64,000 bases of DNA, taken from NCBI RefSeq assembly GCF_900343015.1, contig NZ_LR025108.1, positions 124,001 to 188,000 on the forward strand. The letters are read 5' to 3'. Shown piece after piece: positions 1 to 64,000 of the stretch. The stretch comes from Arsenophonus endosymbiont of Aleurodicus dispersus. Lineage in GTDB: Bacteria > Pseudomonadota > Gammaproteobacteria > Enterobacterales > Enterobacteriaceae. Each line of letters opens with the position of its first letter. Position 1 is the stretch's first letter. A program made the position numbers and the translations under genes. The notes under the pieces were generated by a model, which was not told where the DNA came from, did not search any database, and saw only the letters and a list, made by a program, of their open reading frames with translations.

Positions 1-403
1 TATGATATTTTGCTAATTTAATTAGTTATAACTTTTATCTAGGTAACACCACTACATTAAGTAGTATTAATAATAGATGCTAGAATCAATTATTAATGTT
101 AGTTCAGGTTGGCAAATAAACCATGACAGTAAATTTAGCGTTGATATTAGCGCAATAATAATAAGTTTATTAATAAACTTTAAAATTAGTAATTACTTCA
201 CAGATTATATGGTAAGTAAAATTTTTACAGGATCAACTGAATTTTGAAAAATTGCATAGTAATGAATTTTAATTGCAAGTTAGAAAAGCACTAGATAGTT
301 AGTTATAAAAATAAGTTAAATCAAAAAATTAGTGTTAGATTAATATTAACAAAAAATTTTATTATTTATTTTAAGCAAATACCTGGTTTAATATCATTTT
401 TAG
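1..403. other. AT-rich non-coding stretch, nothing recognised
   Basis: No open frame of useful length and no recognisable protein remnant was found on either strand. It lies downstream of yegH, whose stop is at its right edge. No good terminator hairpin is visible. Confidence 0.5.
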
Positions 404-1945
404 CTAGTTGCAGGGGAGGGGGATAATCAATACCTTTTTAAGGCGGTGGCGGGTGACTTCTAACGGTTCAAAAATCCAATTTTCAATTTTAATATGTTCA
501 CCAATAACAGGCATTCGTTGTAAACGTTCCATTAATAATCCGGCAATCGTCTCATATTCACGTTTTTCATCAAGCATAATTGGCACATAAAAGATCAAGT
601 CTGCTAAAGGCATAAAGCCATTAGCAATCCAACAGCTATCCTCTAATTGTTGAATATCATGGCGAGAATGCACCTCTTCTTGACTAATTGGCATATTACC
701 AGCAATAGTTTCCATAATATCAGTCAAAGTAACAATTCCTTCTACAGAGCCAAATTCATCCACAATAAAGGAAAAATGAGTATGAGCTTTACGAAATTGC
801 TCTAATGCTCGAAGTAGGGATAACCCTTCATGAAAAATAAGTGGTTGAGTAATTAGCTCATGTAAGTTAAGTTGTTGATTTTTTAATTGTTGATTTAATA
901 TATCAATAACGGGTATAATCCCAACAGGATCATAGCTTATCGATTCATCTGTAACAACAAGACGAGTATGGGGTGTTTTTTCTAACAGCGAAAGTAGCTT
1001 ATCTGCAGGCTTGTTGATATCAAAATATTCAACATCATGACGAGAAGTCATAATGCTACTAACATTACGTTTAGCGAATCCTAGTAAACGAACTATCATT
1101 TGTATTTCTTTATTATCATAGATAAAATCAGATGTGAGATAATCTAATTCAGCACGTTCATGTTGACCATCTAAAACTAGCAGTGCTGCACAAGCAGTTA
1201 TTTCTCGTAGAGATTTAGTTTCTTTTAAAAAACGACGTCGGTTAAATAATGCAAATTGATTAAAAGATTCGATCATAATAGAGAACCCAATAACAGCGTA
1301 TAAATAGCCTTTCGGTATCAAATAACCAAATCCTTCAGCCACTAAGCTGAAACCAATCATAAGTAAAAAACTGAGACAGAGAATAACAATAGTTGGATGA
1401 GTATTAATGAATATAGTCAATAGTTTACTAGAAATGATCATCAAGATCATAGCAATAGTAACAGATGCGATCATCATACCAATGTGTTCAACCATACCAA
1501 CGGCAGTTATTACTGAATCAAGTGAAAAAATAGCATCTAATACAATAATTAGTAATACTACAGTCCAAAATTTCGCCGTTTTGTGGTGGTGTTTGCCAGA
1601 TTGTTCATATTTACCTTCTAACCGTTCATTAAGTTCCATAGTTACTTTAAAAAGCAAAAAAAGACCACCAACGAGCATTAGAATATCCCGCACACTAAAT
1701 AGGTGACCCCAAATGCTAATGATAGGATTGGTTAACGAAACCAGTAAAGTAAGACTAAACAATAAAATAATACGTATGAATAGTGCGCATGTTAAACCAG
1801 TTATTCTTGCTTTGTTACGTAATTTAGCCGGTAATTTATCAGCTAATATAGCTATAAAAATTAAATTATCAATGCCAAGCACAATTTCAAGTACAATAAG
1901 AGTAAGAAGCCCAGCCCACATCGTAGGATCAAAGATCCATCCCAT
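404..1945 (-). CDS. yegH: TerC-family membrane protein with CBS and CorC/HlyC domains (YegH)
   Basis: Inner-membrane protein of 513 residues. Residues 1-240 form a TerC-type membrane domain with several hydrophobic segments and the family motifs [21 protein letters not shown] (split across the first helix) and [17 protein letters not shown] paired CBS domain (about 290-420, ending [21 protein letters not shown]) and a C-terminal transporter-associated domain follow. E. coli has two such proteins, YegH and YoaE; details such as NRRRFL, MTSRHD and [21 protein letters not shown] match YegH. Length is close to the E. coli protein (527). The family is linked to metal handling, but the substrate of YegH is not established. 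It is divergent from gnd, sharing a 234-base spacer. Start is the ATG at 1945 with only a weak ribosome site. Confidence 0.88.
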
Positions 1946-2179
1946 AAAATTTATTTTACCTTATAATATGACAGCTTATGCCGACTATTAGAATAATGGT
2001 CACTTTGAACAAAAATTTCAATATAACCCAGGGTAAAAAATAGTTTTTAGCCTAAATATCGTATTGTAAAAAAACATAGAATAACTATCAACAAACCATA
2101 TAGTAAGTTAATATACCAAACTGTAAAAATATATTTACTCGTTAACTGTAGACAATAAATTATCAAATAGGGTGGTTTT

Positions 2180-3598
2180 ATGTCAAAACAACAAATTGGT
2201 GTAGTTGGTATGGCGATTATGGGACGTAATTTAGCGCTCAATATTGAAAGCAGAGGTTATTCTGTTTCAATTTTTAATCGTTCTAAAGAAAAAACCGATG
2301 AAGTGATAGCAGAAAATCAAGGTAGAAAATTAATTCCTTGTCATACAATTAAAGAATTTGTTGATTCATTAGAAACACCGCATCGTATTTTATTAATGGT
2401 AAAAGCTGGTGAGGCTACAGATAAAACCATAACCTCCTTGACACCTTATCTGAATAAGGGTGATATCCTAATAGATGGTGGTAATACTTATTTCAAGGAT
2501 ACTATCAGACGTCATCAAGAACTTTCAGCGCAAGGATTTCACTTTATTGGAACTGGCTTTTCTGGTGGTGAAGAAGGTGCATTAAAAGGACCATCTATCA
2601 TGCCAGGTGGAAAGAAACAAGCTTATGACTTGGTGGCGCCTATATTTAAAAAAATTGCAGCTAAGGCCGATGGTGAACCATGTGTAAGCTATATTGGTCC
2701 TGATGGTGCAGGGCATTATATAAAAATGGTACATAATGGAATCGAGTATGGTGATATGCAGCTCATTGCTGAAGTTTATTCAATACTTAAAAATACATTA
2801 AAATTAAATAATGAAGAATTAGCTGATATTTTTACTGAATGGAATAAAGGTGAATTAAGTAGTTATCTAATCAAAATTACGGCTGATATTCTTCGGAAGA
2901 AAGAAGAAAAAACTGATAATTATTTAATTGATGTAATATTAGATAAAGCAGCTAATAAAGGAACTGGAAAATGGACCATTCAAAGTGCTTTAGACTTAGA
3001 AGTACCTATTACACTTATTACAGAATCAGTATTGGTACGTTATCTCTCATTTTTAAAAGAGCAGCGAGTAGCAGCAGCAAAAATCCTATCTGGACCAGTT
3101 GTTAACACATTTAAAGGAGATAAGTCGGAATTTTTTGAAAAAGTTTATCGTGCACTTTATTTAGGGAAAATAGTTTCCTACGCTCAAGGTTTTCAACAAC
3201 TAAAAGCAGCATCAGATGAATATCAATGGCAACTAAATTATGGTGAAATAGCTAAAATTTTCCGTGCTGGTTGCATTATTCGGGCGCAATTTTTGCAAAA
3301 AATTACCGATGCGTATATCCAAAATCCATCTTTAGCAAACTTAATGTTAGCTCCTTATTTTAGGAATATTACTGACAAATATCAGCAATCATTACGAGAT
3401 ATTGTTTGTTTTGGTATACAAAATGGTATTCCATTACCCACGCTTACGGCAGCAATTTCTTATTATGATAGTTATCGCTCTGCTGTTTTACCAGCAAATT
3501 TAATTCAGGCACAACGTGATTATTTTGGTGCTCACACTTATACAAGGATTGATAAGGAGGGGACTTTTCATACTGCATGGTTAGAAAAAAAAGAGTAG
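2180..3598 (+). CDS. gnd: 6-phosphogluconate dehydrogenase, decarboxylating
   Basis: Oxidises 6-phosphogluconate to ribulose 5-phosphate with NADP, the last step of the oxidative pentose-phosphate branch, in the cytosol. The 472 residues match the family length (468 in E. coli). The Rossmann fingerprint [20 protein letters not shown] is at the N-terminus, the family signature [11 protein letters not shown] near residue 127, and the catalytic lysine in [13 protein letters not shown] near 183. The C-terminal helical domain ends [14 protein letters not shown]. The start ATG at 2180 is preceded by GGGTGG. It works with tktA elsewhere in this window to supply NADPH and pentoses. A degraded copy of its middle lies about 300 bases downstream. 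Confidence 0.97.
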
Positions 3599-3880
3599 CT
3601 AAACTGATATAAAATCATATTATATGGTTTTTATCATTAACGTTAAAGGCCATCTTTATTCGCTTTGCATTAGTTCCGGTAGACATATTTATTGGCTGCT
3701 ATCTTTTAATATTAATTAAATCTATATTCAAAAACAAATAGATTTATACTTTATATTTTATATGGTAATTATATATTTCAAATAAATTTATTTTTTGTTT
3801 GATAAAATTAACAACAACTAACTATGAGTAAATTACTATTATTTTAATACAGCAGAGGTTTATTAACCCTTAGGCAGCAG
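3599..3880. other. non-coding spacer downstream of gnd
   Basis: AT-rich sequence with no frame I can assign. It separates gnd from the broken copy of gnd. A tandem-duplication origin would predict that this once held the 3' end of the first copy and the 5' end of a second, but neither is recognisable. Confidence 0.4.
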
Positions 3881-4105
3881 GGAATAGTATAAAAGATCAA
3901 TTAAATAGTTATCTAATCAAAATTACGGTGGATATTATTCGGAAGAAAGAAGAAAAAACTGATAATTATTAAATTTATATCATATTAGATGAAGCCACTA
4001 ATAAAAGAAATGGAAAATTGACCATTATAAGTGGTTTATACTTAGAAGTATCTATTACACCAGAATCAGTATTGGTACGTTATCTCTTATTTTTAAAAGA
4101 GCAGC
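3881..4105 (+). pseudogene. gnd: decayed partial copy of the middle of gnd
   Basis: About 225 bases align with gnd positions 2841-3066. Blocks of perfect identity include 33 bases at 3938-3970 and 26 bases around 4061-4086. They alternate with diverged blocks. The copy carries an in-frame stop right after the DNY codons, a 9-base loss (gnd has an extra CTTATTACA unit) and several substitutions, so it cannot make protein. Neither the N-terminal nor the C-terminal part of gnd is present. This is directly visible in the sequence. The best reading is a remnant of a tandem duplication of gnd. Confidence 0.9.
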
Positions 4106-4140
4106 TTAATCATACTGCTGTAAAAGTTATACAATAAATA

Positions 4141-4465
4141 ATGTTAAATTTAACGTTATTGGGGTGATTGATATAATTACCTTTTAAAAAATTTACCATT
4201 ACCCAAACAACCAGCCATAACTGATTATTGCCACAGTTAGCCTATTTTCACCTTATAATCATCCTGATGCTATTCGCTGATTAGAAAAATTTAGCCATAT
4301 TAGGGTAATTTTTATTTTTCATCAGCTGAATCCTTAACAAAATTTGCCTTAGCTACACAATAAAACAGAAAAATATACGCTGTTCATCTTCTTGATTTTA
4401 ACATTCAATTACGGATTTCAGCAAATATAACTGTAGTTCTTACTTTAGATATACTAAACAATTAA
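4141..4465 (+). pseudogene. trmO: remnant of trmO (tsaA), tRNA m6t6A methyltransferase
   Basis: Translated with frame changes, this gives VIGVIDIIT, then a run reading PLPKQPAI, then SPYNHPDAIR-LEKFSHIRVIFIFHQ. This parallels the N-terminal third of TrmO (IGVIRSPYKEKFAVPRQPGL...[26 protein letters not shown]). It then jumps to KIYAVHLLDFNIQLRISANI, which matches the TrmO C-terminus. The middle is deleted and there are stops and shifts. In E. coli trmO sits directly upstream of proS, as here, which supports the call. Confidence 0.85.
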
Positions 4466-4572
4466 GTTATATCTTTAGATATTAGCAAGGCGCTGGTATA
4501 CTAGAAGATAATTTTGTTTTAATATTTGGTTAATACCAACTAGAAGTAATTCTTTGTTCATGGAAGCTAATA

Positions 4573-6288
4573 ATGCGTACAAGCCAATATCTTCTCTCTA
4601 CTTTAAAAGAAATTCCTGCTGACGCTGACGCTATCAGTCATAAACTGATGCTTCGGGCAGGCATGATCCGTAAACTTGCTTCAGGGCTATATGACTGGCT
4701 ACCAACCGGTGTCCGTGTACTGCGCAAAGTTGAAAACATTATTCGTGAAGAAATGAATCGTGTTGGGGCAATAGAAATTTCCTTGCCTATAGTTCAGCCA
4801 GCTGATATATGGCAAGAAAGTGGGCGCTGGGAGCAATATGGCCCAGAATTGCTTCGTTTTGTTGATCGTAGCGAGCGCCCTTTTGTGTTGGGCCCTACTC
4901 ATGAAGAAGTAATTACCGATCTTATTCGTAACGAAGTTACTTCTTATAAACAGCTGCCTTTGAACCTTTATCAAATCAAAACAAAATTTCGTGACGAAGT
5001 AAGGCCACGTTTTGGTGTGATGCGCTCCCGTGAATTTATTATGAAAGACTCTTATTCTTTTCACACAGACCAAAACTCTCTACAAAAAACCTACGATACA
5101 ATGTATAAGGCATATAGTACAATATTTAACCGTATTGGCTTCAATTTTAGGGCAGTTCAAGCAGATACTGGTTCTATTGGAGGTAATGCTTCTCATGAAT
5201 TTCAAGTATTAGCTGATAGTGGTGAAGATAATATTGTTTTTTCTACAGCTTCAGATTATGCTGCCAATATTGAACTAGCAGAAGCGATTTGTATTAAGAA
5301 AGAACTTGCTGCACCAACTGAAGATATGCATCTCATTGATACCAATGACGCAAAAACAAGGGCTGATCTCGTTGATCAACAGAATTTACCTCTGGAAAAA
5401 ACAGTTAAAACTTTAATTGTAAGTGCAACAAAAGATAGTGGTCATCAGTTTGTTGCCTTATTGATCCGAGGTGATCACAAATTAAATAAGATCAAAGCAG
5501 AAAAACATCCTCTGGTCGAGAGTCCCATGAGTTTAGCAACAGAAGAAGAAATACGTGTCATATTGAAAGTAGACCCTAGTTCATTAGGCCCAGTTAACTT
5601 GCCAATACCGGTAATTATTGACCACAGCGTAGCTGTGATGAGTGATTTTAGTGCAGGCGCAAATATTGATCATAAACGATATGATGGTATCAATTGGCAC
5701 CGGGATCTACCATTACCGGACGTTTATGATCTACGCAATGTCGTCGAAGGACATGCCAGCCCAGATGGCAAAGGAATTATACAAATCAAACGTGGGATTG
5801 AAGTTGGTCATATTTTTCAACTAGGAACCAAATATTCTAAAGCAATGAAGGCCAGCATTAAAAATGAAGATGGTCATAATCAAACGGTAACGATGGGATG
5901 TTATGGTATTGGTATCACCAGGATTGTAGCAGCTGCTATTGAACAAAGCCATGATGATAAAGGAATTATTTGGCATGATGCGATTGCACCTTTTCAAGTT
6001 GCTATATTGCCAATAAATATGTATAAATCCTATCGTGTCAAAGAAGTAGCCGAAAAGCTTTACTATGATTTACAAGCAAATAGTATTGATGTAATTTTTG
6101 ATGATCGCAAAGAACGGCCTGGTGTGATGTTTGCTGATATCGAACTTATTGGAATACCTCATATTATAGTTATCGGTGATCGTAATTTAGATAACAACAA
6201 GGTTGAATATAAACAGCGCCGCTATAATGAAAAAGAATTTATTGATCTTGCTGAGATAGTTGATTTGCTGAAAATCAAACTTAACTAA
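4573..6288 (+). CDS. proS: prolyl-tRNA synthetase
   Basis: Charges tRNA-Pro with proline. The 571 residues match the bacterial long form (572 in E. coli). Class II motifs are visible: motif 1 around residues 60-80, motif 2 in [20 protein letters not shown] near 140-160, and motif 3 in [20 protein letters not shown] near 440. Between motifs 2 and 3 is the editing (INS/YbaK-like) domain, about residues 225-400. The C-terminal anticodon-binding domain begins about 470. The start at 4573 gives [20 protein letters not shown], which matches E. coli exactly in register. It follows the trmO remnant, as in E. coli. Confidence 0.98.
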
Positions 6289-6790
6289 TCCTAATCATAG
6301 CAAATAATAACAAAATACTAGCTAAAAATAACTGGTAATTTTATATGACCAATTTTAAAATCAGCAATTTATCAAATTTAATAGCGCCAATCTGAATAAA
6401 TTAACATTTATTAGTAAATGGTTAACACTCAACTCCGAGATATACTAGATTACCCTCTTAAATACCGGTTGAAGCTACATTAATCGTTATTTTTGTCCGG
6501 ATTTACTAGATCTAATATATCATTTAACTAAATTTTCAAAAATCTATTCATAAAATAGATTTAATCTAATAATATTAAGTCATTTTAAGCTAATTATTTT
6601 AGCTAGTTAAACCAGATTTAAAACTATTTATTAGTTTTCGCAATAAATATTAACCAGCATTATAAAGATTTTTTTTGGTTGAAAAAGTATGCTACTATTA
6701 TGTGCATAATTACAAATATTAAAAGTAAGCAAATAACCACTACTTAATAACAGTGGCGAAAGATTATTTCTAAAGATACAATAATAACCC
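6289..6790. other. 500-base gap between convergent proS and tilS; nothing recognised
   Basis: E. coli carries nlpE, rof and yaeP at this point between proS and tilS. I searched both strands by eye for pieces of these and found none, so they seem to be fully eroded or lost. No clear terminator is visible for either flanking gene. Confidence 0.45.
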
Positions 6791-8140
6791 TTACTTGTAA
6801 GATACTGGGTTTTTATACGATATCCATTTTATTTTCAATTCTGGTTGCCCTTGAATACATTTACCTGATTGAGTAATAAATACACCAACAGCCGCTATAA
6901 GTTCATCATTGTAATAAATCAAAGGCGTTCTCTCCCTTAACCAAGGCGCAATCCCTAACTCCTGCCAAAGCTTTTTACTCCGTCTAGCGTATTGGCGACC
7001 AATAATTTTAATATTTCCTTTTAATCCAAATCTAATAGTTACCTTCTCTTTTGGTAATGGAGCACGAAATCCAATTCCTTTATCTGTGATCATTAGCACA
7101 CCTAAGTTATCTGGCAGTTTAATGGTAGCAGGCAGCTGCCACGCTAAACAAATTTTAGTTAGATCCTTAAATTGTGGAAGCAACCAAAGCTGTTGTTTAA
7201 AACGCCGGATAACATTATTATTATCTAATATAAATTTAGGCTCAGCATCTCGACGTGCACAGATAACATCTTGCCAAATATGTTTTAATTGAACACGAGA
7301 AGGCATCAAAATAAGATGTAACCTCAACCAACGACGTAATATTGCATTACGTTTAATTTCTGAATAACTTGATAAAGTATCAAGCTGTAAGGCTCCTTCA
7401 GCAGTTATTAGCTGAGATAAATAATCTTGTAGTAATTCACTTAGTAAAGCTTCTTGTTCCGCACATAAACTGGCACTTCTTGCTACTGCTAGCGCAAAAT
7501 GTGGCCAACGTCGGTTAAAATGCGGCATTATGGTTAAACGTAAAAAATTACGATCATAGTTCTGATCTTTATTACTATAGTCTTCTATCCAAGACAGCTC
7601 TTTTTTTTTAGCATAAACAACTAATTGCTGACGTCTAAATGATAATAGAGGTCTAATTAAATAGGTATCAGCAAAAGGAATAGATGTTGGCATAGCAGAT
7701 AAACCTGTTGGCCCACTCCCCCGTTTTAATGCTAATAAAAAAGTTTCTGCTTGATCATCTAAATGTTGGGCAGTAATAATAATTTCATCTTGTAATAATA
7801 TTTCACGAAACACTTGATATCGTGCATACCTAGCCGCTGCTTCTATCCCTTTTTTAGTTGGATCTATGTAAACATGCTTTAAGTAAAACTCTACTTGCCA
7901 GTCGAAAGAAACTTTCCGGCAATGGATAGCCCAATCATCCGCATTATCATTAAGGCCATGATGAATATAAACAGCACGTATGTTAAGGTTTGGCACTATG
8001 GTTTGACGTAATGACACTAGAGCATGTAATAAAACTGTTGAATCTAGTCCACCACTAAACCCTAACAACATTCTGCGTTTAGAGCCGATGTTTTTTATAA
8101 TTTGGTTTAGTAATGCAGCTTCATCAACATCCATAACCAT
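6791..8140 (-). CDS. tilS: tRNA(Ile)-lysidine synthetase
   Basis: Attaches lysine to C34 of the CAU-anticodon tRNA-Ile so that it reads AUA, an essential step in an AT-rich genome with many ATA codons. The PP-loop ATP-binding motif SGGLDST is at about residue 29. It is followed by the TilS N-domain with AARYARY, AQHLDDQAETFLLAL and KRGSGPTGLSAM. The middle TilS domain follows and the C-terminal domain ends at residue 449 (432 in E. coli). The GTG/ATG region at the start is preceded by GAGAGG; a second ATG two codons on is also possible. In E. coli ldcC separates tilS from accA; here only 100 bases remain. Confidence 0.96.
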   Translation of the reverse strand: MVMDVDEAALLNQIIKNIGSKRRMLLGFSGGLDSTVLLHALVSLRQTIVPNLNIRAVYIHHGLNDNADDWAIHCRKVSFDWQVEFYLKHVYIDPTKKGIEAAARYARYQVFREILLQDEIIITAQHLDDQAETFLLALKRGSGPTGLSAMPTSIPFADTYLIRPLLSFRRQQLVVYAKKKELSWIEDYSNKDQNYDRNFLRLTIMPHFNRRWPHFALAVARSASLCAEQEALLSELLQDYLSQLITAEGALQLDTLSSYSEIKRNAILRRWLRLHLILMPSRVQLKHIWQDVICARRDAEPKFILDNNNVIRRFKQQLWLLPQFKDLTKICLAWQLPATIKLPDNLGVLMITDKGIGFRAPLPKEKVTIRFGLKGNIKIIGRQYARRSKKLWQELGIAPWLRERTPLIYYNDELIAAVGVFITQSGKCIQGQPELKIKWISYKNPVSYK

Positions 8141-8240
8141 AAGTATTATTACTACCTCTCTAGGTAATTATTTATTGTTATATTTTCTACTCATAATAAA
8201 ATGGAATTAATAGTTATTTCAATTTTATTAAGCGCAAAAC

Positions 8241-9200
8241 CTAGCAATAACTACACTTCATTAAACGTTGATAACGACGATTTCTTAACTCTTCAGGACT
8301 AAATAAATCGATATCACTCAAATCCTTTAAAATACGCTGTTTAAGATTATGCGCAATTTGCTCATAATTACGATGTGCGCCACCCAAAGGCTCTTCAACA
8401 ATGTTATCAATCAAATTAAGTGATTTTAAACGTGAAGCAGTGATCCCCATCGCTTCAGCAGCTAATGGTGCTTTATCAGCACTTTTCCAAAGAATAGAAG
8501 CACAACCCTCGGGGGAAATAACAGAATAAGTACTGTACTGCAGCATATTAACTTTATCTCCAACGCCAATCGCTAATGCACCACCAGAGCCGCCCTCACC
8601 TATTACCGTACAGATAATAGGAACAGAGAACCGGGACATTTCACGTAAATTACGAGCAATCGCTTCAGACTGACCGCGTTCCTCCGCCCCAACACCAGGA
8701 TATGCTCCTGGAGTATCGATAAAGGTAATAATTGGTAACTTAAAACGCTCAGCGATTTCCATTAATCGTAAAGCCTTACGGTATCCTTCCGGTGCTGGCA
8801 TACCAAAATTTCGCAGAATTTTTTCTTTTGTTTCACGACCCTTCTGATGACCAATAACCATTACTGGACGCCCATCTAATCGAGCTAATCCACCAACAAT
8901 AGCTTTATCATCAGCATAAGCACGATCACCAGCTAACTCCTGGAAATGCGTAAAAATACGCCCAGTATAATCCAGAGTATAAGGTCGCATCGGGTGACGA
9001 GCCAATTGTGCTATTTGCCATGCACCTAAATCAGAAAAATTTTTTAGTGTTAACTCAAAACTCTTTTCGCGAAGTCTAGCAACCTCTTCATCTAGGTCAA
9101 TATCTAGCTTGGTATCCTGACGATTTACTGTCGTTAACGAGTCTATTTTTGCTTCTAACTCAGCAATCGGCTGTTCAAAATCCAGAAAATTAAGGCTCAT
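8241..9200 (-). CDS. accA: acetyl-CoA carboxylase carboxyltransferase subunit alpha
   Basis: The alpha half of the carboxyltransferase that, with AccD, moves CO2 from biotinyl-AccB to acetyl-CoA to make malonyl-CoA for fatty-acid synthesis. The 319 residues equal the E. coli length. Typical core segments are present: [53 protein letters not shown] and [15 protein letters not shown]. The ATG at 9200 is preceded by TAGGAAT. It lies 10 bases downstream of dnaE and is probably co-transcribed with it, as in E. coli. Retention fits with fabZ, cdsA and pssA: this cell still makes its own membrane lipid. Confidence 0.98.
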
Positions 9201-9210
9201 AATATTCCTA

Positions 9211-12200
9211 TTAGTTAAATTCTAATTCTACCTGCTGATTACCTAGCAGAGTTCGTAGCTCAGTCAAAAGATTATCAGTCAGAGTTACCCGCCAAGTGAT
9301 GCCTAATTTTAATTTAGCGCTAGCCTCTTTCTTATGATAAAGATAAACTGGCATTTTTCCTGAACTATAAGGTTCCAAAGTGCTACGAAGACGGGTTAAT
9401 AATTGATCATCAATTTGTCTATCTATCAGTGAAATAGAAATTCCTCTAACATATTTCTTACGAGCTTCACTAAGATCCATAAGTTCACGAACATACATTT
9501 TATTACCCCCATTGAAATGATCAAAGCTAATCTGACCTGTAGCAATTAAGATTTTATCTTTCTCAAGTAGATGCTGATACTTTTCTAATACAGATGAAAA
9601 TAACATTATATCTAAGCGACCAGACCGATCATCCAAAGTACATATACCGATTCTACTGCCACGTTTAGTAGTTACTACTTTAGCTGTCAGCACTAAACCA
9701 ACTACGGTTGACATCTGTCCCCGAGGGGTTGGATTTAGATCCTTTAATTTCAATCCATTGGTATAATGTTCAATTTCAGATAAATAAGCGGTAATAGGAT
9801 GCCCAGTTAAATATAGACCCAATGTTTCGCGTTCACCTTCTAATATAATATGTTCTGGCCATTTAGCTACACTAGCATTATATTGTTTAACCTGCTCAGG
9901 CGATTCAGCTAATACGCCAAACATATCAGTTTGTCCAATAGCTTCTGCTTTAGCATGTTGAGATGCCGCTTTTAAGGCATCTTCTAATGAAGACATTAAC
10001 GCAGCCCGGTGCGACCCTAAATGATCAAAAGCACCTGATCTAATAAATTTTTCCATCACTCGATGATTCAGCTTTTTAGTATCAACCCTAGCACAAAGGT
10101 CAAAAATTCCTTTAAAATAACCACCTTTTTGACGCGATTCAATAATAGCTTTTATTGGAGCTTCACCAACACCTTTAATTGCACCAATGCCATAAACAAT
10201 TTCACCTCTTTCATTGACATGAAAATTATATAATCCACTGTTAATATCCGGTGGTAATATATTTAACCCCATGCGACAACATTCATCAACTAAACCAACA
10301 ACTTTCTCAGTATTATCCATATCAGCTGTCATAACTGCTGCCATAAATTCAGCTGGATAGTGTGTTTTTAACCAAAGAGTCTGGTAAGAAACTAATGCAT
10401 AAGCGGCAGAATGTGATTTATTAAATCCGTAACCGGCAAATTTTTCCACCAGGTCAAAAATTCTTATGCCTAATTTACCATCAATGCCATTTTTAACCGC
10501 CCCCGCTTCAAAAAATGAGCGCTGTTGTACCATTTCTTCAGGTTTTTTCTTACCCATAGCACGACGGAGCATATCTGCTCCCCCTAGCGTATAACCAGCA
10601 AGCACCTGAGCAATCTGCATAACTTGTTCTTGATAAAGGATGATACCATAGGTAGACTCTAAAATCGGTTGTAATGATTCATGCTGCCATTCAACATCAG
10701 GATAATAGATCGCTTCTCTACCATGCTTACGATCAATGAAATTATCTACCATCCCTGACTGTAACGGGCCAGGACGAAAAAGGGCAACCAAAGCGATCAT
10801 ATCTTCAAAGCAATCAGGGCGTAATCGCTTAATTAAGTCTTTCATACCCCTAGATTCTAGTTGGAATACCGCGGTCGTTTCAGCACGTTGCAATAGATCA
10901 AAACATTTTTTATCATCAAGAGGAATGGTAGTGATATCAATGGGCGCTAAATTTTGTTTTATCTTACGTTGATTAATCATATCTAACACCCAACTAATGA
11001 TTGTTAAAGTCCTAAGACCAAGAAAATCAAATTTTACTAGACCAGCGTATTCAACATCATTTTTATCAAATTGGGTAAGCTGATTTTTTCCTTCAAGATC
11101 ACAATAAAGAGGTACAAAATCTGTTATTTTAGTAGGTGCAATGACTACTCCACCAGCATGTTTCCCTGCATTACGTATCACACCTTCAAGGGTGCGCGCC
11201 ATATCTATTAATGCCTTAACTTCTTCATTAGAGTTATAAATTTCTTGCAATTGTGACTCTACAACAAATGCTCTTTCAATGGTTATACCAGGATCTGGAG
11301 GAACTAATTTCGCGATACGATCAACAAATCTATACGGATAACCTAGTACCCTGCCAACATCTCGAATAACGGCTTTTGCGGTCATGGTACCAAAAGTAAT
11401 AATTTGTGAGACAGCTTCACGACCATACATTTGTGCAACATGGTCAATTACTTGATCGCGTTTTGCCATACAAAAATCAACATCAAAGTCAGGCATGGAA
11501 ACACGCTCAGGATTCAGAAACCGTTCAAATAGCAAATTAAATTGAAGCGGATCTAAATCAGTAATTTTTAAGACATAAGCTACTAATGAGCCAGCCCCTG
11601 AACCTCGTCCAGGGCCAACTGGGATCGCGTTATCTTTTGACCATTGAATAAACTCCATCACGATCAGAAAATAACCAGAAAATCCCATCTGATTAATTAC
11701 TCCTAATTCGATATCTAAACGTTCATCATATGCTACCCGTAGCTCAGCTCTCTTTATCTCGTTGGGATAAAGAAATTGTAACCGTTCTTCTAGACCTACT
11801 TTTGCACATTTAATCAGAAAATCTTCCGTTGCAATATTCCCGGTGGGAAATTCAGGCAAAAAATATTCCCCTAACCGTATTATTACATTACAGCGCTTAG
11901 CAATTTCAACACTATTTTCCAATGCCTCAGGAATATCAGCAAATAATTCTAACATTTCCTGTTCACTGCGTAGATATTGCTGAGGACTATAATTTTGTGG
12001 TCTTTTTAGATCAGAAATAGTAACCCCATCATGGATAGCTACCCGTATTTCATGTGCGGTAAAATCATTGCTATTAATAAAGCGTACATTATTTGTGGCA
12101 ACTACTGGCACACTTCTTTGTGCTGCTAATTGGACAGCGGCATGTAAATAACTCTCTTCATTAGGCTGTCCAGTCCTGACAAGTTCTAGATAATAGTCAT

Positions 12201-12690
12201 TCTGAAAATGAGTTTGATAAAAAGATAAATATTTTTCAACTAGTTGTTTATTTCCACGTAACAGAAATTTACCCACATCGCCCATGCAGCCACCAGAGAG
12301 TAATAACAGCCCCTCTTTATGATTTAACAGCCATTCTCGTTTGATCGTTGGTCCGATTGCCCCATATCCTTTTTGATAAGCTGCAGAAATAAGCAATATT
12401 AAATTATGGTAACCTTTATTATTCTTGGCCAGGATAGTTAAATGATAAACTTCATCGCCGAGTAATTCACTTTCTAAATAAAAATCTGCACCAATAATTG
12501 GCTTAACTCCAGCAGAATGTGCTGCACCATAAAATTTTATTAAACCATAAAAATTGGTAAAATCAGTTATGGCAAATGCCGGCATGCCTAATGCTGCTAC
12601 TCGATTAACGAGTTGGTTAATTTTTGCTATTCCATCAATAATCGAATAGTCACTATGTATGCGTAAGTGTATAAAGTGTGGTTCAGCCAT
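9211..12690 (-). CDS. dnaE: DNA polymerase III alpha subunit
   Basis: The replicative polymerase. The 1159 residues match E. coli (1160). The N-terminal PHP domain starts [17 protein letters not shown]. The catalytic aspartates are in PDFDVDFC near residue 400 and in [10 protein letters not shown] near 555. The fingers and helix-hairpin-helix regions follow. An internal clamp-binding motif reads QTDMF near residue 920 (QADMF in E. coli). The OB fold and tau-binding tail end QQVELEFN. No clear Shine-Dalgarno is visible before the ATG at 12690. It is followed 10 bases later by accA. The upstream gene rnhB survives only as a short C-terminal remnant. Confidence 0.98.
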
Positions 12691-12710
12691 TTTTTTATAC
12701 TATTTTTAAG

Positions 12711-12830
12711 TCAGTACTCGGCGCGCTGGAGCAAAATTTTTATGATAAAACTACTAAACCAATATTTTAAATAAAATTTAGTTAAGTCGCCTTTATGTTG
12801 AGCAAAACCATCCCATAGATAAAAGGATAT
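12711..12830 (-). pseudogene. rnhB: C-terminal remnant of rnhB (ribonuclease HII)
   Basis: On the minus strand a short stretch around 12786-12809 translates as GFAQHKG, the hallmark of the RnhB C-terminal region (YGFAQHKGYPT). It is followed by KFYLKYW, resembling FHLEKL, and ends at a stop just before dnaE. A one-base shift sits at the tyrosine-glycine junction. Only about 40 codons survive. Position immediately upstream of dnaE is the E. coli order lpxB-rnhB-dnaE. The remaining RNase H function in the window is rnhA at 49.3 kb. Confidence 0.65.
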
Positions 12831-13008
12831 CTAACTATCACATTTCACTATCTAGGGTTACTTTCGCTAATATAGAAAAGGTAATAATTTATTGTACTAT
12901 ACCTAACAATTACCTAGAATGATCTACTAATAAGGTACAGGAAAACTTTATCTATCATTACCATACACAAAATAAGGTATAGTGGTAAGGACACTAACCT
13001 AAGTATAC

Positions 13009-13440
13009 CTAAGTGGCATCTGGTAGTATATTGATATTATCTATCTTTTCAAGCTTTGCTACCCAATACTTCAACGCATTATGCCGATTGTATGTTAACT
13101 TTTTGAATCCGCCAATATGACAATCCAGCTGAATAAATTCTTTAACCAACTCATTGCCTAATAGATTGGGCAATGAAATAAAATGTATTTTAACTATACG
13201 TTTAGCTAGCCAATAAGTCACTGGTTTAGATATCCAACTAACATCAAATACTTTGCTAACATATATTCTAATGCAGAGGTACCAGAAGCTAATAAAGTTG
13301 CATAGGCTGCGATTATAGCTATCCGCGCTTGACCATCTAAAATTTTCAGTTAGCTAAAGATCTGGATAAATTCCTTCAAATTACTATCAACATTGTTGAT
13401 TAACGATAGAAACTAAGATTGGCAAATAAAGATTTCTTCT
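13009..13440 (-). pseudogene. lpxB: C-terminal remnant of lpxB (lipid-A-disaccharide synthase)
   Basis: Minus-strand pieces in more than one frame read LPILVSIVNQQ, then [31 protein letters not shown] (split by shifts) and [27 protein letters not shown]. These follow the LpxB C-terminal half (DGMGREAMVASDAALLASG..., [28 protein letters not shown]). The last part is still open as a 70-codon frame ending at 13009, but it lacks any start context and the N-terminal half of the enzyme. It sits between the rnhB and lpxA remnants, as expected from E. coli. Confidence 0.88.
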
Positions 13441-13529
13441 ATTTAGATTACTTACTTGTTAACTAATAATCGCACGGTATTTTTACCTGCTGATTATTTT
13501 CACCTAGCTTCACGGGTTACCTCTTACAC

Positions 13530-13941
13530 CAGTTACTAATCGGATGTAGTGATTATTTATCAAAACCACGACTTTTTAGTACTTAAATATTCATACCATG
13601 TGGCATGATTACCTTGCGCAATAATATAAGGCGGAACATTGTTAGCAACACCAGAACAACCAACAAATATAAGCACCAATTTGATAAAAATTATGCCCAA
13701 CTAGAATACCAATAACTAATCTAAAATCTAGTTATCTCTCCTTGAGATTTTATCTCCTGATTAATTTCACCAATAGTGATAAACTGAAATATCTCGCTAT
13801 TATAACAAATTTTGGTATTTAATTTGACAACTCAACTACATGATATTTAAGTGTTGTATTTGCACTATGATAACCAGTATAGCAAGCAAAATAGCCCTTG
13901 ACATTTACACTGGGATTAATAATCGCTGTTTTATTAATCAT
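13530..13941 (-). pseudogene. lpxA: remnant of lpxA (UDP-N-acetylglucosamine acyltransferase)
   Basis: From an ATG at 13941 the minus strand reads MINKTAIINPSVNVKGYFAC and then TLKYHVVELSN, matching the start of LpxA (MIDKSAFVHPTAIV...VLKSHVVVNGH). The C-terminal piece reads [19 protein letters not shown] and, after a shift, a KSRGFD segment ([28 protein letters not shown] in E. coli). Most of the left-handed beta-helix with the catalytic histidine is gone, and stops are frequent. It begins 8 bases after the fabZ stop, the normal fabZ-lpxA arrangement. Confidence 0.9.
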
Positions 13942-13949
13942 ATCAGCCC

Positions 13950-14408
13950 TCATTTTTCCGCTTCTTGGCTGCGAGCACACATCATTATTGCTTCACAAAC
14001 AACTTTTTCATCTACTTTTGCGACACCTTTAAATCGCGTCAAACCACGCTTAGTTTTAACAAACGTTACCTCAAAAATCATTTGGTCGCCAGGTTGTACC
14101 GGATGTTTAAACCTTACTTCGTCAATTCCAGCAAAATAATATAGTTCACCAGGCTCTAATTTACCTGCACTCTTAAAGGCTAAAATACCAGCTGCTTGAG
14201 CAATAGCCTCAAGAATTAAGACCCCAGGAAATATTGGTTTACCAGGAAAATGACCTTGAAAGAAAGGTTCATTAAAAGATATATTTTTTACTGCACGTAA
14301 AAATTTACCTTCTTCAAAATCCAATACACGATCAACTAACAAAAAAGGATAGCGATGGGGTAACAACCCTAAAATTTCTTCTATATCCAGAGTATGCTTA
14401 TCACTCAT
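13950..14408 (-). CDS. fabZ: 3-hydroxyacyl-[acyl-carrier-protein] dehydratase FabZ
   Basis: Dehydrates beta-hydroxyacyl-ACP in fatty-acid elongation. The 152 residues match E. coli (151). It is a single hot-dog domain with [18 protein letters not shown] at the N-terminus, the catalytic histidine in [15 protein letters not shown] near residue 55, and the catalytic glutamate in [14 protein letters not shown] near 69. A ribosome site AAGAAGAG precedes the ATG. It is the only intact gene left between dnaE and cdsA: lpxD upstream and lpxA, lpxB downstream are all dead. That shows FabZ is kept for phospholipid synthesis and not lipid A. Confidence 0.97.
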
Positions 14409-14455
14409 AGAAAAGACTCTTCTTGTTTAAATTTAAACAATTATATATGAATAAT

Positions 14456-14497
14456 GCGGCCTGCTTTAACCCGAAATGAGGGTATTCGGCAGGCCGC
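14456..14497. terminator. GC-rich perfect hairpin between lpxD remnant and fabZ
   Basis: Two 9-base arms, GCGGCCTGC at 14456-14464 and GCAGGCCGC at 14489-14497, are exact inverse complements. A second inner pairing is possible between CCGAA (14471-14475) and TTCGG (14485-14489). There is no following T-run on either strand, so a simple intrinsic terminator is not certain. It may be an attenuator, an RNA-stability element or an old repetitive extragenic palindrome. It stands out as the most GC-rich and best-paired element in a very AT-rich eroding region. Confidence 0.5.
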
Positions 14498-14522
14498 AAT
14501 TAATAAATCTACACAACAGTAT

Positions 14523-15290
14523 TTAGTTATCTTTACTAAATACTTTACGTTCTAGTACCTTCATGCGTTTAGCTATTGAATTAATATTCAAGACTAAAGC
14601 AGCTGTTTTTCAACAAAAATTTGGTGTAATGGAATGCCAGAAGAGTATATTCCAGGCTCCCTAATTGGACTAACTAATTAACATTGCATTGCTATTCCTA
14701 TTATAGGAACCTTATCATATATTTCCATATGTCTATTCAATCTTTTCCTATCTTCAGACTACCGTACATAATAACAACACCCGCAGGTGATGATCACCAA
14801 TCATCAAATTATCTGCAATTTAACATTGGTTATCTATTATAACTCCATTTATAACTCCATTCCCAATAATGGAGTACACAGCACCAATTTTAACATTATT
14901 ACTAATAATAACTAAACCTAACTGAGGTATTTTTATAAATTATCCTTTTTCATTTACATAGCTAAAACCATATTAATAAATAACTATTCCTGATTGGATA
15001 AGAAAATGTTGAACTATCTTGACATTATGATAAATAGGCTAGCTAGATAAAGATATTCAACCACTGGCGATTGCTCTTTAACCACAGCACAGTAGTATCT
15101 TTACATTATGTCAGGTAACAACTATACGATAAAAATGTATAGGAGCATTACTAGTACTAGTAATGATAATATCACTATACCCATGTAAATGCGCGTCTAA
15201 CTTTTGGGATAAATTAGCTAATCGAATAGAACCAATCTATTATTTAACCTTCTTATTAACCAGATAAGTAACATTTTTTAGTTTAGAACT
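14523..15290 (-). pseudogene. lpxD: remnant of lpxD (lipid A N-acyltransferase)
   Basis: The C-terminal end is clearest: the minus strand gives PIREPGIYSSGIPLHQ and, in a neighbouring frame, NINSIAKRMKVLERKVFSKDN and a stop at 14523. This follows LpxD (PITEPGVYSSGIPLQPN...[20 protein letters not shown]). Upstream, fragments of hexapeptide-like repeats appear with many stops. The N-terminal boundary is only approximate, set by the start of the skp remnant. With lpxA and lpxB also dead, the first steps of lipid A synthesis cannot be encoded here. Confidence 0.88.
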
Positions 15291-15329
15291 ATTTTACGGA
15301 TATAGAACCGCATTTACGTCCACAACCAC

Positions 15330-15694
15330 ATCGTAATGCTCTTTTTCTGCAACCTATTTGGTTGCTATCTTTATAGTTAGCAATATTTTATTGTGCTCTT
15401 CTTGCTGACGAAGTTGGTTATCTTGTTTAAATTGCTGTGCTTTTTTAAGCAAATATTTCCGCTTAGCTTCAAATACTTCCAGATATTTTTCATTAGTATT
15501 TGCGGCATTTTTTTTCTACCCTAAATATTTTTCCATATCTTGGAACTCATTAGCGCGTCCTTAAAACTATTTTTCAAGTTGCTTATCGCTTTACTATATG
15601 TTCTGAAAAATTTAAACGCCGTTAATAACTGCCACTTTATCTGCATAAGCAATGACAGATAAGGTTTTGATGGTTATCAATTGGTTGATTTCAT
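15330..15694 (-). pseudogene. skp: remnant of skp (periplasmic outer-membrane protein chaperone)
   Basis: Minus-strand frames read AYADKVAVINGV near the N-terminus, including the end of the signal peptide, then GRANEFQDMEKYL, then KAQQFKQDNQLRQQEEHNKILLTIKIATK. These match Skp segments ADKIAIVNMGSL, GRASELQRMETDL and [29 protein letters not shown]. Several stops and shifts break the gene. Its place between lpxD and bamA agrees with E. coli. Confidence 0.87.
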
Positions 15695-16450
15695 CGTCAT
15701 GGCTAGTTCACCATTTAATTTAACTCTTGATATGGTATCTCTATCGCCCTCTCTCAAATTTAGAGTAACATAAATAGACTTATTATCTGGTGTTAGACTA
15801 ACATTAGTTGAGTCGATATTAAATTTAGCATAACCTATGTTGAGGTAACAACTGCGCAGCGATTCTAAATCATCAACTAATTTTTGCGTTTGATATTGTT
15901 GATCAGCAATAAAATTCCACCAAGGCACATTTTCCCGTAATTTAAAACAATTTAATAACTCACCAGTGGTAAAATCTTTATTCCAGACGAGATTAATCTT
16001 TTGAAGATTAGCTGAAACTACTTCAGAAAAGATTAACTTTAAGTCAACATTATTACGCGGTAGCGGTGTGACTACTGCTTTAACTGTAGCATTATACTTA
16101 CCAAAACTAGAATAAAAATTTTCAAGACTATTTTCAATATTCGCCAGTTTTGTGCGATAAAGTACTTCACCAACTTTAATATTAGAAGCATCAAGATTTT
16201 GCTTTAATAAATTATTTTAAACCAACTTATTACCATAATACTTGCAATAGTTGACCGCTATTTTACTTGAACTATCAGCGTATTTACCGCAAGCAAAACT
16301 TTAACATCTTCGAAATTACCAGTTGAGAATAGCTCTCGAATAGTACGACTGATATCATCATCATTAATCATATCACCTACCAGAACCGGCATATTCTATA
16401 GTACTGCACCAACAGCAACGCGTTGAATACCTTCAACCGGATACAATAGT
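15695..16450 (-). pseudogene. bamA: truncated bamA: POTRA region only, beta-barrel deleted
   Basis: Minus-strand pieces match BamA from the first POTRA domain (EGIQRVAVGAVL, then [21 protein letters not shown] and [11 protein letters not shown]) to the third. The third is still an open frame of about 80 codons: [50 protein letters not shown]. Stops interrupt the earlier part. Directly after VKLNGELA in POTRA3 the sequence runs into the start of the skp remnant. POTRA4, POTRA5 and the whole barrel, about 500 codons, have therefore been removed in one step. BamA is normally essential for inserting outer-membrane proteins. Confidence 0.93.
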
Positions 16451-16659
16451 GCTGCTAAATAGCTGCGATGCTATGAGCAACTTTTTCAATCCTATCTACT
16501 ATTTGTAACCCTGATAATGTGGCCACTGAGTTGGTTTGAATATTACACACAAAGGTATTTAACTGACATTAACTGGCATAATCACCAAAAATAAAACCGA
16601 AGCTTGAGTCTCTAGATAAAAATTAAATTACATGAAATTTATAATTTTTTTATTGAAGT

Positions 16660-16809
16660 TGAGTTTCAAAAAGATAAGCCATAAGGCTATTCCAAAACCA
16701 ATGGAAAACCGCTCAACATAAATACCACAGCGTCTAGCTACCCATGGCAAAATTGGTACGATTATTAGCACCCCTAAATAAATGCGGCTAAACAGCAAAT
16801 AAATCCCAT
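16660..16809 (-). pseudogene. rseP: N-terminal scrap of rseP (site-2 protease)
   Basis: The minus strand reads [31 protein letters not shown], broken here only by an upstream stop. It corresponds to RseP residues about 16-50 ([33 protein letters not shown]). The metalloprotease HExxH motif has been replaced, with a short deletion turning HEFGHFW into PILPW. Nothing of the PDZ domains or the second zinc ligand remains. Position next to cdsA matches E. coli. Confidence 0.88.
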
Positions 16810-16824
16810 GATATACCTTAAAAA

Positions 16825-17679
16825 CTAAAAAAATAATAATATTAATCCGGCAAAAACAGATATAGCAGCTGTCAAACTATCAATTCTATCTAATACGCCA
16901 CCATGTCCTGGAATTAAATGACTACTATCTTTGATGCCAGCCTGACGTTTAAACATGCTTTCTGTTAAATCACCAAAAACAGAGATAATAACAACAATAA
17001 CAGAACAAAATACTAAATTCTTGGATATCAATAGAATAGGAGAAAATAAACTAAATAACCAAGCTATAATAGCTGCTGTCATCATACCACCGAGTATGCC
17101 TTCTAAGGTTTTACCAGGAGAAATCTCAGCTGCTAATTTGTGTTTGCCAAATAAATGACCAAAAAAATAAGCGCCACTATCTACACTCCAAACTAATAGC
17201 ATGACATAAAAAACCCACCAAGCACCGATAAAATTATCGACATTATAATCGATATGTTTTAATACCAACATGCCACAGTAAAAAGGTAAAATAGTTAAAA
17301 TACCAAACAATATTTTTAATATTACTGACTTATACCAAAATAGAGCGGAAGTAGGAAAAGTGATAACCAATATTATCGCAACTAACCACCAAATTAATCC
17401 AGCTGATAAAATATAAATAATCAAAGGCTCTGTTGTTAATTGACTAAAATCCTGAAGGAACAATTGTAAACTCAATAAACAAATACCAAATAAAACAGCA
17501 CATATAATCCGGTTAATATGCCCTGTCCAGCCAATAAATTGACTCCATTCCCAAGCAGCTAACGAGCAAATAATAATGATAATATACCCAAACAAGTTAA
17601 GAGGTAAGAAAAAAAGTGCATCAATAACTAACGGAACAAGTATGACAGCTGTAATGATACGAGCATTGAAGTTTAGCAA
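16825..17679 (-). CDS. cdsA: phosphatidate cytidylyltransferase
   Basis: Makes CDP-diacylglycerol from phosphatidate and CTP, the branch point for phospholipids, in the inner membrane. The 284 residues (285 in E. coli) carry about eight hydrophobic helices. The CDS signature is at the C-terminal end: [20 protein letters not shown] followed by [15 protein letters not shown]. The start is a TTG at 17679 with GGGAA seven bases upstream; no ATG or GTG is available in register. It begins 9 bases after uppS and is surely co-transcribed with it. Its product feeds PssA, encoded at 62.5 kb. Confidence 0.96.
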
Positions 17680-17688
17680 AATAGTTCC

Positions 17689-18453
17689 CTATTCTTCATA
17701 AATATTATCAGGCTTAGTGTTACCAAAACGTCGTTCACGCTGATTAAAAACCACAATTGCCCTTTTAAAAGCTTCCTCATCAAAATCAGGCCAGAGCACA
17801 TCTATAAAATAAAATTCTGCATAAGCAATCTGCCATAAAAGAAAATTACTGATGCGATATTCCCTCCCAGTTCTAATAACTAAATCAACGGTTGGTTGAT
17901 CATGTAAACTAATAAATTTATTGACGGTATCTTCATCAAGATTTTCTGGTAGTAATGAACCAGACTTAACTTTTTCAGTAATAAGTACCATTGCATGGGC
18001 TATATCCCAACGACCACCATAATTAGCTGCAATATTAAGTTGTAATCCGGTATTATTTGCTGTAATGTCAATCGCATGCTTAATACTATTTTGTAATTTA
18101 TACTTAAATCTGCTGATATCACCAATAATCGTTAATTTAATATTATTAATATTTAATTTTTTAACTTCATTATCCAAAAACCAAGTAAAAAGCTCCATCA
18201 GAGCACTAACCTCAGTTTTAGGTCTATTCCAATTTTCACTACTAAACGCATATAGAGTTAAAGACTGAATTTTATTTTCAACAGCAAATTTAACCGCGTT
18301 TTGTACCGCTTCTGTACCTGCTCGATGCCCTTTAATTTTTAACTTTCCATGTTGTTTCGCCCAGCGGCCATTACCATCCATAATAATAGCAACATGCCTT
18401 GGAATTTGTTGCCGTGTACTATTCAAAATACTTCCTTTACTATAAGCTAACAT
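17689..18453 (-). CDS. uppS: undecaprenyl diphosphate synthase
   Basis: Condenses isopentenyl diphosphate onto farnesyl diphosphate to make the C55 lipid carrier for peptidoglycan and other envelope polymers. The substrate-binding P-loop-like motif HVAIIMDGNGRWAK is near residue 20, YAFSSENWNRP near 68, and the C-terminal signature DLVIRTGREYRISNFLLWQ near 190. A GTG one codon earlier is also possible, mirroring the MM start of E. coli. The upstream gene dxr is a pseudogene, so the isoprenoid precursors must come from elsewhere or from another intact route. Confidence 0.96.
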   Translation of the reverse strand: MLAYSKGSILNSTRQQIPRHVAIIMDGNGRWAKQHGKLKIKGHRAGTEAVQNAVKFAVENKIQSLTLYAFSSENWNRPKTEVSALMELFTWFLDNEVKKLNINNIKLTIIGDISRFKYKLQNSIKHAIDITANNTGLQLNIAANYGGRWDIAHAMVLITEKVKSGSLLPENLDEDTVNKFISLHDQPTVDLVIRTGREYRISNFLLWQIAYAEFYFIDVLWPDFDEEAFKRAIVVFNQRERRFGNTKPDNIYEE

Positions 18454-18689
18454 CACTATTAAGTTTAATTATTTTGGATATTAAAAATAAAATTACTTAA
18501 GATGAATGAAAAATGTTTTATATTTACTAATAAGTAAATAGTTAGCACTTTATTCATTTTTTATAACCTAAAATTATTATAATTTTACAAAAATTTAAAC
18601 TAACATAAATATAGAACCATTTAATAGTATACAGCTAATGTTTCAACATAATAAATGGCAATTTAACGTGCTTATCTAAGTGTCAGCTA

Positions 18690-19535
18690 AACTTAGCCTA
18701 AGCCTAGCCTTTCTAAGGTATCAAAATTAACTTGTGCAATATCAGTAAATTGCAGTTTTACTGCTAAAAATGCAGCAACATAAACTTAATTTGCAGCATT
18801 TAAGATTGTAGTGGATTTGATGCTTGTCCATGATGATAAGCATCAATCGCTAGTTTCAAACATGGGTAACGTTGGTAATCTGGTACAATAAAAGTTAATG
18901 AATATAATTGTTTAAAATAATGAATAACAGATTGTGGGTGAAGAAGAACTTCAATTTGTTCGACAGGAGCATTTTAAAATATCGTGTGTCAATATATTTA
19001 AGCCCTTTATTCATCATAGTTGCCAAATAAACGGATATCTTAGGCCGAATAGACTAATTAGGGGTATTACAATACTAATTGGGCGTTATATTATTAATTA
19101 AGAGAAGCAAGCTAAATTTACCGGAACACCCTGAACCAGTTAATACTATGCGCGTTATTACGAGCAAAACCTTAATGTAAGTCGGTAAACTTTGAAATAT
19201 CCCATTATGTTAACTGTCAGTACCTGAGCACAATGTTTTAAAATTGCATCAAAAAACATTTTCCCACTAGTAATCAATGATTCTTTATTCACTAATAAAA
19301 TACGCTTACCTTAACGAAGAGCAGTTAATGTTGGTATTATTACTGGAATTGCTGAAGATCAATATTATCAAGTGCTGCTCTTTCACAAACTAACTTTTGG
19401 CCTGATAAAACTACATTTTTTTGCATTTAGCTAATTTTTATCTAATATAGCAGCATATTGTGGCTTTAATCCTATGCCGAGCAATAGTAACCACATTTTT
19501 ATGTGCTAATGCAATAAAATTTTCAGACATATCAT
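18690..19535 (-). pseudogene. dxr: remnant of dxr (1-deoxy-D-xylulose 5-phosphate reductoisomerase)
   Basis: Minus-strand fragments in several frames match Dxr: ENFIALAHKNVVTIARHR near the N-terminus, GKRILLVNKESLITSGKMFFDAIL in the middle (LLANKESLVTCGRLFMDAVK in E. coli), and [24 protein letters not shown] near the C-terminus ([24 protein letters not shown]). Stops and shifts are frequent and segments are missing. The position between uppS and frr is the E. coli order. Dxr catalyses the committed step of the MEP isoprenoid pathway. Confidence 0.92.
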
Positions 19536-19674
19536 CGTGATATATATGCTCAACTATTTAATTTTAACGAATTATATCTATCTGAGCTATATAATATAAC
19601 ATAAAATGTAGCAATAAATTTTAAGATATAATAAAAATATACTATACTTTTATATATATTATAATATTACTATA

Positions 19675-20232
19675 TTAAAATTCCATCAATTCTTTTTCTT
19701 TTTGTTCTAAAGCTTCACCAACTTGCTTAATAAAATTATCGGTAAACTTCTGGATTTCATCTTGCGCTCGCCGTTCATCATCTTCACTAATTTTTTTATC
19801 TTTTAATAATACTTTGATTTTATCATTTGCATCACGTCGTACATTACGAACAGATACACGCCCCTGTTCAGCATCATTACGGATAATTTTAATCAAATTC
19901 TTACGTCTTTCTTCGGTCAACGGTGGTAAATAAACTCGTATTATATTTCCTGCTGAAGAAGTATTAAGACCCAAATCTGATGCTATAATGGCTTTTTCAA
20001 CTACAGGTACTAACGTAAGATCAAATATAGTAATGACGAGTGTACGTGAATCCTCAGCTGTAATATTTGACAAATGACGTAATGGAGTTGCCGCAACATA
20101 ATAATTAATCATAATATCATCTAATAAACTTGGTGATGCACGGCCGGTACGAACTTTACTAATTTGATTTTTAAATGCTTCAACGCTTTTTTCCATACGT
20201 TCTTGAGCATCTTTTTTAATTTCATTAATCAC
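19675..20232 (-). CDS. frr: ribosome recycling factor
   Basis: Splits the post-termination ribosome together with EF-G. The 185 residues equal E. coli. The family core is intact: [13 protein letters not shown]-like [16 protein letters not shown] near residue 26, [12 protein letters not shown] near 60, [17 protein letters not shown] near 105 and [19 protein letters not shown] near 128. The start is GTG at 20232, preceded by TAAGGG. The run accompanied by pyrH, tsf and rpsB upstream is the standard order of enteric bacteria. Confidence 0.97.
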
Positions 20233-20342
20233 ATTTAAACCCTTAGCAACTATTGATAAATATGTTAAATAACATCATTTAATTATTTTAACGATACTGA
20301 TAATATCATACTGTCAAAAAATCATCTGTGTCTCTCAATATA

Positions 20343-21071
20343 TTAATCACGCGAGATTAACGTACCTTCATTTTCACCCATCACAATTCGACGTAAAGCA
20401 CCTGGTTTATTAATATTGAAAACACGAATAGGTAAATTATGATCACGAGCTAGAGTAAATGCCGCTAAATCCATCACTTTTAATTCACATTCTAATACGT
20501 CTTGATAGGTTAACTTATTACAAAAAACTGCATCTGAACGCTTGGATGGATCGGCGGAGTAGATACCATCTACTTTAGTTGCTTTTAAAACAACATCAGC
20601 TTCAATTTCTATCCCTCTTAAACAAGCAGCTGAATCTGTTGTAAAAAAAGGATTACCAGTTCCTGCTGAGAAAATAACAACTTTGCCATTACGAAGCAAA
20701 CTAATCGCCTTAGTCCAACTATAATTATCACACACACCATTTAATGGTATTGCAGACATGAGCCTAGCATTAACATATGCACGATGTAAAGCATCACGTA
20801 TGGCTAATCCATTCATTACTGTCGCTAGCATCCCCATATGATCACTAACTACACGATTCATCCCAGCCTCAGCTAGCCCTGCACCACGAAAAAGGTTGCC
20901 ACCACCAATAACTACACCAACCTGTATTGCTAACTCTATTAGTTCCTTAATTTCTTGTGCCATACGATCTAAAATACTCGCATCAATACCAAAACCTTCT
21001 GAACCTTGTAGAGCTTCGCCACTTATCTTAAGTAATATACGTTGATATAAAGGTTTTGCATTAGTTGCCAT
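20343..21071 (-). CDS. pyrH: UMP kinase
   Basis: Phosphorylates UMP to UDP; a hexameric bacterial enzyme of the amino-acid kinase fold. The 242 residues match E. coli (241). Visible motifs are [13 protein letters not shown] at the N-terminus, [19 protein letters not shown] near 55, and [21 protein letters not shown] near 140. [15 protein letters not shown] follows near 163. The ATG at 21071 is preceded by AGGACG. It feeds pyrG further along the window, which makes CTP for cdsA. Confidence 0.97.
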
Positions 21072-21309
21072 AAGGTTTCGTCCTGGGCAGATAAATTATT
21101 GAATTTTAAAAATTCTTAGTTCAAAGTATGAATGTAAAATACATGATTAATTACTTTTCTTAATTTCATGAAACACAGGCTGAATAATAACCATAATCCG
21201 TTGAATTAAACATACTAATCATTAAATAATTTAATGGCCTATTTATACATTAATTCTTCTTAATGATGTATTATCAAACAGATATAAAATAAATTAGAGA
21301 TATTAGATA

Positions 21310-21335
21310 AAACAGAACCGCCTATTGGCGGTTCT
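21310..21335 (-). terminator. intrinsic terminator after tsf
   Basis: On the minus strand an 8-base perfect stem (AGAACCGCC with GGCGGTTCT) closes a short loop and is followed by GTTTTA. It begins about 20 bases past the tsf stop. It is a conventional Rho-independent terminator ending the rpsB-tsf unit and separating it from pyrH-frr. Confidence 0.85.
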
Positions 21336-21353
21336 ATTTAACAATAGGTATTA

Positions 21354-22205
21354 TTATTTACTCATTGCTGCTACTTCCGCAACAAAATCAGTTTTCACTT
21401 TTTCAATACCTTCACCAACTTCAAATCTGATAAAATTAATCACTGTTGCATTGTTATCTTTTAATAACACACCAACTGTTTTACTTAGATCCATAACAAA
21501 TTTTTGACCAATTAAAGAGATCTGACTAGTGAATTTATTCAGGCGCCCGGTTACTATTTTTTCCACAATTTCACGAGGCTTACCAGATTGCATTGCTATA
21601 TCTAATTGAATTTGTTGTTCATGAGCAACAACATCAGCTGGCACATCTGCCGGTGTAACATATTCTGGGTTACTAGCCGCTATATGCATCGCAATATGCT
21701 TAATAAGCTCATCATCCGCACCTTCAGTAGAGACAATAACGCCAATACGAGCACCATGTAAGTAATAGCCTAGTGTTTCACCTTCTAATATCTCTACTCG
21801 TCTAATATTAATATATTCACCAATTTTGGCAACTATTGCTATTCGTTGCTGTTCAAATTTTATCTTTAATTCATCAATATTTGAACATTTATTTTGGATA
21901 ACGTATTTCAATACTTCATTACTAAATGCGATAAAACTCGCATCCTTAGCTACAAAATCAGTTTCACAATTTAACTCAAGTAAAGCACCAAATTTGCCAT
22001 CAGCAGAAATTTCTGCCATTACCACACCTTCGGTAGCTACTCGACCGGCTTTATTAGCCGCTTTTGCTTGACCTAATTTAGGCATATTAGCGATAGCTAA
22101 TTCAATATCTCCATTAGCTTCAACCAATGCTTTTTTACACTCCATCATACCTACACCAGTACGTTCGCGCAGTGCTTTTACTAAACCAGCGTTAATTCCA
22201 GACAT
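21354..22205 (-). CDS. tsf: elongation factor Ts
   Basis: Nucleotide exchange factor for EF-Tu. The 283 residues match E. coli (283). The UBA-like N-terminal domain reads [20 protein letters not shown]. The conserved TDFVAKD motif near residue 80, which inserts into EF-Tu, is intact. The core and dimerisation regions include [16 protein letters not shown] near 155. The ATG at 22205 has TGAGGAA upstream. It is the second gene of the rpsB-tsf operon. Confidence 0.97.
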
Positions 22206-22359
22206 ATAATTTATTCCTCAATCTGTCTGATGGGTAATCATCTAACATAGATAATTATCATTATAAAAAGTAACACAAAGCCAACTAGACACCTACCAAT
22301 ATATTGTAATACCTGGTGCATCAGAACTATTCTATAATAAAAAATAGTTTACCTTAATT

Positions 22360-23070
22360 TTATTCTATTTTCATTGCCTGATCTTCATCACTACCTTGAC
22401 CTTCATGGATAGATTTAGCAACAGCATATAGATATAATTTAACTGCACGGATCGCATCATCATTCCCAGGTATGATATAATCAACACCATCTGGATCAGA
22501 ATTAGTATCAACAATCCCAAAAACTGGGATACCTAAGCATATTGCTTCTTTTATAGCAATATGCTCATGTTCTGCATCAACAACAAATAAAGCGTCTGGC
22601 AACCCGCCCATCTCTTTAATACCACCCAAACTATTTTTTAACTTGCTCAGCTCACGGATACGCATCAAAACTTCTTTTTTAGTTAATTTATCAAAAGTAC
22701 CATCTTGTGATTGTTTTTCTAAATCTCTTAGGCGCTTAATAGACTGACGAACTGTTTTCCAGTTAGTCAGCATACCACCTAGCCACCGATGGTTAACAAA
22801 ATACTGATCACAACTATTAGCGGCTTCTTTTATCGATTCACTTGCTGCGCGCTTAGTGCCAACAAACAGAATTTTGCCTTTTCGTGAAGCAATTTTAGTC
22901 AATTCAGCTAATGCTCCATTAAACATTGTAACAGTTTTTTCCAAATTAATGATATGCACTTTGTTGCGCGCCCCAAAGATGTAAGGTTTCATCTTTGGAT
23001 TCCAGTAACGAGTTTGGTGACCAAAGTGAACGCCTGCCTGAAGCATATCGCGCATGGAAACAGTTGCCAT
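22360..23070 (-). CDS. rpsB: 30S ribosomal protein S2
   Basis: Binds the head-body junction of the small subunit. The 236 residues compare with 241 in E. coli. Signatures: [24 protein letters not shown] at the N-terminus (in two runs), [16 protein letters not shown] near 70, [18 protein letters not shown] near 95 and [18 protein letters not shown] near 185. A ribosome site AGAGGTTT lies before the ATG. The C-terminal tail is slightly shortened. It heads the rpsB-tsf operon. Confidence 0.97.
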
Positions 23071-23572
23071 TTAAACCTCTATAATTTAGTAAATTATTGT
23101 TATGCCTCCGCAGATCCAATTTTCCTACTAATTAGCTGTATATTATCCTAGATAATAGCACTTAGGAAAATATACCGATTTGCTTGTGTTATAACAAAAT
23201 TAAGTTAATGTTAGATTTAATTCGTGTTTTATATAATTATAAATACATAGAACGCAGGCCAGCTTCATATCATGAAATAATAAAAAATACCAGCTATAGT
23301 TATATTTTCCCGCGCTTAAGTTAACTAACTGCGTAGCTAAAGCTAATATCATAATATTATTTTAACTAGCAATCTTTAAATTTAAAATAACCAAATATTA
23401 CTTTTAGGCTATTTTCATATTTTTAAAATTTTTTATATATTAAGTTGTTAGTTGGCATAACTGCACGTTGCTGCTAACATAAACGTAAACATACAGTAGA
23501 TTTAATCAACATAATTAGCTAAAAAGTACATTATTTACTCACTTAAATCAGAATAAATAGGCAGCATAATTC
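23071..23572. other. divergent promoter region between rpsB and map
   Basis: Five hundred bases of AT-rich DNA between divergent rpsB and map. E. coli has the rpsB leader with the tff RNA here; I could not recognise that RNA by eye. A short run TTGCTTGTGTTATAAC at about 23181 may include promoter elements, but this is weak. No protein remnant was found. Confidence 0.4.
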
Positions 23573-24349
23573 ATGGCTATCTCAATTAAAACTGAAAAAG
23601 ATATTCAGAAAATGCGTATTGCTGGACATTTAGCAGCAGAAGTGTTAGAAGTAATTGAACATTACATAACCCCGGGAGTTTCCACTGGTCAACTTGATCG
23701 TATCTGTTACTCACATATCGTCGAAAAACAGCAAGCGATACCGGCTTGTTTAAATTATCATGGTTTTCCTAAATCTATATGTACATCCGTTAATGATGTT
23801 ATTTGTCATGGTATTCCAAATGATGAAAAAATCTTAAAAGAAGGGGATATAATTAATATTGATGTCACCGTTATTAAAAATGGCTTCCATGCAGACACGT
23901 CTAAAATGTTCATTGTAGGCAAAACAACTACTCAAAGCGAACGGTTATGTAAGGTAACACAAGAAAGCCTGTCTCTTGCCTTAAAAATGGTTAAACCAGG
24001 TATTCGTTTACGAACGATAGGTAAAACAATTCAGAATTTTGTTGAACAACATCATTTTTCTGTAGTACGTGAATATTGTGGCCATGGTATTGGTCAAGTT
24101 TTTCATGAAGAACCTCAAGTATTACATTATGATGCTGATGACGGCGGTGTGATACTGCAAAAAGGCATGACGTTTACTATCGAACCAATGGTAAATACCG
24201 GGGATCATCATATTAAAGCAATGAAAGATGGCTGGACGGTAAAAACAAAAGATCGAAGTTGGTCGGCACAGTATGAACATACTTTAGCTGTTACAGATGA
24301 TGGATGTGAAATTTTAACATTACAAAAAAAAGAAACCCCATTTATTTAA
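23573..24349 (+). CDS. map: methionine aminopeptidase type I
   Basis: Removes the N-terminal methionine from new proteins. The 258 residues compare with 264 in E. coli. All five metal ligands can be placed: Asp in NIDVTVIKNGFHADTSKMF (two, near residues 97 and 108), His in YCGHGIGQVFHEEP near 171, Glu in FTIEPMVNTG near 204 and Glu in AQYEHTLAVT near 235. The catalytic histidine is in CLNYHGFPKSIC near 79. Its neighbour glnD in E. coli is not visible here; the next 500 bases are empty. Confidence 0.97.
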   Translation: MAISIKTEKDIQKMRIAGHLAAEVLEVIEHYITPGVSTGQLDRICYSHIVEKQQAIPACLNYHGFPKSICTSVNDVICHGIPNDEKILKEGDIINIDVTVIKNGFHADTSKMFIVGKTTTQSERLCKVTQESLSLALKMVKPGIRLRTIGKTIQNFVEQHHFSVVREYCGHGIGQVFHEEPQVLHYDADDGGVILQKGMTFTIEPMVNTGDHHIKAMKDGWTVKTKDRSWSAQYEHTLAVTDDGCEILTLQKKETPFI

Positions 24350-24845
24350 GCTATTTATCGTACGTAGCAATTATTTTAATAAATTGCTACAGCGTCTTTA
24401 GCAAATCAATCATTTTAACCTAATTACTCAATTTTCATTAATTGCCAAAGGCAATTATGGTAGATAATAATTACATAGTCTACCAAAAGTAGTGAACAAC
24501 ACCACTACCATTAAGTAAACAGTTAATTTCAAATTTTAAAACTAGGGATAATATCCATAATTGAAAATATGTTAAATTTTTTTGCTTCGTATTCGATGTA
24601 ACCTACATTTAATAATAAAAATTTATGATAACTGCCTACTATTTCAATATAAATTAAAGATTACCTTAGGTTATATAGATTAAAATAATAATCTAATTTA
24701 GCAAGCAATTAAGTGTAATTTGACACTTGCAAGCTATTTTTTATTAGGCTACTATTTTAAAGGTTACATTCATAAATTATGATGTTTTTTACGTCTAGGA
24801 GTTGGAAAACATTGTTATTTATCACTCCTATGTTTCAAGTAGACA
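24350..24845. other. non-coding gap before the heat-shock gene
   Basis: E. coli has glnD and dapD beyond map; no trace of either was recognised. The right part holds an imperfect inverted repeat (TAGGAGT near 24796 with ACTCCTA near 24824) just ahead of the sigma-32 type promoter. Otherwise nothing is seen. Confidence 0.4.
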
Positions 24846-24873
24846 CTTGAAAAATCATATAGTGTCCCTATAT
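24846..24873 (+). promoter_or_regulatory. sigma-32 (heat-shock) type promoter
   Basis: CTTGAAA at 24846-24852 and CCCTATAT at 24866-24873, separated by 13 bases, closely fit the RpoH consensus (CTTGAAA, 11-16 bases, CCCCATNT). The start codon of the small heat-shock gene lies 50 bases downstream. A degraded copy of this element is found at 28961-28978. Confidence 0.75.
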
Positions 24874-24922
24874 GAGTAATGTAAATATCTATTCAATCAA
24901 AAATATATAAAAGGAGGATGCT

Positions 24923-25414
24923 ATGGCCTATCGTTCTTTATCTCTTATACCTACATTTAACAATAGTCTGCTTAACGATCGTTTTACCCAGATGGACAAC
25001 CTATTCAGTAGGCTAACCGGAGAAAAGCCGCTGTCCGATGCCCCAGCTTATAACCTGTTGAAAAAAAATGATCAGCATGAATTCACAGTTAGCGTACCAG
25101 GGTATGCACGGGATGAACTTGATGTCTCTGTGCTCAATAATCAGCTTACAGTGCGGGGCAAACCTGACGTCGAGAAAAGTGAAGAGACAGAAGAAAAGGA
25201 AGGGATAAAATGGTTACATAAGGGCATCAGTAAAAGTGAATTTACTTTAAGTTTTACCCTTGAGCATCGGATAATTATTCAACAGGCCAATCTGGCTAAC
25301 GGACTTTTAACGCTGCACTTTACCTACGATATTCCCGAACAGGAAAAACCACAGCAGATTGCCATTGGTGTTCAAAATAAATCAGATAGTGTGCTTAAAC
25401 ATAATGCTGCTTAA
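24923..25414 (+). CDS. ibpA: small heat-shock protein, Hsp20/IbpA family
   Basis: ATP-independent holdase that binds unfolding proteins. The 163 residues hold a central alpha-crystallin domain (about 45-145). Typical features are FTVSVPGYARDELDVSV near residue 51, NQLTVRGKP near 73, and NLANGLLTLHF near 124, the last in place of the usual A-x-x-x-n-GvL motif. Start at ATG 24923 follows a near-perfect Shine-Dalgarno AAGGAGG. A sigma-32 promoter and a strong terminator flank it. Codons look richer in G and C than neighbouring genes, which may reflect strong expression and selection, or a different origin. It is not a positional match to E. coli ibpAB, so strict orthology is uncertain; the symbol marks the family. 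Confidence 0.88.
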   Translation: MAYRSLSLIPTFNNSLLNDRFTQMDNLFSRLTGEKPLSDAPAYNLLKKNDQHEFTVSVPGYARDELDVSVLNNQLTVRGKPDVEKSEETEEKEGIKWLHKGISKSEFTLSFTLEHRIIIQQANLANGLLTLHFTYDIPEQEKPQQIAIGVQNKSDSVLKHNAA

Positions 25415-25418
25415 ACTT

Positions 25419-25448
25419 AACGCCCCTAATTGGGGCGTTTGTTTTTTT
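25419..25448 (+). terminator. intrinsic terminator after the small heat-shock gene
   Basis: The stem ACGCCCC / GGGGCGT with a loop of TAATT is followed by TTGTTTTTTT, a textbook Rho-independent terminator 5 bases past the stop. With the sigma-32 promoter upstream it shows a single-gene transcription unit. Confidence 0.9.
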
Positions 25449-25784
25449 GTTATCTAAATGAAGCTTAGTGTTTTTCCATCTCAAACAACTTGGACAAAAA
25501 TATTTTAATTCAGTGCTGGTTAAACCTTATTGTATTAAGGCTTGAGCATTAGTCATATATTATCTAAGAATGTAATTATTACTTAACTCAAGTAAAAAAA
25601 TTAATTTATTCTTCATACTAAAGCAATCTCAACAATCAGCACTATATGGATATTAATTTCTTCACCACAATAAAACAATATAGTAAAATAATCTACAACC
25701 ATTTGTTACCATGATGCTATCGCGTATTAATGGTTAACTTATGTTCTATCTTTAATAGTTGTAGTAAATGATTAATAAAAGCAA

Positions 25785-27956
25785 CTAATTTTCAGTTGGA
25801 TCAACATCAATATTCCATTTTACTTTTCGACTTTCAGGATATGCCATAATTTCAGGTAAAATATGCGCAAAAAATTGTTGTAAATAGGAACGTGAAGGAT
25901 GCTGGAGTAGTAATTGCCAACGGAAACGACCTGCTAGCTTAGCTTTGATCGCTGGGATAGGACCCATTAACCAAAGTTGTGAGTCGCGCATGTTATGTTG
26001 TTCTATATATTGACGAAGCTTGTTTAAAAAAATAGGTGCAGATTCATTTTTATGATCTTCTGAACGGATCATTATATGACTGCTATATGGTGGCAAAAAA
26101 ACATCACGTCGTTCCGCTAGTGTTTCTGTCGCAAACACGTTATATCCTTTTTTTAATAATGTTGATAATAATGGATGTTCAGGGTGGTAGGTTTGTAGAA
26201 TCACTTCACCATGTTTACCAGCCCGGCCAGCCCGGCCAGATACTTGAATATAAAGTTGTGCAAACCTTTCTGTTGCCCGATAATCACTAGAAAAAAGTGC
26301 GCCATCTACATTAAGTAGGGCAACTAAAGTAATATCAGGAAAATGATGTCCTTTAGCAAGCATTTGGGTTCCGATTAAAATACGAGCACCACCTGTATAG
26401 ACAGGGGCCAGCTGTTTTTCTAATGCACCTTTCCGCCTAGTGGTATCTCTATCAATACGGGTAAACGGTATATTAGGAAAAAGCTGGTTAATTGCCTCTT
26501 CTAACTGTTCAGTTCCTAAACCTACAGGGACCAGATGTGTTGAGCCGCAGTATGCGCATTGTATTGGAATTGGCAGTTGACTATTACAATGATGACAACT
26601 TAACTGACGTTGGTAATGGTGGAGTGTATAATAATGATCACAACGTGAACACCCGGCAATCCAGCCACAATCATGGCAAATCAATGTTGGTGAGTAGCCG
26701 CGACGATTTAAAAATAACATAACTTGATTATTCGTTGCTAGATGATCTTTAATACGTTGAATTAATGGGTTTGACATGCCATATTTTAATGGCTGACCCT
26801 TTAAATCTAGTAAATGTTGACTTGCTAGCTTGGCTTTTCCAGCTCTTTGGGTGATATCTAGACGGTGATATTTTCCTTGCTCAATATTATAGATACTTTC
26901 TAACGAAGGTGTTGCTGTACCCATAATAATTGGAATATTCTCTTTTTTGGCGAGAAAAACAGCTAAATCACGAGCATGATAACGCCATCCATCTTGTTGT
27001 TTGTAAGAGTTATCATGTTCTTCATCAATAATGATTAAGCCAAGATTGGCAAAGGATGTGAATAATGCAGAACGAGTACCAATCACAATAGCACTGTCTC
27101 CGTTTTGTGCACGCAACCAGACTGCCAGTCGTTCACTATTATTTAATGCGGAATGTAGTAAATGAACAGGTGCATTAAATCTCTCACTAAATCTTTTGAT
27201 AGTTTGGGGAGTAAGACTAATTTCTGGCACCAGGACTAATACTTGTTTACCTTGCGATAAAATATTTTCAATAACATTAAGATAGACTTCTGTTTTACCT
27301 GAACCAGTGATCCCTACTAATAACCAAGGCATAAAAGTTGTTTTAGAACTTATTGCTCCTACAGCTGTTGACTGTTCTAGGTTAAGTTTCGGTTTTTTAC
27401 AGAGATGAAAAGTAGAATGCCAGCTTTCTATTTTTTGTTGAATGGGGAATAGTTTAATCACAGTTTGTGACTTATTTTTATTTAATTCATGTTTTGTAAT
27501 TTGGTGATGATAAAGGGGTTGTTGCTGTAGTAATACTAGGGCATGTTGCTGTTTCGGTCCTTTTTTAAGCTGGTTTAGGCTAAAAGTTTTACCTTGCTGA
27601 GTTATTTCAGATTTACATCGTAGATTAAATGTTGTTACTTTGCCTTGCCGCAGTAAAACTGGTAATGCATGAAATAGCACTTTCCCAATCGGGTGATGGT
27701 AATACTGAGATGCCCAAAGTAGTAATGACCATAAACTATCCGAAAATAGCGATTCTTGATCTATTACTTGTTCAATAGTTTTTAATTGTTTACAATTGAG
27801 CTTAATATTTTGATTATGCGATAATACAATACCTAAGATAGTACGCTTGCCAAAAGGAACTAATACCCGGCAACCTTTTATTGGTAAAGGAAGATTGGAT
27901 TGGTAATCAAAAACCCGCCTCAGCGGAAGAGGAAGCGCTACTTGAACAATAGCCAT
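25785..27956 (-). CDS. priA: primosomal protein N' (PriA helicase)
   Basis: 3'-5' helicase that recognises stalled forks and reloads the replisome. The 723 residues compare with 732 in E. coli. The N-terminal 3'DNA-binding domain starts [15 protein letters not shown]. Walker [13 protein letters not shown] is near residue 220, the DEEH box near 320, and GTATPSLES near 348. The zinc-binding module between helicase lobes has paired CxxC sets ([21 protein letters not shown]) near 430-470. Motif VI reads [13 protein letters not shown]. The ATG at 27956 has AGGAAA upstream. A 90-base exact copy of part of its 5' region lies at 28854-28943 across rpmE. Confidence 0.97.
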
Positions 27957-28189
27957 TGTTAAGTTTTCCTAATAATTTTATGCAAATTATTTATTAAAGA
28001 TAAAAAATAGAAGATCACATTATTTTAATATATTTAATTGCGCTATAAATATATTTTATGTATTATTTTATTTACAGCCATTGTGAGTAATTTAAATTAT
28101 TATAACAACTATTCTTAATTGATTTGACATCTGGTGTCTAGCGTTAGGATTATATAGATATAGCGATACGGCCTAAGTAGAGACTGACT

Positions 28190-28405
28190 ATGAAAAAATA
28201 TATTCATCCTAAATATAAAGAAGTTAATGCTACCTGTTCTTGTGGTAATGTAATGAAAATAAAATCAACTGTTAATCATCATCTGCACTTGGATGTTTGT
28301 GGGAGATGTCATCCATTTTATACAGGTAAACAGCGTGATGTAGCTGCCAGCGGGCGTGTTGATCGCTTCAAGCAGCGATTCAATCTTATCGGTCTGAAAA
28401 AATAA
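28190..28405 (+). CDS. rpmE: 50S ribosomal protein L31
   Basis: Zinc-containing L31 that bridges the subunits. The 71 residues match E. coli (70). Start [12 protein letters not shown], zinc ligands Cys16, Cys18, Cys37 and Cys40 all present (CSCGNV and DVCGRC), then [20 protein letters not shown]. It is the zinc-binding (C+) form. Divergent from priA with a 233-base spacer, the arrangement seen in E. coli. Confidence 0.97.
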
Positions 28406-28675
28406 TAATGGTTAAATAATACCAGCTAAAATCATACTTACTTATAATATGGGTGGGTAACGCTTCAGTGTATTGATTGCTATTATATAATTCTTAAAAC
28501 GCATGAAAAAAATAATTACTATTCCAAAGTCATCTAGATCAATATCTTTTATCGCATAGCTAGTTTTACTGCGTATTTAATTTCATCATCGTCATTTGGC
28601 AACGGTTAATGAGTGTAAAATTATTAACATAGTAATTCACTATTATGTAACATGGCATAAATTATTAATAAGCTA
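28406..28675. other. non-coding spacer after rpmE
   Basis: No protein remnant recognised. In the tandem-duplication reading it would contain the decayed remains of the second small heat-shock gene, but I see no resemblance to it. Confidence 0.35.
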
Positions 28676-29012
28676 TATCTCGTCTACGAATGTATTTTTT
28701 CTTTAAATCAAGTAAAAAAATTATTTATTCTTCATAATTTCACCGTCATCAATAGTTGTTACATGGAGAAAATAGGCTTTGTTTTGCAGCAGTAAAACAA
28801 GTAGTACATAAAATAATACTTCCACTATCGGATGATTGATTGTAATACTGACTATAAACTATCCGAAAATAGCGATTCTTGATCTATTACTTGTTCAATA
28901 GTTTTTAATTGTTTACAATTGAGCTTAATATTTTGATTATGCGGTAATACCGAAGGCGTACTTGAAAAATTACCCCTAGTAATGTAAATATCTACTCGAT
29001 AAAAAATATATT
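28676..29012. repeat. decayed duplication of the ibpA-priA neighbourhood
   Basis: Three pieces align with sequence to the left. 28690-28740 resembles 25568-25620, the spacer between the small heat-shock gene and priA. 28771-28955 resembles priA 27643-27836, with 28854-28943 identical to 27731-27820 over 90 bases. 28961-29012 resembles 24846-24909, the heat-shock promoter and leader, with its spacer shortened. No piece can be expressed as protein. The order fits the remains of tandem copies of a block running from the heat-shock promoter through priA. Confidence 0.88.
28771..28955 (-). pseudogene. priA: partial copy of priA 5' region
   Basis: This carries the part of priA that encodes residues about 40-105, with small deletions and substitutions at its left end and 90 unchanged bases at its right end. 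Both ends of the gene are absent. It lies on the far side of rpmE from its parent, in the same orientation as priA. The mix of exact and diverged blocks suggests either uneven age or gene conversion from the intact gene. Confidence 0.88.
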
Positions 29013-29403
29013 AAGAATAATTAAATTATATTAATCACTATGGGCTGAATTTATACTTTATATTTTTGACATTGATATTAATATCGACTTTAATCTAAAA
29101 TAAAAAATTTTTGCTAAGATCGTACATTAATTTCTGTATCCATTATTGGGTTATAATTAATTATTGCCCAATTGGATAAATAATAATATTTTAATAGACC
29201 CTAAAGGGAACTAGAATGACCATATCAAATTATATCACCTTAATATGCACACCATTTGCATTAATAAAATGGCTATAACTTGACTGTTAAATATTTGTCA
29301 ATAATTTTTGACAAAAATATTTATCTGCTATTCTATTCCAATCTAAAATAAACTATATCATTAGCGGCCAATTCCGCATTATCGCTATAGGAAAATAGGT
29401 GTC
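29013..29403. other. leuS upstream region
   Basis: AT-rich, no protein remnant recognised. The ATG of leuS is preceded by AGGAAAATAGG. A promoter is expected here but no convincing -35/-10 pair could be chosen among the many AT-rich candidates. Confidence 0.35.
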
Positions 29404-31992
29404 ATGCAAGAACAATATCGCCCAGAAGAGATAGAGCAATACGTACAACGGCATTGGGAAAAAAAACAAACATTTAAAGTAATAGAGGATGATAACAAAG
29501 AAAAATACTATTGCCTTTCAATGTTACCTTACCCATCGGGTCGGCTACATATGGGACATGTTCGCAACTATACCATTGGTGATGTTATATCACGTTATCA
29601 ACGTATGCTAGGCAAAAATGTACTGCAACCTATTGGTTGGGATGCTTTTGGTTTACCGGCGGAAAGTGCAGCAGTAAAGAATAATACCGATCCAGCGAAT
29701 TGGACTTATACCAATATTGATTACATGAAAAATCAATTTAAAATGCTCGGTATTAGTTATGACTGGAGTAGAGAAATAACAACTTGTACACAAGAATATT
29801 ATCATTGGGAGCAATGGTTCTTTACTAAGCTTTATGAAAAAGGGTTAGTTTATAAAAAAACAGCTGCCGTTAATTGGTGCCCAAATGATTTAACTGTTAT
29901 AGCTAACGAGCAAGTCATTGATGGTTACTGCTGGCGTTGCGATACACCTGTAAAACGTAAAGAAATTCCCCAATGGTTCATAAAAATTACTGCTTATGCT
30001 GAAGAGCTACTTAATGATTTAGATAAGCTAGATGGCTGGCCAGAACAAGTTAAAACCATGCAGCGTAACTGGATAGGCCGCTCAGAAGGGATTGAAATTA
30101 CCTTTAACCTAGCAGATAAAGATGAAAAGATAACCGTTTATACTACTCGACCTGATACTTTTATGGGAGTCACTTATCTCGCTATTGCAGCAACTCATCC
30201 GTTAGCAAAAATAGCAGCAGAAAAAAATGCTAAACTTAGTGCTTTTATTGATGAATGTTGTAATACCCAAGTTGCGGAAGCTAAAATTGCAACCATGGAG
30301 AAAAAAGGGATGGCAACCAATTTCTTCGCAATTCACACGTTTACTAAAGAAAAAATCCCAATTTGGATTGCTAATTTTGTATTAATGGAATATGGTACAG
30401 GAGCAGTAATGGCAGTTCCTGGTCATGATCAGCGTGACTGGGAATTTGCAACCAAATATTATTTGCCAATTAAAGCGGTTATTGCTGATAATAAAGGCCA
30501 GGTACCAGATCTAAAAGCAAGTTCATTGACTGATAAAAATACGCTAATTAATTCAGGCGAATTTAGTGGTATGGATAACAAAACAGGCACCAATGCGATT
30601 GTCGATAAACTAGTTTCACAGGGTTCAGCTAAACGTAAAGTAAATTATCGTCTACGTGACTGGGGAGTTTCTCGACAACGTTATTGGGGAGCACCTATTC
30701 CCATGGTAACTATGGAAGACGGCTCTGTGAGGTCAGTGCCAGAAGATCAACTACCAGTCATCTTACCTGAAGATGTAGTAATAAATGGAATATTTAGTCC
30801 TATCAAAGCTGATATACAATGGGCAAAGACCAATATAGATGGCCATACAGCATTACGTGAAACCGATACCTTTGATACCTTTATGGAGTCATCATGGTAC
30901 TATGCTCGTTACACCTGTCCTAATTATCACCAAGGAATGTTAGATCCTGTTGCCGCAAATTATTGGTTGCCTGTTAATCAATATATTGGTGGCATTGAGC
31001 ATGCAAATATGCATCTATTGTATTTCCGTTTTTTCCACAAATTAATGCGTGATGCAGGATTAGTAAATTCTGATGAGCCAGCTAAACGCCTGTTATGTCA
31101 AGGAATGGTATTAACCGATTCCTATTATTATTTAGGGGAAAATGGACAACGAGTGTGGGTATCACCAGTTGATGCAACAGTTGAAAAAGATGAAAAAGGT
31201 AAGATTGTTAAAGCAACTGACCAGCATGGACATCAACTTTCATATACTGGGATGAGTAAAATGTCTAAATCAAAAAATAACGGCATCGATCCACAATTAA
31301 TAGTAAAAAAATATGGGGCAGATACCGTTAGACTATTTATGATGTTTGCCGCTCCGCCTGAACTTACTTTGGAATGGCAAGAATCAAGTGTAGAAGGTGC
31401 AAATCGTTTTATTGGTCGTCTCTGGCGCACTGTTTTTAAACATACTAAAAAAGGTAAAACAGCACCATTAGATAGCAGCAATCTTACGCCAGAGCAGAAA
31501 ACCCTACGGCGTAATCTACATAAAACTATCGCTAAAGTTACTGATGATATTGGTCGCCGTTATACATTTAATACTGCGATTGCAGCGATTATGGAATTCA
31601 TGAATAAACTAACGCGATCATCAGATAAAAGTGAACAGGATCGGGCGTTAATACAAGAATCTTTAGAGGCTATCGTACTTATGCTGTCACCCATTATTCC
31701 CCATACTTGCTTTATTATGTGGAAAGAACTTGGTAATATGACAGATATCGATAATGCGTCGTGGCCAGTTGCTGACGAACAAGCAAAAATAGACGATACT
31801 CAATTAGTAATTATTCAAATAAATGGTAAAGTTCGTGGGCGTATTACTGTCGATATTAATGCATCAAAAAATGCTATTTTAGCTATAGCAACACAAGAAT
31901 ATGGTGTGGCAAAATATCTTGAAGGTATGAACATACATAAGGTAATTTATATACCAGGAAAATTGTTAAACCTTGTTGGTAGGATAAATTAA
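29404..31992 (+). CDS. leuS: leucyl-tRNA synthetase
   Basis: Charges tRNA-Leu. The 862 residues match E. coli (860). Class I signatures: [19 protein letters not shown] near residue 42 (HIGH motif as HMGH) and [14 protein letters not shown] near 620 (KMSKS). The CP1 editing domain, about 225-415, contains [17 protein letters not shown] and the conserved [15 protein letters not shown]. The C-terminal LeuRS-specific domain ends with VNGKVRGRI-like [13 protein letters not shown]. Followed by the lptE remnant and holA, the E. coli order leuS-lptE-holA. Confidence 0.98.
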
Positions 31993-32004
31993 TAAGGAGA
32001 CAAT

Positions 32005-32387
32005 ATGAGCGATTTAATTACCTTATGTATGTTCTTAGCCGTGTTGATTATATCTGAATAACTAAAAAAAATAAAATTAATCAGTGGAGACCATTATGAC
32101 CAGCTGACATATGCTATTAGACAGTAATTATAGCTAAATCATGTCAACTTAATCAATAAAAATCTTCCTCATGTGCCGATTTTAAAATTATTTTGTTCAT
32201 ATGAAAATACCAAACCAGTTACCGTCTATAAAAACGGCAAAAATGCAGAAATAAAATTAAATTTCTGGGGAAGCGCGCAAATTATCTTACCTACCTATAA
32301 AGACGCTAAAAACTAATTTTTAAAACAAGAAATATTTGAACAAAAAGAATCAGAGTGGTTCAAAAAATTGCTATCGGTAGCCTATAA
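32005..32387 (+). pseudogene. lptE: remnant of lptE (LPS-assembly lipoprotein)
   Basis: An ATG at 32005 still has a good ribosome site (AAGGAGACAAT), but a stop appears after about 18 codons. Further on, joined frames read YDQLTYAIRQ, LNHVNLINKN, PVTVYKNGKNAEIKLNFW. These match LptE ([20 protein letters not shown] and ASVFRNGQTAEYQMIMTV). The remnant runs up to the holA start. LptE plugs the LptD barrel that exports LPS, so its loss fits with the death of lpxA, lpxB and lpxD. Confidence 0.88.
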
Positions 32388-33422
32388 ATGATCTGTATTT
32401 ACCCGGAGCAGCTAACTTATCAACTTGCTGATAAGCTGAGAACCTGTTACCTAATCATTGGTAATGAACCACTTTTCTTACAAGAAAGCATGGATAAAAT
32501 TTGTCAAGTTGCCAAGCAGCAAGGGTTTTATGAACGTTATACCTATTCGCTAGATATAAACACAGAATGGGATTATATTTATCATATTAGTAAATCACTT
32601 AGCCTATTTACTAGCCGACAAATCATTATCTTAATATTACCTGAAAGTGGCCCCACAACAGTCATAGCAGAAAATCTGCTTAAGCTAGCTAAATTATTAC
32701 ATCCTGATTTATTACTCATATTATGCGGCAGCAAATTAACTAAAGTACAAAAAAATAGTGCTTGGTACAAAAAAATAGGAAAAGATGGGGTACATATTAA
32801 TTGTCTGACACCGGAACGATCTAAACTACCTCAATGGGTAACCCAACGAGCAATAGATATGTCTGTTACCTTAGATAAACAAGCTAATAAGCTTCTTTGT
32901 TACTGCTATGAAGGTAATTTACTAGCTCTTAACCAAGAGCTTGAACGTTTATCACTATTATATCCTGACGGCAATTTTACTCTACCTCGTGTAAAAGAGG
33001 CGATAAATAATGATGTTAATATCACACCGTATCATTGGGTTAATGCGCTACTTGTAGGTAAAATTAAACGCGCCTGGCATCTCTTGAAACAATTACAACG
33101 CGAAGATTATGAAGCGGTAATTTTATTACGTATAATTCAACGTGAACTTATATTACTTTTAACAATACAAAATAGTGATAGAGATTTTAAAAATATGTTT
33201 GATCAGCATAAAATTTGTCCAGCTCACCGCTCACTCATTAGCTCCGCTCTACAACGCTTATCACTTAGTGAACTACAGCTTGCAATACAGTTAATTACTC
33301 ATGCCGAATTAAATTTAAAACAAGATTATGGCTACTCAATTTGGCTAAAATTAGAAACTTTATCTATGATATTATGCGGAAAATTTCCCCCAAAGAGTTT
33401 TATTAATAACTCAACAAACTAA
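32388..33422 (+). CDS. holA: DNA polymerase III delta subunit
   Basis: Clamp-opening wrench of the clamp-loader complex. The 344 residues match E. coli (343). Starts IYPEQLTYQLADKL. Characteristic pieces are YLIIGNEPLFLQESMD near 20, the beta-clamp interacting SLFTSRQIIILILPE near 71, CYCYEGNLLALNQELERLSL near 174 and TPYHWVNALLVGK near 218. The sequence is more diverged than other genes here, typical for HolA. Its ATG directly abuts the end of the lptE remnant. Confidence 0.95.
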   Translation: MICIYPEQLTYQLADKLRTCYLIIGNEPLFLQESMDKICQVAKQQGFYERYTYSLDINTEWDYIYHISKSLSLFTSRQIIILILPESGPTTVIAENLLKLAKLLHPDLLLILCGSKLTKVQKNSAWYKKIGKDGVHINCLTPERSKLPQWVTQRAIDMSVTLDKQANKLLCYCYEGNLLALNQELERLSLLYPDGNFTLPRVKEAINNDVNITPYHWVNALLVGKIKRAWHLLKQLQREDYEAVILLRIIQRELILLLTIQNSDRDFKNMFDQHKICPAHRSLISSALQRLSLSELQLAIQLITHAELNLKQDYGYSIWLKLETLSMILCGKFPPKSFINNSTN

Positions 33423-33585
33423 ACAATGGATAATCAGCTCATTACATAATTATGTTGCAATAAAATTTGCATCAACCAAAATATATATTAAATGTGATAT
33501 AAAAATAATTAATAATAATGAAAAAAATAACCACGCAAAATCAGCGTTATTAATAATTTGCCTGAATAAAAAACGCAATTTTTCG

Positions 33586-33870
33586 TTATTGAACCAGCAA
33601 TAAATCAATATGGATAAGTTTGGGCTTAAACGGATGACGCTGCACATCTTGTACTTTAACTTTGTGTTTTTCCCCTTCAACTACCAACGTGAATATTTCA
33701 TAAAACTCTGGCTTACTTTCCTGGTTGATAACTACATCATGACTTAGTTCAATAGCAATTGGTTCTTTATCGCCACCATATACTATAGCCGGTAATTTGT
33801 TATCTTTACGCAGACGATTGCTATTACCCTTACCCCGCTCTTTGCGGATTTCTGCATTAATAGTTAGCAT
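33586..33870 (-). CDS. rplY: 50S ribosomal protein L25
   Basis: Binds 5S rRNA at the central protuberance. Short L25 form without the CTC domain, 94 residues from the chosen ATG, equal to E. coli. It reads [20 protein letters not shown], then [29 protein letters not shown] and KLIHIDLL. Two further in-frame ATGs lie one and four codons upstream (up to 33882); the chosen one aligns with E. coli MFTINAE. It is convergent with holA. Confidence 0.95.
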
Positions 33871-33882
33871 CATTTTTCTCAT

Positions 33883-35129
33883 AACATGAAAAGAATCTGC
33901 TATACCCTAGTCACAGATCCAATAATAAAAAATTGTTAGCGCTTGATAAGCAAGCAAATAATATTCTAGCGCAAAAAAAGCTCTACAGCAATAAAAATAA
34001 CCTAATTTTAGGACATTTATCTTTGTTTAAGCAAAAATAGTGATATAGCAAAGACAAATAGAAATCATGGTATTAATAGAGGTCATAAGCCAAATGATAC
34101 TTGATAATAAAAAATTTTTTCTCTTATTTGACAAATAAGATGACGTAAAGTTGAAAAAATTGAACTGACATGAGTGACATGAGATAGCTTAGTATTTGCT
34201 GTATAATAATTATATATTAACTTTTGTTAGGAAATAATATTAATATGTGGACAATGATATTATTAATCTAGACTAACTATTTCAGTAAAAAATCAAATAA
34301 AAATTAGATCTACATAAGGAACTTCAAAACAGGTGGTTAAGACAGAAACATTGACTAAATAGAGAATTTTTTACTTTTAAAAAATATTAATCGTTTTTTG
34401 ACTAAAGACTGAGGTTTTTTCTGCACAGGTTAATTTTGCTTTGTCATTAGGTAATGATAACGTGTATATTCAATAATTAGCTTAATAAACAAAAATTTAT
34501 AAATATATCTTATGATAAAAATCAGACCATTTCTTATCGCTTTTTAGCGTATCTTTAAAACATATTTAAAACTGTTTTTGTTAACCTAAAAATACATAAA
34601 TTAGTATTATTGTGTTGTAATTCATGAATTATTTATTAATATTGACCATCATTATTTAAAATAATGCTATAACAATTATCAATAATTAACAATAAAAATA
34701 AGCTATTTTTTTACCACAGATTATACAATAGCAAAAATAATTTTATTTTTTTTTATTAAGTTCTCCGGCATAAATATCAACTTTTAGTCCATAAGACTAG
34801 TATTTATTATAGTTCTATTTTACTAATTATTTAACATAGGCTAACTCATAAATGAGCTAATTGGGATTAATAAATAATCCTAATTTTAAATTAAAATAGT
34901 TAAAATAAATAACAAGTAAATTGGTAGTTTTGTTAATTCATTAAAATAAAATCTGATATAGTAAGCTATATCTTCTCTAAAAAGTTATTGGTATCATTAA
35001 TTATGTTATAGTTATTTGCATTACTTATTATCCAGATTGATTTAGAATCTATTATTCTAATAATGCAATATTTTAGCATGATAATATATATGTATTTTAA
35101 CCATTTAATATAATATAAAATGTAAAATT
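33883..35129. other. 1.2 kb gene desert between rplY and rsuA remnant
   Basis: Very AT-rich, no open frame of interest on either strand and no recognised remnant. E. coli has yejK beside rplY; nothing of it was seen. This is either fully eroded DNA or holds RNA genes or signals I cannot detect by eye. Confidence 0.45.
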
Positions 35130-35721
35130 ATGATGCTACTAGATAAGTTTTTATTTCAACAAATAACAATCAAACGTAGATTGGTTAGACGAGAATTATG
35201 GGAGGAAAAAATTATGGTTAATAATAAAATTAGATCTTATTTAATTACTCTTAAAATAGTAATTAGTTTTAATAATATGGCAACATATTATTAAAACACA
35301 ACATTGTTGAATAAACCTAAGGGTAAGTTGTTCGATACGAGATAATATTGACACATACATTTTATCTTTTATTAATGAACACATAAAATTATCTTACTAA
35401 AGCATCATTTTTAAAAAAATTATCTTGTCACATTGGCCCCGTCGATTACAACCTAAATAGCAGCTAAGTGTTTAGCAGATATATGGCTTGCAGGTAAGAA
35501 ATTACCCATTAAGACCATAAAACTAACGATAGTTTCATCAGTTGTACGTTTGCTAATTAGCTAAGGCAGATATAAAAAATTCAAAATAATGGTTGCAGCA
35601 GCAGGTAATCACGTTTGTACACTTCATCGTGAGCGAGCTTATTGATAGTATTTACCTTGATCCAGCATTAGTTGCTGGTAAATATAGTTATTTAACAAAA
35701 GAAGAAATCAAAACTATTTAA
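35130..35721 (+). pseudogene. rsuA: remnant of rsuA (16S rRNA pseudouridine-516 synthase)
   Basis: From an ATG at 35130 the sequence reads MMLLDKFLFQQ and RRLVRRELWEE (MRLDKFIAQQ...IAGREIRGN in E. coli RsuA). Later frames give LNKPKGKLFDTR (MLNKPQGYVCST), VVRLLIS-GRYKKFKIMVAAAGNHVCTLHRER, and IYLDPALVAGKYSYLTKEEIKTI at the end. The last matches [20 protein letters not shown]. Stops and shifts separate them and the catalytic region is degraded. It directly precedes bcr, as rsuA does in enteric genomes. Confidence 0.92.
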
Positions 35722-35759
35722 ATTATATTTTTACTTTCTAGATTTCGGAGTATATTAGT

Positions 35760-36944
35760 ATGCCACGTCAGAGTTCATCTCATTTCAGCCTAATTATGAT
35801 ATTAGGACTTATATCCATGTTAATGCCATTAGCCATTGATATGTATTTACCTAGTTTGCCATCGATTGCAAAAAGTTTTAATGTTGATACTGATCAAGTT
35901 CAGATGACCTTAAATAGCTATATTTTCGGCTTTGCAATAGGACAACTGTTTTATGGTCCGATGGCTGATAGTATAGGCCGTAAGCCAGTGATATTAGGCG
36001 GCATGATTATCTTTGCAATTAATTCAGCAATTTGTGCTCTAGCAAGTAATATTGAGCAGTTTATTTTTGTCCGTTTTTCACAAGGGTTATCAGCAGCAGC
36101 AAGTGTAGTAATCACTGCTTTGATGAGAGATATGTTTAGTCGTGATGAATTTTCACGTAACATGTCTTTTGTTTTGCTAGTCGTGACGATCGCACCATTA
36201 TTAGCACCTATTTTAGGTGGTCTGGCGATGATTTTGTTTTCCTGGCATGCTATTTTTTGGATTATTGCCTTAGCTGCAATCATAGGGGCTTTATTAGTTG
36301 CTTTCTTTATTCAAGAAACTTTGCCTAAGGAAAAAAGACAAAAATTTCATTTAAGTCATACTATAAAACAACTCTTTACATTGTTTCGCGCTAGAAAAAT
36401 CTTTTATTATATTCTTGCTAGTGGATTTTCCTTTGCTGGGTTACTTTCATTTATAAATACCGGGCCGTTTGTCTATATTGAATTAAATGCAGTTTCTCCA
36501 CAGCATTTTGGCTACTATTTTGGCTTAAATATTATTTTTTTATTTTTACTTACCACGCTTAATAGCCGTTATGTACGCTATTTTGGCGCATTAAAAATGT
36601 TACACATAGGCTTAACACTACAATTTATTATGGGGATGTGGCTGATCATCAGCACTATATTAGACTTAGGTTTTATTCCCATGATATTCGGGGTTGCTGT
36701 TTATGTTGGTAGTATTGCTATGATATCTTCTAATGCAATGTCTGTAATTTTAGATAATTATCCACATATTGCTGGCACAGTTTCATCTTTAGTTGGAACA
36801 ATACGATTTGGTATCGGTGCGTTTTTTGGTTATTTGCTTTCCTGTTTCAAAACAACAACCGCTTGGTCGATGGTAGGATTTATGGGATTATGCGTTTGTC
36901 TTGCAATGGGATTTATTTTATTAGCAAATTACAGTAAAAATTAA
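35760..36944 (+). CDS. bcr: Bcr/CflA-family multidrug efflux MFS transporter
   Basis: Twelve-helix inner-membrane drug:proton antiporter; in E. coli Bcr exports bicyclomycin, sulfonamides and dipeptides such as L-cysteine. The 394 residues match (396). MLMPLAIDMYLPSLPSIAKSF is in helix 1. The MFS loop motif GPMADSIGRKPVILGG is near residue 62, and LMRDMFSRDEFSRNMSFVLLV near 122. FSFAGLLSFINTGPFVYIE follows near 225 and ISSNAMSVILDNYPHIAGT near 322. Preceded by the rsuA remnant. Retention of an efflux pump in so reduced a region is worth noting. Confidence 0.93.
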   Translation: MPRQSSSHFSLIMILGLISMLMPLAIDMYLPSLPSIAKSFNVDTDQVQMTLNSYIFGFAIGQLFYGPMADSIGRKPVILGGMIIFAINSAICALASNIEQFIFVRFSQGLSAAASVVITALMRDMFSRDEFSRNMSFVLLVVTIAPLLAPILGGLAMILFSWHAIFWIIALAAIIGALLVAFFIQETLPKEKRQKFHLSHTIKQLFTLFRARKIFYYILASGFSFAGLLSFINTGPFVYIELNAVSPQHFGYYFGLNIIFLFLLTTLNSRYVRYFGALKMLHIGLTLQFIMGMWLIISTILDLGFIPMIFGVAVYVGSIAMISSNAMSVILDNYPHIAGTVSSLVGTIRFGIGAFFGYLLSCFKTTTAWSMVGFMGLCVCLAMGFILLANYSKN

Positions 36945-37084
36945 TGTGATTAGGTACTTGAGTGAAAAAATAATAATAGGTTAATTAACTTAATTATAAT
37001 AACAATTTCTATTAATCCATGAATGTCATATCAACCATTTGACTGTTAATCTATTTACCAGTAAAAACCATTACTTATAAGGTG

Positions 37085-37600
37085 TTTAAATATGGTGTAA
37101 TATTTTTATTAATAGCTTTTGTTATATCATTTTTGTATAAAAGCCGCACGGGGTTTTAGGTTCATTAGGAGCTCATCATCGAGTCTGATGATAAATAAAC
37201 CGGATAAATTCAAGCTAGACTACTAAACCTCAACATGAGTATTGCACTAACAGTGGTGAACATAGATTTTTTATATAATGTATAATATCACTGTAGCAGT
37301 AATTATAGCTTTGTATGGGTGCATCAGACTTAATTAGTTGAAGTAAACGTAATATACCAATAATTATTATAAATTGAGCATAAATTATTGCTGAAGCAAT
37401 AAAAAAGATTAACGCAAGAGAAGTTATTGCACCTTAAAATTAGGTATTAGTGCCTGTATCAGGCACAATTGTAAAAAATTTTGCTACCAATCATGCTTTC
37501 TGCATAGATACGAATGAAAGTATTAAAGTGATTGTTTACATGGATAATCCTGTGACGTTAAAGTGGTAGCGATATGAAAGTTGAAAAATAGTGATCTAAA
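37085..37600 (+). pseudogene. nagE: remnant of nagE-type PTS permease (C-terminal half)
   Basis: A piece at about 37090 reads YGVIFLLIAFVISFLYK, like the last membrane helix of NagE (MGVIFFAIYFVVFSLVIRMF). Pieces of an EIIB domain follow (ALYGCIRLN, then IIAEAIKKI). Then comes an EIIA segment, PVSGTIVKNFATNHAFCIDTNESIKVIVYMDNPVTL with one split. That matches SPAAGTIVKIFNTNHAFCLETEKGAEIVVHMG. The catalytic EIIA histidine position is changed to tyrosine (VHMG to VYMD). In E. coli nagE lies just upstream of glnS. Confidence 0.85.
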
Positions 37601-37837
37601 ATTAGATCTTCATTACTTGTATGGCATGATAACTCAATGATAAATCAAATTATTATCAGTTGATGATTATCAGGGTATGTTTTGTTATTATGATTTGATA
37701 TCATCACCGTAGAATTAATAATAAATAAAAAAAGTAATAGTTATGAACTTCTAGTTTTTCTTTATTATTTTTTACTAATTAAATAAAGACTATTAATATA
37801 TGTTAATAACAGGTTGTTTCTAATTCGGATAGAGTAG

Positions 37838-39493
37838 ATGATAAAGGCAGATACTAGACCAAAAAATTTTATTCGCCAGATTATTGATGAAGATTTGGCT
37901 ACAGGTAAACATACTCATGTATATACCCGTTTTCCACCAGAACCTAATGGTTATTTACATCTTGGTCATGCGAAATCAATCTGTCTAAATTTTGGCATTG
38001 CAGAAGATTATCAGGGTAAATGCAATTTACGGTTTGATGATACTAATCCAGTTAAAGAAAATGTTGAATATATTAATTCTATTCAAGAAGATGTAAAGTG
38101 GTTAGGCTTTAATTGGACTGGTAACGTTAAATATTCGTCAGATTATTTTGATGAACTTTATCAATATGCTATTGAGCTAATTAATAAAGGCATAGCTTAT
38201 GTTGATGAATTAAGTCCTGATGCCATTCATGAATATCGAGGAACTTTAAAGCAACTAGGTAAAAATAGTCCATATCGTGACCGCAGTATTGAGCAGAATT
38301 TGCAGCTATTTGACAAGATGCTTGCTGGTGGATTTGAAGAAGGTCATGCCTGTCTTCGTGCTAAAATCGATATGTCATCCCCTTTTATTGTTATGCGCGA
38401 TCCGGTTTTATACCGGATAAAATATGCTGAACATCACCAATCAGGTAATAAATGGTGTATTTATCCAATGTATGACTTTACCCATTGTATTTCGGACGCA
38501 TTAGAGGGAATTACTCATTCACTTTGTACCATGGAATTTCAAGATAATCGTAGATTATATGATTGGATACTAGATAATATTAACATTGATTGTCATCCAA
38601 GTCAGTATGAATTTTCACGTATAAATCTTGCCTATACAGTGATGTCAAAACGTAAACTAAACCAGTTAGTAGCAGAAAATAAAGTTGAAACATGGGATGA
38701 TCCCAGAATGCCAACTATTTCAGGTTTACGTCGTCGTGGTTATACAGCGGCGTCGATTCGTGAATTTTGTCGCCGTATTGGTGTAACTAAGCAAGATAGT
38801 ACTATTGAAATGGCAGTATTAGAATCTTGTATTCGTAATGATCTAAATGAAAATGCACCACGAGCAATGGCTGTATTAGATCCTATAAAGTTAGTAATTG
38901 AAAATATGACCAATGATGAGCAAATGCTGACGATGTATAATCACCCTAATAAACCTAAGATGGGCACTCGTCAAGTGCCATTTAGTCGTGAGCTTTATAT
39001 TGATCGAGCTGATTTTAGTGAAGATGCTAATCGGCAATATAAGCGCTTAGTTTTAGGTAAAAAAGTGCGGTTACGGAATGCTTATATTGTTATAGCTAAT
39101 AGGGTTTATAAAGATGCAGAAGGTAAAATTATCACTATTTATTGTACTTATGATGCCGATACTTTAAATCAAGATCCAGCCAAGAAAGTTAAAGGAGTTA
39201 TCCATTGGGTAAGCGCATTACATGGTCTACCAGCCGAGATACGGTTATATGATCGCTTATTTACTGTGCCTAATCCTACAGCAGAAGAGGATTTTTTAGC
39301 TAACATAAATTCTAATTCTTTGGTAATTTATCATGGGGTTGTAGAACCAAGTTTAATTAACGCTCAACCAGGAAACGCTTATCAGTTTGAACGCCATGGT
39401 TATTTTTGCGCCGACAGTCATGATCATTCTACTCAAAAAATGGTATTTAATCGTACTGTAGAATTAAAAGATAGTTGGGCAAAAATATGCTAA
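37838..39493 (+). CDS. glnS: glutaminyl-tRNA synthetase
   Basis: Charges tRNA-Gln directly, so no GatCAB route is needed. The 551 residues match E. coli (554). Class I motifs: [20 protein letters not shown] near residue 31 (HIGH as HLGH) and VMSKRKL near 268 (KMSKS-like). The catalytic domain includes [17 protein letters not shown], and the two C-terminal beta-barrels that read the anticodon run from about 340. The ATG at 37838 has AGAG upstream. A small hairpin (ATGCT-AGCAT then GTTTTTA) overlaps its 3' end and may terminate it. Confidence 0.98.
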
Positions 39494-39509
39494 AAAGCAT
39501 GTTTTTATA
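39487..39509 (+). terminator. possible weak terminator after glnS
   Basis: ATGCT AAAA AGCAT followed by GTTTTTA, overlapping the stop codon. The stem is only five pairs and AT-rich, so this is a weak candidate. Confidence 0.35.
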
Positions 39510-40324
39510 GCTACACTGTTTTATTAACAGAATAAATATAATTTTTATTCATTGATTTACCGTTGATGAAAAAAAAGATAACCATACTTTCACAAATTAT
39601 TAAACTAATTAATTAGCAATTAACAAGGCATATTATACCATGAAACAGCAACGAATATCCCTAATGGTAATTTTACCTATAGATTAAAAAGTATTAATAA
39701 TCGTATTATATCCACACAAAAAATACCATTAAAATATGGGCATATTTATCAGTAAGTAGTCAAGTTTACTAATAGATTAAGTAAACAGTGAGCTACATTA
39801 GTATAATGTTTTTTTTGCTAATTTTATTTATAAATGTAACTTAACAAATTTAGAAGTAACCAACTGGGTAATTGATCCCATGATTAGTATGAAACTTTAT
39901 CCACAATATGATTTATTAGAAGATAGTTATATCTAGATTGGTCGCTTATATTTTCCAGGTTACATCAGAAATTAAGATAATACTTGGTGATGTTGTTGTG
40001 TAAATTTTAAAAATGATTGAACTACTGTAAAATTATAGTGAGTAACAATAAATACTAGCGGCATCATAAATCAGAATTGATTTATAACACGATAAACTAC
40101 TTAGAGGCCAATTCCTAAGTGAAGATACTCTGGCTCCTGTAAGAAGTGTTGCTTTAAATACTGCATTATTTAATTCTTTATTTTGGGCGGTCATATGGAC
40201 CAGAAATTGTTGCATTAGCAGTTACTAATATCAAAATATTGCCAATAGTATTAACTAATTTGACAATTATACATATATCATTACACAATTTGCATGAATT
40301 ATCATGTAAAAAAAATATTGATAT
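39510..40324. other. gap between glnS and fldA, possible unassigned remnants
   Basis: E. coli has chiP, chiQ and fur between glnS and fldA. I looked for Fur pieces downstream of fldA on the minus strand and found none. On the plus strand a stretch around 39859-39935 reads LEVTNWVIDPMISMKLYPQYD without a stop, and 40100-40200 reads LSEDTLAPVRSVALNTALFN. Both look like former coding sequence, but I cannot assign them. Confidence 0.35.
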
Positions 40325-40858
40325 CTATCTATTGATGATAGATGGCAAATTCATCTCTTCAGAGATTTGTTTTATCCATCTTTCTACCCGCTCAGAGGTT
40401 ATTTCCGGTTGCCTGTCTTCATCAATTGCAAGACCAATAAAGTTAGCATCATCAGCTAGTCCTTTTGATGCTTCAAAGTGGTAACCTACTGTTGGCCAGT
40501 GGCCAACTATAATAGCACCGTTAGGCTCAATAATATCTTTCATAATACCCATGGCATCACAGAAATATTCTGCATAATCTTCTTGATCACCACAACCAAA
40601 AATAGCTACAATCTTATTGGTAAAATCAATTTCTTCTAATGAAGAAAAAAAATCTTCCCAATCACTCTGTGCTTCACCATAATACCAGGTAGGAATACCG
40701 AATAGTAAAATCTCAAATGCTTCAATATCCTCTTTACTGCTTTTAGCAATATCATGAATTTCAGCAATATCAGCGCCGCCAAGCATTTCTTGGATCATTT
40801 TGGCAATATTTTCTGTATTACCCGTATCACTACCGAAGAAGATACCTATGATTGACAT
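40325..40858 (-). CDS. fldA: flavodoxin 1
   Basis: FMN electron carrier for enzymes such as IspG/IspH, biotin synthase and the radical-SAM activases. The start chosen is the ATG at 40858 (MSIIGIFFGSDTGNTENIAK), not the upstream in-frame ATG at 40885. It aligns with E. coli and has AGAGG before it; the product is 177 residues (176 in E. coli). FMN contacts: phosphate loop SDTGNT, the 50s loop IPTWYYGE and the 90s loop FGCGDQEDYAEYFCDAMG. The C-terminus reads SKGLADDANFIGLAIDEDRQPE. Its partner genes in the MEP pathway should be checked because dxr is dead here. Confidence 0.96.
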   Translation of the reverse strand: MSIIGIFFGSDTGNTENIAKMIQEMLGGADIAEIHDIAKSSKEDIEAFEILLFGIPTWYYGEAQSDWEDFFSSLEEIDFTNKIVAIFGCGDQEDYAEYFCDAMGIMKDIIEPNGAIIVGHWPTVGYHFEASKGLADDANFIGLAIDEDRQPEITSERVERWIKQISEEMNLPSIINR

Positions 40859-41026
40859 AAAGTAAATAAACCTCTTAATTTTCATTTAAGTTGTGATTGA
40901 ATCTTATCATTACTAACAGTAGTAATAGGAAAGATAATCAAGATTGATTAATAAATAACTAAATGACCATCATTTTCACGAAAATAACTACATAATTATG
41001 TTAATTATGTGTTTTTCAGGCAAAAT

Positions 41027-41058
41027 AAACCGGTGAATTAAAATTCATCGGTTTTTAT
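41027..41058 (+). terminator. orphan terminator-like hairpin
   Basis: AAACCGGTGAAT, loop TAAA, then ATTCATCGGTTT, followed by TTATTT. Twelve pairs with one G-T. There is no living gene just upstream on the plus strand (fldA starts there in the opposite direction), so it probably outlived the gene it served. Confidence 0.55.
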
Positions 41059-41472
41059 TTACTAATTTTTTCAGTAATATATGTTTTATAAATTCACTAA
41101 TATTTAATTATTCATATTAAATATTGATGTAAATGTATTAGTTAATTAAAACAATTATACCCTAGCAAGATAACTATCGCTCCTATTAGATAAAATCTAC
41201 CATTTTGATAAAGCAAACTATTAGTTAATAAGTAAAATTTAAAATAATAATTAAAACCATAAAATGTAATCACACTACTCTCGTTATTTTAAAGCGTTAA
41301 TTTTTGCCATTATTTATTGATACCACAGTTGAGTATAAAATCAATTTAACTTGAGTAGATTATTATATCTACCGAACTACAACTCTTGCCATTTATTAAT
41401 CATAAAAAATTTATCAGCATGACGAATAGTCGCAATAGAAAATACTAATAACAGTTAGACAAACAGATAAAT

Positions 41473-41506
41473 AGAAGCTGCGTATTATTAATAATACGCA
41501 GCTTCT
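41473..41506. terminator. perfect 34-base palindrome
   Basis: AGAAGCTGCGTATTATT is followed at once by its exact inverse complement, giving 17 uninterrupted pairs. No T-run follows on either strand. It sits about 20 bases past the end of a decayed minus-strand reading frame, so it may be that gene's bidirectional terminator. It could also be a protein-binding palindrome. Confidence 0.55.
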
Positions 41507-41519
41507 GAGTATTAATCTA

Positions 41520-41680
41520 GTACATAAGTGTCCTCATCAAAAATTAAAATGCATAGTCAAGTAATGCTATATATTGACATTGTTCTCCTGATAAATTAAT
41601 ACCTATCTCTGCTAACTGTGTATTGAACCCATGAAGAAGTTGTTGAATAAAATCCAGCGCGCTAGCTATTTATGATACCG
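41520..41680 (-). pseudogene. unidentified decayed coding fragment
   Basis: The minus strand reads ALDFIQQLLHGFNTQLAEIG then INLSGEQCQYIALLDYAF and a stop, a normal-looking protein end with no start or upstream continuation. Earlier frames (to about 42050) carry scattered short pieces with many stops. I do not recognise the family. The 34-base palindrome follows it directly. Confidence 0.4.
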
Positions 41681-43233
41681 ATAAATTATCAAGTTTTAAT
41701 TAACAAGGATAGGTTCTTAAATACTGCTGAAATATCGCTATGCATAAATAAATCTGATATGATTAAATTAAATATTAACATGCTATATTAACTAATTATT
41801 TCTAAATAAATTTGGCAGATAGATTCATAAAAAATATCACCAACACGTTTAAGTGCGATAAGTGTATAAAATATATTGCTATACTTGAGCTATAAATAGG
41901 ATATGTTAGTTAACATATACGCTATAAATATAGTCCTCCAGAACTAAGTTTACCTTGATTGATAGCTTTCTCCACGCTAATAGAATAGCGGTAGTTATTT
42001 TATTAACCAGTATAATGGACTGGTTATAACACTGCTTTTTGCACCTAAAAACTTTTTTATAATTGGTAACTTAAAATTATTTGTCAGAATTGTAAAAACA
42101 TATCCTTAGTTACGATAACTGGTTTAATACCAGTTATTGATTTAGAAAAGTGGTATTATCTGGTTAAGCTTAATACTATTTTTATCCTTATTGACGAATT
42201 ATAAGTTCAACTAATAACTAAAAGATAAAATAGATAACAAATGAACCAAACTAGCTAGCTGAGCTATGCGCTGTAGTTGAATAACACAACAGTGAAGATA
42301 GATAATGACAAAAAACATATCAATAACCCGCATGAATGTTGAGCTAGTCATGAATTTAATAATTAAGCAATTTCATAAAATATGTCAATAATTTACCCCA
42401 GTTTGTTCCTGTTTAAAATAAACTAGCGACATTACTAACAAATAACGATATAATAAACTGGATAATTCCGCTATAGTCTATGAAGAGTTTTATTATAAAT
42501 AAAACTCTAAATAAGTTCAGTTTATTACTAATGAGTAAATAGTAAATACTAAAATATGCATAGGCTATGTTCTACCCAAAATCTCTCAAATAGCTGTTTA
42601 AAAACATTAGGTAAATATTAGCACAACACTGGCGAAATATAAAAATATCTATTAGTTGTTTCTTTTATCTAAGAAACAAATATGAAAACTAATCAAATAA
42701 CAATTTTATTTTTAAACAGTTATTTTTTTAGCTACAAGCAATCATTTAAATTTTATTAGGCGATTTAGGTTAAAATAGTAAAGTAAATTTCATGTGTACT
42801 ATGAACTTTAAGAAGTAAATTAACTGTTAAATTGTTCTAGATTTAATTAGTTGTTTACCTAGCAAAATTATTGCATCTAAAGCTTAATTAGTGGCATTAC
42901 TACAATAGAAAAAATTTCCAGAGCTCCGTATTTATTTAGATAGGTACTAGATAATCTATCACACGCCGTTTATCTGGTTTAATTCCTGCCACAATATACC
43001 TGAAGTGATATCAATCATTAGATCATTTCATATTAATTTGTGCGATAAAATGAAAAAACTTTGTTAAAAATTAATTATTTTTTAGCTAAATAAATTAAGT
43101 ATTAATTTAGATTAAATAATCGATCAGCTATTTATTAAAATAAATTTACTACAGCTAATTATTGATATTTAAAGATTATTGGTGAAAATTACCTCTAATA
43201 GGTTTAGTATATTTGTAGCAGATTTAAGGTTAG

Positions 43234-44919
<1,686 letters not shown>

Positions 44920-44993
44920 GGCAAAGAGATATGAGCTAATGATATTAATTTGTTACCATTATCTAAAATTGAATTTGTACTGAGGAAAATTTT

Positions 44994-46310
44994 ATGTCTA
45001 AAATCGTTAAAGTAATTGGGCGCGAAATAATTGACTCCCGTGGTAATCCAACTGTTGAAGCAGAGGTTCATTTAGAAGGTGGATTTGTTGGTTTAGCAGC
45101 GGCACCATCTGGTGCATCAACTGGTTCACGAGAAGCGTTAGAACTACGTGATGATGATAAAGATCGCTTTTTAGGTAAAGGCGTTTTAAAAGCAGTTGCA
45201 GCAGTAAATGGCCCAATTGCTAATGCATTGATCGACCAAGACGCCAAAAATCAGGCTAATATTGATAAAATCATGATAGAATCAGATGGTACAGAAAATA
45301 AATCTAAATTAGGTGCTAATGCGATTTTAGTAGTTTCACTAGCTAATGCAAAAGCGGCTGCGGCGACGAAAAGCATGCCTTTATATGAGCATATTGCTGA
45401 ATTGAATTGTACGCCCGGTAAATTCTCCATGCCATTACCAATGATTAATATTATTAATGGTGGCAAACATGCTGATAACAATCTTGATATTCAAGAGTTT
45501 ATGATCCAACCAGTTGGTGCAAAAAGCTTGAAAGAAGCTGTTCGTGTGGGGTCAGAAGTTTTTCAACATTTAGCAAAAGTATTAAAAGCCAAAGGGATGA
45601 ATACCTCTGTGGGAGATGAAGGTGGTTATACCCCAAATTTAGAATCTAATGCAGCAGCTTTAGCAGCAATTAAGCAAGCTGTTGAAGCCGCAGACTATGT
45701 ATTAGGTAAAGATATTACCTTAGCTATCGATTGTGCTGCATCAGAATTCTACAACCAAGAAACTGGTAATTATGAGCTTAAAGGGGAAGGTAAAACTTTT
45801 ACTTCACAAGATTTTACCCATTATTTAGAAGAATTAAGCAAACAATATCCTATCGTATCTATTGAAGATGGTCTTGATGAGTCAGATTGGAATGGTTTCG
45901 CCTATCAGACTAAATGGTTAGGTAACAAAATTCAGTTAGTAGGTGATGATTTATTTGTTACTAATACTAAGATTTTGCAAAAAGGTATAAAAAAAGGTAT
46001 TGCTAATTCTATTTTGATTAAATTTAATCAGATTGGCACCTTAACTGAAACTTTATCAGCAATTAAGATGGCCAAAAATGCGGGCTACACTGCGGTTATC
46101 TCACATCGTTCAGGGGAAACTGAAGACGCTACAATTGCAGATTTAGCAGTAGGAACGGCAGCTGGCCAAATCAAAACAGGCTCAATGAGCCGCTCTGATC
46201 GAGTAGCTAAATATAATCAGTTAATCCGTATTGAAGAAGTATTAGGTGACAAAGCGCCCTTTAATGGACTAAAAGAAGTAAAAGGCCAGGATTTAATTTA
46301 CTGTTATTGA
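44994..46310 (+). CDS. eno: enolase
   Basis: Glycolytic conversion of 2-phosphoglycerate to phosphoenolpyruvate, and in E. coli a scaffold of the RNA degradosome. The 438 residues are slightly longer than E. coli (432) by a short tail after LKEVKGQ. Motifs: [16 protein letters not shown] near residue 38, catalytic Glu in DEGGYTPNL near 207, and magnesium ligands in [17 protein letters not shown] and GDDLFVTN. The base Lys is in [14 protein letters not shown] near 340, and the signature [18 protein letters not shown] near 370. A strong site GAGGAAAATTTT precedes the ATG. Confidence 0.98.
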
Positions 46311-47099
46311 TTAATCTATCTCTATTCAAGACGAAACACTTAATATTATCTAGCCTTTTTATTTTTTAAAATTGAATATAGTTTATGCATTTATCATGCC
46401 TTAATAAGGTTTAATATTTATTAAAATTATTAATTTATTTATCATTATTATCGATTCAAAATTAGCTATCCTAAAATAGACTATCACACACAGCATAAGG
46501 AAAAATATTCCGTTCTTTAACAACAATTTACTAATTAAGTTTAAACTGACTATGGTGTAAATAAGTTCAATTAGCATCAGTATTGATTAGACGCTTAAGT
46601 CTAATGTTAGTTTAGCGAAGACTATCAGTTTAATTAATTTTATACTTTTCAGTTTTTGTAACGTTTTTTCCTCTGAGCTTTACAGGTTATCTGCTATAAA
46701 CAAAAAATTGTTAACATTATTAACGATAATACCATTTTAACTTAAAGGAAGTCAGAAAATGTATTATATACATGTTATTATTAATGAGTTTTGAAATTTA
46801 AATAGTATAAGTATTGGCATAAATAAATTTATTAGCAATAATTAAAAAAAACAATAGACCTTTTAAACCTAATTTAAATTAAATTGAGCAATAGTTCATT
46901 ATTATGACTTTTGGTAATAATAGATCAGTTCGATAAGTAGTAACTATGTTTTACTTTATAACTGCTAATAGCACGCTGTTTGGTTAATATATGTTTATTA
47001 TTATTGGCAACAATAAAACAAATACTATTCAATACTTATTGATCATAAACTGCATCTTTAAGTAGCAAAAAAGTAAAGTAACCTGGATGGATGTATTAT
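46311..47099. other. gap after eno
   Basis: AT-rich with no recognised remnant. It may contain the eroded LysM-repeat C-terminus of mltD, since the middle of that gene is identifiable just to the right, but I could not see a LysM motif. Confidence 0.35.
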
Positions 47100-47420
47100 T
47101 TTATACTTTAAATTAGGATTATAGACGTTAAGATAGGTTAACGGCAGTACAGAAAATATGGCTGCTTACGGTAAGGTAATTTGTTCGCCAATATTGTTAA
47201 GGGCATTATTATTATAATTGCAACGCACATTATTTCGTAATATCTCACTGAAAAATAAAATTTTAGGTACATAATTGATTGTTTCTTTGGGAAGTGATAA
47301 CAACCTATAATTGATAGATAATCAAAGATATTCATTTTTCTTGATGGTATTACACAGCCTTCACCACCATGATAAGAATAAAATTTTAAAGGCCAATCAA
47401 CTTAAGCGCTACATATGCTA
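47100..47420 (-). pseudogene. mltD: remnant of mltD (membrane-bound lytic transglycosylase D)
   Basis: Minus-strand pieces read DWPLKFYSYHGGEGCVIPS (DWLLTVAAYNSGEGRVMKA in MltD) and, after a shift, LPKETINYVPKILFFSEILRN (LPQETKQYVPKMLALSDILKN). A 65-codon open frame over 47138-47335 is a chance frame through this remnant, not a gene. E. coli has mltD directly downstream of gloB, as here. Confidence 0.85.
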
Positions 47421-47751
47421 CATATTACTAACCAGTCATATAAATTAATCTACCATAAAACTATTACCTGCCACTGTGAGATAGCAGTGGGATTTAAAGA
47501 TAGGAACCAGTGTAAACTCCATTACAGTTCATTACTAATATAACAACAAAAACTATTAAATAGGTTAATTACTAATCGGTGGGTTCAATATCTTTATTAG
47601 CTCAAGACAGATCTCGTGTTTGCTTATTTGGTGTCATTTTACCATAAAAAATAAAAACATAGGCAAATAGTATCTCCTTTCTCTTAATTTATTAACTTTT
47701 TAAATAAAAATATAATAATACTGATCTCAGTATCTAATAATAACCAACGAT

Positions 47752-48504
47752 TTAAAAGCTATCTTTTAATTTGCGTATTTTTGCAAATACTTCACACTTT
47801 GAACCAATAGTAGTAGAAAATCCCAATACTTTTTGTAAATAAGGATCATCATATCTCAAGAAAATATTGATCTTTTTTTCAACTATAAGTTGTGATGGCA
47901 ATGTAGATTGTTTTTGGGCTCTTTTTTCATTCACAGATAAAGTATAAGCTTCTATCGCCTCATCATAGGGTAACAAATAACTGGCAAATACCATATTTGC
48001 AGCAGTATACTCATGTGCGCAACATATTAGCGTCTCATCAGGTAAAGCTTTAAGAGTTTCAATTGAATTAAACATTTGTTCCGCTGTTCCTTCAAAAATA
48101 CGTCCACAACCACCAGAAAATAGTGTATCACCACAAAATAAATAAGGTTTTTGATAGTAAGCAACATGTCCTAATGTATGTCCTGGCACAGCAAAAATTT
48201 GCCATGAGAAGCAGGCAAAATTTAGCTGCTCTCCGCCTTTTATTACACAAGTTGTTCCTTTACTACTGGTTTCCAGTGGGCCATAAACGACTAATTCTGG
48301 ATAATATTTTTGTAATTCTTTGACGCCATCAACGTGATCATGATGGTGATGAGTGAGTAAAATAGCTACTGGGTTTATAGCATTTTGTTCTAAAAATTGC
48401 TGTACTGGCTTAAAGGTACCAGGATCAACAATAATACAGTTACCTTGATAGGTTAATAGCCATATATAATTATCAACTAAAGAAGGAATTCTGATAAGCT
48501 CCAT
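47752..48504 (-). CDS. gloB: hydroxyacylglutathione hydrolase (glyoxalase II)
   Basis: Hydrolyses S-lactoylglutathione, the second step of methylglyoxal detoxification. The 250 residues match E. coli (251). A metallo-beta-lactamase fold with the metal motif THHHHDHVDG near residue 52, PGHTLGHVAYY near 108, CGDTLFSGGCGRIFEG near 123 and CAHEYTAANMVFA near 160. The C-terminal HAGH domain ends FAKIRKLKDSF. GAGG lies before the ATG. It is divergent from yafS over 43 bases. Confidence 0.96.
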   Translation of the reverse strand: MELIRIPSLVDNYIWLLTYQGNCIIVDPGTFKPVQQFLEQNAINPVAILLTHHHHDHVDGVKELQKYYPELVVYGPLETSSKGTTCVIKGGEQLNFACFSWQIFAVPGHTLGHVAYYQKPYLFCGDTLFSGGCGRIFEGTAEQMFNSIETLKALPDETLICCAHEYTAANMVFASYLLPYDEAIEAYTLSVNEKRAQKQSTLPSQLIVEKKINIFLRYDDPYLQKVLGFSTTIGSKCEVFAKIRKLKDSF

Positions 48505-48547
48505 AATAATACCTCATAGCTAAAGGGTGGGTTATAAGGATATTACA

Positions 48548-49249
48548 ATGAAGTCAGCTCGTATTACTCAACGATCTAAAACGCACGACTCCTGGGAGGA
48601 TATCCAATGGGGAGAGTATTACCGTATTGCATTAAACCAGCAGCTAAAACCATGGTGGCCCAAAATATTTGGTTTCCATTTACTAAAAATTGGCCAATAT
48701 AGTTTACAAATTGATACTAAAGCATCGTTGATTAACCATCAATTTAGCATGAATAGAGCCGGAAGCAACTGTCAATTATTAGGTGAGTATAATGAAATGC
48801 CTTTCAAGAATAAATCAATTGATGCCTGTCTTTTAATACAGCAACTATCTTATAGTACTAACCCACATCGGTTATTGCGTGAAGCAGATAGGGTTTTGAT
48901 TGATGATGGTTGGCTAATTTTATCTAATTTTAATCCCTTTAGTTTGCTAGGGATAGGGAAATATATTCCTCTTTTGAGTAAACAGCAACCCTATTGTAGT
49001 AATATGTTTTCAACCTGGCGTCAACTTTATTGGTTGAGCTTATTAAATTACGAAGTACTGCAGCAACAAAGTTTTCAAATTATACCTTGGATAAGTCCTG
49101 ATCATTTTATCAATAGAAATTTACAATTTGCCGGTTGTATCAACCTTATTATTGCCCGTAAAAGAACGTTACCGTTGACACCTACACCAATAAAACTTAT
49201 GCAACCCAGCATTAAAGTAGGTAAGACCTTAGGAGTTGTTAAGTCTTAG
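48548..49249 (+). CDS. yafS: putative SAM-dependent methyltransferase YafS
   Basis: Class I methyltransferase-like protein of unknown substrate, 233 residues from the ATG at 48548 (MKSARIT), which has AAGGAT before it and aligns with E. coli YafS (MKPARIP). An earlier GTG at 48527 would add seven residues without support. Conserved pieces: WPKIFGFHLLKIG near residue 37, MPFKNKSIDACLL near 85, PHRLLREADRVLIDDGWLIL near 106 and ARKRTLPLTPTPIK near the end. The classical glycine-rich SAM loop is not obvious, as also in E. coli YafS. Gene order gloB-yafS-rnhA-dnaQ-tRNA-Asp equals E. coli. Confidence 0.9.
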   Translation: MKSARITQRSKTHDSWEDIQWGEYYRIALNQQLKPWWPKIFGFHLLKIGQYSLQIDTKASLINHQFSMNRAGSNCQLLGEYNEMPFKNKSIDACLLIQQLSYSTNPHRLLREADRVLIDDGWLILSNFNPFSLLGIGKYIPLLSKQQPYCSNMFSTWRQLYWLSLLNYEVLQQQSFQIIPWISPDHFINRNLQFAGCINLIIARKRTLPLTPTPIKLMQPSIKVGKTLGVVKS

Positions 49250-49251
49250 CG

Positions 49252-49728
49252 TTAGCGACTATCCTCTTCTGTGGGTGAATTTGCCGCGTTTCTTGCTAAT
49301 TCATCGCATTGCTCATTTTCAGGATGTCCTGTATGGCCTTTAACCCAGCACCATTCTACTTGGTGCCGAGAAACTGCGGCGTCTAATCGTTGCCATAAAT
49401 CAACATTCAAAACAGGCGATTTATTTCCACGTCGCCATTGGCAATTTTTCCAACTATATATCCATAAGGTTATCCCCTGACGTACATATTGACTATCAGT
49501 CGTTAGAATAACTTTGCATGGTTGTTTAAGCATTTCCAAACCAATAATAGCAGCAATTAACTCTATACGATTATTAGTGGTACGAAAATAACCTTTGCTT
49601 AATGTTTTTTCATGTTTATGATACCGTAGTAAAATGCCATAACCCCCTGGACCTGGATTACCTAAGCAAGAACCATCGGTAAAAATTTCTACTTGTTTTG
49701 TCATTTCTGATAAACTAATTTGATTCAT
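49252..49728 (-). CDS. rnhA: ribonuclease HI
   Basis: Degrades RNA in RNA-DNA hybrids. The 158 residues include all catalytic residues: Asp in [19 protein letters not shown], Glu in [16 protein letters not shown], Asp in [12 protein letters not shown], and the His-Asp pair in [18 protein letters not shown]. The start at 49728 gives eight extra N-terminal residues compared with E. coli; an internal ATG at 49704 (MTKQVEIF) aligns better, and neither has a clear ribosome site. Divergent from dnaQ over 31 bases. The C-terminal helix tail is shorter than in E. coli. With rnhB dead, it is the only RNase H in view. Confidence 0.96.
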
Positions 49729-49759
49729 GATTTATATAAGTCTGACGTAAAAAGGTACT

Positions 49760-50500
49760 ATGAGCACAATGATTACACGACAAATTGTTCTTGATACAGA
49801 AACTACTGGTATGAATAAGTTAGGGATCCATTATGAAGGACATAATATCATCGAAATTGGCATAGTAGAAGTTATTAATCGCCGCTTAACCGGTCGTAAT
49901 TTCCATGTTTATATAAAACCAGCACGATTAGTTGACCCTGAAGCGTTTAGAGTTCATGGTATTAGTGACGAGTTTTTACAGGATAAGCCAACTTTTGCAG
50001 AAATAGCAGATGAATTTTTAGATTTTATACGTGGTGCTGAGTTAGTCATCCATAATGCCCCTTTTGATATTGGATTTATGGATTATGAATTTTCTAAGTT
50101 AAATAGATATATTCCACCAACAGCAAACTTTTGTCAGATCACTGATAGCTTGGTACTGGCTAGAAAGTTATTCCCTGGAAAAAGGAATAATCTTGATGCT
50201 TTATGTAATAGATATCATGTCGATAATTCAAAGCGTACATTACACAGCGCATTGTTCGATGCTCAGATCCTAGCTGAAGTCTATATGGCAATGACAGTAG
50301 GACAAACCTCTTTAGCTTTTTCAGTTGCTTCAGAGCCTGGTAATGAAGTTTACACAGATGATATTAAACGAATAGACCGAAAAGCGATAGGATTAACTGT
50401 GATTTATGCTAATCAGGAAGAAATTCTTGCCCATGAAGAAAACCTAGATCTAATTGACAAAAAAAGTGGAAAAATTTCTATTTGGCGTTCACCTACCTAA
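49760..50500 (+). CDS. dnaQ: DNA polymerase III epsilon subunit (proofreading exonuclease)
   Basis: 3'-5' proofreading exonuclease of the replicase. The 246 residues match E. coli (243). DEDDh motifs: ExoI VLDTETTGMN near residue 12, ExoII HNAPFDIGFMDYE near 98 and ExoIII LHSALFDAQILAEVYMAM near 162. A clamp-binding QTSLAFSV-type sequence is near 182 and the alpha-binding tail follows. Proofreading is therefore retained despite extensive gene loss. The tRNA-Asp gene follows about 115 bases downstream. Confidence 0.97.
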   Translation: MSTMITRQIVLDTETTGMNKLGIHYEGHNIIEIGIVEVINRRLTGRNFHVYIKPARLVDPEAFRVHGISDEFLQDKPTFAEIADEFLDFIRGAELVIHNAPFDIGFMDYEFSKLNRYIPPTANFCQITDSLVLARKLFPGKRNNLDALCNRYHVDNSKRTLHSALFDAQILAEVYMAMTVGQTSLAFSVASEPGNEVYTDDIKRIDRKAIGLTVIYANQEEILAHEENLDLIDKKSGKISIWRSPT

Positions 50501-50615
50501 TGGCGAAAATGATCAAGCTAAACATTAGTTATTATTACACTTTTAGCTAAAAAAATATTGACGTATAGATCTATGATTCGTAATATAATAATCGTTCTTA
50601 ACTCGATTATACCAT

Positions 50616-50692
50616 GGTGCGGTAGTTCAGTTGGTTAGAATACTGGCCTGTCACGCCGGGGGTCACGGGTTCGAGTCCCGTCCGCACCGCCA
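50616..50692 (+). tRNA. aspV: tRNA-Asp (GTC)
   Basis: A 77-base cloverleaf with encoded CCA. Acceptor stem GGTGCGG pairs with CCGCACC. The T-loop reads GGTTCGAGTCC, and the anticodon loop CTGTCAC (50648-50654) has anticodon GTC at 50650-50652. The D-arm is AGTTGGTTAGAA. It differs from E. coli tRNA-Asp at a few compensated positions. It follows dnaQ exactly as aspV does in E. coli. Confidence 0.98.
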
Positions 50693-50967
50693 ATGTTATA
50701 AACAAATGATCATATTCCCATAAAATAATATCCAATCTAACAGCATTTTTGCTTAGAAAAAATTATGATATTTATGTTTTTATTTTCGTCGTAGTACAAA
50801 GTACGGTTATTATTATTTAATTCATTTATTTTAATTTTTTTACTATTATTTTGTTACCGATGATTATTTATGGCAAATACCTAAATTAAATTCTAACTGT
50901 TAAGACGAAAAAGCAACTTTAATAAAATTAGTATAAAATTTGCTATTTATTTGATTTGGAGTAACCA

Positions 50968-52962
50968 ATGATCACTCGTAAAATTCTTGCTAATGCTATT
51001 CGTTTCCTAAGTATGGATGCAGTACAGAAAGCAAAGTCAGGGCATCCAGGTACGCCAATGGGAATGGCTGATATTGCTGAAGTACTCTGGCGTGACTATC
51101 TAAATCATAATCCTTCTGATCCTAGCTGGGTAGATCGTGACCGTTTTGTATTATCTAATGGCCATGGTTCTATGTTACTTTATAGCTTGCTACATCTTAC
51201 TGGTTATAATTTAACTATCGAAGAATTAAAAAATTTTCGCCAACTTAATTCTAAAACACCAGGACATCCTGAATATGGTTATACTCCAGGTGTTGAAACC
51301 ACAACTGGCCCGCTTGGACAAGGGATCGCAAATGCGGTAGGTTTTGCTATTGCCGAACGAACATTAGCTGCGCAATTTAATTATCCAGACCATAATATTG
51401 TTGATCATTATACTTATGTATTTATGGGTGATGGTTGCATGATGGAGGGCATCTCACATGAAGCTTGTTCACTGGCAGGAACACTGCAATTAGGTAAACT
51501 TATTGCCTTATATGATGATAATGGGATTTCAATAGATGGTGAGGTAGAAGGTTGGTTTACAGATAATACTGCCGAACGTTTCACTGCTTATCACTGGCAT
51601 GTTATCAAAGATATTAATGGACATGATCCTGAACAAATCAAATCAGCAATAGAACAAGCCCGTAAGATTACCAATAAACCCTCTCTATTAATTTGCAAAA
51701 CAATAATTGGTTATGGTTCGCCCCATAAGGCTGGTTCCGAAGAATCTCATGGTTCACCATTAGGTGAAACTGAGATTGCAGAAATCAGGACAGCACTAAA
51801 TTGGTCATATCCACCTTTTGAAATACCAGCAGATATTTATCAATCCTGGGATGCTCGCAAAATAGGTCAGAAAAAAGAAGCTGCCTGGCATGAAAAATTC
51901 ACTGCGTATCAACAAGCTTTCCCACAACTTGCCGATGAGTTTATTCGTCGTACTAAAGGTAAATTACCAGCTAATTGGCAAGCGGTTGCCAATAATTTAG
52001 TTACCGAATTGCAACGCAACCCTGCTAATATTGCCAGCCGTAAAAGTTCACAAAATACGTTAGAAGTTTTCGGTAAGGTATTACCTGAACTTTTAGGCGG
52101 CTCCGCTGATTTAGCACCGAGTAATTTAACCATGTTGTCAGCTTCTCAGTCATTAAAAAAATATCCTGCCGGTAATTATATTCACTATGGTGTACGTGAA
52201 TTTGGGATGTCGGCTATTATGAATGGTATTGCCTTACATGGTGGTTTTATCCCTTATAGTGCAACATTTTTAATGTTTGTTGAGTATGCGCGTAATGCAG
52301 TACGTATGGCTGCGTTAATGAAAATTAGTAGTATTTTTGTTTATACTCATGATTCAATTGGTCTGGGTGAAGATGGGCCAACTCATCAACCTGTTGAGCA
52401 ATTAGCAAGTTTGCGAATGACCCCTAATATAAGTACTTGGCGTCCTTGTGATCAGGTTGAATCGGCCATTGCCTGGAAATATGCCATTGAGCGTAACGAT
52501 GGGCCAAGTGTGTTGATTTTTTCTCGTCAAAATCTTGATCAGCAACTACGTGATACTAAACAGTTAGCAAACATTATTAAAGGGGCTTATGTTCTAAAAG
52601 ATAGTGAAACAACCCCTGCGCTTATTTTGATTGCAACTGGCTCGGAAGTTAGTTTAGCGGTTAATGCTTACGAACAGTTAACTGCAGAAGGCTATAAAGT
52701 ACGGGTGGTTTCTATGCCATCAACGGATACATTTGATAAACAAGACGCCGATTATCGTGCGTCTGTATTGCCATCTTCAGTTACTACACGACTTGCTATT
52801 GAGGCAGGAATTGCAGATTATTGGTATAAATATGTTGGCACCACTGGTGCGGTTGTTGGTATGCATACTTTTGGTGAGTCAGCACCTGCTGATGTTTTAT
52901 TTAAAAAATTTGGGTTTAGCGTAGAAAATGTGATTACAAAGGCTAAGTCTTTATTATTGTAA
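50968..52962 (+). CDS. tktA: transketolase
   Basis: Thiamine-diphosphate enzyme that moves two-carbon units between sugar phosphates, linking glycolysis and the pentose-phosphate pathway. The 664 residues match E. coli (663). Signatures: [20 protein letters not shown] near the N-terminus, the ThDP-magnesium motif [13 protein letters not shown] near 154, the His-Asp contacts in [15 protein letters not shown], and the second signature [19 protein letters not shown] near 469. TTGGAG precedes the ATG. It is followed by the epd remnant and pgk-fbaA, the standard enteric neighbourhood. Confidence 0.98.
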
Positions 52963-53194
52963 TTAACCTAATGTAAATATCTTGATTATATGATCCAATA
53001 TTCTTTTTTATTTAAGCAGATGATTATGATTTATAATAAAAATCCTAAGTAAAAAACTGTAATTATCAATATTCTTAGCCGTTAATAAATAAGTGGTTAA
53101 ATTTAAGGAATAGTATAGTAGTTAGAGTTGAAATTAATAGTTTTGGGAAAATAGAGCGCAGCATATTTAAGAGTACTTAATAAATACCAAGCTC
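52963..53194. other. spacer between tktA and epd remnant
   Basis: AT-rich, no assignable sequence. The N-terminal Rossmann part of epd would be expected in this space and was not recognised. Confidence 0.35.
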
Positions 53195-53610
53195 AAAAGG
53201 AATAGCGCATTTATTTAAATATGATTCTAGCAATGATAAATTTACAGGGATGTGCGCGTGACTAACTATCTGTTAGTAGTAGATAATGACCTGATTAATC
53301 TTTAGTTTAAGATTTTTAAACTACCATTGCTAGATAGTTATTATAATTTATTCAGGAACAGAATATTTTCTCATCATGCAATTCTTGTCTATGCTGCTAA
53401 CCAATCTAGTATTCCTGTGGATATCACTACTTGGATCACACCAATATTTATAATCTTTAAATATTATTTTTCAGCAAGATAGTTTGCGTACCAATTATCA
53501 ATGTAACAACAGTCGATCTAGCAGCAAATGGTTCATTTCGTGGTATAGTTGATTATAATAAATTGCCGTTAGCCATTGCTGCTACTAATTTCAAAAAATA
53601 TGTAGATTAA
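53195..53610 (+). pseudogene. epd: remnant of epd (erythrose-4-phosphate dehydrogenase)
   Basis: Pieces in several frames match Epd: YDSSNDKFTGM (YDTSHGRFAWEV), SHHAILVYAANQ (SHPGSNDLDATVVYGVNQ), SSIPVDITTW (SIIPVDTKLAAG) and VRVPIINVTTVDL-like RVPIINVTTVDLAANGSFRG followed by IVDYNKLPLA (RVPTINVTAIDL...FHGIVDYTELPL). The catalytic cysteine region is deleted. Epd starts the DXP-dependent route to pyridoxal phosphate. Position between tktA and pgk agrees with E. coli. Confidence 0.93.
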
Positions 53611-53678
53611 CAGAAATAGGTATATTGTTTCTCTATACGCAGCAGAAGATTAATAATCTAAAGAATAAAGGATTTACC

Positions 53679-54842
53679 ATGTCTATAATTAAGATGACCG
53701 ATTTAGATCTAGCTGATAAAAAAATATTCATCCGGGCGGATCTAAACGTTTCAGTCAAAGATGGCAAAATTACCTCTGATGCACGGATCCGTGCTTCTTT
53801 ACCGACAATTAAAACTACTTTAAAACAAGCCAAAAAGGTAATAGTAACGTCTCATTTAGGTCGACCAATTGAAGGCGAGTACAATGAGAAGTTTTCATTA
53901 AAACCTGTTGTAGACTATTTAACAGATAAGCTAAACCACCCAGTTCGTTTGGTAAAAGATTATTTAAATCGAGTTGAAGTTGCTAATGGCGAGCTGATAG
54001 TACTTGAGAACGTACGCTTCAATAGAGGTGAAAAAAAGAATGATGAAACATTATCTAAGCAATATGCGGCACTTTGTGATATCTATGTAATGGATGCTTT
54101 TGGTACCGCGCACCGTGCTCAGGCATCAACCCATGGTGTAGCAAAATTTGCACCTATAGCATGTGCAGGGCCACTGTTATCTGCTGAGCTAGACTCATTA
54201 GATAAAGTATTAAAAGAGCCGGCCCGTCCAATGGTTGCCATCGTTGGTGGTTCAAAAGTTTTGACTAAATTAACTATCTTGGATTCTTTAGCCAAAATTG
54301 CCGACCAGATTATTGTCGGAGGTGGTATTGCCAATACTTTTATCGCAGCTGAAGGACATAAAGTAGGTCGTTCTTTATACGAAAAGAACTTAATCAAAGA
54401 AGCCGAAAAATTATTATCTACTTGCGATATTCATGTACCCACTGATGTTCGTGTGACGCCAGAATTTTCTGCAACAACAGATGCAGTGATGAAATCTGTC
54501 AATGATATCAAAGATGACGAATATATTTTGGACTTAGGTGATGAAACTACTGAACGTTTAGTAGATATAATTAAAAAAGCAAAAACTATTTTATGGAATG
54601 GCCCGGTTGGAATTTTCGAATTGCCTAATTTTCGTCATAGCACCGAAGTGATTGCACAAGCTATTGCAGAAAGCGACGCTTTTTCTATTGCTGGTGGTGG
54701 TGATACCTTAGCGGCTATCGATCTGTTTGGTATTGCAGATAAAATTTCTTATATTTCTACTGGCGGTGGGGCTTTTCTTGAATTTATAGAAGGAAAAAAA
54801 TTACCAGCTGTGGGCGTATTAGAAGAACGAGCAAAACAATAA
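53679..54842 (+). CDS. pgk: phosphoglycerate kinase
   Basis: Makes ATP from 1,3-bisphosphoglycerate in glycolysis. The start is the ATG at 53679 ([15 protein letters not shown]), which aligns with E. coli and has AAAGGA before it; the in-frame ATG at 53625 lies in the epd remnant region and adds 18 unrelated residues. The product is 387 residues, exactly the E. coli length. Substrate motifs: [19 protein letters not shown] near 61, [13 protein letters not shown] near 108 and [10 protein letters not shown] near 195 (usually VGGSKVSTKL). The ATP-site [10 protein letters not shown] and [10 protein letters not shown] close the protein. fbaA follows 52 bases later. Confidence 0.97.
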
Positions 54843-54894
54843 ATAATCTTTTTTTTAAAAATAACAGGTAGCATTAATAATAGGAATTTATCTC

Positions 54895-55974
54895 ATGTCT
54901 CAGATTTTAGATTTTGTAAACCCAGGTGTTATTACCGGAGATGATGTCCAAAAAGTGTTTGCTGTTGCTAAAAAACATAAATTTGCGTTACCAGCAGTAA
55001 ATTGTGTCGGTATAGATTCGATTAATGCTGTTTTAGAAACTGCTGCTAAAGTTCGTTCTCCAGTAATTGTTCAATTTTCAAACGGTGGTGCTGCATTTAT
55101 CGCCGGTAAAGGTCTAAAAGCAGAAGGGCAACAAGCGGCTATTTTAGGGGCAATAGCAGGTGCTCATTATGTTCATCAAATAGCAAAACATTACGGTGTT
55201 GCTGTAATCTTACACACCGATCATTGTGCACGTAAACTGTTGCCTTGGATTGATTGTTTGCTAGATGCAGGTTCAAAATATTATAAAACCACCGGTAAGC
55301 CACTATTTTCATCCCATATGATTGATTTATCTGAAGAGCCATTGCTAGAAAATATTAAAATTTGCTCCCACTATTTACAACGCATGAAAAAAATGGGTAT
55401 GACATTAGAAATTGAGTTAGGTTGCACTGGTGGTGAAGAAGATGGTATCGATAACAATAGATTAGATAGCTCCTCGCTTTATACCCAACCTAAAGATGTT
55501 GCTTACGCCTATGAGAAATTAAGTCAAATTAGTAATAGATTTACTATCGCGGCATCTTTTGGCAATGTACATGGTGTTTATAAGCCAGGCAACGTTCAAT
55601 TAACACCCAAAATTCTTAAGAACTCACAACAGTACGTTGCTCATAAATTTAATTTTACAGCGGAAAACAATCTAAATTTTGTTTTCCATGGAGGGTCAGG
55701 TTCTACTGCTGAAGAGATTAAAGAAGCTGTTAGTTACGGTGTAGTAAAAATGAATATTGATTCTGACACCCAGTGGGCAACCTGGGAAGGTGTTTTAAAT
55801 TATTATTATAATCATAAAGGTTATTTACAAAGTCAACTAGGTAATCCAAAAGGGGAAGATAAACCTAATAAAAAATATTATGATCCTCGTGTTTGGCTGC
55901 GGGCAGGTCAGACTTCTATGATTGAGCGTTTAGAACTTGCATATAAAGAGCTAAATTGCATCGATGTGCTGTAA
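54895..55974 (+). CDS. fbaA: fructose-bisphosphate aldolase, class II
   Basis: Zinc-dependent aldolase of glycolysis. The 359 residues equal E. coli. Zinc ligands and active site: HTDHCARKLLPW near residue 108 with the proton-donor Asp, ELGCTGGEEDGID near 175, NVHGVYKPGNV near 225 and FHGGSGSTAEEIKEAVSYGV near 263. The C-terminal part reads MNIDSDTQWATWEGV. TAGGAA precedes the ATG. It is the last gene of the pgk-fbaA unit; mscS, which follows in E. coli, is not visible. Confidence 0.98.
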   Translation: MSQILDFVNPGVITGDDVQKVFAVAKKHKFALPAVNCVGIDSINAVLETAAKVRSPVIVQFSNGGAAFIAGKGLKAEGQQAAILGAIAGAHYVHQIAKHYGVAVILHTDHCARKLLPWIDCLLDAGSKYYKTTGKPLFSSHMIDLSEEPLLENIKICSHYLQRMKKMGMTLEIELGCTGGEEDGIDNNRLDSSSLYTQPKDVAYAYEKLSQISNRFTIAASFGNVHGVYKPGNVQLTPKILKNSQQYVAHKFNFTAENNLNFVFHGGSGSTAEEIKEAVSYGVVKMNIDSDTQWATWEGVLNYYYNHKGYLQSQLGNPKGEDKPNKKYYDPRVWLRAGQTSMIERLELAYKELNCIDVL

Positions 55975-56784
55975 TCACACGCCTAATAATTTAAAAGATC
56001 TTTAAGTTGCATAAAATAGAGATAACAAGGGGGTAATAATCTAATTATTCGTGGCCTAATTGACTAAATTTTAACTATTTTACATGATTTACGCAGATCT
56101 CCACTGCATTCTGCATTATACGCGCTCTTTCCACTGCATACCGCCCACAACACAGGATATATTTTAAGTACGTATTGCAATTAGCTTCACTAAGACTAGA
56201 AAACATCAATGCAAATTTTTTATTCATTAACTAGCGCCTTTATGCAGTAAAGTTACCTCAATGTAATTGAGCCGGAAGTTTTTCTCCATAATATGATTAA
56301 TTATTTATAAAATAAATTCACGTTGGGATGATTCTAGATCATCAATTTGTTAGGTGATTGATAAACCGTATTTTTTTGCATCCACTATACGGCTTCATTC
56401 CATAATCTTAGGTAAGCTTATAAGATTGTATTTATAGAAAGAGGTTGAATAGATTCGATAGAATCAAACAATCTAAAATAAATAATAGAAAAAATGGATG
56501 CACTACAAGTGAAAACGGTTTCGTAAACTATTTTATTTACTTCATTATTTTGATTGCTATATGCCCTGCAATTTTATGGAAATAATTCATATTTATTTAA
56601 AATCTATTATCATAAAAAAATAGAATGAAAATATTTAATATGATATAATAATCAAAGGCAATTCTTATTTAGTTGTCTTAATTAAATACTAAAAATTAAT
56701 AAAAAGTATTATATATTATATAAATAAACCACTATGAGATACTTTTCTTTATCTAGATAGATATATTATCTGAAGATTAAAAAC
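55975..56784. other. 800-base gap between convergent fbaA and DAACS symporter gene
   Basis: No protein remnant was recognised. MscS and ArgO, the E. coli neighbours of fbaA, were looked for without success. The piece 56090-56140 is somewhat richer in G and C with a repeated CCACTGCAT, meaning unknown. Confidence 0.4.
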
Positions 56785-58062
56785 TTATTTTATCTGTAAA
56801 TTATCAGATTTTTCTTTCGGTGTACCTCGGCAACCTTCACCATAGTGCTCACCTTCCCAGCGACCAACCAATGCAGATCCGACGGCATTAATCATGACAT
56901 TAGTTGCTGAACGTCCCATATCTAAGAACGGATCAATCCCCATTAATAAAATTAAGCCAGCTTCTGGAATATTAAATTGAGTCAGTGTCGCTGCAATAAC
57001 AACCAACGATGCTCGTGGTATACCAGCCATACCTTTAGATGTCAGCATCAAAATTAACAACAGAGTTATTTGTTCACCCAGACTTAAATGTATATTACAT
57101 GCTTGACCGATAAAAATAACTGCAAATGAGCAATAAGCCATGGAGCCAACAAGATTGAATGAATAACCAATTGGTAAAACAAAGCTAACAATCTTATTAG
57201 AGACACCAAACTGTTCCAGTTTTTCTAAAGTACCAGGAAAAGCTGATTCAGAGCTTGAAGTAGTAAAAGCGAGTAATGCAGGTTCCATGATATTTTTGAC
57301 TAAGCGTAAAATACATGGGCCAACGATTAATACAGATACCCAAATTAAAATCACCCAAAGTAACGCTAGAGTAAAGTAAAATTCGCCCATAAAAATACTA
57401 GTACTAATCAGTACACTTAATCCGTGTTCAGCGATGATGGCTGAGATAGCAGCAAAAACCGTAATAGGAGCAAAAAGCATAACGTAGCTTGTCAGCTTTA
57501 ACATTACGTAACCCAATGAATCTAGAATATTAATAATAGGTTCACCTTTTTTACCTATAGCAAATAAACTGCACCCCATAAAAATTGAAAAAATTACAAT
57601 CTGTAAAATATCATTACGCGACATAGCATCAATTATGCTAGTAGGTATAGCATGGGTAATAAAATTACGGAAAGAAAAAGCTATCGGTTCAATATTTGTA
57701 ACCGCTGAATTCGTATTTACTACGAAACTAATACCTTCTCCTGGGTTAAGAATATTAACAATAACTAGACCAACGATAATTGAAATGAAAGATGCTACAA
57801 TGAACAATAATAACGTTTTTGAGAAAACACGCCCTAACGTTTTGGCATCACCTATTTTAGCGATCCCGACTATCAAGGTCGAAATAATTAATGGTGCAAT
57901 AATCATCTTAATCAAACGCAAAAAAATATCTGTAATAATCGAAATATTTTTAGCATAGATCGTTGTTATTTCTGTATTAGCAAGTGCATTTAATGCAAAT
58001 CCAACTACTATCCCGGTGATTAGGCCTATAATCATACAAGTGGTTAAACTTTTAGATTTCAT
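56785..58062 (-). CDS. dicarboxylate/amino acid:cation symporter (DAACS family)
   Basis: Sodium- or proton-coupled uptake of glutamate, aspartate or C4-dicarboxylates, related to GltP and DctA. The 425 residues carry eight membrane helices and two re-entrant hairpins. Motifs: FLRLIKMIIAPLIISTLIVG in helix 2-3, the serine-rich hairpin TTSSSESAFPGTLEKLEQFG near 270, LPIGYSFNLVGS near 298, LTSKGMAGIPRASLVV near 337 and GIDPFLDMGRSATNVM near 373. The last keeps the substrate aspartate, arginine and asparagine. The normally invariant aspartate of the helix 7 N-x-D-G motif is valine (V305, codon at 57148-57150). It is closer to GltP than DctA by eye, but the substrate cannot be fixed. Unlinked to related genes. 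Confidence 0.88.
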   Translation of the reverse strand: MKSKSLTTCMIIGLITGIVVGFALNALANTEITTIYAKNISIITDIFLRLIKMIIAPLIISTLIVGIAKIGDAKTLGRVFSKTLLLFIVASFISIIVGLVIVNILNPGEGISFVVNTNSAVTNIEPIAFSFRNFITHAIPTSIIDAMSRNDILQIVIFSIFMGCSLFAIGKKGEPIINILDSLGYVMLKLTSYVMLFAPITVFAAISAIIAEHGLSVLISTSIFMGEFYFTLALLWVILIWVSVLIVGPCILRLVKNIMEPALLAFTTSSSESAFPGTLEKLEQFGVSNKIVSFVLPIGYSFNLVGSMAYCSFAVIFIGQACNIHLSLGEQITLLLILMLTSKGMAGIPRASLVVIAATLTQFNIPEAGLILLMGIDPFLDMGRSATNVMINAVGSALVGRWEGEHYGEGCRGTPKEKSDNLQIK

Positions 58063-59983
58063 AATTATTCCGTTTTTGTCAGGTTGATATAGATCTGATA
58101 TTATTTAATAAGCACTAAATTAATAGTTTAGTATTATTACCTTTCCTTAATTTTATGAAAAATAATATGGTGAAAATGATAAATAATATTGATTTATTTT
58201 TATCTAAATTAATACAATGTTCTTATATAGTTAAGTTAATGTTTAGACTAATTAATTATTATTTAATTAAATGTGAAAGTTAATAAATTAACTTCATTAA
58301 TAATTAATAAGGTTAATCTTCTTTTAAAGAAATGCTATTCATATATAATACCATAACAGCATTAAAGTGAACAAACCATAGAATTTAATGAAAAATTAAA
58401 ATTTTGATTCTTAGTAGTATTAGTACTAAGAATTAACCAGTTAATAGGAATAAATAATAAAGACTATTTTTAGTTTATCATAGGGTTTTAGTGGTGGTTG
58501 TTTATTATAAGGATTAACAATATAACTGGGAGAAGGATAAAAATTATTGTTAATGACTCCTTTACTTATATCTAATATATAATAATTATGCCAGACTAAA
58601 TTTAACCAAATATGGATCAAGTGCCTAATACAAACTGGCGCTCATCAATAGAGCGAAATAGTAATGCTTCATTACACCCTAGGATTAGTATTGGGCGATT
58701 CAAAAAATTATTCACCATGATCAGCAAAATAGACTAACCACCAGGTTTGTTAGATGCCACAAAATCTAGTGTTGCCACTAACCTTATCGTTGCAGTGTTG
58801 TGCACCATCACAGTAGTTATAATCGTCTTAGTAACTTTTATAGTAAATTTATTTTCTGCTGAATTTTTTAATACTTCATTTAATGATGCTAATAACTATG
58901 TGTTTTGAGCTATATCGTTGTTCAGGTAATATTATTTATTAAAATAAAACAAACCAGCGCATCATTATTAGCAATAAGTTAAAATTGTTAACATGGTCAA
59001 CCGATTATCGATGACAGTGCATACACTGGTTTATCAGCAAGATATGAAAAAATATGATTATGATGTATACATTAGTATATTTACTTGCTTATACCAATCC
59101 CAACGATATTTTAAGTTTTAAATACTCAGGTATTAGCTAGTAACAATGATAGAGACCAATGTAGTCAATTCGATAACTACCTTAATTAACTATCGAAAAA
59201 TAATTATATTTACCGGTATTACTGGGTTTTAAATTGATACTTATTTCAGAGCTATCATTAAGAATATATGCCTTATAAGTTCATTTGATCTAAAAACATG
59301 AAAATAATTGTTTAACAACCACTGACCGTTTTATTCCCATTGATGCTAAAAACATAACAGAAGATGGCGCTTGATATTATCGTCACTAATATCGCATTAT
59401 AAAAATGTGGTGATATTAGCTCAAAATAGCCGATTTATTTTTATTATATGATTACTTTTAAAATATTAACTATTAGATGGCAGTAGTAAAATAAATTCAT
59501 AAAAATATTATGATCATTTGCAATGATGGTACTATTACAAAATACAATAGGGTAAATATGTTTCGCAAAACAGCGACCACAAAATATAATAATAAAACTA
59601 AAATAATTTTAAATACATTTTAGATTCTAAAATCAAACAAATCATTGATCGCTGATACCAGGAGCATGTACTATTTATAGTCCGGTTAATTTATTAATTA
59701 AATAATAATTAATATACACCATATAATATATGGTATTGTAATAAATTACCATAAAGCTACTACTACAATAGTCTTACCTAACTTGTTAATACAAAAAAAT
59801 AAATTATAAAATAGAGGCAATTATTAAGTATTCTATTTAATAGAACTAATAAAAAATTTTTTAAAAAAAACGATAAATAATAAATAGTTAATTATCTATC
59901 ATACAAAAATAAAATGTGTAAAATATTTAGGCTTTTTTTTCTAATTTACCAAAAACCATCTTGTTTATTTTAAAAGGTGCATA
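58063..59983. other. 1.9 kb gap with an unassigned coding remnant
   Basis: Mostly eroded AT-rich DNA. On the plus strand 58611-58908 stays in one frame with a single stop. It reads MDQVPNTNWRSSIERNSNAS, then HPRISIGRFKKLF, then a hydrophobic helix ATNLIVAVLCTITVVIIVLV and NLFSAEFFNTSFND. This looks like the N-terminus of a former membrane-anchored protein that I cannot name. Nothing else was recognised up to the MATE gene. Confidence 0.45.
58611..58908 (+). pseudogene. unidentified membrane-protein remnant
   Basis: A single frame of about 98 codons with one internal stop after SKID. It has a basic, soluble N-terminal 60 residues and then one long hydrophobic segment of about 30 residues, ending in a stop. 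No start-side ribosome site is seen. The topology suggests an anchored cytoplasmic-tail protein. I do not recognise the family. Confidence 0.4.
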
Positions 59984-61324
59984 ATGCATTCATCTGATGT
60001 TACCAAGCGTTCACTCTACTCGCTAAGTTGGCCAATTTTTATTGATATTTTATTACATTTTGCGACATTACTTATCAATACTTATATGGTTAGCCACGTC
60101 TCTACTTCTTATCTAGCTGTAATGGGAGTAGGCAACCAAGTTTTTGATCTTTTTATCACCATATTTAACTTTATCAGCGTAGGATGCAGTGTTGTTATCG
60201 CCCAATATTTAGGGGCCAGTAAAAAAGAAAAGGTTACTCAAGCCATTCATATCTCTATTGCTTTTAATTTCTTATTAGGCTTTATCAGTACTGCCATTAT
60301 TCTACTATTTGGCTATAAGATACTTGGTATCATGAATACACCAGCACATTTGCTTGATTATGGATATGCTTACTTACATATTCTTGGTTTATGTTTAATA
60401 CCAGAAGCAATTTCAATCATACTAGCTGCTTGCTTACGTGTTTATGGCAAATCACAACGGGCGATGTGGGTAACATTTATTGCCAACCTAATCACTATAT
60501 TAGGGAATATGATCGTTTTATATGGGTTTTTTGGCTTACCACAATACGGCTTAACTGGCGTTGCTTGGTCTACAGCTATCGGTCGTATAGTAGCTATTAT
60601 ATTACTTTTCTTCTTACTATTTAGTAGCCTGCAGATAAAATTTGTTCCCACTTTACTGTTCCACTGGTCAAAAAGTATGTTGAATAAAATATCACATATA
60701 GGACTCCCTTCTGCAGGCGAAAATTTAGTCTGGATTTTACACTATATGGTAGCTTCTGCTTTCATAGGTTTAATGGGAGAAACTTCTCTTGCTGCTCAAA
60801 CCCTTTATTTCCAACTTTCACTATTTATTATGCTATTTGGTATTTCCATTAGTATTGGTAATGAAATCATGGTTGGTCATTTAGTCGGCGCAAAAAGATT
60901 TAAAGATGCATACCAACGAGGGTTTAAAAGTCTAAAATGGGGATTTTTTATTACAATTAGTATTGTATTTTTCTTCTGGTTATTTCGTATGCCTCTATTG
61001 GAGGCAATTACTGAAGATCAAAATATAATAAAATTATTACTTCCTCTTTTCTTCCTCTCTGTTTTTCTCGAGCCTGGCCGAACAATAAATATTGTCATGG
61101 TAAATGCCTTACGTGCTGCGGGTGATGCTCGCTTTCCATTCTGCACCGCGCTGATTTCCATGTGGGGTATTGCGATCCCAATTAGCTATTTTTTAGGGTT
61201 AAAAATGGAAATGGGACTATTAGGAATTTGGCTTGGATTTCTATGTGATGAATGGCTACGAGGTTTAACCAATGCCTGGCGTTGGCGTTCTAAGCGTTGG
61301 CAAACCAAGCAGATCGATATCTAA
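59984..61324 (+). CDS. MATE-family multidrug/metabolite efflux transporter (YeeO-like)
   Basis: Twelve-helix inner-membrane exporter of 446 residues. MATE hallmarks: LSWPIFIDILLHFATLLINT in helix 1, AVMGVGNQVFDLFITIF near 44, and VGCSVVIAQYLGASKKEKV near 66. In the second half come GLPSAGENLVWILHYM near 242 and SIGNEIMVGHLVGAKRFKDAY near 292. VNALRAAGDARFPF near 378 follows. LRVYGKSQRAMWVT and the GENL segment resemble the YeeO branch, which in E. coli exports flavins and dipeptides. The ATG has AAAGGTG upstream. Keeping a MATE gene along with bcr suggests export matters to this cell. Confidence 0.88.
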   Translation: MHSSDVTKRSLYSLSWPIFIDILLHFATLLINTYMVSHVSTSYLAVMGVGNQVFDLFITIFNFISVGCSVVIAQYLGASKKEKVTQAIHISIAFNFLLGFISTAIILLFGYKILGIMNTPAHLLDYGYAYLHILGLCLIPEAISIILAACLRVYGKSQRAMWVTFIANLITILGNMIVLYGFFGLPQYGLTGVAWSTAIGRIVAIILLFFLLFSSLQIKFVPTLLFHWSKSMLNKISHIGLPSAGENLVWILHYMVASAFIGLMGETSLAAQTLYFQLSLFIMLFGISISIGNEIMVGHLVGAKRFKDAYQRGFKSLKWGFFITISIVFFFWLFRMPLLEAITEDQNIIKLLLPLFFLSVFLEPGRTINIVMVNALRAAGDARFPFCTALISMWGIAIPISYFLGLKMEMGLLGIWLGFLCDEWLRGLTNAWRWRSKRWQTKQIDI

Positions 61325-61399
61325 TATAATTGCGATATTTAATGCTGAGATTTCTTTATCACATAAAATATTATCAGCATAGTAACCACCTTTACATCA

Positions 61400-61916
61400 A
61401 AATAAACAGCGCTCCTGCCTGCGAGAAGGGCGTAATAATAAACTCATCAAGCTGGTTATGAAATATAATGCTGAATGACCTTTAGCTGAGCATTATCTAC
61501 CTGTGCCTTGCGTATCAGGCATTAATCCGGTTTCTTACAACGTTTGCAGTATATCGTCCATACCTTTTAGATAGATAAAGGGAAATCGTGCCGTTACGCA
61601 GCTAGTGTTTTATATTCTGTTAAATAGCCTAGCAAATCAACATCTGATATAATAGTTATATATTCGGGTAAATTACTAAGGGTTAATTTAGGTGCGGCGT
61701 TACTAGCCTAAGTTGTATTGTCAGTCAGCGACTAATTTATGTATGAATGCGATAATGAATTTGTTGCTATAAACAAGGGTTATATTGAAAAGGTAACTAA
61801 TTCATGATAACCACTATGATGTGATTAGGTTTTTCTTTCTTTTCACAACCACCACTAAAAACTAATAGACTTAATAGTGTTGCTACAGCTGTGATAGGGT
61901 TTATTTTGATAGACAT
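61400..61916 (-). pseudogene. metQ: remnant of metQ (methionine-binding lipoprotein)
   Basis: From the ATG at 61916 the minus strand gives an open signal peptide, MSIKINPITAVATLLSLLVF then SGGCEKKEKPNHIIVVIM, followed by a stop. It parallels MetQ (MAFKFKTFAAVGAL...LVGCGQDEKDPNHIKVGVI), including the lipobox cysteine. Downstream only scraps such as LPEYITIISDVDLLGYL and NAQLKVIQHYIS remain. The metI remnant lies directly upstream, as in the metNIQ operon. Confidence 0.88.
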
Positions 61917-61969
61917 AGTTACCTATTTAACACTGACTAAATCTAAACATTAGTATTTTAAAATCAATA

Positions 61970-62420
61970 ATTTCATTTATATTTTTGTCATTCAGTAATT
62001 GCAAATAACCTTAGTATCAAAAATTTTAATAATCAGTAAAGCAATAACAGTGTTCATAACAGTATGGTTATAGGATAGGCATAGCCGTCTCACCAAATCC
62101 ACCAGAACTATGCCCTCCCATTATAGAGGAATCCACTAACATAATTAAAGTAATGATCGCTACATTAACTAAACCTTGCAAAATTTCTGTAATAAAAATT
62201 TATCAATCATTTATAGTGGAGATGAGCAACTTATATTCAGCCATTGGAGATTTATAATAGAGTATTTTAAACCATATGGACAATAAAAGATGCTGTACCA
62301 ATAGCTAAAAATTGAACACCGATAGATATGCTGACAATCGATTTAGTTAATGGAATAATCCAAACCAATAAAATAATAAATTGAATAGAACCACATTAGC
62401 AAATACAGACTATGTTTTTC
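61970..62420 (-). pseudogene. metI: remnant of metI (methionine ABC transporter permease)
   Basis: Minus-strand pieces read LLVWIIPLTKSIVSISIGVQ and FLAIGTASFIVHMV (LLVWMIPFTRVIVGTSIGLQAAIVPLTVGAAPFIARMV in MetI). Later pieces, in other frames, include NHTVMNTVIALLII (NATVMNTVLVLLVI). Stops break the gene. No ATPase gene metN was seen between this and pssA, so the whole D-methionine/L-methionine importer is dead here. Confidence 0.88.
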
Positions 62421-62499
62421 AAACATAGCCTATGCTAAAAAGCGTAATAAAAATAAGATAAGTTTTATCATCAGTTAGATTCATAATTTTTTGCCACCA

Positions 62500-62518
62500 A
62501 AAGTGGCTGTTTCTTCTT
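62500..62518. terminator. small hairpin between metI remnant and pssA 3' end
   Basis: GCCAC CAAAA GTGGC, five pairs. The T-rich side (TGTTTCTTCTT) follows on the plus strand, while pssA reads the other way, so it does not fit as the pssA terminator in the ordinary sense. It is a weak candidate only. Confidence 0.3.
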
Positions 62519-62544
62519 GTAAGATTATATTTAGTTCATAACTA

Positions 62545-63900
62545 TTATACTATGCGGCTTATTAACCTATCTAATCTGATCCTACGTAAATGGCTAATAA
62601 GTTTTTTAACTTTTACAGGATAGCGCTGAATATTTTCAAGCTCTTGATAATGATTAACAAGATGTGTATTAGTTGTTATACATCTTAATTCTTTATTTTT
62701 TTGCTTTAGCAGAACTTTTTGTGGATCATGAATTAGTATTGCATTTTCTAAATCCAATCCCCATGCACGAGAATTTAGATTATTGCCGGTTATTAATTGC
62801 CATTTATTATCTATCCAAATTCCTTTCAAATGATAACTATTTTCTCCATCTTTCCATAATCTGATAGTTAATTGATGGTTATCTACATAGTGTTGTAACA
62901 GGAATATAAATCTACATAGGTTAATTTCATATAAATAAGGTAATGCACTGATAACCTTGAAAGGTTCTTCTGGTGGAAGATAAAAGTCATTAGCCGTCTT
63001 ATCGCCAATGATAATTTCTATTTGTTTGCCGTCACACAATAATTTCCTAATTATACGTGTTAAAATAGTGGGAAAATTAAAATAAGGTGTACAGATAGTC
63101 ATTTTATTTTCTGTACTATTCATTAAATAAGTAATAGCTTTATTTAATTCATTTTTTTTACCTAACCCGATTAATGGAGTTACTGCTAACTCTTGATTTG
63201 TAGCCTTATTTGTCAACTCATAGTGACAACTTTTTAAGCTATGGCGAAATTGTTTAATTAAACTTTTAATTTGAGTATTGTGGGGGCGAGATTCTTTATC
63301 TAAACGCTGAATGGCGGGGGAAGATAGCAACCTTTGGTCAATAAACCTTTTCATAGTAATAGCTAATTGTGCGTTATCTAATATATGATAACGATCATAA
63401 CGATAACGTTGGTGTTGCTGTAGATAGACATCATTAATACTAGCACCGCTATAAATAACGGTATCATCGAAGATTAAACTTTTTAGATGTAAAACACCTA
63501 ATGCTTCACGTGTATTAATTGGGATACCAAAAATAGCAATACTTAATCCTGGGTGTGTCATTGCCATTTGACAATACCAATCGGCATTAGTTGAACTGGC
63601 CACTTCACCAAGTCGACCACGTTGAGCACGATGCCAGTCAACCATTATTTTGATATCTAAATATGGTCGTGCTATTTTTGCTTTATAAAGAGCATTTAGT
63701 ATATCTCGTCCTGCATCATCATGTTCAAAATAAAGTGCAGTAATATAAATATACCGTTGAGCGTTGGCAATTTTTTCTAACAAGGCTTTTCTAAAACTTG
63801 CTGTTTGGTAAAGTATGACAACTCCATCTGGAGACTGAGGTAATTTTGCTAATTGCTCAAGATATTGTTGATTCTTTGCTTTTTTTAATTTGGACAACAT
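62545..63900 (-). CDS. pssA: CDP-diacylglycerol-serine O-phosphatidyltransferase
   Basis: Makes phosphatidylserine, the precursor of phosphatidylethanolamine, from CDP-diacylglycerol and serine. It is the peripheral phospholipase-D-superfamily form of gammaproteobacteria. The start chosen is the ATG at 63900 (MLSKLKKAKNQQ), aligning with E. coli; a GTG lies one codon earlier. The product is 451 residues, equal to E. coli. Two HKD motifs: HLKSLIFDDTVIYSG near 138 and YHLKGIWIDNKWQLITGNNLN near 356. VDWHRAQRGRLGE and FGIPINTREALG lie in the first half. The C-terminus is rich in arginine (KVKKLISHLRRIRLDRLISRI). It uses the product of cdsA. Confidence 0.97.
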   Translation of the reverse strand: MLSKLKKAKNQQYLEQLAKLPQSPDGVVILYQTASFRKALLEKIANAQRYIYITALYFEHDDAGRDILNALYKAKIARPYLDIKIMVDWHRAQRGRLGEVASSTNADWYCQMAMTHPGLSIAIFGIPINTREALGVLHLKSLIFDDTVIYSGASINDVYLQQHQRYRYDRYHILDNAQLAITMKRFIDQRLLSSPAIQRLDKESRPHNTQIKSLIKQFRHSLKSCHYELTNKATNQELAVTPLIGLGKKNELNKAITYLMNSTENKMTICTPYFNFPTILTRIIRKLLCDGKQIEIIIGDKTANDFYLPPEEPFKVISALPYLYEINLCRFIFLLQHYVDNHQLTIRLWKDGENSYHLKGIWIDNKWQLITGNNLNSRAWGLDLENAILIHDPQKVLLKQKNKELRCITTNTHLVNHYQELENIQRYPVKVKKLISHLRRIRLDRLISRIV

Positions 63901-64000
63901 CACAGTGTAAACTTTTTTCCTTTTATTAAAGAAGTAGATTATCTCTACTAGGTTTCTTGAAAAAAAGTAATTAATGATACCATCAGTTTATTTTTTTGTA
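63901..64000. other. pssA upstream region at window edge
   Basis: AAAAGGAAAA on the minus strand about 20 bases before the pssA ATG may be its ribosome site. The rest is AT-rich with no assignable feature. Confidence 0.35.

Follow-up and report, generated by a model that had tools for sequence, protein, structure and literature searches.

The spacer between rpmE and leuS in the genome of ARAD, the Arsenophonus of the whitefly Aleurodicus dispersus, holds a small, real mosaic in which gene conversion has probably acted on an old duplicate made nearby, an ordinary case of a known process. The account that fits best, and that we regard as probable, is an old local duplication that was later patched by a short gene-conversion tract running from priA into a relic of priA (priA'). 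We analyzed a window of 64,000 nucleotides, positions 124001 to 188000 of the one-contig, 663,125-bp genome, and searched eight further genomes of the genus, the five closest of which are 86 to 88% identical to ARAD over priA. The genes that we take to be priA, rpmE, leuS, gnd, proS, metJ, and yihX were named from their protein sequences, while the Hsp20, PF04754, RecA, RuvB, RecB, and MutS identities come from family searches. Coordinates of the features are collected in Table 1.

Table 1. Features around the rpmE-leuS spacer (positions within the window)
Feature	Position	Strand	Basis
ibp promoter region with 5' UTR, from which the rightmost piece derives	24845..24911	+	Local alignment; Markov shuffles
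ibp, Hsp20 heat-shock gene	24923..25414	+	PF00011, E = 2.5e-13
Left relic of Rpn/YhgA-like (PF04754) gene	25548..25710	-	Similarity to relatives' copies; 25548-25617 matches 28668-28736
priA (presumed), open frame of 723 codons	25785..27956	-	Named from protein sequence; colinearity with relatives starts at 25736
Putative donor of the conversion, inside priA	27731..27820	-	Identity to 28854-28943
rpmE (presumed)	28190..28405	+	Named from protein sequence; colinear with relatives
metJ relic (presumed; metJ'), truncated at about 28669	28503..28669	-	Named from relatives' open frame
Right relic of Rpn/YhgA-like gene (rpn'), copy of the left relic	28668..28767	-	Alignments; shuffles
priA relic (priA'); border with rpn' uncertain within about 28759-28767	28759..28950	-	Alignments
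90 identical bases within priA', inferred gene-conversion tract	28854..28943	-	Alignment to priA
Relic of ibp promoter and 5' UTR (ibpP'), deletion between boxes	28960..29014	+	Local alignment; shuffles
yihX relic (presumed; yihX'), 5' end	29017..29095	+	Three relatives' loci at 74-75%; translation; named from protein sequence
leuS upstream flank, common to relatives	29101..29403	+	Alignment to relatives

Without gaps, priA and its copy align over 109 nt at 96% identity (28842-28950 with 27719-27827), and alignment confirmed the claim of the earlier note that a core of 90 bases is identical (90/90, 28854-28943 with 27731-27820). When gaps are allowed, priA' extends over 28759-28950 against 27613-27827 of priA. 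Two other copied pieces lie beside it: 28668-28736 resembles 25548-25617 (rpn), and 28960-29014 resembles 24845-24911 (ibp promoter and 5' UTR). All three copy sequence from 1 to 4 kb leftward in direct orientation. A self search of the whole genome gave E values of 3.4e-48, 7.8e-12, and 5.9e-7 for the priA, rpn, and ibp pieces, respectively. We also compared 28668-28767, 28765-28853 (priA' minus the 90-base block), and 28951-29016 with 24350-28405 and found that the observed score was matched in 0 of 500 first-order Markov shuffles for each piece. The whole-genome E values and the shuffles together rule out chance similarity. The earlier note had staked its reading on similarity outside the 90 bases, and our self-alignment, of the dot-plot type, found it there. 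As for the flanking pieces that it had described, the match to the sigma-32 promoter of ibp stands (the sigma-32 boxes are presumed from their consensus), but the supposed piece of heat-shock gene spacer is instead a relic of rpn, a transposase-like gene.

The divergence of priA' from priA is a mosaic. To the left of the block, in the same register, priA' is identical to priA at only 65 of 95 bases, with gaps. Beyond its right end only seven more bases align, six of them identical, before similarity ends, so the right limit of the block is weak. The difference between 90/90 and 65/95 is highly significant (Fisher p = 1.7e-10), and such a run arose in 0 of 100,000 simulations of even divergence, the test and the simulations both treating sites as independent. 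Within priA, the block differs from the five close relatives at 10 to 13 of 90 sites (85.6 to 88.9% identity) and ranks 55th among 139 sliding windows. Thus, its divergence in priA is ordinary, and neither constraint nor slow evolution accounts for the identity of the two copies, while recent copying does. These observations favor the suggestion of the earlier note that a recent conversion fell upon an older duplication.

The affinities of the two parts of priA' differ as well. The left part is 68.4% identical to ARAD priA and 69.5 to 70.5% identical to that of the five relatives. At sites where ARAD differs from all five, the left part has the relatives' base at five of seven, while the block has ARAD's base at five of five. 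The patch therefore groups with ARAD priA (5/5 sites) and the left flank does not (2/7), although the sites are few. Three of the five sites with the relatives' base cluster at the left edge, where the border with rpn' is uncertain, and L015, a more distant relative, has ARAD's base at four of the five block sites. Since priA is open and priA' carries stops and gaps, we infer that the conversion ran from priA to the relic. Conversion in the other direction is disfavored, though conceivable. It would suit the amino acid changes in the block, which affect 5 to 7 of 29 codons relative to the five close relatives (1 of 29 in the left flank); however, the relatives also differ among themselves at these amino acids, and priA is open.

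The whole spacer is a chain of relics that abut one another, in the order metJ', rpn', priA', ibpP', and yihX', followed by the leuS flank. Colinearity with the relatives holds over rpmE and metJ' up to 28669 and resumes with the leuS flank at 29101. The interval is a synteny break: in five of five close relatives, the leuS flank is distant from priA or on a different contig. We recognized the rpn pieces through a gene that is present in many copies in one of the genomes, G007, and whose protein matches PF04754 (E = 4.4e-81). In relatives, complete or nearly complete copies of the gene align with parts of the left relic (25617-25688 and 25617-25710). The relics are antisense both at the site between ibp and priA and at the one that follows metJ'. 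We ruled out plain spacer DNA as the nature of the 25548/28668 pair, because similarity to relatives identifies both as relics of an Rpn/YhgA-like gene. A match to PF04754 itself is absent from the ARAD genome (0/1 with a cut-off of E <= 1, against positives in 3 of 14 control genomes), and the relics were found by DNA similarity only. They are present although the ARAD genome has been described, in the part of the genome paper cited here, as having no mobile genetic elements (PMC6167482).

We disfavor the reading of ibpP' as what is left of a second, ancestral ibp gene's promoter, for it scores 66 against ARAD's own 5' UTR but only 24 and 18 against the 5' regions of the two ibp genes in one relative. 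The best match among relatives to the ARAD Hsp20 gene (24923-25414) is 74% identical and lies in genome G001 (L041), with a second copy about 2 kb off. The genes near the G001 match are presumably pilus-like, and these neighbors, together with the second Hsp20 copy, suggest mobile DNA. More broadly, a spacer in a reduced symbiont genome can be read as a string of gene relics, a record of neighbors since lost and of the joints of rearrangements.

An old local duplication would have inserted part of the ibp-rpn-priA block, in direct orientation, between rpmE and leuS, and substitutions and deletions would then have worn this copy down to three short relics. Later, homologous recombination probably transferred a stretch of 90 bases or more non-reciprocally from the living priA into priA'. 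Such a conversion would have reset the 90-base stretch to identity while the in-register left part stayed decayed. The duplication may have been tandem, and the conversion presumably used a RecA pathway. A 3,120-bp unit beginning at 25548, with its second copy beginning at 28668, covers rpn' and priA' if later deletions are allowed; ibpP' would have to come from yet another, third copy or from an independent event. The earlier note had read the pieces as leftovers of tandem copies. Their origin in the ibp-priA neighborhood and their direct orientation agree with this, but the order of three pieces is weak evidence for it, and templated insertion fits that order too.

Not all of the pieces need share one date. 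A run of decayed bases is common to the two rpn relics and lacking in nine of nine aligned pieces from relatives (three of the nine are near-identical to one another). The copy was thus made in this lineage after decay began, or it was itself homogenized. The aligned rpn pair is about 84% identical, versus 68% for the left part of priA'; the rpn pair therefore seems less diverged, and it is uncertain whether all pieces arose at one time.

We searched for other local copies by comparing 284,001 bases with themselves (the window and 12 further stretches, 43% of the genome) at E <= 1e-6, a threshold for which the ibp pair is too weak. The search yielded the priA and rpn pairs together with palindromes, AT-rich matches of 57 to 67% identity, one pair in gnd, and, at the end of the contig, a pair of identical 54-base stretches. 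In the gnd pair (86.5% in the self search), an internal piece of gnd, 2837-3065, is copied in direct orientation to 3882-4105 (gnd'), 284 bases past the end of gnd and before proS. This copy is identical at 199 of 223 bases. It too lies at a synteny break: the matches to gnd and to the sequence before proS are apart in six relatives, and two have no match on the proS side. At 13 of 15 sites gnd' has ARAD's base, which L066 also has at four of these 15. These sites and the 199/223 identity indicate that the left part of priA' predates gnd'. At the difference rate of gnd', 90 identical bases have a chance of 3.5e-5, which makes the block younger than gnd'. So the order of ages, as read from these comparisons, would be the left part of priA' as the oldest, gnd' as younger, and the block as the youngest. 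With gnd', a later and incomplete copy next to proS, local duplication is seen to be a recurrent event in this genome. At the contig edges, the start (L047 1-339) is an imperfect palindrome of 339 bases, and the end carries the identical 54-base repeat (L058 7252-7305 and 9948-10001) of sequence 2.7 kb upstream. An unclosed duplication of dnaX at the contig edge is mentioned in the cited part of the genome paper (PMC6167482).

The main alternative to duplication with later conversion, though an unlikely one, is replicative template switching at the rpmE/leuS joint, by which rpn, priA, and the ibp promoter would be templated inserts with no tandem array, and the 90 bases would stem from a later switch. 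In its favor, the pieces are short and closely abutting, and lie where the leuS flank and priA are apart in five close relatives; gnd' likewise sits at such a break, between gnd and proS. Moreover, Rpn proteins are reported to stimulate RecA-independent recombination, for which template switching has been proposed (PMC5350276). However, all of the pieces are direct, their order is given equally by a tandem array, and no Rpn gene remains in the ARAD genome (0/1). With no PF04754 match left, a role for Rpn is only a thought. The diverged, in-register part beside the block also argues against template switching, since a homologous copy must already have been in place when the last step occurred, and such a step is conversion no matter which enzyme carried it out. 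In a combined scenario that we hold to be rather improbable, rearrangement would have proceeded partly by template switching, perhaps aided at one time by an Rpn nuclease that has since been lost, leaving short templated copies at the junctions (rpn', priA', and ibpP' by leuS and gnd' by proS), and recombination would later have homogenized the remnants.

An assembly artefact, in which the relic block was filled or corrected with priA reads, is very improbable. In length the repeat comes close to a single read, and the cited sections of the genome paper describe whole-genome-amplified DNA, 100-base mate pairs, scaffolding, gap filling, and correction, but also a coverage of 1,698x (PMC6167482). 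A chimera explains neither the diverged stretch that lies in register nor the mismatch located seven bases before the right end, and an already diverged relic would not collapse with priA. Selection to keep the block identical, for instance as an RNA or a regulatory element, would agree with the sharp block limits, and nothing speaks for it directly. The same stretch of priA has changed at 10 to 13 of 90 sites relative to each of the five close relatives and is thus not specially conserved, which rules selection on the block out for practical purposes.

We found an open recA frame of 357 codons, and ruvB and mutS gave family hits above the cut-offs with no stops. At recB (G000:C1:70020-73576), there were two overlapping hits with internal stops, so RecBCD may be broken. 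The recombination gene set of ARAD thus looks partly broken, but with recA, ruvB, and mutS open, recombination is possible and not very unusual. The earlier note, which had called such activity unusual for a reduced symbiont, overstated this point, even though recB is interrupted. In a comparison with two other whitefly Arsenophonus, recA is listed among the ARAD-specific clusters in the cited part of PMC6167482. The block would be a relatively dated trace that recombination between repeats continued in a strongly reduced symbiont that kept recA.

In the open-licence texts that we searched, we found no published account of the priA relic. The paper on the same 663,125-bp genome reports, in the sections cited, the dnaX duplication and 274 pseudogenes (PMC6167482); the terms "gene conversion" and "recombination" occur 0 times in its main text. 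A wider contig scan showed no Arsenophonus among the matches listed (best 80 loci, 586 relatives), a set from which records near ARAD may have been left out. Interlocus gene conversion in general is short, one-way copying between duplicates that leaves a mosaic of old and new divergence, and the ARAD case is alike, except that one of its partners is a decayed fragment. This kind of conversion is already known from other symbionts, as the cited portion of PMC7821994 describes. Portiera of some whiteflies and Tremblaya princeps, whose genomes are unstable, resemble ARAD in being insect symbionts with reduced genomes that contain repeats and rearrangements and bear signs of gene conversion among the repeated stretches. 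However, the same portion links those cases to the loss of genes for replication or repair, dnaQ among them (PMC7821994), whereas ARAD has open recA, ruvB, and mutS and a single short tract.
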